This document shows, in pieces, positions 1-64,000 of a DNA stretch of 64,000 nucleotides. A program made the position numbers and the translations under genes. The stretch's first letter is position 1. Every line of letters starts with the position of its first letter. Where the stretch lies: NCBI GenBank assembly GCA_001692895.1, contig KV748182.1, positions 3,910,341-3,974,340 on the forward strand, given 5' to 3'. Below the pieces are notes generated by a model. The model had not been told where the DNA came from and searched no databases. It worked only from the letters and a program-made list of their open reading frames with translations. The DNA comes from Cenococcum geophilum 1.58 (lineage: Eukaryota; Ascomycota; Dothideomycetes; Gloniales; Gloniaceae).

Positions 1-2366
1 GTGAAACCGTTTTTGTTCACCGTTGTGCAATCTGCGCCATCGCGTAAGAGGAGTTCCAGACACTCGTGAGCGTTCAGTCTCAGAGCGAGATGCAACGCTG
101 TCTCCCGCGTTGTCTTGACCGTTGATGTTCGCGCCATGCGATAGCAGGAATGCAACCGCACCCGCGTTCTTATGTTCAGCGGCGAACCCGAGTGCGCTGC
201 ACATCAGTGGCGGTCTCCGGGCGTTAACGTCAGCTCCATATGAAAGAAGCAAAGATAGAAGAGCGGCGTCGCCCATGAGAGTCGCCTCGTGGACGGGGCA
301 GTGTCCGTGACGGTTGTATAAGTGAATGTCAGCTCCAGCTTCGAGAAGCACTCGGGCGCATTGCAGTGCATTGATTCGACAAGCTAGCAGCAGTGGTGTG
401 TAGCCACCGTTATCGATCACGTTCAAATCCGCACCAGCCTGGAGCAGAGCTTGCACGCTGACGAAGTCGTTCCTGTAGACAGCCCAGTGCAGCGGGGTTG
501 ATCCAGTGTTATCTTTGAGATGAATTTGTGCGCGGTAGACAGGAGTCCTGAGTTCTTCCTGTAGAGTCAGCGGCCGGAGTCCAAGGACCACTCGGTGTAT
601 ATGTGAAAAGTCACACTCTTCAACATATGTCCACCAGGGCAGCATATCCTGGAGCTCTTGATGGCGGCTCGGGGAGTGAGTATGTCTGATCAATGAACGT
701 GCCGCAAGTTGAATCGCTGGCCGCCCGTAGTCATCCTCCATGAATGGGTCTGCACCGGCCGCGAGGAGAAGTTTGGTTACTTCTGTGTGGCCGTGGCTCA
801 GCGCATGGTGCAGCACCGATCGTCCTAAGCCGATTTCGACATCTTGCACGGATTCTCTGTGCTGTTCAAGCATTGTTTTGACTGCCGACATGTCTCCCCG
901 ATCTACATACCAGTGCATGCTGCGCACCCCTGTTTCAGTGACCCACCTTACTCTCCGCCGTAGTCCTAGACCCACTGTGGGACCAGCGTAGGACGAGGTG
1001 AAGAACATGAAGATGGATAAGTTCATCAGCCACGCCGGGAAAGAGTACAAGAGCTCGAAGGACTTAATGCTAGCTCTGCGACAAGTGGGGTCATTGCACG
1101 CGATGAGTCCACCAAATGATATTCCCGAAACGGTCACGGACAGGGTGCCAGCGAAACGTTTCAAGGCTGAAATCTGAATTCGAGAAATATTTCTGTGTGC
1201 GTGACAGTGGCACTTGCAGTCGCAATTGCAAAGTGCTCTCCGATCAAATCTGAAGGAGCTCGAGTTTTCGCGACACCGCTGATTCCAAGATGCTGGTTCC
1301 AAATTGTTCTCGGTTCGGACCACAGATTGGGCAAGACTTGACCGGGCTGCTGGAGGACTCGATGATAAAGCAATGCGATTTTGATTCTGCAAGACTATTT
1401 GCAAGATTGCCGATATTTCAGCAAAACGAGTCGACATTGTTTCGAAGCCAGCTATCGTGGCATTATGATGATTTCGAACGATGGCCCTTGTGTCAGCGCT
1501 CTGAAGCCTGTGCAAGAGTCAGTGTATAATGCGATTCTAGGTGGTCGGACGCGGACATAGCGGGCGTCCAAGTTGGATTTTACGAAGTCCGCTAGTAACG
1601 TGTATGAACAGCCAAATCACCGCAAATACTCGGCTTCTTACTGCCAATGCAAGCGCCCGGGGTGCCAATGAGAGAAAGCAGACAGAACACCGAGGATTTT
1701 GGGGGATTTTTTCGATATCACCAGCCCGTACCTTGAAGGCCTTTCGACAGGTGAACTCACTGAAGTGTCTCTATTTGGGTTGAGAGAGTGGTCAAATGGA
1801 CCGATGTAGACCCCAATCGCGCGATTGTTTCATCATGTCGGTGGAGCGACGTTGAATTTGCCTGAAGGTCATGTGAACTAAGGGTGTCAGAAAAACCCAA
1901 GAGCGACAAACACAGAAACTTCACATCCATACATTCCCTGAAGACTTAGAGCAACCAGTATCTGCGAGCGGACCTCCTTCAGGACGCCTTGCAAGCGCAG
2001 TGCTTTTCCTTTTTGGGTCATCCACTTATCCTTGCGAATGCGAGTCCTACCAGCCGCAGGGAGCGGCAAGACCGAGTTCAAGATTCCTTCTAAATCGGTC
2101 CAGGCCGACTTCGCTTTGAGAAGCTGTGTAGCGATGAGCTCTTTGAAGATATCCGTCGATGCATCTGGTGATTGATTGCTAGCCGCTTCGCATACCATTT
2201 GGAGATGGTCAAGAAGTCGACGCGACTCACGGATCTCTTCCTGTAATTCTCCTAGCTGAGCTGGTGCATCTCGCCATTCATTTATCACTTTCCAAATTGT
2301 AGTAGAGGCCCGCGCAGCTACGTCCGCAACGCCGACAATGCTTGCTAACGCTGAAAAGGGATCCAT
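1..2366 (-). CDS. Ankyrin-repeat protein with fungal STAND-type N-terminal domain (3' part outside window)
   Basis: Exon 1 (2366-1933) starts at MDPFSALASIVGVAD, the usual opening of the fungal N-terminal domain found before NACHT or ankyrin modules, so I prefer this ATG to the in-frame one 24 nt upstream. A 55-nt intron (1932-1878, GTATGG...TTAG) joins exon 2 (1877-1761), which ends at a GTGAGT donor. The next sure exon starts near 1507 (acceptor ...TTGCACAG); a small exon may lie between. That last frame is open to the window edge. It has a Cys/His-rich patch near 1215 (CNCDCKCHCH), a hydrophobic segment near 1010, then at least six ankyrin repeats from about 900 down to 1 (for example GSTPLHWAVYRND, GYTPLLLACR). 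At 119-121 the ankyrin frame shifts by one base: GANIN is in one frame and TRETALHLALRL follows in another. It shows no RIP damage. Probable receptor-like scaffold; function not known. Confidence 0.8.
119..121 (-). other. Frameshift within ankyrin repeat
   Basis: On the minus strand, codons GGC GCG AAC ATC AAC (GANIN) are followed by an ankyrin repeat (TRETALHLALRL, then LELLLRDGADC) that is readable only after dropping one G. Both halves are good repeat sequence, so a single-base insertion or sequencing error is more likely than an intron. Confidence 0.75.
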
Positions 2367-2951
2367 CTCGAGGATTATGTTGAGATTCAAGAAGAGCTAG
2401 GACGCTTTTCAGGCAGCGGAATTAGGCAAATGAAATGAAGCCATGTAATCGGGCGATGTGCTACGCCTAGTTTCGCAGGGTCGACGTGTCCAGTCACAGA
2501 AGGGTCGACAATCAGTGATTGGACTTCTACGGCATAATAGACTTACCGTCGTAAAGCGGAAGCTTATTCGTTAGGTTTGACGCCTTGATTTACGTATTCC
2601 TTCCGCAGATAGATTGGCGCTAGATAGTCTTAGCATTTTTGGAACTTTTTAAAGTAAATAATTATATACTTCTACTATATCTATCTTTACTTTTCTAGTA
2701 ATGTAGTTAACGGGGTTTTAACCGCTCCCCTGGTTATGACTGGAAAAAAATTATTTTATTTTATATCCATTGTATTGTACTACGTACAATACTACACATG
2801 TAGCCTCTAGGCTATGGTGCTATAGTTCTATGTATATAAATCCTTTCTAGGCAGCTTAACATATACTAGTAGCTATGTCCTAGTAGTTTATAAACCTCTA
2901 AACTAGAGGTTTACCGTTCCCTAGTAAAATACTAAGTTACGACAACTATTA
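2367..2951. other. Gene 5' flank passing into AT-rich repeat DNA
   Basis: About 2367-2600 is ordinary-composition 5' flank of the ankyrin gene. From about 2640 the sequence turns AT-rich and TpA-rich. Two small perfect hairpins are visible: GTATTGTAC / GTACAATAC near 2772-2792 and AAACCTCT / AGAGGTTT near 2892-2912. No coding sequence is recognised. Confidence 0.5.
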
Positions 2952-3562
2952 CGAAGGCGCCGGCAAAAAGTAATCGGACACCACTACTTAGCGAGAAAAC
3001 CCAACCCCACCAAAATTTGACTTTTTTCGCGCCTACAACTCTACTTCTACTCTACTTAGTTAATACTTAGTAGAATAGGTCCTGATACTTCTACTGTTAG
3101 AAAAGCTTAATATCTAACGCATTATAAGTGTAGAAAGACTAGAAGAGAGGCAGTAAAGCTCTACAACCTTATAAAATTAACAGCTGCTAATATATGGAAA
3201 CGATCTCTTGCAGTTAAAGAAGAGCGCCTTACTGCTAGTCTCCTACCTCCTAAAATCGAAGATCTAGTATCTGTGAAGGAGAAGAGCGGAAGACCTTTTC
3301 TTAGTTGACGATGTTATGGAGATCTTTTAGGCTTGCGCACTCGACGAGAAGAATTGTAAGAAATGGCGACACTACGTCGCTGTAGAGGAATGCTTTGAAG
3401 CTTGTAGAAGAACGATTGAGACCTGACTTTGAGCACGAAACCTTTATACTGTAATTAGTATAGAATTAGAGTTAATTTGATGCTAGAATTGATAATTTCT
3501 CGGTGGGGTCGTATTTTTCGGCTAAAGTATCGGTGTCCGATTACTTTTTGCCGGCGTCTTCG
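2952..3562. mobile_element. TIR element of Tc1/mariner type, probably non-autonomous
   Basis: The left end begins CGAAGGCGCCGGCAAAAAGT and continues AATCGGACACC. The right end is its inverse (GGTGTCCGATTACTTTTTGC, then CGGCGTCTTCG). The ends are flanked by TA (2950-2951 and 3563-3564), the target duplication of the Tc1/mariner/pogo superfamily. The 611-bp body holds no intact transposase; a short open stretch near 3290-3440 may be a coding remnant. The right end abuts the gypsy element G1, so this element may mark where G1 lost its 5' end. Confidence 0.7.
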
Positions 3563-3564
3563 TA

Positions 3565-5981
3565 GGTCACGAAATATAGCAGTAGGTAAAGCAGCTATAG
3601 GACCCGCAAATACCTCAGACAAAGAGATAATTAATATTTTAACCCCCTAGGCAGAGCTTATAGTAGCTAATACTAAAATTAAATGGCTATAAGAACTGCT
3701 TAAAACTAGAGACACCCCTATATCTAATAATAACCTATTAGATAGACTTGCTATAGTTCTTAAGGCCCTAGCCTAGCGCTTCGTATTATTAAGATCCGCG
3801 AAGGTTATAGACCCCCTACTACTTATAGACGGGACCGATCCTATATTTAATAATTAGAAGCTTTAACTATAGGATAAGCTTAAAGTTAATAAAGATTATT
3901 TCCCTAACGACCGAGCTAAGATAGCCTATATCTTTGGCCGCACTAGTAGAGACACCTAGACGTACCTACGTCCGCGATATACTGCAGACTTAGTAGATCC
4001 CTTCGTCTTAGAAGAAGAAATAATTAACGACTTATCTTCTATTTATAAGGAACTCTTTTAAGGTATAGAATATCTACCTTAATTATAAAAGTCTAAATAT
4101 AAAAACAATAGAGACCTTTTCGGCCTTCTAGACCCGCTTTTTATACTTAGCTAGATAAGCCTAGATTCCCTAGGAAGACCTACTACTAGACCTCTTTAAT
4201 AAGCTTACCCTAGAACTATAGTAGGCTATACTACTAGCTTTTACTACTAAATAAACGTTAAAAGAACTTATAGACTACTGCCTAGCTATTAACTAAGGCC
4301 TCTATTAAATTAAGGTATAAGCTAACCGGATAAAGGCTAGGAATCCCTTAAAGTAAGCTATAAGTAATATAAGAACGGCCTATAATACCTAGTATAACCT
4401 ATAATACCTACCGCGTAGGCTATATAGCTGGCCGCCAACCTAGTAACTAGTTATATAGCTAGCCCTACCGCGGGCCAAGCGTTTACTTAGCCTACCTATA
4501 GCGACCCTTATATATAGGCCCTAAGTAACTAAGGAGCTTACTTCTTATATAGCTAGAAAAACTATATTATAAGAGACTGCTTAATAAAAGTAAAAGCGAA
4601 CGAGGTTTTATTAATCTAGGAGAATAGTATAAAGTTAGAAAAAGAGGAACCCTAGAGAAAAACTCCTCTCTAGGGTTAAAAGGGATTAATATATTATATG
4701 TTAATCTAGGACGGCTAATTAGTGGAAAAAGCTATACTATTTATTATACTTTATTTTATAATAGATATTAAGTTTTAACCTCTACTTTAGCTAACTCTAG
4801 AGCGAATATATTTACCCTAATAGATACCTAGTATACTATAAAGCTAGCTAACTTTCTTAATATACCTATAGAAGATCTGCCTAAACCAATTCCTATTAGC
4901 GGGTATAACGGATAGGTAGGGCAACCTATTATAAGTATTTTACGAATATACCTCTATATTAATAGACAAAGGTAGTATAATATCCCCATCCTTATTATAG
5001 ACCTTAGAAGCTATAATATAATCTTAGGGAGGAAATAGCTAGCCTATTTAGGCTTATAGCTTAATATATAGAATAGACGGCTTATATAGCCTAAAACTAT
5101 ACCCCTAACACTTTCCTTTATAAAAGAAATTAGTCTTATAATAGAAAGTCTTATACAGCCGTAGATAAATACTATTTACTAGGCCGATGTAATATATAGG
5201 GACTAGGCTTTTAAGAAGGATATACAGCTTAATCCGTAATAGATCTATATACTATAACGCCCCTAGACCGCCTATATTACGCCACCCATACTAGAGACTT
5301 AGGAAGTTAGTAGTAGCCTACCTAAGCCCCCTATAGAGAACTTAGGCCCTATATAGCTATAAAGGAGGGCTAGGAATATTAAATAATATACTAAACTAAT
5401 AGACTAGAAGGATAACTTATAGAAAATAGAATATAAGTTAAGGAAGACTATAAACCCTATACTATAAAATACGGCCTAATAAATATCCGTAAAGAAGCCT
5501 ACGGGCCTCCCACTAGTTAATATCTACTATATTAGCGCTATAGGATTCTACTAGAACTTAGTTTAGCCTAATACTATTACCTTTATAACTAGCTTATATA
5601 AAATTAATTAAATAATTAAAGAGAAAGAAACCCTAGCCTAAGAGAAAGGTAAGCTTATAGATAAGGAGCTAGTAGAATAGAAACTGCCCTATTAATACTA
5701 GAAATTTAAAGATACCTTCTCTAAAGCAACGTCTAATATACTTCCACCTTACTAACCATATAACTATAAGATTAAGATTAAGCTAGATAAGGAAGATACC
5801 CTAGGCTATAGCCCCCTTTAATAGCAATCTACTACTAAACTATATGCCACTAAGTAGTATCTTATTAATAACCTAGATAGGGCTTTATTAAGCCTAGTTA
5901 AGCCCCTTTTAACTTACCTATATTTTTTACTAAAAAGCTAAATAGAGAACTTTGTTTCTATATTAATTATTAGAAGCTTAA
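3565..5981 (+). pseudogene. Outer Ty3/gypsy element G1, left part: gag, protease, start of reverse transcriptase
   Basis: The frame is full of TAG/TAA at expected CAG/CAA sites. Recognisable pieces are a gag core (about 3830-4330; RAKIAYIFGRTS), a poor zinc-knuckle region near 4540-4590, an aspartic-protease domain (about 4780-5100; NSRANIFTLIDT, then YNIILGRK), the pre-RT linker (5690-5760; KDTFSKA) and the first RT segment (FTKKLNRELCF region, 5920-5980). The gag start is missing at 3565. The frame stops at 5981, where the copia element C1 is inserted, and resumes at 26643. It is inactive. Confidence 0.85.
5977..5981. repeat. Target-site duplication of C1, left copy (CTTAA)
   Basis: CTTAA lies immediately before the C1 left LTR and recurs at 26638-26642 just after the right LTR. 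Removing C1 and one copy restores a continuous gypsy RT reading frame across the junction, which confirms the boundary. Confidence 0.9.
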
Positions 5982-6200
5982 TATATAATTACAGCATGTA
6001 GTATACCAAACGCGTAGTTACGCGTTTGGTACACCAACTACTTAGGTACTAACTAATTAGGGGGAGGCGCGTTAGTATATAGACCACGTAGTCTACCTTA
6101 ATAGAATTGACAGTCACTACTATCCAAAAGAGCATACGATACTATACGTATTTCGTGCCCCTAGATATAACTCAATTGTATTATTAAATTGATATAAATA
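5982..6200 (+). repeat. C1 5' LTR (219 bp)
   Basis: It matches 26419-26637 along its length with scattered C/T and G/A differences. The terminal dinucleotides TG...CA are visible in the right copy; here both read TA, as expected after RIP. A perfect 13-bp-arm hairpin (6004-6031) lies near the start. Confidence 0.9.
6004..6031. repeat. Perfect hairpin in the C1 LTR
   Basis: TACCAAACGCGTA, a GT loop, then TACGCGTTTGGTA. The same structure is kept in the right LTR at 26441-26467. Retention in both RIP-mutated copies suggests a functional U3 element or simply few mutable sites. Confidence 0.85.
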
Positions 6201-6506
6201 CTAATTAGTAAGCGCGCACAGATCAGTAATCACTTAATACCTCCCCCGAGCGATACACGATAGCGACCACCCGTTTAATCCTAGTACGACCTGCTAGAAG
6301 GTCGGAAGGTGGAGGATTACGGACCATCACCAACTCTGTATACTTATTTAAGTCTTAATACGGTTTACCGGAAGTTTATAGACGCGAATATAGACCTTTA
6401 CGGAAACCCCTTACCCTTCTACAACCCACTACGGACCTATTAATTGCCTTTACGGACCACTATAAGACCTCTTCTACCCGCTACGCATTACACTACACTA
6501 TATAGT

Positions 6507-8223
6507 ATGGCAGACATTAGCAAGAAAATCGACGAAGGTTAAGAGAAGTGGAGTCAGGGAGTCGACCTTACGTCTATAACCGACGTCAATAACTATATTA
6601 AATTTAAAATCCTTAAATACGGATACTATAAGCTTTTAAACGATAATATATAGGAGCAATATAAAGAAGACTTTGTAGACTTTACGGAAGATGCTTTTAA
6701 GGCTTGCAGCATTATACCTATCTATAACCTACGAACCCTTTTACGTCACTAAGGTATATAGGTTAAAAAGGATAGGCGAGTCACTATTGCACGGTCTCTG
6801 TACGATATACTACGTAAGGAGGACTAAACGGAATGGACTAAGGAGCAGATCCTAGATTATATTAAAACCAGCGGACTCTTTACCTCTTTTAAACTTAATA
6901 GGATCTCTAGTCTTATTAACGACCTATTTAACTATATTCGCCCTATAGACTAAAGAAGTCTTAGAATTAATCTTATAGGCTAAAGCACACCTAGTACTTA
7001 AGTTATAGACCGTAATACTCCCGCAAACCAAAATATGGACCAAAACCCTTCCGTCGCTCAAGTTATAGATCCGCAAACTACCTAAGTAAAGACCTACGGT
7101 AAGGAGCTAGCCAACTTAGCTAAGCTCTATACCGACAAATCCAAGTATAGCGGTAAAAACAATAACTTTAACTTTAAACTAACTATCTTTACGGACCTCT
7201 ATTAGAAGGCGGATATTCCTAAATAAGAATTTAGCTAAGCCTACTCTACCATACTGCGCGGCCTAGCCCTTAACTACTACTACACCAACCTTAAGAGTAA
7301 CCCCCTTGGTATCTCCTTTAATAAGCTATATAAAGCTATACGTAACTACTTTAAAGGTCCGGAATATAAATGTAATATCCTTACCTAATAGAATACAATT
7401 AAGTTACGGACCGTAATTGATAAGAATACCGAAAAGTCAACTATAGAGTGCCTGTAAATTCTTATTAAAGACCTTCAATACCTATAGCACGGCCTTAATA
7501 TTAAGCTTTAAACAGATAACTTCCTATATAATAAACTTATTACAGCTTACTAGGAAATAGAGCCCTATAAGTACGCCTATTATAAGCCTATAGACACCTT
7601 AACTAGCCTTATTAATAATTTACGGTCCTCTATTATAATATATAAAGTTTTAAACCCGCTAGGTAGTACTTAAGCCTTTATTACAGACCTATAAAACCTA
7701 TAAACTAACTTAGATACCTACTTTACAGACCGCCGCTACCGCTAGCAGTACCTATACCGACTAAGTCCTACCTATAACCCCCGCAGCAACTCCCGTATAA
7801 AAGTATACCCCTATAGACGAACTAGCTAGAAGTACTTTATATACAGTAAGGAAGGATATTGGTCTATAAGGCATACCTAGGAAGAATGTAATAAGTCTAA
7901 GAAGAGATTTAATAGTCGGATTAACTAGTTTATCTTAGACTATAAAGGAGAGGAAGTGGAGAAGTCTTTTAACAAGTTAATGGAAGCCCTTATAATTAAC
8001 TTTAACTTAGATACTTAGGAATAGGAGACCTTAGAGACGTTTCTAACTACTTTTAAACCTTTTATAGACGGCTAAGCCTTTAATATTACGACCGTATTAG
8101 CTAACCGCTCCTTTATACACTTAATTATACCCAAAAACTAGCCCGTAAGTATACCTGTTAGATCTATTACGGACGTTACAGACCGTAAATAGGACCTATT
8201 TACATATATCACTATAGAACGCT
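6507..8223 (+). pseudogene. C1 copia gag relic
   Basis: The frame begins MADISKKIDEG at 6507 and then carries many in-frame stops. The copia gag core is readable around 7085-7560 (TYGKELANLAKLY, then LRGLALNYYYTNLK, then IECL.ILIKDLQYL), and a damaged zinc knuckle lies near 7850 (YSKEGYWSIRHT, with Tyr at the Cys positions, which fits TGY to TAY changes). The frame is cut at 8228 by insertion of G2 and continues at 17154. Confidence 0.8.
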
Positions 8224-8228
8224 ATACC

Positions 8229-8445
8229 TGTAAGGGATATTATTGCGGACACCTTAGGTTGCCCTTAGGACAACCCCCGGACGCCCCTTAGATAGTCGCC
8301 GGTCATGTGCCAGAGGCACGTACCTGTAGTATATAGTCTCTACAATCCTAGAGGCCTTACCTCCTTAAGGATTCGTCTCTCTTACCAATCTATCCTATTT
8401 CACAATCGTGTCCTTATAGCCCCCTGTCTATAAGATCCCCTTATA
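8229..8445 (+). repeat. G2 5' LTR (217 bp)
   Basis: Starts TGTAAGGGATATTATTGCGG and ends CCCCTTATA (CA changed to TA). It pairs with 16937-17153. Confidence 0.92.
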
Positions 8446-8989
8446 TTCAAATCCTTCCTACTCTTTTTTAGAAGGGCAGTCGGCTTTAAGGACTAGATTG
8501 TTTGTTTATATCTTTTGTTTATAACTACTATCCTCCCTTAAAATCTCGCAACAACTTAAACGGAAACTCTATAGATACCTTATAGAAAGCCGTCGCGCAA
8601 AGGCAGGAAGGTCCCTCTAATAGTAAGAGATTGCGATAATATAACCCTCTAGGTAAGACGGCCGAATAAGCCCTAATACCCAGATGCTTTAGGAGCTTAA
8701 AGACTCTTATATACCTATAGTTATTGGTAACGCTAAAAAAAATACAGATACCCTTTATAACGGTCGCAACACTACTAGAAAGCAGCCGGAACCCCTCCGG
8801 CCCCACCTAGGCCAATTAGAAGATTAAGCGCTAAAGGCAACTCTAAGATCTTCCCCTAAGCTAAAAATACTAGAGGAATATACTAATATGTCCAACTAGG
8901 GAACTAACCAAAACCCTCCCGGAAGACCACCGGCCCATAATTAGTATAGTAGTAGTATATAGACTGCTTACAAGCCAAGTAGGCTTACC

Positions 8990-11900
8990 CCTTTAGGTAA
9001 TCTAAGCTAATTACTAACTTAAAACCCAAGCCCCGTTGGGAAGCCTATACTAGCTACTGGTACTAATACTACCTCTATAGCAGGAGCCTCCCTAGGCCCA
9101 AGTTTAGAAGGTTAAGAGCCCTATACCAATCTCCTTTAAAATAGATATTGGGAAGCTATTATAAGGCTCTCGGAAGCTATGCGGGAGGAAGCTACTAATA
9201 AATATATTAGAACCCTTTAAGGGTAAATCTAGATCTAGTAGGGTCTAATCTAAGCTAGGCAAATTCTTTTATAACCTAGTTAAGGCTAAGGGCTTCCTAG
9301 GAGCTACCCAGTACCTATTTAAGGAGGTGTGGAAGACTTAGAGAGTTATCTACGTAATAAACGGAAAAAGGATATAGATTAACTGGCTAAGGCCTCTAGT
9401 AGTCTAGAACTCCGCTATAGACCCAACGCCTAGCAGTTGGACGATTGGGTTCGCGAGGTAGATAACTTCTTTAAGATGCTAATAATACGAGATAATACCA
9501 AAGAGCGTATACGCTAGATTATTAGTAAGATTAAAGACTAATCGCTAAACTAGATTATACTTAATTAGCTTAATAAAAAGCAAATTATTATATAGCTATA
9601 GCTGTAAACCTTTCTAAAGAAATAGACTTAAGATCCGTATATTATACAATATAATAATATAGAGCTATTCTAGAATGGGATATAGCTAGACCGCCACAAC
9701 TTCCGCTAGTTTATAAACTTTATGGAAACTTATACTTAGTAGATAGATTTAGAGCCCTTTAAAAATAAGGACGGTAGTATCTATAAGAAGGAGAAGATTG
9801 GGTTTATCTGGGCTAGAATTAAGCTAGTAATTTATAACGAAATAAAGCGCGTGGGAGCCCTATTGCGGATTACTATATATACGGATTTTAAACAAGCAGT
9901 TCTAAACGCTAAAGATATAGTAAGGAACCAGACCTCTTCTAGTAGGAAGCTAGGGGGTTACTAGAAGTGCGGGCACTTTAGTAGTAATATAGGGCAGACC
10001 TAACCTTTAAAGAAGCCGTTCTTAAAGAGAACTTTAAAAGGGTTAAAGTTAGGAACCTTAAATAATAGGAAAGACTCCTAGGGTTAACCTAATACCTATC
10101 TAGCACCTTTACAGGAATACTCCAAGAAGTTAAGAGAAAACTCTAGAGGTAGATCCTATTAGAAAAATAAGTAGGGCGATAACCGTACTAACGATCTAAA
10201 AAAAGAAAAGCCCTAGTTATGGACCTCTCCTAGCTATAACTAGGGCAAGATATAGAAGGAGAGACTCTCTGTATTGCTGTTAAGCTGAAAATAATACTCC
10301 CTATAGGTAAGGTATAATAGTTCTAAGCGCTATATAATAGCGGCGCCGAAATTAATTTTATATAATATAATTTGGTAAAAGAGCATAAACTTATCCCATT
10401 GTAAAGGTGGCGGAAACCTATTATAGGCTTTTTAGATAAGCATTAGATTAAACTATATAGTGCCTATAAGCTTATAGTGTTAGTAGCCGATATATATAAC
10501 CGCACTAAGGTAGTTAGCCCGTAACCCTTCTAGGCGGCTAACTTTATAGGTTACAACCTTATCCTTAGATACCCTTAGCTTGCGGAAGTAGATTTTAAAA
10601 TACGCTTTAAAACTGGAGCCTTTAAATAGTGGAACAATAAAGATTTAGAAGGGCGTATATTACTAATAAGCCTAAAGGATATCCTAGAGAATATAGCCCT
10701 AGGCGAAATAGTGTATNCTNTATACCNAAAGGAGTATCNGATCTAANCCCTNTTTAATNGNAAGATNGGTATANAGCNTAGTATAGGTGATAACCCCTCT
10801 ATAATAGAGACCCTATAGGGAACTACCGGATAGGTCGCGGAGATATTGTAGGGAGGCGGCAATCTTAAGGATCTTATAAGATACTTTAACCGCCACGGGT
10901 TACTCTAGCTTAAGCAATATACAGAGAGTATACTACGGCACCTTAAACGCTGCGTTAAGGAGTTCCCTACCCTTTACTGGCTACTATATAAAACGGTTTG
11001 ACATACGGTGGCAACCATATACGAGCAACCACTATAGTGCACGACGCTGCCTATAAGCATCCTAAGGGAGCTTTAGGACCTACCTGACGATGACGCAAAG
11101 GACAAACGTGACCCTGATTTGTTAAATATTCCAGTAGGCCTAAGGGACTTACTGAGGGTATTTTCGGGTAGGAGAGCAAAAGTCCTACCGCAGAACTTAG
11201 AGTATGATTATGCAATTAATTTAGAAGAAGGTAAATAACCGCCGAACCTTCCTATCTATAACCTCTTACGTAAAGAGCTTAAGATCCTATAGGAGTACCT
11301 TGATAGGTTACTAGAAAAGGGGTAGATCTGGCCTAGTAAGTTGCCGTTAGGTATACCGATCCTCTTTATCCTAAAACTAGATATAACTATAAGGCTATAT
11401 GTAGACTATCGCGGTCTTAACAAGATTATAATTAAGAACCGTTACCTACTACCACTAGTTAGTAAAATGCTAGATTAACTATCTAGGGCGAAGATCTTTA
11501 TAAAGCTAGATTTATAAGACGCCTATTATAGGCTCCGTATTAAAGAAGGGGATAAGTGGAAGACCGCTTTTAAGACCCAATACGGCCGCTTTAAGTATCT
11601 GGTAATGCCTTTTGGGCTAGCTAATATGCCTACAATATTCTAATTATATATTTATAGAGCCTTAGGGGGACTAGTCGACCGTATATACGTCGTCTATTTA
11701 GATAATATCTTAATCTACTTAGAAGATAAGGATTAATACGAGTAACACGTCCGCGAAGTGCTAGAACGTTTAGATAATTAAGGCCTCTACGCTAAGGCAT
11801 TAAAGTATATCTTTAACACCAAATAGGTTAAGTTTCTAGGTTATATTATAACGCCTATAGGTGTAGTTATAGACCTAGTATGGGTGTAGATAATCTAGGA

Positions 11901-14545
11901 GTGGCCGGAGCTAGAGAGTTACTGGGATGTTTAAGTGTTCCTAGGCTTTGCCAATTTCTATAGGCGCTTTATTTATAACTACTTAGACGTCGCCTAATAC
12001 CTATCTAATTATATTATAGAAGCTTCCTAAGACCTAACCTAGGGAGCAAAAAGCTTAAAGGCGGTAAGGAAGAAAATTAAAAAGGGACTAACTAAATGGT
12101 ATAAGCTATAGTTATAGCCTAGAAAGGTTTAGGAGGCCTTTTAGAAACTTCGCGTAAAGTTTACAGAAGCTCTATTGCTGCGGCATTTTAACCTAGATTA
12201 GCCATTAATGATGATTACTAATATATCGAATTTTACCTTTGCTGGTATCCTATTATAACCCAACAGGCATCTAGACGCTACCTAGCTCTATTAGAGACCA
12301 GTAGTATTTTATAGTAGAAAATTCTAGGGACCTAAAGTTAGGTATTATACCCATAATAAGGAACTGCTAGCTATAGTTAACTGCTTTAAATAGTGGCGAT
12401 ACTACCTTAAGTACGCAAGCTATACTACTTATATACTCTTAGATTACTATAATCTACGCTACTTTATAACTATAAAGGAGCTTATACCTTAATAAGCTAG
12501 ATAGGCAGAGGAGCTTACGCGATTTAATTTTGAGATTAAATATAAGCTAGGGGAAAATAACCCTGCCGATAGACCGTTATGACAGCTAGACTATGCTAAA
12601 GGCTTTAAAACGGGAAAAGGAAAATAGATAATAGATATTTTATTTCCTATATTATAGAATAAGCTCCGGGTATAGGATGCTTAAGTACCTACAGCTCTAT
12701 GCACTAAGTCTTAGGTGGTATAAACCCTATTAGTTTCTACTAATGTTCCGGCTAGTACCCGGTCTATTACCAATAAGGGTCTAAATATACCTAGACAGGA
12801 CGTCCCTAATATATTCTTAGAACCTAGTGATATACCATCTCTAATTGCTAAGCTATCCCCTTAAATAAATAGCGAAGCTATAGAGTAATTGGAACTTAGA
12901 GCCCTATAATAACTAAAGGACTTTAACCTTATAGCGGCCTTTCTAATATACGCGCATTAAAGAGTTATAAGATCTATAGTACCATCTAGTCTTATACTTA
13001 GAGTAGTATGGGATAAAATAGCTTTTACCTAGGAACTATCCGAAAGGTTAATAGATTTTATCTATAAGGTGTAACGGAGGGACGCTTCCTATACTATCCT
13101 TAATGCGGAAGTAAACTGGAAACGTAACGGAAAGGAAGCTGCTAGGTGCTACTATTAGGAACTAGACCCAATGGGCCTACTATATAGAGGTAGTAAGGTT
13201 TAGGTGCTATAAGAAGCAAATCTATAATAAAAGATTTTTATAAAGAATCACGATGATTTTTTAGGCGGCCACTATGGTTAAGTAAAGATAGTGGAATTAC
13301 TTTAGCGTAAATACTATTGGCTAAGGCTTAATTAGGAAGTAAAGGAGTATATTAGCTATTGTAAGAAGTGTTAAGTATATAAGATTTATAGGTATAAGCT
13401 ATAGGGTCTACTTAAATCAGTTCCCCCCGCTAGTAAGCTATAGTGATATTATGCTATAGACTTTATTACGGATCTCCCGCTATTTAAAGATAGCTAAGGA
13501 TAAATATACGATTCAGTCCTTGTACTTATTAATAGGTTTTTAAAGTATATCTAATACCTTCCCGTTAATAAGATAATTAATATATAAGAGCTCACCAACC
13601 TAATTAAGGAGAAATGCTTTCTTAAAGTAGATTAGCTGTACTCTATTATTACTAATAGGGGCAGCGTCTTTATAAGTTAGTACTAGTCGGATCTATACTT
13701 CTATTTAAAGATAGACTATTGTTATAGTACGGCTTTTTACCTATAGACGGATAGGCAAACGGAACGCTAGAACTAGGAACTGGAGTCTTACCTATAGATA
13801 TATTTAAACTACTAGTAAGATAACTAGTGCGAGCTACTTCCGTACGCGGAGTACACTTATAATTTAAAGTAATACGTATTATATAAGTATGCACCAATCC
13901 AGATTGCCTATGGCGTTTAATTATTTGGGTTTAATAGTATACCCAACAATTACTAGCTAAGGCCGTATAATTAGTTATAGGATCCTACTAGGAAGTCTAA
14001 GGATATCCACTAAAGAGTATAAGGATACCTCTAGGAATAGGAGGAGTAATAAAAGTATATAAAGTAGAGCCTATAAGATGCCTAAGAGCAGCAGAGACTT
14101 TAGTATAACTGTAAGCACTAGGATAAGTATTTTGGAGTAGGTAATGAGGTTCTATTATATTTAATAAATATTAAGACCCGTTAACTATTAAAGAAGCTTA
14201 ATATAAGATACCTAGGTCCCTTTTAAGTTAAGGAATAAATTAATAAGCTAGCCTATTGTCTTTAGCTACCCCTATTTATGGCCTATATATATTTAGTGTT
14301 TTATATAAACCTACTAGAGCTATAGTATAGACTACTACTGGAAAAGAACTTCCGTCTAGGCCTAATTAAATACCTTAAGGTGGTAGGCGAGCGGTATAAG
14401 GTTAAAGCTATATTACGCTATAAGTCTATTAAGAATAAGCTTTAATTTAAAGTTAAATGGCTAGGCTGGCCCGCTAAGGACTCTATATAGGAACTAGAGG
14501 ATTACCTTAATTATTATAAAGATATTTTAAAAGAATATTAGGACT
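8990..14545 (+). pseudogene. G2 gag-pol relic with C-terminal chromodomain
   Basis: Stop-ridden but recognisable in order. Gag (about 9290-10150) has the RIP-damaged zinc-knuckle remnant KCGHFSSN near 9967. The protease lies near 10320-10640 (YSGAEINFI, then LILRYPQLAEVDF). RT is at 11380-11990 ([36 protein letters not shown] where YADD/YLDD is expected, then FLGFANFYRRFI). RNase H is about 12170-12530, the integrase zinc-binding and core regions about 13230-13990, and a chromodomain about 14390-14540 (FKVKWLGWPAKDSI.ELEDYL). The RT Asp-Asp pair is reduced to DN. The element cannot be active. Confidence 0.85.
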
Positions 14546-16919
14546 AAGGTCCATAATCTATAAGTTGTAAAAAGCGCTCTAATACTACGGTGTTATTATA
14601 ACCTAGGAAAAAAGCTTATAAAAAGAGTAAATAGGTTAAATCGGATATAGAATAAATAGGCTCCGGAAACTATAGGGATAGGGCTGCGGCCTAAGGCAGG
14701 ACAGGTCCTTAGCCTTTCCACGTATATAGCATAGAGTTAATAGGGCATTTTGCTAGAATTGCATTCTTATTTATTAATCTATACCAGGAATATTGTTTCT
14801 AGGGCTTCTAAGCCCTTTCTAAAAGCCTTATAAGGCCTTCCCAAGCACCTAATTAAGGTCCTCAATTGCTACTATATATAAGAACAAATCCTAAAAGTCT
14901 AAACCACAAATGCCCAATCTGAAAAGCTACTACGCCTTATTATTATTAGGAATAGGATCAGTGTCTATTGGGCCATTAAGTGATAGCTAACAAGAATGGG
15001 ATTTAGATGCCTTAGTAGGTATATAAGTAGGCATAAAAACAGGGGTAGGATGATAAGGTGTAGCTAGAGCAGAGACTCTTAAACGCTTAATACTAATATT
15101 AGGTCTAAACTAATACTAATGAAGCTCTTAGGGAGTAAGCTTATAGTTAATAAAGACACGCTTAAGCCCAGAATAAACAGAGACGTTAGCTGGCTGGTAT
15201 AGTCTAGAACTACCAAGACCTTGCTACGGTAACTGTTAGTTACCTATCCGCTAGGTACCCGAAGGGTAACCTACCTAATACCGCATTATATTATGCTTTT
15301 TTAAAACTTGACGCGCATACGCGAACTCCTTCCTATAGTAGATAGCGACCTTCTTCTTATTACCCCCATCCCGCACTCTATCCTTAGTATACTAACCTTG
15401 CTCTCGTATTAGGCGTTGCTAGCTAGCTTACTAAGAATTATAGGCGGTGTAGATAGCTGTGGTATAGTCTTAAATGCGACCAAAACGTTTAGCATTAGCG
15501 CTAAAATAAGATAAAGCCCGGGCAATGTAGTAGTTAAGGACATTAAAGGATCGTCGCCACTTAGGCCCAGGCTATTAAAGCTTAAAGTTAGTAATGGAAA
15601 TCTATTATAAATAGAAAAACTTACCTTAACGCAACTGCCGCTCTTAGTATGCATGCATTAATTATAAGGACTAAAGGTATTAGATTTAACGCAGTGCGTC
15701 TTATTACAAGCCTCTAGAATCCTATTATTAGATTTTTGGTCTTTTAAAGATATATAGGCAAAATTATTTAGGTAGGACTAGCACTAGTTGCGAGTTAGCG
15801 GAGGTTGGGGTTCTATATGCAAAGGCAGGGCCAGGATACGCTATAGAATCTACTTAGAAGAGTAGTTAGTAGGAGAACGAAGAGGCATATTAAATTGATA
15901 ATAGAAAAGAAGAAAATCTTAATGATATATTGAAGATACGTCTAAAATTAGACGACGGTTAATGGCGAGAAGTAAGGTATTTAAGAAAAGGAGCAGCTTA
16001 ATAAGCAAGGTATCTTTATACTTTACCTTCTAATACCCTTCTAGTAAATAGCCGCAACCTTGCCGATATAACTCCGTTATAATAGCGCTATTTAGAAGGA
16101 AGGAAATACGCGTATAAGTTATTTAACCATTACTTCCTTACAAAAACTAACTACGTGGCCGGGGGAAGGTAATTAAGATGTTAAATTAAAGACGTATATG
16201 GGTTAAATTAGACCTAAAATAATACTATAGTATTAAAGAATAACGTCATAGACGTTCTTAATAATCGTATAATAGCTATAATTGCTATCGCGAAATGTCC
16301 CTGTTTGCTAGGCAGTAGAGCTACGCCAAATATATAGCACAGGACCACCAGATTTAAAAATATATACACTAAATCTTAAAAGACAAGTCTCTTTAACTAA
16401 CTAATTAATACCTTAACTGTATCTAATAGCCTAAGGGTAAATGCGGGAGCAATACGTTAGTGACGCAAAGGATTATAAGAAAAGGATTATAAGAAAGAAT
16501 TATAAACCATATCTTAGTAGTTAAAGACGACGGCAAGCTAAGGCTCTATACGTTAAATCCTATACTAATAGGTTCTACGGAACTATACTAGAACACCAAA
16601 TTACCTATAATACTTATAATTGATTGCAGACCGGCATAAAGGCTTAAAAGCAGAGTTATATAAAAATCCTTATATCAGCCCAGGTAGTCACCGGCATACT
16701 TCCGGCAGGCTTTTAATAGGTTTTTTAGCAATCCTTACATCTTTTCTCTAGTTATATTTTTTCCTTATTAAGGTTTTTTAGGAGTTTAAAGCAGGGGTTA
16801 GATAGATAGATAATATACAGCGGTATACCAACACCTCTCCAATATCCCTCCAAACCTCTTCTAGGACGAGCCTTTATAATCTTCCTATTGCAAGGTAATG
16901 GCGATCGGGGGCCGACCGC
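14546..16919. other. Unassigned 2.4-kb region of G2 between chromodomain and 3' LTR
   Basis: No known retroelement domain is seen on either strand. The longest frame is antisense (15654-15409, 81 codons, Ser/Leu/Thr rich) and its reading continues with few stops toward 14700, so an antisense ORF or an acquired segment is possible. It belongs to G2, because it lies between the pol end and the polypurine tract. Confidence 0.5.
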
Positions 16920-16936
16920 AAGAAGGGGGGGGGTAA
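16920..16936 (+). other. G2 polypurine tract
   Basis: AAGAAGGGGGGGGGTAA directly precedes the right LTR and primes plus-strand DNA synthesis in LTR elements. It fixes the orientation of G2. Confidence 0.8.
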
Positions 16937-17153
16937 TGTAAGGGATATTATTGCGGACACCTCGGGTTGCCCTTAAAACAACCCCCGGACGCCCCTCAAA
17001 TGGTCGCTAGTTATGTGCCGGAGGCACGTGCCCGTAGTATATAGTCTCTATAATCCTAGAGGCCTTACCTCCTTAAGGATTTGTCTCTCTCACCAATCTA
17101 TCCTATTCTACAATCGTGTCCTTATAGCCCCCTGTCTACAAGATCCCCTCACA
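16937..17153 (+). repeat. G2 3' LTR (217 bp)
   Basis: Same length as the left LTR and ends CCCCTCACA. The target duplication ATACC follows directly. Confidence 0.92.
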
Positions 17154-20029
17154 ATACCCCTAAAGAATTCTATAGCGTTATAATTAATATAGGTACCTCT
17201 AAGAAGTCTACTATAGGTTATGGATAATACCTTATATATATGACTACCACAAACAATAGTATAGATATTAATACTATGTAAACTAGGGCCGTAAATGTCC
17301 AATTTAGCATTAGCTTAACCGCATTAATTAGATTAGTTAAAGTTAAGACTCTAATTAGCCTAGTTAACTTCCATATAGTAAAAGCGGATACCCCTTTCCT
17401 ACTCTGCCTTATAGATATAGATAGGCTACAGGTTTACTATAACAATATTACGGATACCCTAATTGGCCCTATAACTGCCCTAAGAAGTAAGAAGATTACC
17501 CTACTAATTATACAATAATTCGGACACCCGTTCCTTATATAGGGAGAGACTTTACAGACCTANATTTAGNAATCTTTTAACTATAACCNATACTACCTTA
17601 CTAGTACNAANATCCACCGNCTNNACCGCCGTTTNNGCNACCTATTAGCCGAAAAGCTATATAGAGTCCTTAAACGCTCTAGATATAACAACGTTAATAG
17701 GAAGATAATTGACCACCTAACTAAATGCTACTCCTTCTACTAGAAATACGGACGTTTTCTAGGCTAATTTAAGTTTACCCTTTATAAGGATCTTAACTTT
17801 AACTACTTAGTATATATAGACATTATATATATTAACGCCAGCCTAGTATTTTATATAATTAATAAGGTAACCCACTATTAAGCCACCCGTTAGTTATAAA
17901 ATATATCTATAAAACATATTTAGGATATTTTACGGACCTACTGGATTAACATATACCTTAGACCTCCTAAGTATATCACCTATAACGCCAGTAGGAACTT
18001 TATTAGTAAGGAATTCCAATAATATACTACGGCTATAGCTATTTTAACAAAAGCCGTTCTAGTTAAGGCGTACTAGTCCGTTAGGCTTATTAAGCGAGCT
18101 TACCTAGCTTTATAGAAAGCTTACTAGATTATTACGGACAAGTATAAGGATATCTAAAAGGAACTGGCTTTATAGATAGCCGTAAAAGCCATTAATAATA
18201 CCACTAGCCCTAATAGACTAGTACTTACCCTCTTAGTTTATAGAGCCTATCTAAGGATAAGTAACCTAGGCCCTCCTACCCCGTCTATTATAGAACAAGC
18301 AGCTATAATATAGAAGACAATAGCTAAAATAGTTAAATTATAGGCCAAATAAACTATTAATAGCGCCCTATATTACCGTAACAGACCTAATATAACCTTA
18401 GTTTATAACCTCCCGCTTAATTCTAAAGTCCTTATATAGCGTAAGAGTGGCAACTAGACTGGACCCTATCGTCTACTAGCTGTAGAAGACGAAACATACT
18501 GCGTATAACTTCCTAGCGGACCAACTAACTTTAGAAGCATGTCCGTAAAACCCTACTTTCGGTCCAAAAATACCTATGCCGTCGAACTAGATAAACTAGA
18601 AGTACCTACTAAACTAGATAAACTAGAAGCACCTCTACCTACTCTAGAAGTACCCTAGAAACCCATTAAACCTATTAAACCTGCCGTAAAGCGTGGTTAA
18701 GGACGCCCCTAAAAGCAACCTATAACTAAGAACCCCGTAATAGAGAATTACCTAACCTCCGTAAGCACATCTATAAGGTAACCTCTGCCTACGGATATAT
18801 TAGTTCTAGTATAGGAAAACCCTTTTACGGACTTAAGATATAAAGAGATTAACAGACTACTTAAAAAGGGCGTCTTTGCGATTATAATGGAGAAAGACGT
18901 TCTATAAGGCGTCCGTATATTTAACTTACGCTTTATTAATAAGATTAAGTACCCTAGTACTAATAAAGCCTTTAAGAAATTAAGGCTCGTTATATAAGCC
19001 TATAACGACTAGGGAAAGGGCTTAGTCCTTACGCAATCGCCCACAATTTAACAAGTTAGTTAACGGATTATACTTACACTTACGCCTAGACTACAGCAAA
19101 CTAAGCCCGTAGCCCTTTACTTACGGGACATCTCGCAAGCCTATATACAGTCTAATACCTACCTAAGTAGAGATATCTTTATACGACTACCCCTTAAGCT
19201 TAATTTATAACTAGGAATAATTTTATAGGTTATAAAACCCCTTTATAGAGTACCGGAAGCTAGAAACTACTGGTTCAAAATATATCACTAGTATTACGTT
19301 AGTAAACTTAAAATAGAACAATTAACCTACGACCCCTACCTCCTATATACCCTATTAAACGGCCTTAGTATTATCGGACTCTAAATAGATAATACCCTCT
19401 TCTTAGCGAACCGGACTTTTATAGACGCTAAAGAGACTAAACTATAAAAGGTAAAGTTCCTGGTAAAGCCGTAAGAGTAGTTAACTAAGTAGACTCCAAT
19501 TAAGTTTAATAGAGGCTTAATTATATAAAAGGGCAACCTAATCTAGCTAACTTAGAAACGCCAAGCTTAAAACCTAAGGCTTATTATAGCAAAGCCTACG
19601 GACCTCACTAGTTTCTGTAGAGAGACCTATAAGACCGTAAATATAAAGGACTAATACGCTGCATAGCGTGCAAGAGGCGCCTATATTGCTATAGTCTATT
19701 AACCTAAATCTACCTATAATTTATCCTTTACGGCCTAGGTAATAGATCCGTAAAAAGAAAATATTAAGTAGTTAAATAAGCGTATTTAGTGGCAAATTAA
19801 TAATATAATAAGAGGACTTACTTTTATACCACTAGACCTAAATTCCCTTAGCGTACTAGTATTTACGGACGCCTCCTTTGCCAATAATAGGGACCTATTA
19901 TTATAAATTAGCTTTATAATTATACTTATAGACTATAATTAAGGCGTAAATATACTATACTAGTCTTTAATTAAATGTAAATAAGTAACCTACAGTATAC
20001 TAGCTTCTAAACTATATGTACTAGCATAT
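17154..20029 (+). pseudogene. C1 copia protease, integrase and reverse transcriptase relic
   Basis: The frame resumes after G2. The protease end reads LLCLIDIDRLQVYYNNITD (17399-17455). The integrase zinc-binding and core region spans about 17610-18330 (a YVDIMYI-like core near 17810; ambiguous bases at 17563-17639). The GKGR-type linker is near 18690. RT spans about 18880-19480 (SPTIQQVSQR; YLRDISQAYIQSNTYLSRD; ending with the LYGVPEAGNYW equivalent near 19230). RNase H starts at about 19850 (LVFTDASFANNRDL). Nearly every Gln codon has become TAR. The frame is cut at 20029 by G3 and resumes at 25871. Confidence 0.85.
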
Positions 20030-20240
20030 TGTTACGGCTTGAATAAATGCCTCTAAACCGAAGCTTGAACGAATACTGTATTACAAAGATACTAAGCTAA
20101 GGAGAAGGAAAAGGGGTCGCTAGGACCGATATAAACAAATATATAGGGTAAGCCGCTAAGGCGCTAGCTTTAGGCGAGCCAATTATAGGTTAGCAGAATA
20201 TAGCAGAATTTGGTAGGTAACGTGCGATAGCGCCGTTATA
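20030..20240 (-). repeat. G3 3' LTR (211 bp)
   Basis: Begins TGTTACGGCTTGAATAAATG on the plus strand and ends CGCCGTTATA. It pairs with 25660-25870. Confidence 0.92.
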
Positions 20241-20259
20241 TCACCCCCCTCTTTAAAAG
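20241..20259 (-). other. G3 polypurine tract
   Basis: Minus strand CTTTTAAAGAGGGGGGTGA directly before the 3' LTR. It shows that G3 is inverted relative to C1. Confidence 0.8.
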
Positions 20260-20559
20260 AAAGCCTGCGCTTAGGCTTAGTTAGAAATAGGGTAGTACTA
20301 GGCTTATAAATATAGGATTATAAAAATATAAGATGCGGAGATAAAGGGGATACGAGTACGTCTAGACTAAGTATAAAGGGCGATTATAGGCTAAGTGGAA
20401 GCACTAGGCCAGAAAGAATAGCCGCTAAAAGTCTTAGCACGGATCTAACTAATTAGATAACTTTAACCGGCGGTCAAAGTTCCTAGATATCTGAAATTTT
20501 ACGGTACTAATAGAAAACGGCAGAATATGGCAGAATTTAGTAGGTAGCTGTATTAGGGC

Positions 20560-23500
20560 TTTAGGGCGTTTTTGTCCCTATATTCTTCCGGTAACTTATC
20601 GTCTTTATTATACTAGTATTCCATCCATTCGTCTAGGTACTTTAGGGGTCCAGGCGTATTAGGGTATTAGTTATAGAATTCTTTAAGCTTCTGGGGGTAG
20701 CCTATAAAGTTCTATATAGGGTACTAGGTTAGGTTAGGATTGTAGCCCTTCTATTAGATATAGTATTTTAGCGTTCCCCGTACTATCTTACAGGCCAGTA
20801 TTTTATTAACCTCCTATTTGTTATTACCGTTTACTTAAACTAGTAGGGGAGGCTTATTCTTTTATCTAGGCAATAGGTCGTTTATAGCTTTCTATAACTT
20901 ATCTAGCGAGAAAATAGGGTGAACCCTAATTAAATTTAGGAGCTTTATCTTATATAAATTACCTATCTTCTTAAGAACCTTATACGGTCCTGCTATCTAG
21001 TAGTCCAGCTTATAGCTAGGTTATTTAGTCTTCCAATTCCTTATAGTAACCCAAACTATATTACTAGGGGCAAAATCGGGCTCTTAACGGTGTTTATTCG
21101 CCTACTATTCTATTAACCTTTAGGCTTTTTTTAGGTTCTTATAGGCTACCATCTAAACCTCCTCTAATTGTTTGGCGTACTGTTGGGCCTTAGCATAGAA
21201 TAGCTTCTCTTATATAGTCTAGGGTTCTTCTAGCCTTTTTTAGTTAAAGCTTATATAGGGTAAGTATCCCATTTCTAGCTAAATTAGGGTAAACCCTATA
21301 GAGTTATGGGGTAAGGTTGCTTGCGCGTAGTCTATTAAGGGTAGTAGTTCAAACTAGTTATTCTAAAAATAGTTAATAAAGGGCCTAAGCCTTTAGTCTA
21401 GGTACTAATTTATAATCTCTATCTAACCGTCTGTCTAGGGGTAATAAGCTATAAAAAGCTTTAGCTTAATACCTAGGATCCAGGTAAACTTATTCTAGAA
21501 GGCCAATATAAACTATAGCCTATAATTAGATATAATAGTATCTAGTAGTCCGTAGATTTAGTAGACGTAATGGATATATAGCCGGGCTGCCTCTTTGGTA
21601 TTAATATTCTTATAATAGGGAATTAAGAACGGGCGTTTACCAAAGCGGTTAACTATAACTATAACTATATCGTACCTGTTACGGTCCCTAGGTAGTTTAT
21701 AAAAGTCTATAAAAATATACTGCTAAGGGCGCTCTAGTATTAGGAGTGGCTTAAGTAGTCCTAGGGTCTTATCCCGTGGGATTATAGCTTTCTAGTAGTC
21801 TTCGCAGTTCCATATATATTAATTAATATCCGCAACCATTCTTAGCTAGTAGTAGCGGTAGTTAATAATTTTACGGGTCTTATTCTTGCTAGGGTATACC
21901 GTAGAGACTTAGCAATAAGCTTCGCGGATTAGTTTAATCTGTAGATTATTAATGTTAGGAACTATAAGCCGCTCCTAATATAGGAGCAATCCTTCCTTTG
22001 TCTTAAAATTGGGGTCTTCTTTCGCGGCTTATTCGCGGAGAGCCCTTAAGGCATCAGCCGTGCGGTTTACAGTTAGGAGGTGGTTAATTAGCCCTATTAG
22101 CTTATCTAAGGACTCCTCCATTAATACTAGCTTGTTTTACTGTAAGTCTAGCTCCTTAAGGATCTATAGGTCGAGCTATTCTAAATAGAGGAGGGCGCGC
22201 GTCCGATATTGGGTCTTTAACTTATCCTAAGGCCCTATGTCTTATTCTTTTTGGGTTAGGGCATCAGCCTTAGAGTTTTACTTACTAGAACGATATATAA
22301 TCGTAAAAAAGAATTAGAAGAGTATTTTAGCCCACTAGGCTTATTATTTAATAAGCTGCTTTATAGTTATAAAGTACTCTAGGGCTTTATAATCTATATA
22401 TATCTTAATCTAAGAGTTCGTACCTTTAAGCTCTGCGCGCTATTAGGAGAGTAATTAAATAATAGCTAATATTTCTTTATTATATACTTTATACTTACAC
22501 TTAGCCGGGTCTATTATCTTTAAAAAGAAAGCCATAGGGTACCATTCGCCGTCTGGATGTAACTATAATAGGATTCCCGCTATAACCCTATTAAAGGCGT
22601 CCGTTTCTAGCATTAATTTAAGGTCCGGGTTATAGTGATAAAGAATTAGGGAAGAGATAAGCCGATCCTTTATTTCTTTAAAGGCTTCTATATAGCTATT
22701 ATTAAAAATAAAAGGCGTATCCTTCCTAGTTAGTCGTATAAGAGGTTTTACCGCAATTTTATAGTTATAGATAAACTGGCAGTAGAAGTTATAAAAACTA
22801 AGGAAGGACTGGATTCCCTTTACTATATAGGGGGGCTTCTAGTTATAGATTGCCTCTACCTTCTTAGGGTTAACCTTAATTCCTTCTATAGTTACGATAA
22901 ACCCGAGGTATTTTATACATTTTACCCTAAACTCGCATTTCTTAATATTAACTTATAAGCCCGTGTTCCGTAGTCTCTCTAAAACCTTTTTAATATAAAC
23001 TTAATGCTTAAGTTTATCGTCTAAGTATATAAGAATGTCGTCTAGGTATACCGTATAGAATTCGTTAAGGTAATTAAAAAGAACGTCATTTATATACCTT
23101 TAGTACGTAGCCGGTCCGTTTATTAGTCTAAAAGGAAGAACTTTATATTTATAGGAACCATAACAGGTACGGAACGTTGTTAAATTTTTAGATATAGGAT
23201 CTATCCTAATTTGGTAAAAAGCTTAGCGGATATTAAGTTTAGTAAAGATCTTTGCCTGGCTTAAACGTATAAGGGTCTCGTTAATTAAAGAAATAGGATA
23301 CCGGTTCTTTTAAGTAATAGCGTTTAGCTTCTAATAGTTGATATAAAAATAAAGGCCTCTATTAGGCTTTTTTACAAATAGGATAGGGGAAGTAAAAGGG
23401 GCTTAACTTGGCTTAATAAACCCTTTATCTAGGTTGTTAATTAAGTACTACTTTGTTGCTTTTAGCTTATCTATTAATTGATAGTAGAGGGGGCTATAGC

Positions 23501-25600
23501 TTAGCGAGTTATTGGCTTCTAATTAAATCTTATAATTATATATCTAGTAGAGGGGTAACTTATCTAAGGCCGCCTTTAAAAATACATCCTTATAGTTTAT
23601 ATAAATAGTAGGAAGGAGGCGTTTAACTAGTTCCTCATCGGTTTCCTTAGCTGGCCTTTCCTCTCTATTATTAATAATTTAGTTAATCTTATATAGGCTT
23701 ATTATAAAGACCTTATTGTCCTTCCGGTATATATTAAAGTAAAACGCTATAGCGCTAATTATAGCGATGTTTACGGTAGGGGGGTTGCCTAATAATAGGG
23801 GCGTACGTAACTTTAGGGACTTCTAGGGTACTGGCGTTATTATTACTCCTTTTAGCTCCTGTTATATCTTTTAGAGGTCATCCCTTATATCCTATTAATA
23901 CGTTCTTTTCTATACCGGTTGGATCCGTACGATTTAGATGTTGTCTATGTTACTATCTGTTCTACTTCTATATATAGAGTCCTTTTCAAACGTAGCGCTT
24001 TAGGAGAGTATCTTTATCGGTATAGAGTTCTTTTTAGCTTCGCGGCGGGCGTCTTCTTAGGTAAAGGCTAGGTCACGGGCCTAGATATCCTACTAGTAGG
24101 TAGGGTTAGCCCTTGCAGCTAGTGTCTTATAGTTGGTTTAGATCTCCCTAATAAAGGAGGGCAACCTTAGTCTATCCTTTAGCTAAACAAACCGTCTTTA
24201 TTATACGTTTAACTAAATATTAAAATAGGACATCTATTTTCGTCTAAGGATTATATTATAAGACCCTAGGTCTAGGATATAAAAGGGGATACTATATTAG
24301 CGTTGTCCGTTAAGAGCAATATGCAACTTTAAGATATAGGTAATAGGCTGACCAGCTTGGCCATTATAGCCTTTTACCTAGATAGGCTTCTCTAGTCAGA
24401 TAGCTTCTGTATTTAGAAACTTGGTAACATTATTTATATAGGCAGTATTTATAAAGGCGAAGCTATTTGCTCTATTATTAATAAGGGCGGTTATATTAAC
24501 TCTATATCCATTTTAAGATACTATATATGGAACCGTAAAATGCTTTCCACCCATTAACTAACTAAGATTAATCTCTTTAAGATCAATAGGGTACGGGCGT
24601 TAATCTGCTTTAGTTCTAAGTCTAATAATAGGTAATAAGCTACGAGTCTTTTATAGGTTAGTAGGTTATTTAAGGTTATAGCGATCTTTTCTTATATAAG
24701 GATTATTAGCTTATTGTATAGGTCTAATTAGTAGTTCTTAAGGGGAACCTAGCCTTCTCCTATAAGGTATAGGAATTAAATCTAGAATTCGGCAAAGGGT
24801 TAGTTTAGTTTTATTATTAGGCGATTATAGTTATAACGGGCATCCCGTACTTTGTTTAGGTTAACGTAAATAGCCGCTAGGTGCCGTATTATCTTATTAA
24901 TAGATATAAATTAGATAGGGGAGTTGTCCTTAAACTTGGCTTAAAGGTGCCGTTAGGCGTCCCTAGTGGTTCAACTAAAGACGTAGAGTATTTTGGCTTC
25001 TTTAGAAAGGAAGTAGTTATAGTTAACGCGGAGCTTTCCTTATACTTAAATCCTCCAATTCTTAAAGGTAGGGTCTATCCCGTTAGATAGTGGTAGGGGG
25101 TTAAGGAGCTTAACGGACTTTAATTACTTCATTATTATATCCGTACTCCCTAGTGTATTATATTTAGTGGAGTGAATAGGTTAACTAGGGCTTTAAGAAG
25201 GGGAAGCCGGGCTATTTTATAAGGCTGTAAGGCTTTCTAGGATCTCTTATAGGGTTTCTTATATATTTCTCGCTTTAAGACAATTAGCTTCCTAGCTAGC
25301 TGCAAGGGCACAAATCTACTCGCGTACGTCTATAATGTTATTATTATCTTTAATTTCTGATCCTAATTGGATCTTAGGTTCCTCTTAGGTAGAGGCAGCT
25401 CTTTTAGATAAGCTTGCTTTAGGTGCCATCGTTAGCTTCCTAAGGTTCGTCGGTATTATACGCTTTAGTTTCAATTCTAGGGGTACAGGTCTAGTTCTAT
25501 CTAGCTTATAAGGTGGGATATTATCTAGGCCTTCCCAGGTAATATAGAGTTGTTTTAATGTCTAAGTATAGCGTGTCGATGCGTTGTTGCAGACAAAGTT
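20560..25600 (-). pseudogene. G3 gag-pol relic with C-terminal chromodomain
   Basis: Read on the minus strand from right to left: a poorly preserved gag (about 25600-24600), protease near 24510-24200 (ANSFAFINTAYINNVTKF, then KGYNGQAGQPIT), RT about 23430-22800 (IKPSQAPFTSPILFVKK; QAKIFTKLNIR; LTTFRTCYGSYKYKVLPF), RNase H about 22650-22150, integrase about 22050-21150, and a chromodomain at 20840-20590 (KILACKIVRGTLKYYI, then NTPGPLKYLDEWMEY). TAR stops occur throughout. Its protease and RT resemble those of the outer element G1, so the two belong to related lineages. Confidence 0.8.
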
Positions 25601-25659
25601 TCTTTGGGGTGGGATATTATTGAGGCCTTCCCAGGCAAGGTAGGGCGAGCTTAGTATAA

Positions 25660-25870
25660 TATTACGGCTTAAATAAATGCCTCTAAACCGAAGCTTGAAC
25701 GAATGCTATATTACAAAGATACTAAGCTAAGGAGAAGGAAAAGAGGTTGCTAGGACTGATGTAAACAAATATATAGGGTAAGCCGCCAAGGCGCTAGCTT
25801 TAGGCGAGCCAATTATAGGTTGGCAGAATATGGCAGAATTTGGCAGGTAATGTGCGATAGCGCCGTTACA
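25660..25870 (-). repeat. G3 5' LTR (211 bp)
   Basis: Same length as 20030-20240. The outer end keeps CA (…CGCCGTTACA) and the inner start reads TA for TG. Confidence 0.92.
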
Positions 25871-26200
25871 CCTATGGCTTTAATATAGGAGCCGTAATTA
25901 AGTTAATAATCTAGAAGATCCTATAACTAGAGAAATTACCCCTAGTTCTATACACCGATTTAAAGTCCCTTTATAACTGTATAGTTAAACTAGGTACGAT
26001 ATAAGAGAAGAGGCTTATAGTCGACCTAATGTGCTTACGTTAGGCCTATAAATGACGTGAGATTATAGAGATCAAATAGATCAGCAGCAAAGATAACCTA
26101 GCAGACGCTATAACTAAGGCAAAGCCGTACTAAGCTCTTAAAACCCTAATTAACATAAATAAGCTTAACCTAAGGGTTATAGAATAGGTGGAACGAGACT
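25871..26200 (+). pseudogene. C1 copia RNase H, C-terminal part
   Basis: It continues the RNase H frame interrupted at 20029. Readable motifs are LVLYTDLKSLYNCIVKLGTI, ISSKDNLADAITKAKP and NKLNLRVIEWVERD, the standard copia RNase H ending. A non-coding stretch of about 220 bp then leads to the right LTR. Confidence 0.85.
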
Positions 26201-26418
26201 AATGGAGTACTTATAGTTCATTTACGGCCCGTTAGAAGGCCGTACGGTTTATTTTACGGACCGTAAGTAGGACTTACGGCTAGCTTAGAACACTATTTAG
26301 AAGGTAGTCCAGAAAGCACCTCGGGAGGGATTTCCTATGTATTTCTTTTGTGTTTTACGGCTCTATTAAAGCGATTACGGAGGTTAGATACAAGCGAGTC
26401 ATTTTTAAGTGCCGCCAG

Positions 26419-26637
26419 TGTATAATTATAGCACGTGGTATACCAAACGCGTAGTTACGCGTTTGGTGCACTAACCACTTAGGTACTAACTAATTAGGGG
26501 GAGGCGCGTCAGTATATAGGCCACGTAGTCTACCTTAATAGAATCGACAGTCACTACCATCCAAAAGAGCATACGATACTATACGTATTTCGTGCCCCTG
26601 GATATGACTCAATTGTATCATTAAATTAATATAAACA
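26419..26637 (+). repeat. C1 3' LTR (219 bp)
   Basis: Starts TGTATAATTATAGCACGTGG and ends ATATAAACA, keeping TG...CA. It is followed by the CTTAA target duplication at 26638-26642. Confidence 0.92.
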
Positions 26638-26642
26638 CTTAA

Positions 26643-28175
26643 TAATATAACCTTTAAAGACCGCTACCTACTACCTTTACTTAATAAGACTTTGGCCTAA
26701 ATAAGTAGAGCTAAGATCTTTATAAAGCTTAATATCTATTAAGCTTTTTACTAAATTAGGAGAGATCTTAAATTAGAAGACCTTACTATATTCTAGACCT
26801 ATTACGGAATATATAAATATAAAGTACTACCTTTAGACTAACTAATGGACCGGCTACGTATTAGCGATATATAAATAATATACTCTTTAACTACCTTAAC
26901 GATTTCTATATAGCCTACCTAGATAATATTATAATTTACTCTAAAAATATGTTAAAATATAAGGAATACGTCTATAAGGTCCTATAATAGCTCTATAAAG
27001 CTAGCCTCTAGGCTAATATTAAAAGGTTAGAATTTAGTATTAGGCATATAAAGTACTTAGAGTTTATTATTAGTATAGATGGAATTAAGACAGACCTAGA
27101 AAAGATGGCTATAATTAACTAATAGGAGCCCCTACGGACCGTAAAGGGGGTATAGTTATTCTTAGATTTCTATAACTTCTACTAATACTTTATAAAGAAC
27201 TATAGTAGGATTACCTAACCTCTTACCTACCTTACTAGAAAGGACCGGCCCTTCTATTTTAATACCGTATATAAGTAGGCCTTTAATAAACTTAAAAAGC
27301 GGCTAGTCTCTACTCCCCTACTTACCTATTTTTACCTAGAGCGGCCCTTAATACTAGAAACTAATACCTTAGATAGTGTAATAGCTAGTATTTACTCCTA
27401 GAAGTAGCTGGACGGAGAATAGCACCCTATTGCCTACTATTTAAAGACTATAGTAGATATTAAGCTAAACTACCTAATCCATAATAAAGAGATGCTAGCT
27501 ATTATCTCTAGCTCTTAGTACTAGCAAATCTAGCTAGAAGGAGCCCCTAAGCCTATTTAGGTAGTTTTAGATTATAAGGCCTTAGAGTATTTTATAATAA
27601 TAAAGGTCCTATCCTAGTTTAACTTCCTAATTATATATAGGCTAGGCGCTACTAACTATATAGACGCTCTTATAAGACGTAAATAGGACCTAAATAACTA
27701 GATAGCCGTAAAGATCTTACTACGGACCTAGATACTACTATAACTAAAGTACCTTAACCCTTAGATATAGGAAGAACTAGGTACTAAATCTTTAAACGCC
27801 GAGATATATCCTATTAACCCTATAGAATTTAACCTTATTAATAAACTACTATAAGTAAACTATACGGCCCCTTCTCTATAGGAGTACTCTAAAACGGTAA
27901 AGGATATTACTAGCTGATAGTCCCTAGAAAATGGGCTATTTAAGTATTAGGAATAGTAAAGGAATAGAACTTATAAACCCGGCTTATTGCCAAAGTATAT
28001 ACCTAGGTCTCTACGGCCTACCCTAGAAAAAATAAGACCTATAAGATTGTTAGTGACCGTTACTACTAGCCCGGAATAGTTATAGATATTAACCGTTACG
28101 TACGGAACTGCGACGACTACTATAGGTCTATAATTCCGTAAGATAAGACCCTAGGACTATTAAAGCCACTCCTAA
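26643..28175 (+). pseudogene. Outer gypsy element G1, right part: RT, RNase H, truncated integrase
   Basis: The RT frame resumes exactly at the C1 junction (ITFKDRYLLPLLNKTLA, then RAKIFTKLNIY). It continues through a YLDN remnant of the Asp-Asp box near 26917, FLGFCNFYRR-like sequence near 27165, RNase H (about 27340-27720) and the integrase zinc-binding region in a shifted frame near 28030-28150 (DRYYQPGIVIDINRYV). The integrase core and 3' LTR are not seen, so G1 is truncated at about 28175. Confidence 0.8.
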
Positions 28176-29142
28176 ATATATTCTCCTAAGATTATAGATT
28201 AATAAATTTTATAAGCATATATAATAAAATTAATAGTGCGCAGAAATGGATTAAGCTTAATATGTAATTAGCTAATCTATCCAAGACACGTCTATAAAGG
28301 CTATTCCGTCTTATTAAGTTTATATACAGTTTAATGGTTATCAGTACTAAGCAGCTTAGACGCTATTCCATCCTACTAATATTAGCTTTAGTTTAATGCT
28401 TTAATTAAGACCCAAGCTAAGGATAGACCATTTCTATAATAGCGGCTATACTATCTCTTTTAGAAGAGAGTGCAACTCCTATTATTTTTTAGGCCGGGAT
28501 ATTAACATTACTTAGCAAGCTCTATAAGCTTTTTATCTTCTTTAGGCTACTATATACTTCCTACTAACAAAATACAGTATAGTCTCTTCTGTAATTTATT
28601 AGGGGATGCTAATAAAGTTCTAAAGGATTGCACTTTTATAAGTAGTAAATAAAAAATTATAACCGCATTCTTAGCCTTTTCGAGCTAAAAATAGACTACT
28701 ATACTTTCTACTAGTATAAAGTATTTAAAGTCTATAAATACCACTACTACCACTAGATTTAATAATAGTAGTAGTTTTAAATTTAATTTCAATCTATAAA
28801 ATCCTTTTTAGATAATAAAACTAAATTTCTAGAGCTATTAGCTATAGCTATCTATTTAACTAGCGGTTCTCCTTTTAGAGGTATTAAGGCTATATTCTTT
28901 ATAGTTTAAGTTCTCTTTTCTATTACTACTATTACTTTTAATAATAATATTATAAATATTATAACTAAACCTATAGTGGAATAGTCTACTTAGCGCTATG
29001 CCCTACTATAGATGCTTGGCGTTTTTTAATGACTTTACTAGTGGGATAGGAAAGCTATATAGAAATTTTATTACTTAATTGGGATTTTTTACGCTATTTG
29101 CTTAAAAGGAAAAGTAAAGGTTAAAGACAGAAGTGAGGAGGT
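28176..29142. other. AT-rich degenerate DNA, no gene seen
   Basis: Highly TpA-rich sequence without recognised domains. It could hold the rest of G1 or an older repeat. Confidence 0.4.
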
Positions 29143-29291
29143 TTAGGGGATTAAGTAAACCCTAAAAATAAAGAACCTAATTTTAGGCTTTTGAAATATC
29201 TAAAATTAGGACCCTCTTAGAAGCTAAAAATAGCCCTTTATTTACACCTAAAACTAAATACTTAATTTTTAGAGCCCACTTAATCCCCCTC
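29143..29291. mobile_element. Possible small foldback/MITE element
   Basis: TTTAGGGGATTAAGTAAACC... at the left is roughly inverted at the right (...CCCACTTAATCCCCCTC), with an inner inverted pair CCTAATTTTAGG / CTAAAATTAGG. The arms are imperfect and no clear target duplication is seen. Confidence 0.4.
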
Positions 29292-29490
29292 TTTCTTTCT
29301 CTCTAAGTCTAGATAGTAGCCTTAGATATAACTTATATAAAATAGTATAGGGCAACTTATTAAAGTGTAAGCTAGTAAGGCTTAGTAAAGTATACTAACT
29401 AATTAAAAGCTAAGAAGCTAAGGACAAAAATAAATCCTAGCGATTCGCCCATTTATAGAAGCCCTTGCGGTACTACTCCCTTACGGTTCC

Positions 29491-29594
29491 ATTCCCCTAG
29501 GGCTTTATTCCCCTAGGGGATTATTCCCCTAAGGCTTTACTCCCCTAAGGCTCTATTCCCCTAGGGCTTTGTTCCCTAGGGCTTTATTTCCCCT
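29491..29594. repeat. 16-bp tandem repeat, about 6.5 copies
   Basis: Unit ATTCCCCTAGGGCTTT with one- to four-base variants. Five copies are exactly 16 bp and the sixth is 15 bp. Each unit contains the near-palindrome CCCCTAGGGG. Confidence 0.9.
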
Positions 29595-30480
29595 TAACTT
29601 GCTTAAATCTGCCCTTATATATAGGGTAAACCATAAGCAATATGTAGATTGTTGGGGGTCCGCTAACGAAATTTTTAACCTAAGTTTATACTTAATAGGC
29701 CCTTACTTAAAGACTTTTAATATAGAGGCTTTTAGGTTAAAGACTTTTAATATAGCTTTTATAGTTTGTAATTAAAATTATATTAGTTATAAATAGTATA
29801 TACTTAGACTGTAGAGCTTTAATATAGAGCCCTCTACTTAAAATATAATAGAGTAGTTAATTATAATTAGAGTTTAAAAATTTGGGACCTAAAAGTAATA
29901 GACTATTCGTAAACTCAGGTTAATAAGCTTTATAGTTCCTATACTATAGAATTAACTTCTTAACCAAAAAGGTTAGCAATATCCGCTAATTAATTCTACG
30001 GTCTAAGCTTGCTAAGATAAGCTGTTAGATCCATATAATAGTTACCCAGAGCTAGATTTTCTAGCCGATTTCTATTTAAAATAGAAGACACTAAGTCCCA
30101 GCAGCCGTAGAAGTCCTTCCCTCTAGAAGTCTGGCGCTAAACTATAGATTATGTCTTATAAGTAACGCCCTTACATTTTATATGCAAAGTATCCTTACAC
30201 TTACTTCTTAATAGAGCTTAACTATAAAAGAGAGTGCTAAAGCAGCTCTAGATGCCATAAAGGTTTTATCTATAGGCGTTTTAAATTACTAATTATATTC
30301 TATATAAAACCTCTACTATCTTAATTATATTAGATTATAGATTTTATATTATACTTGCCTTTAGAGACGCTTTACAAACTTCTTCTTAAGATACTGTGTT
30401 TAAATCTATAGTAATAAGATATATTAGGTGCGGTAAAAAGAAGGCAAAATAGGTAAGATTTAGACTAATTATAACTTTCT
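29595..30480. other. AT-rich degenerate DNA, no gene seen
   Basis: No reliable reading frame. A 50-bp segment at about 29942-29995 recurs at about 32861-32912 (shared core GGTTAGCAATATCCGCTAAT), in direct orientation and about 2.9 kb apart. Confidence 0.4.
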
Positions 30481-30860
30481 GCAGACTATTATTCTCCAGA
30501 TATAACCATTTATTAGACTAGTTGTTCTCCAAATAGGACTGCTCTAGACATAGTTATTCCAAATATAGCTATTAAATATAGCGTTCTTACTCTCTAAATA
30601 TAACTATTCTCTAGATATAGGTAGCTGTTCTTTAGTAGCTGTTCTCTAAACATATAGCTGTTCTCTAGATATGGCTATTCTCTAGTAGCTGTTCTCTAGT
30701 GGCTATTCTCCAAATATAGCTGTTCTCTAAACGTAGCTGTTCTTTAAATATAGCTGTTCTCTAGATATAGTTCTCCTATTTAGCGCTACCAAGAGAATTA
30801 GTTATTTTGGGCTAATTAGGCATCTAATAATTCTTTAAACATAGCCGTTCTCTAGACGTA
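30480..30860. repeat. Irregular minisatellite based on ATAGCTGTTCTCTA
   Basis: At least 15 variants of a roughly 17-20 bp unit such as ATATAGCTGTTCTCTAAA, with unit length variation. No coding meaning is seen. Confidence 0.75.
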
Positions 30861-31225
30861 ACTAGGATCCCCTAACTACAGTTAGCTAAAAATAGAGGGT
30901 CCTAAAATTGGTTTCTAAATTATATACTAATACTATTTATCCGCGCTGTAAATTCTATACAACCTTAGAGCAGAAGCGGATTACTAATCTAGCGTTAAAG
31001 CGAGGAGTTTATATTATTAAAAGCCATAAGGATAATAGACTGTGTATAGCCATAAGTAGGCCCTATTTTAGTTCCTGTAGTAAATCCCTTTTCTAACATC
31101 TAAGGTAGTTATAGGTGGAGATTAGGAATTTCTTGGCGCTCTCCGCGCCACTAATAGTATTAACGCCTATCCCAAACTCTTTCCTTTTTTAATGCTTAAA
31201 AAATTATACCTCTCACATTATTAAG

Positions 31226-31995
31226 ATGGCGAGACGTTTTTATAGCAGAGGAGATAGCTTTAAAGACATGGGTGATAACTATAGAGAGAAAGAAATGTAT
31301 CTCTTTTACGGACGACCCGAATCCTTTCACTCTGCTACTATAGCCTCCTTCTCTACACCCTCGTTCTCTATTACCGCTCCCGCCATGCCTAGCTGCATCC
31401 CCTCCACTAATATATTTACCTTTACCTTTACCATTAACCCTAGCCCCTAGCTTTATAACAACGTCCTCCTATATAAGCTTATATACCAACTGGCCTTATT
31501 AGTATCTCTCCCTAATAAAACTTGCTGCTGCTAGGTTCTACTGTCTAGTCTTTAGTAACTATAAAGATAAAATAGAGTGCGCTTTCTGTGGTATATAGAT
31601 ATATAGCTAGAACGACATAGACTACTCTATTAAAGAGTTAATAACAAAGTATAGGGATAATTGCCCGTAGCCAGAACTTAGAGCCAACTTCTATAACCAT
31701 CTCCTACTACTCGCACCCCTAAGTACTGTAACACCTCGCATACCAAACAAGACCCTTACGCCTACGCCTACGCCTACACCTACGCCTACTACACCTTATA
31801 TACCTTAAATACCTTAGAAACCGCTTCCAAGCCGTATACCTCGGCTATTACCAAAACATAAACCATTACCTCAATTGCCTTACCTACCACCTCTATCCCC
31901 GCCGCCGCTACTATCCTCTCTATAACCACGTACATACGCCTTAGTACTAGCATTGTCGCCCCTAGAACGGCTAGTTTGACCTCGCCAGAAACCAC
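31226..31995. other. Unassigned short open frames; possible relic gene
   Basis: A plus-strand frame at 31226-31450 (74 codons) and the sequence after it to about 31700 are less stop-ridden than the surroundings. A stretch near 31548-31640 reads like IECAFCG...D..YSI..L, vaguely like a BIR zinc domain, but too weak to call. A Thr/Pro-rich low-complexity stretch follows. The minus-strand frame 31995-31789 is probably a shadow. Confidence 0.25.
31756..31790. repeat. GCCTAC hexamer repeat
   Basis: About six tandem copies of GCCTAC with one variant. Confidence 0.9.
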
Positions 31996-32610
31996 TAGGT
32001 TTAGTACTTACAGTTTAAGACTATATGGCGCGATTTTGTGGTAAACTATCTCTATTCTAACAGCTATAGCAGCTTAGTTAATTACACAGTTTCTATTATA
32101 TTTACTGCTAGTATTTATAGAGTACCTAGTATATAGGAAAGAGAAGGACAGGATTCTTATAATTTAACGCTATAGGTAACTAGGTCCCTATCCCTAACCT
32201 CCTCTATTAAATTTTGTTTTAGATCTCGCCTTAATTTGCAATTACCGCCACCCTCTTAACCTACTTATTAGCATTAGGCTGTTTAAGAATAATATAACTT
32301 AGTAAACTGCTACTAAGGGAAGCAGCTATTGCAGTTATTGGCAATAGTGGCTGGGAAGGCGCTCTTTAAGAGTATAGGCGGATATAGGCAGGTTGTAGAA
32401 TGGAATTTCAACATATATATGCGCTTTTTATCTCTTAGGTTTATATACTCTCTCTTTATTTTCTATATTAATTATAGTATTAAAAGAAGGAGAAATAGCT
32501 CTTATAGTTGGCTACTGAATTAGAGCCGGTATAATTCGTGTTAGTTTACTCTAGTTAGCGCTTAGTAATAGCCTATACCTAAATTAGACGGTGTATGGCC
32601 ATAATAGAAC

Positions 32611-32630
32611 ATATATATATATATATATAT
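32611..32630. repeat. (AT)10 microsatellite
   Basis: Uninterrupted AT dinucleotide run of 20 bp. Confidence 0.95.
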
Positions 32631-32917
32631 TAAGATAGCAAGATAGAGATAAAGTGCAGATGGAAGTAAATGCTAAGCGAGTTGAGTGGCGGTCAAATCC
32701 TAGCTATATGTGGCGGACATTAACTCCTAACTTTATAGCTAAGAAATCACTCTCTATAGGGGGTCCGGAACATTATAGCTAAACAATTTAATATTATAAC
32801 TGCTCTATATATAAAATAAGTTGTACCACTTAATAAACGTTAGAAAAGTCCCTTAGACTATAGAATTAACTTTTTAATAAAAAAGGTTAGCAATATCCGC
32901 TAATTAATTTTAATGTG

Positions 32918-33251
32918 TTCTACTACTCCTTAGGCCACTCTAGTCCTTAGGCTACCCTCAAAATGTATATAAAATTAGCATTTCCAATCCCTAGCAATTT
33001 TAACAACTACTTATTATTTTTGCTTATAATTAATAATAAGTTTTTATAACGTTTTAATATTCTTTTTTAATTATAAACCCTTAGCTTAAAGAGAAGATAT
33101 TTAAGTAGAGATTCTAGGCCGCGATATAGTGCTAAATGCTTGTCTATATATAATAATAAACTTGTACGGCATATAAACTATATAATGGTATCTTATAGGT
33201 ATAGATTTTAAGGGTGGCCTAAGGACTAGGGTAGCCTAAGGAGTAGTAGAA
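32918..33251. mobile_element. MITE with ~45-bp terminal inverted repeats
   Basis: Left end TTCTACTACTCCTTAGGCCA...; right end ...TAGCCTAAGGAGTAGTAGAA, inverse of each other over about 45 bp with two or three differences, including a repeated inner block TAGTCCTTAGGCTACCCT. The 334-bp body has no coding sequence. Flanking octamers are similar (TTAATGTG, TATGTTAT) but not identical, so the superfamily is uncertain. Confidence 0.7.
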
Positions 33252-35400
33252 TATGTTATATTCTAAGCTTACTAAGGTAATGTTAAGGTCTAAGGCTTAG
33301 TAAGCCAAAGGTTTAGATTTATATTTAGCTACGTTCTAAAGCGACCAGAGTTCTCTCCTTAGGTTAGGCAGTAACCACTTAAATTATTTTTCTCCACTGC
33401 TTACTCTACCTATTTAAGAACTAAGCAACTACAGGATAAGAAGTACCTAAACTAGACAAAGACATAATATCCAACTATCTTAAACCTTTTAACTATTAGG
33501 CCGCGACCCTTAATACATCTAGTTTACTTAAAGTTATACTATAAGCGTTATATAACTTATACAAGCTAGTAAAAGGCAGACTTAGCCTTACTATTATACT
33601 AATTAAGCTATATAGAAGTTACAATATAACTTATAAAGAGATATTTAATCGGAGTAATACTCTTTAAGAAAATTAATTGACTTATACGCGCATCTAATAG
33701 CAATTATACTTACTTTAACGTTACAATCCTTAATATACAGCTACTAGTTAGTAAAAAGATAAGGAAAGGCCTTGCTAGGCTAGGGAAGGAGCTTAGGGTA
33801 AGTAAAGCTTACAAAGTATTTAAAGAGGTTTTACTACTTAAGAAGCCAAATATTATCTTAGCTCTTTAGTGCCAGACAAAGAATATAGAATCTCTAATTA
33901 TTAGGAGTTTATATAGGTTTATGTATAGAATATAAATGCCTAATATAATACGATTATAAGGCCATAAGACTTTTGTCTTTCGTAGATTCCACTTAAGTAT
34001 ATATCTCTAAAACAATTATACTGCAAATTTAGACCAGTTTGAAATTAATAGTCTTAGGGAGGGCCTATATCGCTACTTTTAATCTGCATTTTTTGCACTA
34101 TAGGGTAGCTAAGCAGGTTAATAGAATAATTACACCACACCGCAAAGGCCATGGGGTTGGCTATGCTTTATAATTATAAAAAAGTAAGGGCTTAGTAAAG
34201 AAGACGTAAAGGATATACCGCCAGACTATCTCTTTAGAAGCACCAATCTTATAAAAGTATCCTCCTTTTATATATGTCTTGCTAAAGTCTTATAAGTATA
34301 AGTCCCTAATATATAATTAGCCCTTACTAATAAGATAAGCATTAATATAAAGCTAAAATATCTTGTAAAGCTCTATTATAAATATAAACATCTACTAGTG
34401 TATAGAAATAATATTATAATGTAGAAACTAGTTAATAAAATTAATACACTATTAATAGATTAGAGTCTACCTTAGGGAAATATTTATTTCTTAAATTAGT
34501 AGCAATCTTATTAGATAAGCTAGCGGGCTTACTAATAAACACACTTGGACTGGATAGTTTTACACATATTCTTATAGATATGGTTAGTACGTTTTTACTA
34601 AACTAATTAGTTCCCTAAGTAAGCTCGGCCTTAGATAATATAATAATAAAGAATAATTGCAGACTTAATATATTATATCTAGCTACTTTAGGGTGCCTAA
34701 GTTTATTAATGCCTGCTTAAGGAGAGACTTTATATAGGTATACAGCTATCAATACTCTCTTAGCCACCAGTTCCTACCTAGAAATACCACTTTACGCAGC
34801 TCTTATATATAAGGGATTAACGGCCTATAGTAAGCGGTAAAATTTAAAATTACCTCCCTATTAAACCTGATGGCCCATATAAATCTAGTAGCCCCTATAT
34901 TACCTACTACTAGCTTATATCTAGATTAGCGCAAGCAGCAACGCAGATACTCTAGTATTTGCCACTTACGCTAAATACTAGATTGTGATATAGTATGTTT
35001 TTTCTAAGTGCTATTAGATTATAATTACCCTACTTCCAATCTTACCTTAAACACAATCTTAATTTAGAGCGGATTATTTTTAGTCTTATTATTATTAGAG
35101 CCTATTTTAGACTTAGCAGTTAATACTAATTTTTAGGTCCCGGTTTTAGCACTTTAGGGATTAGGTATGCGGGAGAGGTATAAAGGGTTTATGCTTTAGG
35201 GTTATCTGTAAGTTTAGTGGCAAAGACATATAAGGAAAGTAAGACTTACACGCTCTTAGGCCGCCACTTATCCTTGCTATAAAGTTTAATAGTAAGCTTA
35301 ATAAGTGGCTAGGCGACGCTAAAGCACTATATATTCTTATCTCTTCCAAACTATATATAGAGAGTAGCGTCCTAGAATATCCTCTTTATCTATTATAGGG
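33252..35400. other. Degenerate repeat DNA of unknown type
   Basis: Long readable stretches appear if TAR is read as Gln (for example near 33500-34060 and 34520-34720), so this was probably coding before RIP. I recognise no domain. It may be the body of the copia relic whose RNase H lies at 35840, or a different element. Confidence 0.4.
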
Positions 35401-35720
35401 TGTTAACAAGCGCAAAGTTAGCTAGTGTGCGCTTGTCCTTATAATTAAAGGCCTCTTTATTAATGGGCTTTATAGATAAGGATAGATAAAAGTTCGGGTC
35501 CTGCTTAATCGCGTCCTTTAGACCTCCTGGAATGTAGCCACCCCTAAGAGCATTACCCAATTGCCTCCTTAGCCGCCCTAGGCGTGTGCGTTGTCCGACA
35601 GTAGCTTGGGGGTATAGTTATAGGAAAGAGCGAAATTGAGGGTCGAGCGGTCCGCAGCTCTGTAAGATAGCGACTTAGGCTAGTAGTTCGCTTTGCGCTG
35701 CCCGTCGCAGTTAAAACGGT
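35401..35720. repeat. Possible solo LTR
   Basis: A block of about 320 bp with higher GC and less RIP than its surroundings begins TGTTAACAAGCGCAAAG. It has inverted 9-mers ACAAGCGCA / TGCGCTTGT in its first 40 bp. The right boundary and target duplication were not found. Confidence 0.3.
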
Positions 35721-35839
35721 GCGCTCAGATACAACGACGCTACTCTATACTATTAATATTACTTAACTAGATATAGCAAAAATAGCGAGTAAGCTCTTAG
35801 AATTCTCTTAAAATCTATTACCAATTTATAACACAGCTG

Positions 35840-36489
35840 CTACTAAGGCAATTGCCTATTTTTATTAAACTAAGACTCTTATAATAGAGTACTTAAATAA
35901 AAATATAAAGAACTATATCTTTGCAAGAGCAAGTAACACAGTATTTAGTAATAATTTAGTAAGCAGGAAAAGTATATAAGGCTATCTATTTACCTTATAT
36001 AGAGGGCCAATTAACTAGCAATTAATTAAGTAAAAATTAGTAATAAAATTAAGCATAGAAGCAGAGCTATTAGCGCTATTATATATAGCTACTAAGTCAA
36101 TTTAGTGGCAGTAGTTCTTTAAGGAAGTTAGATTTAATACCGAGGAAAAGTAAGTAATAAATTACAATAATAATATATAGATAATTTGTCTGTTAACTAA
36201 AAGCAATACAGAGCTTAACACTAAGCTCTAACACATTAATATCTATTACTACTAGCTCTACTAGGAAGTTTATAAAGGAAGGATTAATATTAAATAGGTG
36301 CCTACTGCTAATATAATAGTAGATGGTTTAATAAAGGCTCTACCACATTAAAAGCATAAAGCCTTTATTAAACAATTAAATCTTATTAATATTAAAAAAA
36401 GAATTAAATTTAAATAATAAAATAAGTCAGCACTACACTAAGACTAGTAATGTAGCTTTAACCTATAGGACAGCTTAAAGCTAGGGGGG
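35840..36489 (+). pseudogene. Ty1/copia RNase H relic with polypurine tract
   Basis: With TAR stops tolerated, the frame reads AATKAIAYFY, KSI.GYLFTLYRGPIN, SIEAELLALLYIATKSI and IIVDGLIKALPH, a clear copia RNase H. The frame ends near 36415. A polypurine tract (AAAGCTAGGGGGG) directly precedes the LTR at 36490. Confidence 0.8.
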
Positions 36490-36673
36490 TGTATTAAGCA
36501 CGTTTGGACATAGTTATTCTGTTTCTAATGCCTACTTCTTACCACCCCTTATTCCAGTTATATATCACCTATTTTAATTACCCACCTATTTTAAATCTAT
36601 CCTAAGTATATATAGAGGCCTTAGAGCCATACAAAATAGATAGAGTTCTTATACTTAATTGTCCGGTTTAACA
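36490..36673 (+). repeat. Copia LTR (184 bp), 3' LTR of the preceding relic
   Basis: Starts TGTATTAAGCACGTTTGG after the polypurine tract and ends GGTTTAACA. It contains TATATATAGAGG, a TATA-like promoter. The following TTTAGATATAAAC resembles a RIP-altered initiator-Met primer-binding site (TTTGGTATCAGAG), so a second element may once have shared this LTR. Confidence 0.65.
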
Positions 36674-36984
36674 TTTAGATATAAACAATAGAACGGCAGC
36701 GGCGATATAGGAGCAATTAGACGGCTAGGAATGTGTAAAGCAGATCTATAGGCAATACATTAGCTAGATTGCAGCTTTTCTACTATAAATATTAAGGAAA
36801 GGGGCCAAACGGTAAAAATTAATAATGGTTAATGGCTTTGTCTCCACAATTGGTGCTTTAATAAGGATGTTTAAACTAAAATATAGTAACATTTACTAGA
36901 CTAATTATAATAATTTTTATAGCCCTAGATTTGTTATGTAAAGATCTAAAATATTACATCGCCCGATTGTTAATAAAAGTGTTA
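36674..36984. other. Short gag-like remnant, otherwise non-coding
   Basis: After the LTR a frame near 36700-36780 resembles the start of a copia gag (AI.EQLDG.ECVKQIYRQYI). The rest is AT-rich. Confidence 0.35.
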
Positions 36985-37578
36985 GATAGTGCCCAAAACT
37001 GGGCCGTTTAGCAAGAAAGTGGCCTAAAACTGGGCCATCTATAAAAGGGGTGTCTTAGTTTCAGGCCAATACGACAAGTATATGCTTAACCCTTTATTAT
37101 GCTTAGATATGCTTAGGTCTGCTAAGGCCGACTTAGGATTACAGCTATAAGCTTAGCTTAAAACTATAAAAGCTTAGGTCTAAAAGTGGAAATAGATATT
37201 AGTAGGGTTAGTCTTAGGGATAGAGTATATCGCTAGTGCATAATGAAAACTGACCTCCCTTGACTTCTTCTCTGGGTTAGCTTCGTAACCCCTGTATATT
37301 ACAAAAATAACGTCCGGCTCAACTTCGGCTCAACCTTAATTAACCTGTACCACCACTTGCTTAGGACGCTCACCTTCACCTCACTTTTACATCTAAACTT
37401 GGTTTAGTTGCCTACAACTCCTTGTCCTTTATTGTTGATACTAATATGCCGGATGGTCACCATGCCGACGATTCTGTCAACTTTACGCGAACGACACCAC
37501 CGGGGGTTGTCAGCCTGCCGCAAACATGTGGTGGCCCAAAACTAGGCCACTCTTGAATTAGTCCAAAAACGGGCCATC
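36985..37578. mobile_element. TIR element (594 bp) of Tc1/mariner type
   Basis: The left end GATAGTGCCCAAAACTGGGC and the right end (inverse GATGGCCCGTTTTTGGACTA) are inverted and remain similar for about 50 bp, each with an inner GTGGCC...GGGCCA block. TA flanks both ends (36983-36984 and 37579-37580). The left half is RIP-mutated and the right half is not. An ATG at 37448 opens 32 codons that run into the right TIR and may be the start of a lost transposase gene. Confidence 0.65.
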
Positions 37579-37589
37579 TAAAGGCTGCC

Positions 37590-38205
<616 letters not shown>

Positions 38206-38235
38206 GTTTCAGTTCCACCATCTACCTCAGGCTAG

Positions 38236-38789
38236 GCGCTTCTTGTCGCTATGGAGCATACACCAGGGGATTCTCCGCTTCCCTTCGCAACCAAAGAGGC
38301 GACGATATTGCATAGCCTGTGTGAATCAATGAGTCTCGGCCCTATCAAGCTCAGCCTGCGCATAAAAGATGTCATATCACATTTGCTGTGATGCCAGATA
38401 TTTCATTTTGCTGGCCATGGCTGTACAGATGACATTGACCCATCCAAAAGCCATTTGCTTCTTGAGAGTGGGAAGGATGATCCGCTAATGCTAGAAGTCT
38501 TCTAGAGATGGATATCCGGCAATACGCACCGTTTCTCGCCTATCTCTCGGCTTGTGGTACCAGTCAATTCAGAGATGAAAGGTCCGTGGAGGAGAGCATT
38601 CACCTGATCAGTGCCTTCCAACTAGCAGGGTTTCGGCACGTTATTGGCACTCTGTGGAAGGTCAATGATGAGTTATGTGTGGACATGGCAAGAATCATGT
38701 ATGAAGAGATGAGAGATGGAGGCATGACAGACGAATCTATGTGTTGGGGCTTCATAAAGCTACTAGAGAGCTTCGGAATTGTTGGCTAA
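38236..38789 (+). pseudogene. CHAT-domain protease relic
   Basis: C-terminal CHAT domain in two frames. The first part reads LLVAMEHTPGDSPLPFATKE, then the His motif IFHFAGHGCTDDIDPSKSHL near 38400-38457. The second (38508-38789) reads FLAYLSACGTSQF, the Cys motif, then LISAFQLAGFRHVIGTLWKV. Stops near 38390 and 38504 and a frameshift before 38508 break it, and the N-terminal TPR part is absent. It follows the Dim1 fragment directly, so the junction is a rearrangement. Family members carry TPR-like repeats before CHAT, as in the intact gene at 52279. Confidence 0.85.
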
Positions 38790-39046
38790 ATATGTCATCA
38801 AAAGCCAGACGTGGAAGCACACCAGTCAAGGAGACAAGCGTTCCTTTAGTCGAGGACCAGACGAGAACTAGGAATGCAAGTGACAGGAATTGAAGAGATC
38901 ATATGATGCTGAGGTTCTTTATTCCATCTGACGGCGAGGATGACGAAAAGATAGGATCATTACACTGGATTCCGTATGTTCATTTTGGTGTATAATTCAT
39001 AGCCAATTCAGCAATGCATCAGCCGGTAAAACGTATCATCAATATC

Positions 39047-40996
39047 TTATGTGATATACGTGTGGACCATGAAATTCAGTGCAGCCCAATCCTCTGGTTC
39101 AAGATTACCACCATCTCGGCTAGTTGTGCTAGTTTCGTTCCGCTTGGCTAGGTCACCGAGTTTAGGTAACTCCAGTAAGTCAAATGAAGTCGGCTGGGAG
39201 GTAATAAAGACTTTGAGAATGTCTTCGCACCAACGGTGCTTTTTCTTCATCTCATATGGGACACCCGTTTTCAGCGCCTTCTTCATCATTCCTAGGAAAT
39301 TCTCGCTATCATGCCGAGGAGGAATAACTTCATAACTCCCGCAGTAAATATTCTGTACTTCCTGAAAAGGATCCAAGCAATAAACATGGACATAGAGCTC
39401 CTTGGCTCCTTTGTTTTCCACCTCTAAATGAAACGCTTCACACTCTTGAACATTTACCAGAGATCCTGGATTATGAATGTTTCCGGAGACATCGATGATT
39501 CGAACGTTGAACGACTCTCGAAAAGAAGGTGTCTGTGCCTCGTTGGTCAGTTCTTTGACCAATTTGAACTTAGCCAGGTGCTCTATGGTGTCAGAAATAC
39601 GGTAGACGTCCGTTTGAGCTTGCGGCATTGCAGGTAGATTGACGATCCTCTGATCAAACTGATCCAGGATCTCGTATTCCTTCTCGCTATTCAGTATAAC
39701 ATGAAAACAACTTGGATTCCCCTTAGTGTCGATATGAGCATCAAGTGATCGTTCTTTTAAAGACGCCAGCAATTCATCCCGACTTGGAAGGTTAGCAGCG
39801 AGTCGTATCGGGAACTTGTGAAGAGAGAATCGGGTAAGGGGCTTTGCGAGCCATCCTGTTTGAATGTGGATGAACGTCGTGCCTACTAACTCTAGATTCG
39901 AGGTGAGAGCTCTGGTATGGGTTACCTTAGAAACCGCTGTGTTTTCTTTCAAGCTTGAGTCGGGATCTGTGCAAGTAAACGGGAATAGGGCAAACCGGTC
40001 GCCATTGCAAATACCGTGGGCTTGACCAGCTTGCAGTTGAAGGCTCCCGTTCTGTTTCTTGATGATTGGGATAAGAGTTGTGTCGCTCTGGAAGCTGACA
40101 GGTCCAAAGAAGCCTTGGTCCTTGTTCCCATAAAGTGCAGGGCTTTGTTCCACTGAGGATCTCTCGAATCCAGCACACAAGTGCTTGTAAATATCTCGAT
40201 GTTGTCTCCCAAGACCACCTGGTTCATTTAAGATTCTATGCAGAAAATAAGACAAAGCTCCATGTTTCTTTTTGTCTTCGGTTTCGAATTCACGCGCCTC
40301 TTGGTCAGGACCACAAGCGGCGAGTATTGCGTATCCATCTGGCTTGATCAGCCAGTTTAGGCGCATGGAAGCGTCCCGGCTCGCTGGAGTGCCAGTTCCA
40401 AGTTTGAGGTGTCTCTCAAAGTCCAGAGCATCTTGTGGGAACCTCGTATCGTTCTCAGCGTCGTAAGAGACAAAACGGACATTATCATCACGACGGTAGA
40501 CACTCGCAGAGAAACAACAGTCAAGGACAAGGGTGAGTACCAATCCCTTATTAACCATGGCATTAAGCCAAAAAGCTAGTATTGGGCCCCAAAGACATTT
40601 CACTTTGCTCTCTTCTCTTCCATCGAGCAAAACCAGCGCCAGGTCTCCTGTTGACTTGTTGGAGAATTCACCGTATGGATTTCCTCGGGTGCCATGTCCA
40701 GAAAAATGAATATAAACATAGTCTCCGGTATTTGCCTGATTTTTGACCCTCTCGAGGGCCGAAATCACATTATTGTATGTTGGCCTGGGCATCGGGTCTA
40801 CGGGTAGACTGGGCGAGTGTGCACCACCGGAATCAGCTGTCGTGAATATCTGTATCTGAACGGGGTTCACTGCTCCTTCCAGATATTTCTTAATGTTTTG
40901 GACATCTTGCACGCAACCTTTCAAAGGCTTGTCTGGATAAGTGTTGATCCCGATCAATATCGCGTAATGTTTGAGGACAGTATTCTGAATATCCAT
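39047..40996 (-). CDS. Caspase-domain (peptidase C14) protein, 649 aa
   Basis: Intact single-exon frame. The N-terminal caspase fold begins HYAILIGINTYPDKPLKGC (residues 10-28). The catalytic His is H101 in YIHFSGHGTR and the catalytic Cys is probably C161 in LVLDCCFSASVYR, where metacaspases usually have DCCHSG. The p10-like part includes GYAILAACGPDQEAREF (about 225) and HGALSYFLHRIL (about 250). Residues 320-649 form a beta-rich C-terminal region (LEVENKGAKELYVHVYCLDP) common in long fungal C14 proteins and similar to DUF4384-type domains. There is no signal peptide or TM segment. It converges on the CHAT relic and shows no RIP stops, so it is probably expressed. Likely a cytosolic protease in cell death or recognition; the substrate is unknown. 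Confidence 0.9.
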   Translation of the reverse strand: MDIQNTVLKHYAILIGINTYPDKPLKGCVQDVQNIKKYLEGAVNPVQIQIFTTADSGGAHSPSLPVDPMPRPTYNNVISALERVKNQANTGDYVYIHFSGHGTRGNPYGEFSNKSTGDLALVLLDGREESKVKCLWGPILAFWLNAMVNKGLVLTLVLDCCFSASVYRRDDNVRFVSYDAENDTRFPQDALDFERHLKLGTGTPASRDASMRLNWLIKPDGYAILAACGPDQEAREFETEDKKKHGALSYFLHRILNEPGGLGRQHRDIYKHLCAGFERSSVEQSPALYGNKDQGFFGPVSFQSDTTLIPIIKKQNGSLQLQAGQAHGICNGDRFALFPFTCTDPDSSLKENTAVSKVTHTRALTSNLELVGTTFIHIQTGWLAKPLTRFSLHKFPIRLAANLPSRDELLASLKERSLDAHIDTKGNPSCFHVILNSEKEYEILDQFDQRIVNLPAMPQAQTDVYRISDTIEHLAKFKLVKELTNEAQTPSFRESFNVRIIDVSGNIHNPGSLVNVQECEAFHLEVENKGAKELYVHVYCLDPFQEVQNIYCGSYEVIPPRHDSENFLGMMKKALKTGVPYEMKKKHRWCEDILKVFITSQPTSFDLLELPKLGDLAKRNETSTTSRDGGNLEPEDWAALNFMVHTYIT

Positions 40997-41472
40997 TGTC
41001 CAAATGAAGTCAGGGAGGGCCCCAAGAGCTTATAAGCCACAAGGAGAGTGTGCAGCCAGCATTGAATGGGAGAAAGGGTTCAAGTAAGTTAAGAGGAGGA
41101 ATAGAAACCTTAGATAAAGTACAGAGCAAAAGATCGTCTACAGGGTGTCGACAAGGTGATTTGAAGTGAACTCAGTCGAGCTATCGTGGTGAATGGCCGG
41201 GAAGCAGCCGAGGCAGTGGGAAACTAGGCGCTCATCTTCAAGCGGCTTCCTTGCAAAGTCGCAGCTGGGCACCACAGTTAGGCAACAATCTGCAAGGCGT
41301 ACAGTGTCACGACCGGCAAATTTGCGATGCAGAGAAAAGAGACTGTCAGAGTGGCGAAGTGCATTTGAGACAGCAAGGCTACAAATAAGACAGGGTACAG
41401 GTTGCATAAACATTTAATAGCTACCGCTGTGATGGTCACCTTCGAACCAGAGACCAAATGGACCCAATATTT
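40997..41472. other. 5' flank of the caspase gene
   Basis: Normal-composition sequence between the caspase ATG and the end of the small pseudogene. Short frames on both strands (such as 41413-41138, minus, 91 codons) match nothing I know and overlap one another. It probably holds the caspase promoter and the 3' end of the next relic. Confidence 0.5.
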
Positions 41473-41832
41473 TCACACAGCTTCCAAGCAATCTGTTTTT
41501 ACCTCTTCGCCATTCTTAACGGCCTCCCCGTTTTCAAGGCTCACAGTATACCTTCCAGCGGAGGGAACGGAGGCGATAATAAAAGGCCCCTCGCGAGTTC
41601 CGTCAGCGTTAAGCAAATACACCTTGTCTCCTACATGAAATTCTGGTCTCTACAAGATGTTTTTCAGTAAGGCTGTCTGATTCTCATTCAGGCCACGAAC
41701 CTGGGTATAAGTTGTGACAGAAGGGCGCTTGCCAACTTCCGTAAAGTTGAGATTTTGGTCACTGATCCCGAAGTATTAATACAACGTCGGCTACAGAAAA
41801 GCTAGCAATACGAACCCTTCGGAAGCAGACAT
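41473..41832 (-). pseudogene. Small 119-codon gene with three nonsense changes
   Basis: ATG at 41832 opens a frame (MSASEGFVLLAFL...) that keeps one phase to a TGA at 41475-41473, with no indels. It is broken by TAG, TAA and TAG, all at positions where CAG/CAA would fit (codons 14, 19 and about 56), the signature of CpA to TpA change. The C-terminal half reads RPEFHVGDKVYLLNADGT, then REGPFIIASVPSAGRYTVSL, a small beta-rich SH3/chromo-like module that I associate with fungal proteins of recognition loci. It is divergent from the DUF6594-like gene across a 400-bp spacer. The family assignment is from memory of the motif and moderate only. Confidence 0.7.
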
Positions 41833-42232
41833 ATTGTAATAACCGAAGGTATTTCAGTGGTTAAGTTGGCCTGCCGTGAGAGGATTGTGACGGGAGTGCT
41901 TGGGTCACCAATACCTTATAGGTGAGGGACATGCTTTTATAGCCTTACTGCCGAACTTGACACTATCAGAAAAGACCTCAATAAAGGCGCTTGAATGCGC
42001 CTTCAAAGACGCCTTGTTGACTTACCCGTAAGCGGTCAAAGAGGCGTACGGTATGCACGCATTTGTTGGCAGTGTACATCATCAACGTGACAGATTTTAA
42101 TTGGTGTCCTCACACCTACCTAGCACGTCAGCCTCATTCAAGATCGCTGATACTATTATGCTAGGCAAAACCTTCTATGATACAAATCGCACCATCTAGC
42201 TCGATTTTTCTAAGATAAAGATCGATGTTGAG
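41833..42232. promoter_or_regulatory. Divergent intergenic region
   Basis: 400 bp between the start codons of the small pseudogene (minus) and the DUF6594-like gene (plus), so probably a shared promoter region. It contains the hairpin AAGGCGC TTGAAT GCGCCTT near 41983-42002. No clear TATA box was identified. Confidence 0.5.
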
Positions 42233-43442
42233 ATGAAACCACTCAAATCATGTCTTCCGCTTTGGAAACCCTCGAACACAAGTATAAACCAAAGGCACGA
42301 CAAGAGAAGTATCTCTTCCCCCTCACACAAATACTTCGACTAACACTGTCTAGTCGAGGATTATAAACTCGGATATCCCCGTTTCACTGCGCTTATTTCA
42401 GCATATGACCATTTCTTCTTATGCCGGCGTTTCAACAAGCTTCGGGCTCGAATCCTTTTGTTAAAGCAGGACAGGTTGTCTATGCTCGAACAGAGGCTAG
42501 AACAGATTGATCAACAAGAGACCTCTCTTCTCTTTCTTGGAAAGAGTCGGTGTGATAAGAACACGGACCGGACATCTCTTCTATCGGATATTGAATCATG
42601 TCTTGCAGATTACGGTATATGCGGAGATTAGCTAATCATAACAACGAGTTAACGGAAGGCAGACCAGTTCGCCGAAAGAACCTACCGGATGTTGAGTTTC
42701 GGCAGTGCTCAGAGAAGAGATGTTAAGAGCCTGCAGAACTGGCTTGACGGTACCGGCTGTCTAGCTAGGGAAGAAACGGCGTACCTTGCACATCATAGGG
42801 AGCTAGCTTCCTTGGCTCCAGTGGCGGACAGTGCGGTAATACAGCTCGAAGCTTGGGTAGAAGACAAACTGATTCGTTTCTATCGAGGATTTCGAGATGT
42901 AAGAGAAAACCCTGAATCATTATAGTAGACTAACGATACTAGTGGAGCCGTTTTTATGATGTTTCAACCGATGCAAACGTATATATGTATTCCGGACAAC
43001 TGATTAAACGAATTGCTAAAGTATTACTCTTGTTCTTAGTAACAGTTATTCTGCTGATGCCAGTCGTCATTTGCAATATCATTAAAACTACCTCGATTCG
43101 GATAGTTATTGTCATGCTGTCTACGATCCTTTTTCTCCTCATACTCTCTGGATTGACAAAGTCGAGGACCATGCTGTCTACGATCCTTTTTCTCCTCATA
43201 CTCTCTGGATTGACAAAGTCGAGGACCATGCTGTCTACGATCCTTTTTCTCCTCATACTCTCTGGATTGACAAAGTCGAGGACTATAGAGCTGATTCTCG
43301 CAGCTGCAACGTGAGTATCGTCATATCTTGTCCTGTTTTGATAGCAAGATGTCACCGCTGATATTAGGCTGATACGATTCCTGTTAGATACGCTACGGTT
43401 CTCATCGTTTTTGTCTCTGGTACCAGTGGGGTTCAAAGCTAG
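42233..43442 (+). CDS. DUF6594-like multi-pass membrane protein, five exons, 331 aa
   Basis: Exons 42233-42308, 42354-42614, 42663-42898, 42943-43310 and 43388-43442 join in phase (996 nt, 331 codons plus stop). Introns are 44-77 nt with GT...AG ends (GTATCT, GTATAT, GTAAGA, GTGAGT donors). The ATG at 42233 is chosen because the ATG at 42250 gives the wrong phase at the first junction. The soluble N-terminal part has FLCRRFNKLRARILLLKQDR, an EQRLEQIDQQE segment and SLQNWLDGTG, as in fungal DUF6594 proteins. A hydrophobic C-terminal part follows: TM helix about 218-241, a second hydrophobic stretch 249-305 made of three identical 19-residue units, and a last helix ATYATVLIVFVSG. No stop or RIP damage is seen. 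Function not known. Confidence 0.85.
43114..43284 (+). repeat. 57-bp tandem triplication inside the DUF6594-like gene
   Basis: Three head-to-tail copies (43114, 43171, 43228) identical except for the last base. Each encodes MLSTILFLLILSGLTKSRT, one hydrophobic segment plus a basic turn. The copy number keeps the reading frame and adds 38 residues compared with one copy. Confidence 0.97.
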
Positions 43443-44298
43443 GAAATTTTCAGAATGACGAAGGCGTAAAGCGGGCGGCACCACAGCTGCAAGGACTAAA
43501 TGCGGTTATACGAGACTACCAGAGAGCTGCTACTGGAATGGAGAATATTAATGACGTGCAAAGAGGCATCCAGCTGGCTGAAAGTTAATCAGTCAGCTGG
43601 AAACATTCCATTGAACCGTTTACGATAGTAATCATGTAAAGCTCGAGATTCATCGCGGCCTACGAAATAATGAGCATAAGCTACTTTACTGTCTTTTCAT
43701 TTGGAATCTGATTTTCTTCAAAAAGGCTTATTTTGCTATCCAATGGTCAAAGCCATCAATCACTTCTCGCGACCAGTGGAGGGGTCCAGCAGCTAATGGC
43801 GGTTATGCACGTTAAGTCGACTTGCATTTAGGTGTCCTGCATGTGCCCCATCTTCGGAAACAGCCTTTGGGAATGCCTGCCTTATTACTGGCCGGTGAGC
43901 CTCACTCTGCACTTCGCTCGCGAAATGCAGATGGTTGCTCCCTACCCAGTTCTTCCGTGCCACCCGACACATTGATTTGACCCTAACAATCCATCCCCAA
44001 ATCGCCAGCAGCACTCTGCACAGAAAGTATTGTGGGTGCCCTGATAATGTAAGCTAGGTAGGTAGGTATCGGAGGTCAGGGTTAGGCTTGGCATAACCTC
44101 GGGTTACGTACGAGCCCCTAAGGTCCTTGATATATCGTCCAAATATCGCACCCCCCCTAGGTGGTGGCCCCTACTTTTCGGACGCGTTTTTGAGGCCTAG
44201 GTTAGTACTGGGTTAGTATAGAGGGCCTCAGCGCGCCTTCGACCTCATTGTCGCCTCGACAATCTATTTTCCAACCCTCTACTGTTCTTGTGCCCGCG
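43443..44298. other. Intergenic region into Crypton flank
   Basis: No convincing gene. A minus-strand frame at 44014-43793 (73 codons) has no recognised domain. From about 44040 the sequence (AGGTAGGTAGGTAT, then the C-rich stretch near 44150) is probably the leader of the Crypton-like element. Confidence 0.45.
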
Positions 44299-47015
44299 AT
44301 GGCTCGCGTAGGGCTTCTGATTTTATATAGAAAGGCCTACTGTAATTCTAATTCTATAATATAGAGCTCTTTTCTTCTTCTTCTATAATATTTACGCGTT
44401 TAGTGGCTTTATTTACCCGCGCCGCGCTTACGTGTCTCCCCCTTACCTTTTACGGATATAGAGTCTTTTAAGAATCTTCTTACCCTACGGTCTACTTTAC
44501 GGCTAAAGGAAGCCCCTTTAGCCTCCCCCCCCTATAGCCTCTAGAGCGAATTTAAGGCCTAAATAGCGCGGCTATAGGATATTTATAAGGCCTAGCGCTT
44601 AAAGAATACTATAAGGGCGTATAAGCTAAAGTAGAAAAAGTAGGAAGACTAGTACGCGAGACTGGAAGGCAATATAAACGGCGCCTAGGTAACGGAAGAT
44701 AAGCTTTACCTATTTTTAGAGTAGTAAGTTATTAACTAAGAATCATAGGCTGCTGGCTATTAAAAACGCAAGTTAAAACGGAAAGAGATGTGGAAAGATG
44801 GTAAGTGGGCGAAGAAGAGGTAGAAGATGGCTAAGGTGGGAGGGCAGCTAGGGGGAAGGCAGCCGTAGGGGCAGCCGTAGCTGTAGGGGAAGAAGCTATA
44901 AAGGACGAGGAAGGAGAGATATGGGATGAGGAGGCCCTAGACGCCCTTTTTAATAAGATAGTCCGATACTTAGTTATAAATAGCTACGTCTCCGCTATTA
45001 CTGAGCTTTATATATGGTAATTGGAAGGCAAGGCCTCACAGCCGCTATGGGGGGCGAAGCTCTTAGTGATACTAGACAGCGTTCGCCGCGACAAGGACCG
45101 GATTTAACGCGTTAACTTTATTAACTGAGGCCTATTTATAATTACTGGCGGCTATAACGTTAAAGGGCTTAAAAGGGCGATTATTTGGTGCTGGGAGACG
45201 GGCTCTAAAATGCCGGGTTTAGTTAAGTCTTACCTTTAAACTATAGCTAAGTATTTATTAGGTTTGTATATTACTAGTCTATACGGCTACCGTTTTTTAA
45301 CCTATTCCTTTTCTTAGGCTATACTACCGTTACCTAGGGTGAAAGTAGACGGGATATTTAGCTTACTAACCTTGCCTTTATTAAACTAGAGAATAAAGGG
45401 CCTAAACTAGACGAGCTAGCGCTATATATAATTATATTAATAATATAGGGGAAGCAGAATTAGCACGGCAAGGTTAAGTATATGGGCTGTATGTATAATA
45501 CTAACCCTATCCTCTGCCCTCTCTCTATAATAGCCTTCTACTTTTTTAACCGCTAGGGTAAAGACGGCGCTAAGAGCTTCCCATCCTTTTAGTAGCTAAA
45601 GGACTACTATAACCTATATATCTTCCCTAGTAGCATTAAAGTACCGCAACAGCCGCTAAGCTATTATACGCAGTTTAAATAGAATAAGAAGATATTCTAG
45701 GGGGTAGGGATTTACTTAAAAGAGAAAACCTATAGCGTCTATAAGCAGAGCGTCTGGCACGCTAAGCTTAGCGGCGTTAAGGAGACCTAAATTAGATAGG
45801 CTGGATGCTGGAATACGGACGCGATAATGGGAGCCTACCTTAGCTACCTACTCCGTGCGTTTATGTGGTTGATCGCCGGCTTCCTAAAGGAGGGAAAGGG
45901 CTACTTTCTTTCCTGCGCGCGGAAGGTGCTAGAGGAGGCCCTCTGCTTAAAGATATGGCCTAAGACTAATGTCTGGCTAAAACATATAGAGACCTACTAC
46001 CTAGACAGGGCCGATAATAAGGTCGTACGGCTTGACCTTACGGGCTTAGGATTTTTACGCCTCCTCTGTGCGCTTAGGGTAATCCTATTATAGGACTTAG
46101 TAATCCTATATAAGTAGTTCCCGCTCTACCCCCTATAGAAGGACTCCCTTTTTAGCTATAAGGAGTACTAGAGGTTTGCTATATAGGTAGAAAGCTCGCT
46201 AGCTAACGTAGTTACGCTAAATAAACTAATAATGTGGAAATACTGGCCTGCTTATAAGGCCGTAGCTAAGCTAAAATATAAGGCCGCAATCTTAGAGATT
46301 AAGGGGGTTTAGTTACACGTATATATGATCTTAGAACGCCTTAGCGAGATGGAAAGGTTATTAGTATTATTCGTACCTGCACCTATATAGATCTAGTAAG
46401 GAAAGACGGGTATTTAGATAGGGCCTACGGAGTCCGTATATCTACCGTTTACTATAATATTTACTATAACGTCTACTATATCCGCGCCACCTGCTTAGCT
46501 ATCTACTATATCCGCACCGCCCGCTTAGCTGTCTACTATATCCGCACCCCCCGCTTCGCTATCTGCTATATCCGCACCCCCCNCTTAGCTGTCTACTATA
46601 TCCGCACCCCCCGCTTAGCTATCTACTATATCCGCGCCGCCCCCGCTAGCGTAGGCATAAGTAGATACTTAACTACCTCTCCTATTTATCCTTAACCTAT
46701 AGGCGCCGCTAAGAAAATATAAGATGCTTTGGGGCGGTAATTCGGTATTCTAGCTCTAGGCTGAGTGGACTTTAGGGCTAGTAGGTAGGCCGTTAATTGA
46801 AGCTCTTGATCGCTGCTGGGGGGCGCGCTAGCGGGTTAATGGCGAGGCTATGTTCTATAGCCGTTGCTGTAGGATAATTAAGGATATAAGACGGCGCGTA
46901 GAAGACGGTATGGTAAGAGATAAGAGATAGGCTATTAACTAGCTGGAGCAGCTATGGGGCCGGCGTTCTTTAGATTGGCTTTATAAGAATATCTAACTGC
47001 TAGCTTTTGGGGTAG
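44299..47015 (+). pseudogene. Crypton-like element: Ndc10-type recombinase relic with GCR1_C domain
   Basis: ATG at 44299 opens a frame with many TAR stops. The central part (about 45050-46100) matches the Ndc10/CBF3-like core of fungal Cryptons: the NYINN segment near 45430, SVWHAKLSGVKET near 45747, WNTDAMGAYLSYLLRAFM-like sequence at 45812-45860, then EGKGYFLSCARKVLEEALC. The C-terminus (about 46715-46965) matches the GCR1_C DNA-binding domain (KMLWGGNSVF; the WTLGLVGRP segment; VNGEAMFYSRCCRIIKDI). Cryptons move by a tyrosine recombinase without TIRs, so the ends are not definable here. A Pro/Ser/Thr linker carries the 30-bp repeat at 46471. Inactive. Confidence 0.75.
46471..46650 (+). 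repeat. Six 30-bp coding repeats in the Crypton linker
   Basis: Exactly six units of 30 bp (TCTACTATATCCGCACCGCC core), encoding ten-residue repeats of the type STISAPPAQL. Variation is one to five bases per unit. One ambiguous base is at 46583. Confidence 0.95.
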
Positions 47016-47077
47016 GGGAGAGAGGGAAAGGCTCTGTATTAAATAGTATATATATATATATAATACTATCTTATTAT

Positions 47078-47325
47078 AGGACTACTATAGTAACTGAGAC
47101 GCCTTAATATAGGACTGCACTGCAGTAACTAAGACGTCTTAATATAGGACTACTGCAGTGACTAAGACGCCTTAATATAAGACTACACTGTAGTGACTGA
47201 GACGCCTGAATATAAGACTATACTATAGTGACTAAGACGCCTTAATGCAGGACTATATTTTAGCGACCGAGACGTCTTAATATAGGACTATATTATAGTA
47301 ACTGAGACGCCTTAATATAGGAATG
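47078..47325. repeat. 35-bp minisatellite, seven units
   Basis: Unit TAACTGAGACGCCTTAATAT then AGGACTACACTGTAG. Starts are at 47091, 47126, 47159, 47194, 47229, 47264 and 47299, so spacing is 35 bp with one 33-bp unit. The core GTAGTGACTGAGACGCC resembles the arm of the hairpin at 51341. Confidence 0.9.
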
Positions 47326-47568
47326 GCACGCGTTTGGGTGTTTGAAATTTAGAGCAATATTACGCGACTGTCCAGAAGTGTACCGATCTAACTTAAATTA
47401 TGTACCTTTTCGCCCAAAATCGCGTGCAAAGGTACTCGGGGGCGGTCGCTGCGCGACCTCGTGCGGGGTTCGCGCCAATTATCAGCAGGGGTGGCCCTAA
47501 CCTCGTATTAACCTGGGCCGTAACCGAGCCAAATGACCCCCCCCGATATGTGATAGGTAGTGATGCCT
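47323..47568. other. GC-rich segment between Crypton and MULE
   Basis: Unmutated, GC-rich sequence directly left of the MULE target duplication. It was contiguous with the 5' flank of the TPR-CHAT gene before the MULE inserted, so it may hold displaced promoter DNA of that gene. No ORF is supported. Confidence 0.45.
47560..47568. repeat. MULE target-site duplication, left copy
   Basis: GTGATGCCT, perfectly repeated at 52139-52147. Nine bases is the usual MULE duplication length. Confidence 0.92.
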
Positions 47569-47621
47569 CGGCCAAGATCCGGGCAGTAACACTTGGCAGT
47601 AACTTTACTGCCCGAATCTTT
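47569..47621 (+). repeat. MULE left TIR (53 bp)
   Basis: Begins CGGCCAAGATCCGGGCAGTA. It contains an internal inverted pair GGGCAGTAA / TTACTGCCC, a likely transposase-binding site. Confidence 0.95.
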
Positions 47622-47890
47622 CGATCGGCGGCGGTTTAGCAGGCGGTCAGGGCAGCCAAGGCACTACTCGGGCACCTATTTTACTAGTAAAAGCCATACA
47701 AATGCAATGTTCACCAAATACCCCCCACCCCGGCAGCCCCCGCAGGCTGCCGCACGGTTAAACGGAGGTGCACGTACATACTTTCGTTACCGCCAAGATT
47801 CGTCAATCAACACCGCTTAATCGCCACCCAAGCTCTACATAAATACGTGGCAATGGCTCCCTACGCTCTACACCAAGATTCTCATCCAAA

Positions 47891-50800
47891 ATGGACGCTC
47901 CTACCTCAGTTACTCCTGCCGCCGCGCCCTAGGAAACTCTGTCAGTTAAATGGAAGGCTTACGAGAAGCTAAGAAATGAGAACGCGATTGCGGCAATGCA
48001 GGTAGCTATTTAATTAATCCCTCCTAAACACTTGCTTGAGCCGGAAGCTGGTAAGCACTACGAAACTTAAAACTTAGTAGTACAGCGCTTTAATAACTAC
48101 GCGTTCTCTTAAGGCCGCGAGCTCTATATAAGTGGTGGCTGAATTATATAGCGACTCTATATGAAATGTAAAGCTTATGGTGGAGAGACTTGTAACTATT
48201 AAAAGCTTACTAAGGATGACCGCTAGCGGCAGGATAAGGAAGGTTAATTACTTAGGCGGCTAAATAGAAAGATTTTAAAGAAGAATTGTCCCTATTACGT
48301 CTCTACTTACAAGTATATAGACGAAGGAGTTATTACCTAGGTTATAAAAGTCAATAATGGTATATATACCTGCGTAGCTATACTAAATCCTCTCTCTCTT
48401 CTAAAATACAGGAGCCGTTGGCTATAGTATGCAGCAACTATAGCGGAAGCCCTTAATTACTAAGCTGCCAATGCATCCGTAGGAGAGGTACGGCGGCTTC
48501 TATCCGCTAACAACTTGCCACTAATAAGTAGTCGCGACTACTGGAATATGGGAGGGTAAGTTCGTTAAGGTAAATAGATAGGAGGTGTAATAAAGCAGGA
48601 GCGATTTACGGAGCTCCATTCGGCTCTCCAACAAGCCGGCTTCTATACTTGCTTGCGTATCTATACGGAAGTTAATACTAAAATAGGTAAGCTTACTATC
48701 TCATTTAATAAGATCTAAGAGGTGGTAAGATTAAGGCAATAGCAAGATTAGGGCGATTATAATATCTAAGCAATAACAGGACCCCATTAAGAAGAACATT
48801 CCCCTTTATCTAGATTACTTGCCGGCCTTCTAAATAGGCGTATCTTATAGCTTTAAAGAAAGAACAGGAAAGGAATAAGTTACTACAGTAGATTCGGGTT
48901 TATTGGATAAACGACCTTCGGCCCTAATCCCGGCAGCATAAATAATGTGGCATTTTCCGGTATATCTAAGTTACAAATTAGTATGGTAGGATCCACTAAA
49001 TACAATAATCTAACCGTGCGGTAGCATGTCTCGGAGTACTTTGGTATTAAAGCGCCTGGGATATTTATTTGCTATCTACCACTGACTTAATACTAACTTA
49101 TTCTTCTCCCTAGGTAACCCTACCTCTTAAGTCCTTGTTTAACTTACCTTTGCAACTCCTAAATAAATTGCTTTTATACGTTGATTTACCTCTAGCTTCT
49201 ATATTTATACTAATACGACATTCTCTACAAACCAGCTCCGCATGCCGCTATTAACTATAATAACAACAATAAATACCGGCAAGACAGTTCTAATTATGCA
49301 CTTAATTATTATATCTAAGGCTAAGCAGGTGTTTAAAGAGATGCACAACTTTATAAATAAGTTTATATTCTACGATATACCCGTACTAAAAGTTTATATT
49401 GGCGATTAGGGAGCTAGCTTTATATTAGCTACCAAAAAGCTTATCTAGGAGGATATCCAGATGCAACTCTATGAGTGGCACGTTGTTAAAAATATTAAGA
49501 CTATATTAGTTAATAGTAGTAAGTACTTAAAGGAGAAACGGAAGACATTAGAGGACTTAATTTGGGCATATACTAAGTTAGAGAGTCCCGCCAAACTTGA
49601 AGCCAATTATAATATACTTATACGTTAACTTAACTAGCCAGAGGCTCTTAAAATTAAAGATCACTAGGGCCTAAGGGAGGCCTACTTTAATAGGGCTTAT
49701 ACTTGTCGTTATTGTAATCTCAGTGCCAATACCTTATAGAGGGGTGAATTAATTCACTTGGTGATAAAAGTAAGGTTATATAAGGACCTTACATTGCTAG
49801 AAGTCGTTAATTAGATTAAGTTGGTAATTAATAAAAAGTTTAAGGAGTATAAGAGATTAGAATATAAGGATTATAGGGAGTCTTTCCGGCTTTAAGATAC
49901 TTATATATTTTAGTTACTATAGGGTTAAGTAACTAATAAGGCTATTAGGCTTATATGGGATAAATAGGAAGTCGTTAAATCTAACTATAGACAGTTCGGC
50001 CAGCTCGCTAAGGACAGTAAGAAGTATAGGCCGCTTAAAAGCAATTACGTTATTACTTGCACGTATTAGCGACTCTTAGAGTTCTATATACGAAGATTTA
50101 ATACTAAGGACGGCTATAGTAAATACGGCTGCTATTTAGAGTAAGGCGACTGTAATCTTCCTGTTTGATATAGCCTCCTATATTATTATTAGATGGAAAA
50201 AGCTCTATAGAAATTAGTGTTATTGCCACTGAGCCTTCTTTACCCCTAATAGCTACTTAACGGGCCGTCTACTATTAGATTTAATTAGTAACTAAGTTAT
50301 AATACCTAACTTAGTCCCAACAATAAAGCTATTACTAACGGCAACCGCTTTAGTAATAACGGAGCAGATATAGCGTTAGGTGCGGCAACTGTAGTATATA
50401 ACGCAATTACTAAATTATACCCTACTAAGTAAGCAGAAGTTCTTATAGACTTATTTTAGCGGTAGACTTAACAACTTCTTTTTAAATTTAAAGGGGTGCG
50501 TAGAAAGGATAATATTATACTAGTAGAACTACCTAATCCGGTTTAGACTTTAAAGGTAGAGTTTAAGAAGAAGGGTAAGGCCAATAAGCGTGGTCTTACT
50601 GGCCTTAAGTAAGCTAAGAGGGCTGTAAAGCATAAAGAGTAGGCAAAACAATAGATATCTTAATAGAAGAAGAGGCAGAGATTAGTAGTAGGGGTTTATA
50701 AGGAGCTTGAAATATTATTAAATGCACTACCTGCATTAACTGCACCTGTAAGATTATAGTGCTTACTATAAGCGGCTGTTAATAAGCGGAAACGTTAGTT

Positions 50801-50950
50801 AACCTAGTTATTAACCTTATACGAATCCTCTTAAGAATAACCGTTAATGATGTTAAATATATTCGTCCGTCTATTTGGCTCACTATCTCCTATACTAGTA
50901 TCCTTTAGCCGGGACTCTAAAGATTCCGATAACTCTAACGACTCCCTTAT
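47891..50950 (+). pseudogene. MULE transposase relic
   Basis: ATG at 47891 follows a TATA-like TACATAAATA box near 47834. The first nonsense codon comes at codon 14 (TAG for CAG), and many TAR stops follow. The N-terminal FAR1/WRKY-like zinc region (FNNYAFS.GRELYI; MKCKAYGGETCNY) is at about 48090-48200. The catalytic core at about 49220-49480 has NTNQLRMPLLTI (after the first Asp), KVYIGD.GASFI (second Asp) and the LYEWHVVKNIKT segment with Glu, the DDE arrangement of MULEs. A degraded SWIM-like segment lies near 50060-50180. The transposase is not functional. Confidence 0.85.
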
Positions 50951-51340
50951 ATAGCTAAATACTTAGGACTTTAGGTCGTCGCAATTTGAGACATAAGCTA
51001 TAGTTATTCTACCTACGCGACTAAGTAATTAAGTGCACGGCAGGCTAAGCCTAGTTTGGAAATTATATACTAGCTCAGAGTTAACTAGAGACGTAGCCAT
51101 TTAACGTTATTTTGTAGCTTTAATAAATACGACCGTTCCTAACTAATAGTGGTGATTTATGGCTTACTACGTTACTCTATCCAAGTTACTACCTTACGCT
51201 GTATTTAATATGCATATAAAGAAGTTCTCTATAACTTGGCTAGACCCTGCTACTGATATTAATGATATTAGTGGGGGGTCGTCGATAACGTCCCTACGGC
51301 AAGATTTCTAGCGACACTATTTTTGACGATCGCGATCTCG

Positions 51341-51402
51341 ATTATTTGGGGTGTCTCTGTCACTGTAGTAGCCACTGTAGTGACAGAGACACCCCAAATA
51401 AT
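51341..51402. repeat. Perfect 24-bp-arm hairpin
   Basis: ATTATTTGGGGTGTCTCTGT plus CACT (51341-51364) is the exact inverse of 51379-51402, with a 14-nt spacer. It lies in an unmutated patch of the MULE 3' region. Arms carry GTGTCTCTGTCACT, close to the inverse of the 35-bp minisatellite core at 47078-47325. Confidence 0.95.
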
Positions 51403-52085
51403 TAACACTCCTGAACTTCGACACTACCCCGAGCACTGCGGCTCTCCTGCAGTGACCGAGCAGCCTTAACTTCCTTCTAATACTCGGCGCCGAGTCTCAT
51501 TGCATCGCCGCAGAGCCTCATGAGCCTTATTGCATTACCGCCGAGGCCCTTAGCCTAATTGGGTAGTAGAAGGTTATGGGTTTAGTTCCCATTAGTAGCG
51601 TGTTAAAAATATTAAAAAAAAAGGTTATTTTCTATTAAATTACGTATTAGTAAGGCTTTAAATTGATCATATTGTTCTTATCTTATTTTTAACGCCCTAA
51701 GTCATATTAAACCTATATATTTGCATCGTGGCCCAATGGGCCACTTAAGAACTTCGGGAAAAGTGGTATAATTACGTTGGGCTAGCTCCAAATTAAATTA
51801 AAGCAATTACAGAACTTACTATACCACTACGCCGCGGAGACTTTGCATTATAATACCTGCAATTTGATTGAATTATAACCCCTTCTAAACCTTATAATTA
51901 AATATTTTCACATATAACACTACGCTAAGGCTCACGATGTAGGTGCAGATCACGACTTAAGTATGGCTGAATTGCGACGCCGTAGCTCTGCCAATTAATT
52001 AATATATAGCTCTAAAATTAAGATCTACAACACTAAAAACAAGCTCCAAGCCACTGATTTTACATCGGCAGAATCGAACTTGGCA

Positions 52086-52138
52086 AAAGATTCGGGCAGT
52101 AAAGTTACTGCCAAGTGTTACTGCCCGGATCTTGGCCG
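52086..52138 (-). repeat. MULE right TIR (53 bp)
   Basis: Exact inverse of 47569-47621. Directly followed by GTGATGCCT (52139-52147). Confidence 0.95.
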
Positions 52139-52147
52139 GTGATGCCT
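52139..52147. repeat. MULE target-site duplication, right copy
   Basis: GTGATGCCT, the partner of 47560-47568. Confidence 0.92.
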
Positions 52148-52278
52148 TGCTGCGTCAATGTCCTTCCCCACAGAATCTGTGCCTTAGTCTCCAGCTTGGG
52201 GACACTAATGTGTTGCTCTGCTAACGTCTTTTGTGCTCGTAACCTTTCTCTTTAGCTGGCCTGAACTCTCCTAGTACC

Positions 52279-55200
52279 ATGGCCGAAACGGTGGAGGATT
52301 TGTTGAGCGAAGAATTTCTCCGAAAGCTGGACAAAATACTAGACGCCCTTGTGGTTGAAGTTATGGGCGAAGAGGCGGACAAGGGCTCTGATGAAGAGAC
52401 CGATAGAGATTTCTACAATATTCAAGGCGCGGACGAACAGGAATTGGAGGAAACATGTCTAGAGTTTGACTACGAGAACCCATCCACACTTTTCATGTTC
52501 TCAAAACGTCTGTACAACAGATACCGGACCTCCGAAGACGTCTCAATACGCCCTGAAAACCTCCTCAAAACAGCCATCATGTGCAATCGTGCAGCCCTAA
52601 AAAACTCGCCAACAGAGTTTGATCGCATTACAATTCTATACCGCCTCGTGCCGATGCTCAAGGACCTGTTCGATTATACTGGAGACAAGACGGACCTAGA
52701 CGAGGCTATCGAGGAAGCGAAAGAACTATTGGCCATGTCAAAAAGGTTGTCTGATGATGAGGAGGGGCAGGATATGCGCTTGGCTGCCATGGACGAGCTC
52801 GCCGCTGCGCTCGATCTGCGATATTCGGAGTACAATGGTGATCAGGATCTCAACGAGGCGTTCCAATTGGTCCAGGAGGCCCTCATATCGATTGACGATC
52901 TTACCGATCGGCTTGCCGAACGTCGGGCATCGCTCTTGATCATCCTTGCCCAGTTACATGAGAGATTCTATGAGAGAACCCGAAGCCTGTCTGAGATTGA
53001 CAAGGCCATTAAAGCTACAGAGGAGGTTGTTCGCTTGATGCCAAAAGACAGCCCGAACTGGGCGAGAGTTTTGAGCAATCTCAGCCGCAGGTTCCACAGC
53101 AAGTACGATCAGAGCCGCAAATTATCAGATCTCACCGAGGCCGTGAAACATGCTCGGGCAGCGGCTGATGTCAACCCGAGATTAGAAGATGTCCTCGCAG
53201 AATGCTTGAGCAGCCTTTCGGCCTCACTCGCGAGTCGATACGAAAGGACCAGAGACAGCAGAGATATCAATGATGCCAGAGATGCAGCACAGAGAGCCGT
53301 GGATCTGCCAGGTCAGAAAGGATTCGCCAGGGCAGCGTGGTTGAATGACCTTGTGAGGGTGTACTGCAGCCTGTATGTGTGTGAAGGGGAATTGGCCGAC
53401 GTGGATCAAGCCATCTCGCTTGCAAGACAGGCAGTTGACTTGTCCCCGAGGGGCGCCTACAAAAGGCTGGTCTCTTTACACCTGCTGTTTGTTGCCCTCG
53501 CTAAAAAATTCGAACGAAAACGAGATAATACAAGCCTCGAGGAAGCTACAGAAGCGGTGCAAGACATCATAACTTCCGCACCGAAAACGGTTCCTTCCCG
53601 CGCTCTTGCGTATGAGGCCCTGGGTTGGTTACTTCAGTGCCGTTACGAGGAAAGCCGCAACAGATTAGACCTCGACGAGGCTGTCAAAGCAGCTAGGCAA
53701 TCAGTCAAATTGGCACAAAAGGACGATCCAGTCTACGCCAGCGCCGTGAGCAACCTCGGATCCAGGCTGATCTGTCTGTACCAAACGAGTGGGGTGGAGG
53801 CTGATCTAGATAGTGCCATCGAACACTTCCGTCAAGCTGTACACCTGACGCCGAATGATGACAGTGATGCGGTGGTCCGCATTCAAAACCTTGCTACTGG
53901 ATTAAAGAATCGATGCATTCGCACCGGCGAGCAAGACAGGAATGAGGCGCTCGCTCTGTTCACAGAAGCAAGTCGCAATCCCCATGGCCTTCCGCTCAAT
54001 CGAATTGAGTGTGCTCGAGGTGCCATTGCAATCCTAGTTCATAAAAAAGATTGGACTGAGGCAGGTACGCTCGCGGAGGAGGCACTGAAGCTTGTGCCCC
54101 TAGCGTGTCGTCGCTATATGAGCCACGAGGACCAGCAGTACGTTATCATTCAAGTTTGCGGTCTTGCTGCCGATGCGGCGTCACTGAGTCTCTTGGAGAG
54201 ACAAGTCGAAAAGGCTCTGCAGCAGCTCGAGTTTGGCCGTGGGATCCTCCTCGGTTACATGATCGAGGATCGAAGCGACCTGATGGCACTCAGAAAAGAC
54301 CACGAGGACCTAGCGAGACGCTACGAATTCCTTCGCCTTAGGGTGAATGCGGAGGAGCTTGAGGGCTATCGCACAACAACGCTTCCCGGGGATATCGCTG
54401 GAGAGTGGAGCGAGGGGATTCAGGGTCAACTGATAAGCGAATGGAGAGAAGTAATTGCGAGAGAACTCGCCAAGGATCGAAGGGAAGCTCTCCAAGAGAT
54501 TCAGGACTGTGTCGATAAGATCCGGACTGTTCGGGGGTACGAACGGTTCCAGATGGCTCCAGAGATGGACGAGTTGAAAGAGCAGGCCGTCGAGGGTCCA
54601 ATTGTGGTGGTGAATATCTCTGAAATCAGTAGTGATGCCATCATCCTCACGCTCAATGGTGCCAAGGCACTTCGCCTTTCCGTGCCGCCACTAGAAAACG
54701 CGCCTCTCTCTATCCGACAGAAGTACTGGGCGCACGCATCGATACGTAGGAGGGCTGTCGATGACGGCAACCGGCCTATCATGAGCGCAGACGACCCTCA
54801 GACTGATTCGAGCTCCAACGAATACTCGTGGCTGTGGACCAGTTGCGTGAAACCGGTGCTCGACCAGCTCGAGGCCATGGGTTTCCTGAGCTCCGATCTC
54901 GCCCAGCCCCCTCGTGTTTGGTGGATCGGTTCTGGCATCGCCAGTTCTTTTCCGTTTCACGCCGCTGGCGTTGACTTCGGGAGCAAATCGGTAGAGAACA
55001 CGCTCAACAGAGTCGTCCCCTCGTACACTACCACCATCAAGGCCCTCGCCTATTCCCGATCCCGTGCTTCTATGTATACCGTGGAAGACGCCATGGATAA
55101 CAAGGTCGATTCCATTCTCCTCGTCACCATGCCGACAACGCCCGGCCAGAGGGATCTGCCCGGCGTCGACGCCGAGAGTGCCGCCATCCAAAAGGCCTGC

Positions 55201-55734
55201 AAGGGGTTTTATTCTATTGATGAATTACGGCTCCGAACCGCCAGAGACGTTCTCAAGAAGCTGACCGAGTCAAGCGTCACTCACTTTGCGTGCCACGGAT
55301 CATCGGATCCCACGGAACCCTTTAAAAGCCACCTACTGCTGCAAAAGGAAGTCAACGGCAAACTAGCAGTCGACAAGCTGACCATGTCGGCGATTTCGAA
55401 AGAGGCAGCAGAGCGGCGGTTGCTGATTGCTTTCCTTTCGGCATGCTCGACGGCGGAGATCAAGGCGAGCCAGTTCGCCGACGAGGGTCTCCATCTCGCT
55501 AGCGCTTTCCAGATGGCCGGATTCGAACATGTTATAGGAGCCCTCTGGTCGGCTAACGATGCCGCCTGCGCTCGCATCGCAGAAGAGTTCTACAGAGAGC
55601 TGATTAGGAGTGGCACGGGGCAGCTGACGCCGAGAGTGATAGCAGAGGCGCTGCGGCATGCAGTAATGTGCGTTCGTGCTGAGCCACACAGTAAGCCTTC
55701 TCTATGGGCACCTTTCATTCTTCTTGGTGCCTGA
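52279..55734 (+). CDS. TPR-CHAT protein, 1151 aa
   Basis: Intact intronless frame; ATG context ACCATGG. Residues 1-65 are acidic. About ten TPR-like helical units spaced about 47 residues apart follow (unit cores near 140, 191, 239, 286, 331, 375, 421, 465, 511 and 555; for example DLDEAIEEAKELL and DLDEAVKAARQSVKL). Residues 610-830 are helical, and the CHAT domain fills about 840-1151. The catalytic dyad is H1006 in THFACHGSSDP and C1056 in FLSACSTAEIK, followed by HLASAFQMAGFEHVIGALW. CHAT is a caspase/separase-like (clan CD) protease fold; in bacteria TPR-CHAT proteins act in defence by cleaving partners once triggered. No RIP stops. The MULE end lies 140 bp upstream, so the promoter may be altered. 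Target unknown. Confidence 0.93.
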   Translation: MAETVEDLLSEEFLRKLDKILDALVVEVMGEEADKGSDEETDRDFYNIQGADEQELEETCLEFDYENPSTLFMFSKRLYNRYRTSEDVSIRPENLLKTAIMCNRAALKNSPTEFDRITILYRLVPMLKDLFDYTGDKTDLDEAIEEAKELLAMSKRLSDDEEGQDMRLAAMDELAAALDLRYSEYNGDQDLNEAFQLVQEALISIDDLTDRLAERRASLLIILAQLHERFYERTRSLSEIDKAIKATEEVVRLMPKDSPNWARVLSNLSRRFHSKYDQSRKLSDLTEAVKHARAAADVNPRLEDVLAECLSSLSASLASRYERTRDSRDINDARDAAQRAVDLPGQKGFARAAWLNDLVRVYCSLYVCEGELADVDQAISLARQAVDLSPRGAYKRLVSLHLLFVALAKKFERKRDNTSLEEATEAVQDIITSAPKTVPSRALAYEALGWLLQCRYEESRNRLDLDEAVKAARQSVKLAQKDDPVYASAVSNLGSRLICLYQTSGVEADLDSAIEHFRQAVHLTPNDDSDAVVRIQNLATGLKNRCIRTGEQDRNEALALFTEASRNPHGLPLNRIECARGAIAILVHKKDWTEAGTLAEEALKLVPLACRRYMSHEDQQYVIIQVCGLAADAASLSLLERQVEKALQQLEFGRGILLGYMIEDRSDLMALRKDHEDLARRYEFLRLRVNAEELEGYRTTTLPGDIAGEWSEGIQGQLISEWREVIARELAKDRREALQEIQDCVDKIRTVRGYERFQMAPEMDELKEQAVEGPIVVVNISEISSDAIILTLNGAKALRLSVPPLENAPLSIRQKYWAHASIRRRAVDDGNRPIMSADDPQTDSSSNEYSWLWTSCVKPVLDQLEAMGFLSSDLAQPPRVWWIGSGIASSFPFHAAGVDFGSKSVENTLNRVVPSYTTTIKALAYSRSRASMYTVEDAMDNKVDSILLVTMPTTPGQRDLPGVDAESAAIQKACKGFYSIDELRLRTARDVLKKLTESSVTHFACHGSSDPTEPFKSHLLLQKEVNGKLAVDKLTMSAISKEAAERRLLIAFLSACSTAEIKASQFADEGLHLASAFQMAGFEHVIGALWSANDAACARIAEEFYRELIRSGTGQLTPRVIAEALRHAVMCVRAEPHSKPSLWAPFILLGA

Positions 55735-56125
55735 GGCTCGATGGTGTCTTATTTAGCTTCATTTCTTTTTTTTTGTTCCCGCCATATTGAAGTGCTTGTA
55801 TTGCTTAGTCGTGGCACCGCAAAACCAATAAATCGCCGAGAACTTTAAAAGTTGCCTAACTTTATAGCTTTATTAAACTGCAACAACTCATTCCTTTAAA
55901 AATTTAAGTGGCTTATATAATTGAGCTGGTTGTAATATATTATACTAATATTTTTATTATTTTATATAATTTTAGGGTTGTTGTGTATTTAAGCTGTAAA
56001 CAAGACGACTTCTTTGTGGTGCCACTTTTCCTGGCAACCGCGTGGCTGCCACAACGGAGACGGTTCTTCCGTGCCGGCTTGGCACCTCAGTAGCCAGCTG
56101 AGCAGCAGGGCTACTTAACCATCTA
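55735..56125. other. 3' flank of the TPR-CHAT gene
   Basis: Contains a T-rich run at about 55764-55775 and AATAAA at about 55828, suitable as a polyadenylation region. The AT-rich part near 55855-55980 resembles repeat DNA. No ORF is supported. Confidence 0.45.
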
Positions 56126-56334
56126 TCTACGGAGGACTGCGCGAAAAGCGATTTCCCCTTCCTTTTTGGGATCAGCGATTTTCCCCCATAAGGTTGCCTA
56201 TAAGGACGCTGACGTTTGGGCGGAAACCGCCCAAAATCTTGTTGCTTAGGCCCGTAACTCTGGGGCCTTATAGGGGGCAGCCACTAGTCCTAAAAAGGAA
56301 GGGGAAAATCGCTTTTCGCGCGGTCCTCCGTAGA
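56126..56334. mobile_element. MITE (209 bp) with ~45-bp TIRs and TA duplication
   Basis: Left TCTACGGAGGACTGCGCGAA...; right inverse TCTACGGAGGACCGCGCGAA... The arms match for about 45 bp with two or three differences. TA flanks both ends (56124-56125 and 56335-56336). No coding capacity. It is GC-rich and not RIP-mutated, so it is young or too short for RIP. Confidence 0.85.
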
Positions 56335-56649
56335 TATCGATCGATTCCATCCATATGCCACGTTCATGCCTACTGTGTACGTGCACAACAAAATCAAAAT
56401 CAAATCAATCTGTGGCCGCCTTCCGATCCCTGGCTTCCGATCCCTAGCCTAGTTTGGATTGTAAGTAATGGCGTTCCACGCTAATCTTGCAACTAAAAAT
56501 TTCCCTACATTGCTTTCACTTCTGATACTTTGCAATTGTTAATATGAATTCGCAACTAATTAGTGGCCCAAAGATTTATTAAGCTGCCGGTTTCTGTATA
56601 CTTAAGTTCCCGCATGTTAAACCCCTTGCTTTTTATTGGAATGCTATAA
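56335..56649. other. No feature seen
   Basis: Mixed-composition sequence between the MITE and the Lys2 relic. A short repeat CTTCCGATCCCTGGCTTCCG is present near 56420. No gene seen. Confidence 0.4.
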
Positions 56650-58755
56650 TTACCAGATCCCACTATAGACCTTAACTGGTCCGGTTACGTTGGTTTAATT
56701 TAGTGGCATTTTAGTAAGGTTGTAAAGAAACATCCGGACCGAATATATGTGGTAGAGACAAAGTTGTTAGAAGCTCCCAAGAGGAGATTTACCTATAAGC
56801 AGATCTACAAAGCATTAAATATTCTAGCACACTACCTCTATAACACAGAAGTTACCAATGGAGATATTGTTATGATTTGGGTATATCACTTAGTTAACTT
56901 GGTTGTTAGTATAATAGGCACACTAGTATAGTTTTCCTTCCTTTTGCAATTTTTATCTCCCAACCTATTAATATACTAACTTCACTCTTTCCTTCTTTCT
57001 ATAAGGCTTCTATAGTAATGCTAAGTATCCTTAATCTAGCCTACCCACCAACGAGACAGAAGATCTATCTTAAGGTCGCTTAGCCCTATATATTGGTTAA
57101 TATTGCAAGGGTAACAGATAAGGCAGGACCTTTGGCCCTAATTATATAAAGGTATATTAATAAGGAGCTCCAGCTAAAGGTTAAAGTTCCTTTACTACAC
57201 ATTAGTGATAGTAGTGTCCTATCTAGAGATAAAGTTGGTAATAAGGATTTATTTACCCAGGTTAAAATAAAGGCTTCTTTACCGCCTAATACATAGGTAG
57301 GCCCCAATAGCGCGCCTATGCTCTTTTTTACTTCTAGTAGCAAAAGAAGGCCTAAAGAAGTACTTAGCCGCTATTTCAGTCTCACTAAGTACTTTAGCTA
57401 GATAGCCAAGACATTCCAGCTTAATTTAGAGAGTCGGTTCACTCTTTTATTAGGTATTACACATAATCCCATGCAAAGAGATATCTTTATACCTCTGTTT
57501 CTTAAAGCATAATTGTTAGTTCCTTTAAAGGAGGATATTTAGCATTAGAAGCTTGTAGAATAGATGCGTAAGCATAAGCCAATAGTTATATCTGACGCCT
57601 ACTATAGGCTAAGTTCTTGTCAGTAGAGCAATAGCAAAATTTCTATCTCTAGATAGGGCTTTCTTTATTAGCAATGTTCTTACAATAAGAGATTATAGGA
57701 GTCTGCGGGAACTCGCGGTTAACGCCAATATACTTAACCTTTTTAGTACCACCGAGACGCAGTAGGTAGTAAGCTACTATAAAATACCAAGCCTAGCAAA
57801 GGATTCTAACTTCTTAGACAAGCTAAAAGATACTGTACTAGCTAGGAAGGGTATAAAGAATATATAGCTTCTTATTGTAAATTAGGAAGATTGGACTAAG
57901 CTATATAAGGTTAGAGAAGCAGGAGAGATTTATATCTATGCTGCTAGTCTTACTAAAGGTTATAAGGGAGATTAGGCATTAAACGACCAGAAGTTCCTTA
58001 TAAATTAGTTTGTGGACAATAAGATATAGGTAGAAGCTAATAATAAGAACAGTAAAGGTAAATTGTGGAGAAAATACTATAAGGGACCGTAAGATAGGCT
58101 TTATTAGACTGGGGACCTAGGTAGATACCTAAAGTCTAGTAATATAGAGTGTATAGGACGCGTAGACGACTAAGTTAAGATTCGTGGTTTCCAAATTAAG
58201 CTTAATAATATTAACAGCAACTTACGCCAGAACACCTTAATTAGAGACTGTAAGACACTTATCTAGAGAGATAGAAACAAGGAACTAATACTTGTTAGCT
58301 ATATTATACCAGAGCTAAAGGAATAGGCCTAATGGCTTAAAGCTTAAGGCCTAGAGGGCGTTAAAGATAAAGGAACTGACATTGGTCCTACAAAGGTCTA
58401 TTCTAAGAAGTTTAGGTAGATGTAGACAGAGGTACGGGACTACTTAAAAGGTCGTTTACCCAGCTATGCAGTGCCAACTATTTTTATTGTCCTTAATAAG
58501 CTGCCGCTTAATCCTAATAGGAAGGTTAATAAGCCAAACCTCCCCTTTCTTGATATCGCGGAACAGATAGAAGAGGCTTCGGGCGAGGATTTGAAGAGAT
58601 GGGAGTCGCTGACGGAAACTGAGCGAACTATTGCAACCAAGTGGGCTGATCTTATTCGTGGTCTTAACGCAAAGACTGTTATAGGGAGAAGCCATGGCGG
58701 CCAAACGATGGGAGAGGAACTGTTGATGCATGCTATGCGGGACGCGATCAGGTAA
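56650..58755 (+). pseudogene. lys2: Alpha-aminoadipate reductase (Lys2) adenylation-domain pseudogene
   Basis: The frame LPDPTIDLNWSGYVG at 56650 is the Lys2 adenylation-domain start. Then come DRIYVVETKLLE, FTYKQIYKALNILAH and VMIWVYHLVNLVVSIIGTL. An 80-nt intron (56926-57005) is retained, so this is not a retrocopy. Later parts include the adenylation core (LFFTSSSKRRPKEV near 57325), QLNLESRFTLLLGITHNPMQ, RTGDLGRYL-like sequence near 58110, GRVDDQVKIRGF near 58160 and PTIFIVLNKLPLNPNRKVNK (about 58471). A frameshifted carrier-domain start (GRSHGGQTMGEELLMH) ends it. TAR stops and an indel are spread over 56650-58545. Lys2 reduces alpha-aminoadipate in lysine synthesis; the true gene must be elsewhere. 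Confidence 0.88.
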
Positions 58756-59010
58756 GGGTACGTTCGGTTGCAAATCGGCTCCATATCATATTTGTTGCGC
58801 GTATTTTAGTGTCGCCCGTTTTGTAATAAGTGGCGGCTACTATCGTAGCTCATTTGAATCTGTAATTGAGCTGATCGTTTGGTGAGCTTCTATATGAGGC
58901 TCCAGATTTGGCTTCGCACAATGCGTGATTGACGTCGGCGGGCGATTTAAGTGAGCTCCTCTTTGCCACCAGGCCTCTATCACGACTCCCTACTTTAGTA
59001 TAGTAATAGA
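58756..59010. other. Unmutated spacer
   Basis: About 250 bp of normal-composition sequence between the Lys2 relic and a copia relic. No gene is seen. Confidence 0.4.
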
Positions 59011-60880
59011 GCCTTCTCGGCCAACGCCCTCTCTGCGATTAACGCTTTCTATACCTTTGCCTACCTCCCATAGGAGCTGTAGTAGAGCTACAGAAATGCC
59101 CTATAGCGCCTTTTAGCAGAAAGGAAGTTTAACCTTAATAATTAACTTAACAATAGTAAGCTGAAATTAAGTAGAATATATAATGTTAGATTATATAGGA
59201 AGAACTTACCTCCTCTACCCTAGTCAATCCGGGACCTTAATATACACCCTCTTTAAAATTAGTTCTAAGAGGCTTAATAAGTATACCTCCAATCTTATTA
59301 TTAAATAAGGTTATTTTAAGAAATAGATAAGAAGTATGTAAAGGGATAGCAGATCCTCAGCTTAATATAGGTATTTATCTACAAAATGGACAAGTATAGA
59401 TTCCTCTAGAAATATAAGATACACTTAGTAGTATACGGAAATCAACAGGTCCTAGGAGACCTACCTATAAGAGCTACTATATTAGCCAGTACAACCTTCT
59501 AAACCCTTATAGCAATTACCGCAAAATTTAACCTAGAGATAATACAGATAGATATAGTTAATATATTTATTTATTGCGATTTTAACAAAGTTATCTATAT
59601 AAAGCTACTGCTAGGATTTAATAATGGAAAGAAAGATAAAGTACTGCGCTTAAGAAAAGCCCTTTACAAACTATAACAATTACTGCTATTATAGTAGAAG
59701 AATCTTATAAGCTTATTAATAGAATTGGATTTTAAAGAGGTACCCTAGAAGTTGTATATTATGCTAAAAGGTAGAATAATTGTCTTCTTCTATGTTAATA
59801 ATATTATCTTCTGCTACTAAAAGATAGACAAGAAAAACACTTAAGAAGTAATTAAGGAGCTAAGCAAGGAATACCAGATAAGTACCCTTAGCGAGCTAAA
59901 ATAGTTCTTAAAAATTTATATACTATATAATTATAGCTAGAGGCTTCTATAGCTATTATAGGAAGCCTATATTAAGAAAATAGCTAACTAGTATAAGATA
60001 GATCTTAAAGGGCGTCTTCCAGATACTCCTATAGCAGAATCTAAACTCCTTCCTACTAATTACTAATTAATCCATTTAACGCTTCTATCCTCTAATACAG
60101 ACCTACTAGTCCGTCCTATATCCCTACTAAGAGAAGCAGCTTCTATAATACTATATTAGAGAAAAATAAGTTTAATACTTTATATAGCCACTATAACACG
60201 TCCAGATATTACCTTTGCAGTATTATAGCTAGCAAGGTTTAATTAGAACCCTAGCTAAAAGCACCATTAAGCGGTAGATAGAGTAATTTAATACCTATAT
60301 AGTATAAAGAGTAGAGCAATCTATTATAGAGGAGATAAGGAAGGAATAAATAGTAGAGGGAGAGATATAGGAATAGGACAAGATAATAAAAGAGACGGTA
60401 GAAGTAAAGCGCAATTATTTATCTATACTAGTAATACATTATTTATAAATAACTCCATTAATAGAAAGAGCTTATAAGAATATATTATAAAGCTATTTAG
60501 GGGACTAATTACTTAGAGAGCAAATAAGCAGGATATAGTAATGACGTTACGCACAGAAGCTAAGTTGTTAGCCCTATTACAGACAGTAAAGGAAGTAATC
60601 TTTGTTAGTAGGCTATTTAAAGTAATAACATTAAGGCTAAACAAGCCCTTAATTATTAACTGTAATAACACCTAAATACTCCAATTAATTAAAGAAGATA
60701 TAGTTAAGCTAATTATAAAGCTCTAATATGTTAATATCTATTAACACTAGCTACGTTAAAAATATATAATAAGATAAGTAATATTTTAATAGAAAGCGAT
60801 AAAGGAAATAATCGCTAATGGACTTATAAAGGCCCTACCTAAATAGAGGTTTAAGAGCTTTATTAATATTGTTGGTTATA
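59011..60880 (+). pseudogene. Ty1/copia relic: RT and RNase H
   Basis: With TAR stops tolerated the order is the pre-RT segment (59020-59330), RT (about 59380-59960; KYKIHLVVYGNQQVLGD, VVYIKL-like sequence near 59590, RLRKALYKL, and FFYVNNIIF where the YVDD box is expected, near 59790) and RNase H (about 60180-60860; LYIATITRPDITFAV, TEAKLLALLQTVKEVIF, IANGLIKALPKQRFKSF). The YVDD box has become YVNN. Integrase and gag are not found, so the element is 5' truncated. Confidence 0.82.
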
Positions 60881-61250
60881 TAGGGTGACTTACCAATAAC
60901 GACTACTCGAGTAGGGTTATAGTGATGTTGGTTAATAAAGCTTATTGATTGAAATGAGGAAGGGCGAGGAGCTTAAGGCTCCTCGCCACGCTAGTGCCGC
61001 GGCGACACGTGATGGCAACTTGCCATTACGTGACGGCAGTTTGCTATACGTGACGGCAAATTGCCTTATTCCCGACACTAGTAACTCTTCTTTTGTGGTT
61101 GCCCTCTATATACAAATACTGCTTAACTATTATAACAAATATGGATTTTCCTTACTTACTATTACCATTGTAATATAAGTCTTACTATCCTAAAATTTGC
61201 CTCTTAGCACGTGGTGCTTTCTTACTAAGGAGTTATGGGTAGATATTATA
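60881..61250. repeat. Copia 3' flank with a hairpin and 20-bp repeats
   Basis: A perfect hairpin at 60963-60987 (GGCGAGGAGC TTAAG GCTCCTCGCC) is followed by three tandem 20-21-bp units at 61007-61067 (ACGTGACGGCAAATTGCCTT type). Each unit contains an inverted GGCAA/TTGCC pair. It may be the LTR of the preceding relic. An overlapping 77-codon frame (60945-61178) is not considered a gene. Confidence 0.6.
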
Positions 61251-63340
61251 TTAGGGCTGTTAGGGCCGCTAAGGCGCTAGCTATAAGTAAGCTAATAGTG
61301 ATTTTCTATGCTGGGTATGGAAAATCCTAATTAGCTAGTTGAAATCAGGGTCTGTAGAGTATTATACTTTTACTCCCTTTTAACCTAACCTTTAACTTAT
61401 ACGTATAAAGTATTTATATTAATAAACGTTTCTAGAGCCTTATTTAGGTTTACCTTTATTATTATATCTACTGGGTTATCTTAACTATTAATCCATTAAA
61501 TTTTAAAGAGTTTTTGCCATTTATAAGATTAATAAAGTGCTATAATATTAATTATAAGGCGCTTCTTTTTTATAGTACTAAGCTTAACTAAGCACTTATA
61601 GAGGGAGTATAAGTTAGTATATACGATTATAGGGATAATAGGAAGTTTGAGTTGATCTATAATTATCTTTAGGGTAGTTCCAATTGTAATTGCTATATTA
61701 ACTCCGCTAACTATTCTATATATCTCTAACGCTAGAACGCTTTAAGTAACGCATTTGCTCTTAGTTAAGCTTTAATAGATAAGATTACTATAGATCGTGA
61801 AGTTATTCTCTCTAGTAGATTTATTTGTAATAATAATCTTATATCCTAGCTAGGAGCTAAAATCTTTGTTATTTGTGAATAATCTATTAATAAATACAAA
61901 GAGCTTAGTGGTGGGAAGATTAATAGGTACATAGAGTAGTCCCCGGTCGAGATAGTTTATTTACTAAGAGAGACGCTTATTTAGGGCAAGGACGTTATCC
62001 TTAGTTAGTTCTTAGTATTAAGCGGTAATAAAGAGATTAAATAAAGCCTTAGGTTAATAGATAGAAGCGATATAAGCTCTATAAGCGCGTTGCTCTATAT
62101 ATCCTTATTTTAGAGAATTAATATTAATAACGTTGATCTTCTTGCCTTAACCCTTCTGGCATAAAGTAATGGAATTCTCGTTTAGGGAGAGGACATATCT
62201 ATTAAAGAGTAATAGTGTTATTAAATTAAGCTTTTCCTTTAGCTTTGCTATAAGATTTGCCTTTACTAGCTTGTTTTCTTTAAGAGCTAAGAATCGGTTA
62301 TCTTCTAAGATAATTATATTATTGGTTTATATACCGATGATTCCAAATAGAGTTCCTGTAGTTATAATAAGGAAGTATAGATTAAATATAGAAGTAGTTA
62401 TTAAAAGCTTCTCTTTATAGTGCTTGCTATAGGTAGCCTACTAGTAAGTTTCTACCTCTGCGATTCTATATAATGGCTTAAGCATAACTATAATTGTATC
62501 TTCGGAGTATTAGTGGCAAATTTACTCTGGAAGGTATGCTAATATTAAGCGCTAAAGGTGCATCTCTAATTAGGTATAGGCCTAAGTAATATCTTGCAGA
62601 TAAACTGCTATTCTATTCTTTATTAGGGAGGGAGCTAGTGTAATAATAACTTGCTAACTGGCTTGTTGAATTATAGGAGATTATATAAGAATTACCTTTT
62701 TACTATTATTATTGTAGCCTTAGATAATAAGCCTTAATTTCTTAAATAGGGCGTTAGTAGCTTTGCCTTTAATCTTATTAACTATTCTTAACTTAAAGAT
62801 GCGAACTTTATTAAACTTAATAGGGTTATACTTCTTAAATTTAAAGACCCCTCTTGTAATGAGACTATTGATTTCCTGCTTATTAGATGCTTAGAAAGGA
62901 GCTCCTGAAGTTATAATACGACCTTCCTTTTAGAGCTGTTTTGCGAGTTTAAAGTTAGCCTTTTTCTTAGCTGTTATAAAGGCTATTAATAGCTTAACTC
63001 TATTCTTAATGGTGGCAACAAATTACTCTTTAAAATTAATAAGATATTAGCGATTTTATAATCCCTTTGGGCGACCTCTACCGCGTTATAGTTGCGGTAT
63101 ATCTACTACAATTATATTAGGATTATGGTCGCCTTCTAGAGCATATTAATTATAGCTCTTCTCTAGGGCATCTTCTATGGTATCCTATAAAGGCTCGGAA
63201 CTATTATCTTTATAGTAAGGCTTAATAATAGTTAAATGGAATTAAGTGGGTCTATAAGGCATCTAAATAGTGCAAGTTTAACTATTAATTGTAATAAGTT
63301 AATATAGGCCTAACTATTCTCCCTTTTTACGCTATACGCG
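61250..63340 (-). pseudogene. Ty1/copia relic on the minus strand: linker, RT, RNase H
   Basis: Read right to left. The RT start is near 62990-62700 (NKQEINSLITRGVFKFKKYN, then FKLRIVNKIKGKATNALF), continuing with RIAVYLQDIT.AYT near 62610 and VMLKPLYRIAEVET near 62480. The RNase H start is near 61990-61850 (DNVLALNKRLSY, LPTTKLFVFINRLFTNNKDF). TAR stops abound. Its RT resembles C1 more than the relic at 59011, so the two neighbours belong to different copia lineages. The ends and LTRs are not clear. Confidence 0.75.
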
Positions 63341-63411
63341 TACCTTAGACTAAAGTGGTAGATTAAGCGTAGTTAAGGTATTTGGGCTATTTCTTATTCC
63401 TAATACGTTAT

Positions 63412-63655
63412 TGTCGACCTGAATCAGGTTATCTTATCACCGACTCAGCTGCCTCCCATTGACTCAGTCATTGACTCAATCATTGACTCGATCATTGACT
63501 CAGTCACCTACCCCTTGTTTCCATTGCCACCCCCCTACCCCCTTCTCGTTCTCATTTCCTACACCTTTCCTATATATATATAGAGGCTCTAGAGCCACCA
63601 TTCAATAGACAGAGTCATCATTCTTTTCTTACAATCGGTACACGGACTTCCGATT
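63412..63655 (+). repeat. Copia-type 5' LTR (boundaries approximate)
   Basis: Begins about TGTCGACCTGAATCAGG and contains four 12-bp-spaced TGACTC motifs, a C-rich stretch, and a TATA box TATATATATAGAGG (63570-63583), matching the TATATATAGAGG of the LTR at 36490. A gag frame follows. The right end (about CCGATTATCA) is an estimate. Confidence 0.6.
63460..63502 (+). promoter_or_regulatory. Array of TGACTCA-type sites at 12-bp spacing
   Basis: TGACTCA at 63460, 63472 and 63496 and TGACTCG at 63484, exactly 12 bp apart, about 70-110 bp before the TATA box. TGACTCA is the site of the fungal bZIP activator of amino-acid starvation (Gcn4/Cpc1 type). It suggests stress-controlled LTR transcription; binding is inference. 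Confidence 0.6.
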
Positions 63656-63839
63656 ATCAGTTATAAGCCCGGGTTGCTTACCGTATTGCCCCTATTCAAC
63701 TATTTAATTTAATTAATCTATTTAATTAATATACCCCTTATCAAAATACTACTTATTACCAAATCCTTCAACCTTTCTGCAAGCACCTTTTTAATATAAC
63801 TTCTCAACCACCTACCCAAGCTATCACCACAACGGTGAT

Positions 63840-64000
63840 ATTATTGAGCTAAGCTGATTAGGACGAATGGATCAACTTTATTAGGCTTCAAGCCCAAACA
63901 GGAGACGTATAGAAATACGTCGACCCCTCAACCAAACGGGACAAGTTGCCCCAATTAATTAAACCAGTCTTTCCTAGACCTCAAGATATAAAGACAGGAA
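63840..64000 (+). pseudogene. Start of copia gag, cut by window edge
   Basis: A frame of about 50 codons reads DEWINFIRLQAQTGDV.KYV, DPSTKRDKLPQLIKP, resembling the start of copia gag (an aromatic/Asp-rich segment followed by a YVDP motif). TAA and TAG near 63853 and 63861, and TAG at about 63910, replace probable Gln and Trp codons. Confidence 0.6.

Follow-up and report, generated by a model that had tools for sequence, protein, structure and literature searches.

A possible CHAT, C14 protease and DUF6594 membrane-protein module in Cenococcum geophilum 1.58

A 64,000-nucleotide stretch of contig KV748182.1 of Cenococcum geophilum 1.58 (the window, whose locus is called C7 below) carries an island of protease and membrane-protein genes. 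We tentatively read this island, at somewhat less than even confidence, as a partly decayed and rearranged copy of a fungal four-gene module in which a TPR-CHAT protease would act on a C14 protease and this on a DUF6594 protein, ending in membrane damage and cell death. The module would comprise a TPR-CHAT protein, whose helical sensor part is joined to a caspase-like protease of its own, a separate metacaspase-like protease of family C14, a small beta-rich protein and a DUF6594 protein with several membrane passes. The same gene order has been found at a second locus of the genome, on contig C61 (1018-1029 kb). The features of the island are as follows.

38236-38790, + strand: relic of a CHAT gene, reduced to the C-terminal catalytic part, with an interrupted frame
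39047-40996, - strand: C14 (metacaspase-like) protease, 649 aa, open ORF (Pfam Peptidase_C14, E 7.9e-18)
41473-41649, - strand: core of the small beta-rich ORF, open, 58 residues
42233-43442, + strand: DUF6594 membrane protein, 331 aa, stop-free five-exon GT-AG model (modelled exons 42233-42308, 42354-42614, 42663-42898, 42943-43310 and 43388-43442)
43113-43283, + strand: 57-bp repeat unit, 3.0 identical copies, inside the DUF6594 transmembrane region
52279-55734, + strand: TPR-CHAT sensor-like protease, 1151 aa, open ORF (Pfam CHAT, E 2.3e-31)

An earlier note had described two intact protease genes here, and both are borne out. The protein of 39047-40996 belongs to peptidase family C14 (Pfam 65.4 bits against a cut-off of 21.4) and has the dyad His101/Cys161 where it had been placed; the His and Cys columns of this protease and of the TPR-CHAT protein below are invariant across alignments A1 (3 rows), A3 (10 rows) and A4 (8 rows). 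Metacaspases came out on top in a Foldseek search with the model of this protein (model pLDDT 60), and giant-virus caspase-like proteins rank first in a viral fold search, as expected for the fold. The match to the EACC1-associated caspases (NF047832) scores 30.5 bits, below their cut-off of 140. The C-terminal region of ~340 aa is mostly beta and lacks a named domain; a DUF4384-like domain, which was a first guess, was dropped because Pfam gave no match at E 10. The second intact gene, 52279-55734, encodes a TPR-CHAT protein whose CHAT domain scores 109.7 bits against a cut-off of 24 and whose dyad is His1006/Cys1056, again as claimed. TPR matches are below cut-off in the full-length protein; in a scan limited to the N-terminal 807 aa, one match, to TPR_2, exceeds it (29.4 against 27). 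The predicted model has a helical N-terminal part, with fold matches to TPR, Csx29 and separase. Pfam gave no NACHT or NB-ARC match in this protein, and it does not qualify as an NLR/STAND receptor. The CHAT gene that had been called broken is indeed a relic, in which ~167 C-terminal residues remain, both catalytic motifs included, and the N-terminal part is absent.

The intact multi-pass membrane gene of the earlier note also holds. DUF6594 (Pfam PF20237, cut-off 30) is matched with 101 bits at 42374-42904 and with 65.4 bits in the ORF around exon 2, and the open five-exon model has predicted TM-like segments at residues 209-265 and 304-327. DUF6594 is a large family of unknown function, with 53 merged loci in this genome. 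The small beta-rich gene had been regarded as broken, which is not clearly so, as its core is open and the TAG that precedes it lies at a possible intron acceptor. The gene island is without a RIP signature, and RIP-mutated DNA is found on its flanks. A weak PigL_N/SesA-like domain, scoring under the cut-offs, was found elsewhere in the window, in the STAND-type gene at 1.9-2.4 kb.

The CHAT, C14, small ORF and DUF6594 genes of C61 follow the order of the window, with protein identities of 34-59%. The C14 proteins of the two loci are 34% identical. The small ORF, which lies beside C14 at C61, is 47% identical, and the two clusters hold its only 2 detectable copies in the 177 Mb genome. The two DUF6594 proteins are mutual best matches (58.6/59.3% in exon 2 and 45% beyond; next match at most 42.5%) in a comparison covering 30 of the 53 merged loci. 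A recent segmental duplication has been rejected, since blastn matches between C7 and C61 are only short, 68-75%, and at gene positions. Both loci are possibly offspring of one duplication, and they are therefore not independent. The gene cluster is not a matter of chance, a reading that was rejected on counts across the genome in which HET genes served as the control. CHAT is found within 10 kb of 3 of the 6 C14 matches and of 3/150 HET matches (Fisher p 6e-4), and DUF6594 within 10 kb of 2/6 C14 and 2/150 HET matches (p 0.007), both tests ignoring the kinship of C7 and C61. The HET control comprises 150 scored of 439 candidates, and a second control, MFS, with 9 scored of 390 candidates, was set aside.

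Other loci share parts of this arrangement. At C45, a degraded C14 gene co-occurs with TPR-CHAT copies, and two degraded DUF6594 genes lie 24-29 kb from it; the one that was compared is not among the nearest matches listed for the DUF6594 of the module. Family searches gave no CHAT match at C2. We do not claim a head-to-head TPR gene for the C14 of C2, since the 118-aa ORF there has no Pfam family and no match to the TPR-CHATs compared. In a CHAT tree of 21 rows, the relic of the window groups with the TPR-CHAT of C61 (100/98). The intact TPR-CHAT, 11 kb distant, is of another lineage that groups with a C45 copy and not with that of C61, and it may or may not serve in place of the broken CHAT partner. 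C14-linked CHATs fall into more than one group in this tree (2 changes; 88/500 shuffles as low). Six of the 9 CHAT genes near prokaryotic C14 genes were put forward for the tree, C50 and C59 gave no match, and outside it are the contigs numbered C28, C35, C10, C14 and C73, the second C65 locus and the other C45 copies. The earlier idea of a two-protease and membrane-protein module gains from co-occurrence at C61, at C45 (C14 with TPR-CHAT) and in prokaryotes, and loses in that the window counterpart of the C61 CHAT is a broken relic.

Known CHAT systems provide a comparison. A TPR-bearing CHAT protease of P. anserina is reported to activate a gasdermin, and >80% of fungal gasdermin genes cluster with protease genes (PMC12881547; see PMC10197012). 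In Aspergillus fumigatus, hetB is described as a CHAT gene that acts in incompatibility and whose target is unknown (PMC11138114). The fungal CHAT/gasdermin two-gene clusters reported by Clave et al. 2022 likewise link a TPR-fused CHAT to a putative membrane effector (reviewed in PMC10197012 and PMC12881547), whereas C7 and C61 have C14, the small ORF and DUF6594 instead of a gasdermin-candidate member. For the gasdermin-candidate family (C2, C45, C65, C1, C46 and C28), searches of PDB sequences, Pfam, NCBIfam and PADLOC brought up no known gasdermin. The family adjoins this C14 type at C2 (0.35 kb) and C45 (0.33 kb), a CHAT is found no more than 3.4 kb away at 5 of its 8 matches, and possible pairs with CHAT occur at C65, C1, C46 and C28. 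A member in the window was rejected, as a profile search of the window and 11.4 kb of C61 found none (best E 6.6); a protein search on C7 and C61 also found none. Judged by this family alone, the window is not a fungal CHAT-gasdermin cluster, in which gasdermin lies within ~10 kb of CHAT. A CHAT protease heads the proteolytic cascade of type III-B SAVED-CHAT (PMC11229360), and CHAT at the head of a cascade is what is proposed here for the fungal module. Unlike that system, the window proteins have no SAVED domain match. The SAVED-CHAT cascade of Steens et al. 2024 reportedly includes a PCaspase step. A structure search with the model of the window TPR-CHAT ranks Craspase Csx29 first (8eey; Foldseek E 1.8e-10, TM 0.20-0.30), and the protein falls outside the Csx29 family (NCBIfam NF041237, 38.5 bits against a cut-off of 300).

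Some prokaryotic relatives of the C14 protein have a protease neighbour. A second clan CD protease gene was found within 1.5 kb at 24/60 loci, with CHAT at 9/60; the other 36 had no second protease by profiles, among them L120, where Pfam does show one. This count takes in 54 of 55 genome-contig loci (L115 had no ORF over threshold) and 6 of 15 plasmid records examined. The earlier note had proposed looking for co-occurrence beyond this genome, and since CHAT and C14 genes are neighbours at 8/55 prokaryotic loci in one scan, the protease pair does recur outside it. A TPR-bearing CHAT gene lies at most 0.5 kb upstream of C14 in Nostoc FACHB-152 (L067), a Scytonema MAG (L066), Anaerolineales (L069) and an Aulosira plasmid (L123), and the C14 proteins of L066 and L067 can be aligned with the fungal C14 profile up to position 618-619 of 672. 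The CHATs of these four loci differ, however, in falling outside the group of fungal C14-linked CHATs, and the CHAT/C14 pairing was therefore probably assembled separately in prokaryotes and fungi. The three nearest bacterial relatives of the fungal C14, from Nostoc carneum (L118), Allocoleopsis (L119) and Calothrix (L121), group with the fungal C14s (100/98) in a tree of 23 rows, which leaves aside the degraded C45 C14, the metacaspase-like genes of this genome at C21 and C4, and the majority of the 55 prokaryotic loci. At these cyanobacterial plasmid loci C14 adjoins a second clan CD protease, as in the fungal module, but this is another C14 (C14-nSTAND1-WD40 or C14-TIR) and not CHAT, which was absent from the DNA read there.

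In the proposed mechanism, the TPR solenoid would sense a non-self or invader signal, and the CHAT protease, once on, would activate the C14 protease. Proteolysis would then unlock the DUF6594 protein, probably by cleaving it, and the unlocked protein would damage the membrane and lead to cell death. DUF6594 would thus take the slot of gasdermin, and the small beta-rich protein may be a regulator. This reading is favoured because the CHAT-C14-small ORF-DUF6594 order is common to C7 and C61, because the DUF6594 proteins are mutual best matches, the small ORF occurs in two places and the linkage of C14 to CHAT and DUF6594 is above that of HET, and because of the gasdermin candidates beside C14 or CHAT, the prokaryotic second proteases and the published P. 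anserina parallel. It is weakened by the non-independence of C7 and C61, the HET-CHAT linkage, the distant, degraded DUF6594 genes of C45, C2 without CHAT, the window TPR-CHAT outside the C61 lineage, the ungrouped C14-linked CHATs and the prokaryotic loci without a second protease.

CHAT and C14 could instead be parallel activators that answer different signals, without a CHAT-to-C14 cascade; each would have the membrane protein as its direct target, or the two would have different substrates. This is unlikely, although, by the family searches, gasdermin candidates beside CHAT without C14 (C65, C1, C46, C28), C14 without CHAT (C2) and bacterial C14s with non-CHAT partners agree with it; two protease types at both fungal module loci, and a second clan CD protease gene at all three nearest bacterial relatives, argue against it. 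Immune-type genes might also share dynamic regions and be duplicated together, with C14, CHAT and DUF6594 not cooperating. Islands of defence genes have been proposed for fungi (PMC10197012), RIP-mutated DNA surrounds this one, a single ancient duplication could account for C7 and C61, and HET is itself somewhat linked to CHAT (3/150 within 10 kb against ~0.5 expected if uniform). Mere co-residence is nevertheless quite unlikely, as the gene order has been conserved despite the divergence of the proteins to 34-59% identity, the small ORF is confined to two clusters, and none of the HET candidates scored (150 of 439) comes to within 30 kb of a C14 gene, at any of the 6, and 1 lies within 60 kb.

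The window copy may also be a dead or dying remnant that has lost its CHAT partner and suffered minisatellite expansion of its membrane segment, leaving C61 as the sole working module. The truncated relic, the three identical 57-bp repeats and the degraded C45 locus, an example of such decay, point that way. A remnant is nevertheless improbable; against it, C14, DUF6594 and the second TPR-CHAT all have open reading frames and show no RIP signature.

If the four-gene reading is correct, the island may act as a single cell-death or self/non-self recognition device. A more specific version, in which TPR-CHAT would activate a cyanobacterial-type C14 whose gene came from bacteria, and C14 would unlock a DUF6594 executioner in the gasdermin slot as a new circuit, is doubtful. 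C7 and C61 together provide a small, concrete gene set in which a second protease might act with a membrane effector other than gasdermin. Were this true, DUF6594 would gain a function, fungal cell death would include a two-step protease cascade loosely like the caspase cascades of animals, and a further bacteria-to-fungus link would be added among immune-type protease pairs.

The cluster lies within positions 3910341-3974340 of contig C7 in the Cenococcum geophilum 1.58 genome (177 Mb, 162 contigs) and has the following parts, in window positions:

38236-38790: CHAT relic with an interrupted frame, about 167 C-terminal-domain residues kept
39047-40996: intact peptidase family C14 gene
41473-41649, minus strand: open 58-residue core of the small ORF
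42233-43442: intact DUF6594 membrane gene, a five-exon model with an open frame (331 aa)
52279-55734: intact TPR-CHAT gene

The C14 and TPR-CHAT genes each consist of a long ORF in a single exon, match Pfam families clearly and have the catalytic residues claimed in the earlier note, which was also right about the broken CHAT gene and the intact membrane gene. It had called the small beta-rich gene broken as well, a description that is dropped because the 58-residue core is open. One transmembrane block of the DUF6594 gene is tripled, with three identical 57-bp units (43113-43283); this repeat may be allele-variable or an assembly effect. In 4-kb windows, the RIP signature is absent from the gene-bearing 36-44 and 52-56 kb and present at 4-36, 44-52 and 56-64 kb. 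The RIP-mutated block separating DUF6594 from TPR-CHAT contains minisatellites at 46472-46643 (30-bp unit) and 47070-47322 (35-bp unit). A truncated ribosomal RNA adenine dimethylase fragment (PF00398, E 1.6e-23) adjoins the cluster at 37595-37951, and a PigL_N/SesA-like domain, as in fungal STAND proteins, is found at 1887-2396 on the minus strand with a score under curated cut-offs.

Counted from CHAT, the gene order is alike at C7 and at a second contig, C61, with some inversions: CHAT, C14, small ORF, DUF6594. A search with a 70-aa query and E up to 0.1, for which strongly diverged copies are beyond reach, recovers the small ORF at C61 itself and at just one other genomic site, C7 (47% identity). 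The two DUF6594 proteins are each other's best match among the 30 of 53 loci compared, and the two C14 proteins share 34% identity over their full length and pair in the tree (group values 100/100). Between the contigs, just short DNA matches of 68-75% are left. Linkage of the four genes has thus persisted despite far divergence of their proteins. In the CHAT tree, the window relic clusters with the CHATs of C61, C116 and C85 (100/98) and the intact TPR-CHAT pairs with a copy at 241 kb of contig C45 (91/92), groupings that make the relic the counterpart of the C61 CHAT. Outside the module, C61 carries an NRPS-type gene with AMP-binding, condensation and PP-binding domains (locus L058, 381-4010).

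Family searches across the genome give 6 C14, 17 CHAT and 93 DUF6594 matches, and a TPR-CHAT protein search gives 48; merged, these family and protein matches yield 28 CHAT and 53 DUF6594 loci. A CHAT lies within 10 kb of three of the six C14 matches (C7, C61, C45) compared to 3 of 150 HET matches, scored from 439 candidates (Fisher p 6e-4), and a DUF6594 within 10 kb of two of six (C7, C61) compared to 2 of 150 (p 0.007). CHAT is found within 30 kb of 4/53 DUF6594 loci: C7, C61 and two at C45. An island effect as the cause of this linkage keeps some room because HET genes too are mildly linked to CHAT (3 observed vs about 0.5 expected under even spread). At C45, a degraded C14 and a TPR-CHAT-related TPR stretch stand head-to-head, and TPR-CHAT copies occur at 241-245, 261-264 and 272-276 kb. 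Several degraded copies across 241-276 kb surround the degraded C14 and a gene of the family here called gasdermin-candidate. The C45 DUF6594 genes, 24-29 kb away, count weakly toward the module because the one compared is not among the nearest matches listed for the module DUF6594.

The gasdermin-candidate family has eight matches in the genome, one of which adjoins C14 at C45. It is tail to tail with C14, 0.33-0.35 kb apart, at C2 and C45, and CHAT lies within 3.4 kb at C45, C65, C1, C46 and C28; the weak matches at C66 and C39 have neither C14 nor CHAT near. The family resembles fungal gasdermins in size and CHAT linkage; 19% of fungal gasdermins are reported to have a CHAT gene no more than 10 kb away (PMC10197012). 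It is named a candidate only because no search ties it to gasdermins, with no match to known ones in PDB sequences, Pfam, NCBIfam or PADLOC. Profile and protein searches give no match on C7 or C61; the arrangement suggests that DUF6594 and the small ORF occupy the place held elsewhere by this family.

Among prokaryotes, the C14 profile reaches 55 loci, and at eight of these the fungal CHAT profile detects a CHAT gene 4-1115 bp upstream on the same strand (Nostoc, Scytonema, Cyanothece, Leptolyngbya, Anaerolineales, Acidobacteriota, Synergistaceae, Thiohalocapsa). A second clan CD protease gene lies within 1.5 kb at 24 of 60 prokaryotic C14 loci (CHAT in 9), a count that takes in 6 of 15 plasmid records and in which some second pieces (e.g. 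L083) may belong to one split gene and short contigs conceal others. The second protease at L120 is missed by the profile and visible with Pfam. The closest tree relatives of the fungal C14 are plasmid proteins of the cyanobacteria Nostoc carneum (L118), Allocoleopsis (L119) and Calothrix (L121), in a group of 100/98; the three fungal rows come together at 82/66 only. The fungal C14 may be of bacterial origin; the tree root is arbitrary. Each plasmid gene is adjoined by a second C14-bearing gene, C14-nSTAND1-WD40 at L118 and L119 and C14-TIR at L121. Along its whole length the L118 C14 fits the PADLOC model 'caspase', and the N-terminus of its neighbour matches the model 'chat'. On the cyanobacterial plasmids L118, L119 and L122, a C14 gene is followed by a C14-nSTAND1 gene. 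Such a pair is possibly a two-protease defence pair; the bacterial side is partly known, since bacterial multi-protease conflict systems have been described (PMC7159879).

One group of the CHAT tree (96/96) holds 12 of 15 fungal rows, including the C14-linked ones, and C15, C25a, C25b and six bacterial rows fall outside it. Because C14-linked CHATs, taken together, form no single group in this tree, the pairing looks to have been assembled more than once and not inherited as a unit. Repeated assembly would favour a functional reason for the pairing and disfavour one ancestral operon.

Predicted structures of both proteases are of modest confidence. For C14 (model pLDDT 60), the structural matches are metacaspase-9 and also MALT1 paracaspase, the latter aligned over a greater length and at poor rmsd; giant-virus caspases top its viral fold list, and the C-terminal half is modelled as mostly beta and carries no family name. 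The TPR-CHAT protein is modelled (pLDDT 58.5) as helical, ending in a caspase-like part, and its best matches are Csx29 and separase with low TM-scores.

A route from TPR-CHAT through C14 to DUF6594 is proposed because of the cluster anatomy and published CHAT, caspase and gasdermin cases, with gene linkage as its evidence here. TPR-CHAT would act on C14, which in turn would act on DUF6594, and the small protein may be a regulator. A TPR-bearing CHAT is reported to activate a fungal gasdermin (PMC12881547), hetB of A. fumigatus is described as a CHAT gene (PMC11138114), bacterial gasdermins are reportedly activated by caspase-like proteases (PMC9079055, PMC9612521), and SAVED-CHAT immunity is described as working via a proteolytic cascade (PMC11229360). 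Searching by the family name DUF6594 returned no papers, and no listed title or consulted passage, from literature with few subscription papers, describes a fungal C14/CHAT/DUF6594 cluster; C14A and CHAT domains are reported, separately, for Fonsecaea and relatives (PMC5640708). The gene module is real and recurring, and it is of the protease/membrane-effector kind, with ordinary parts in an unusual combination.
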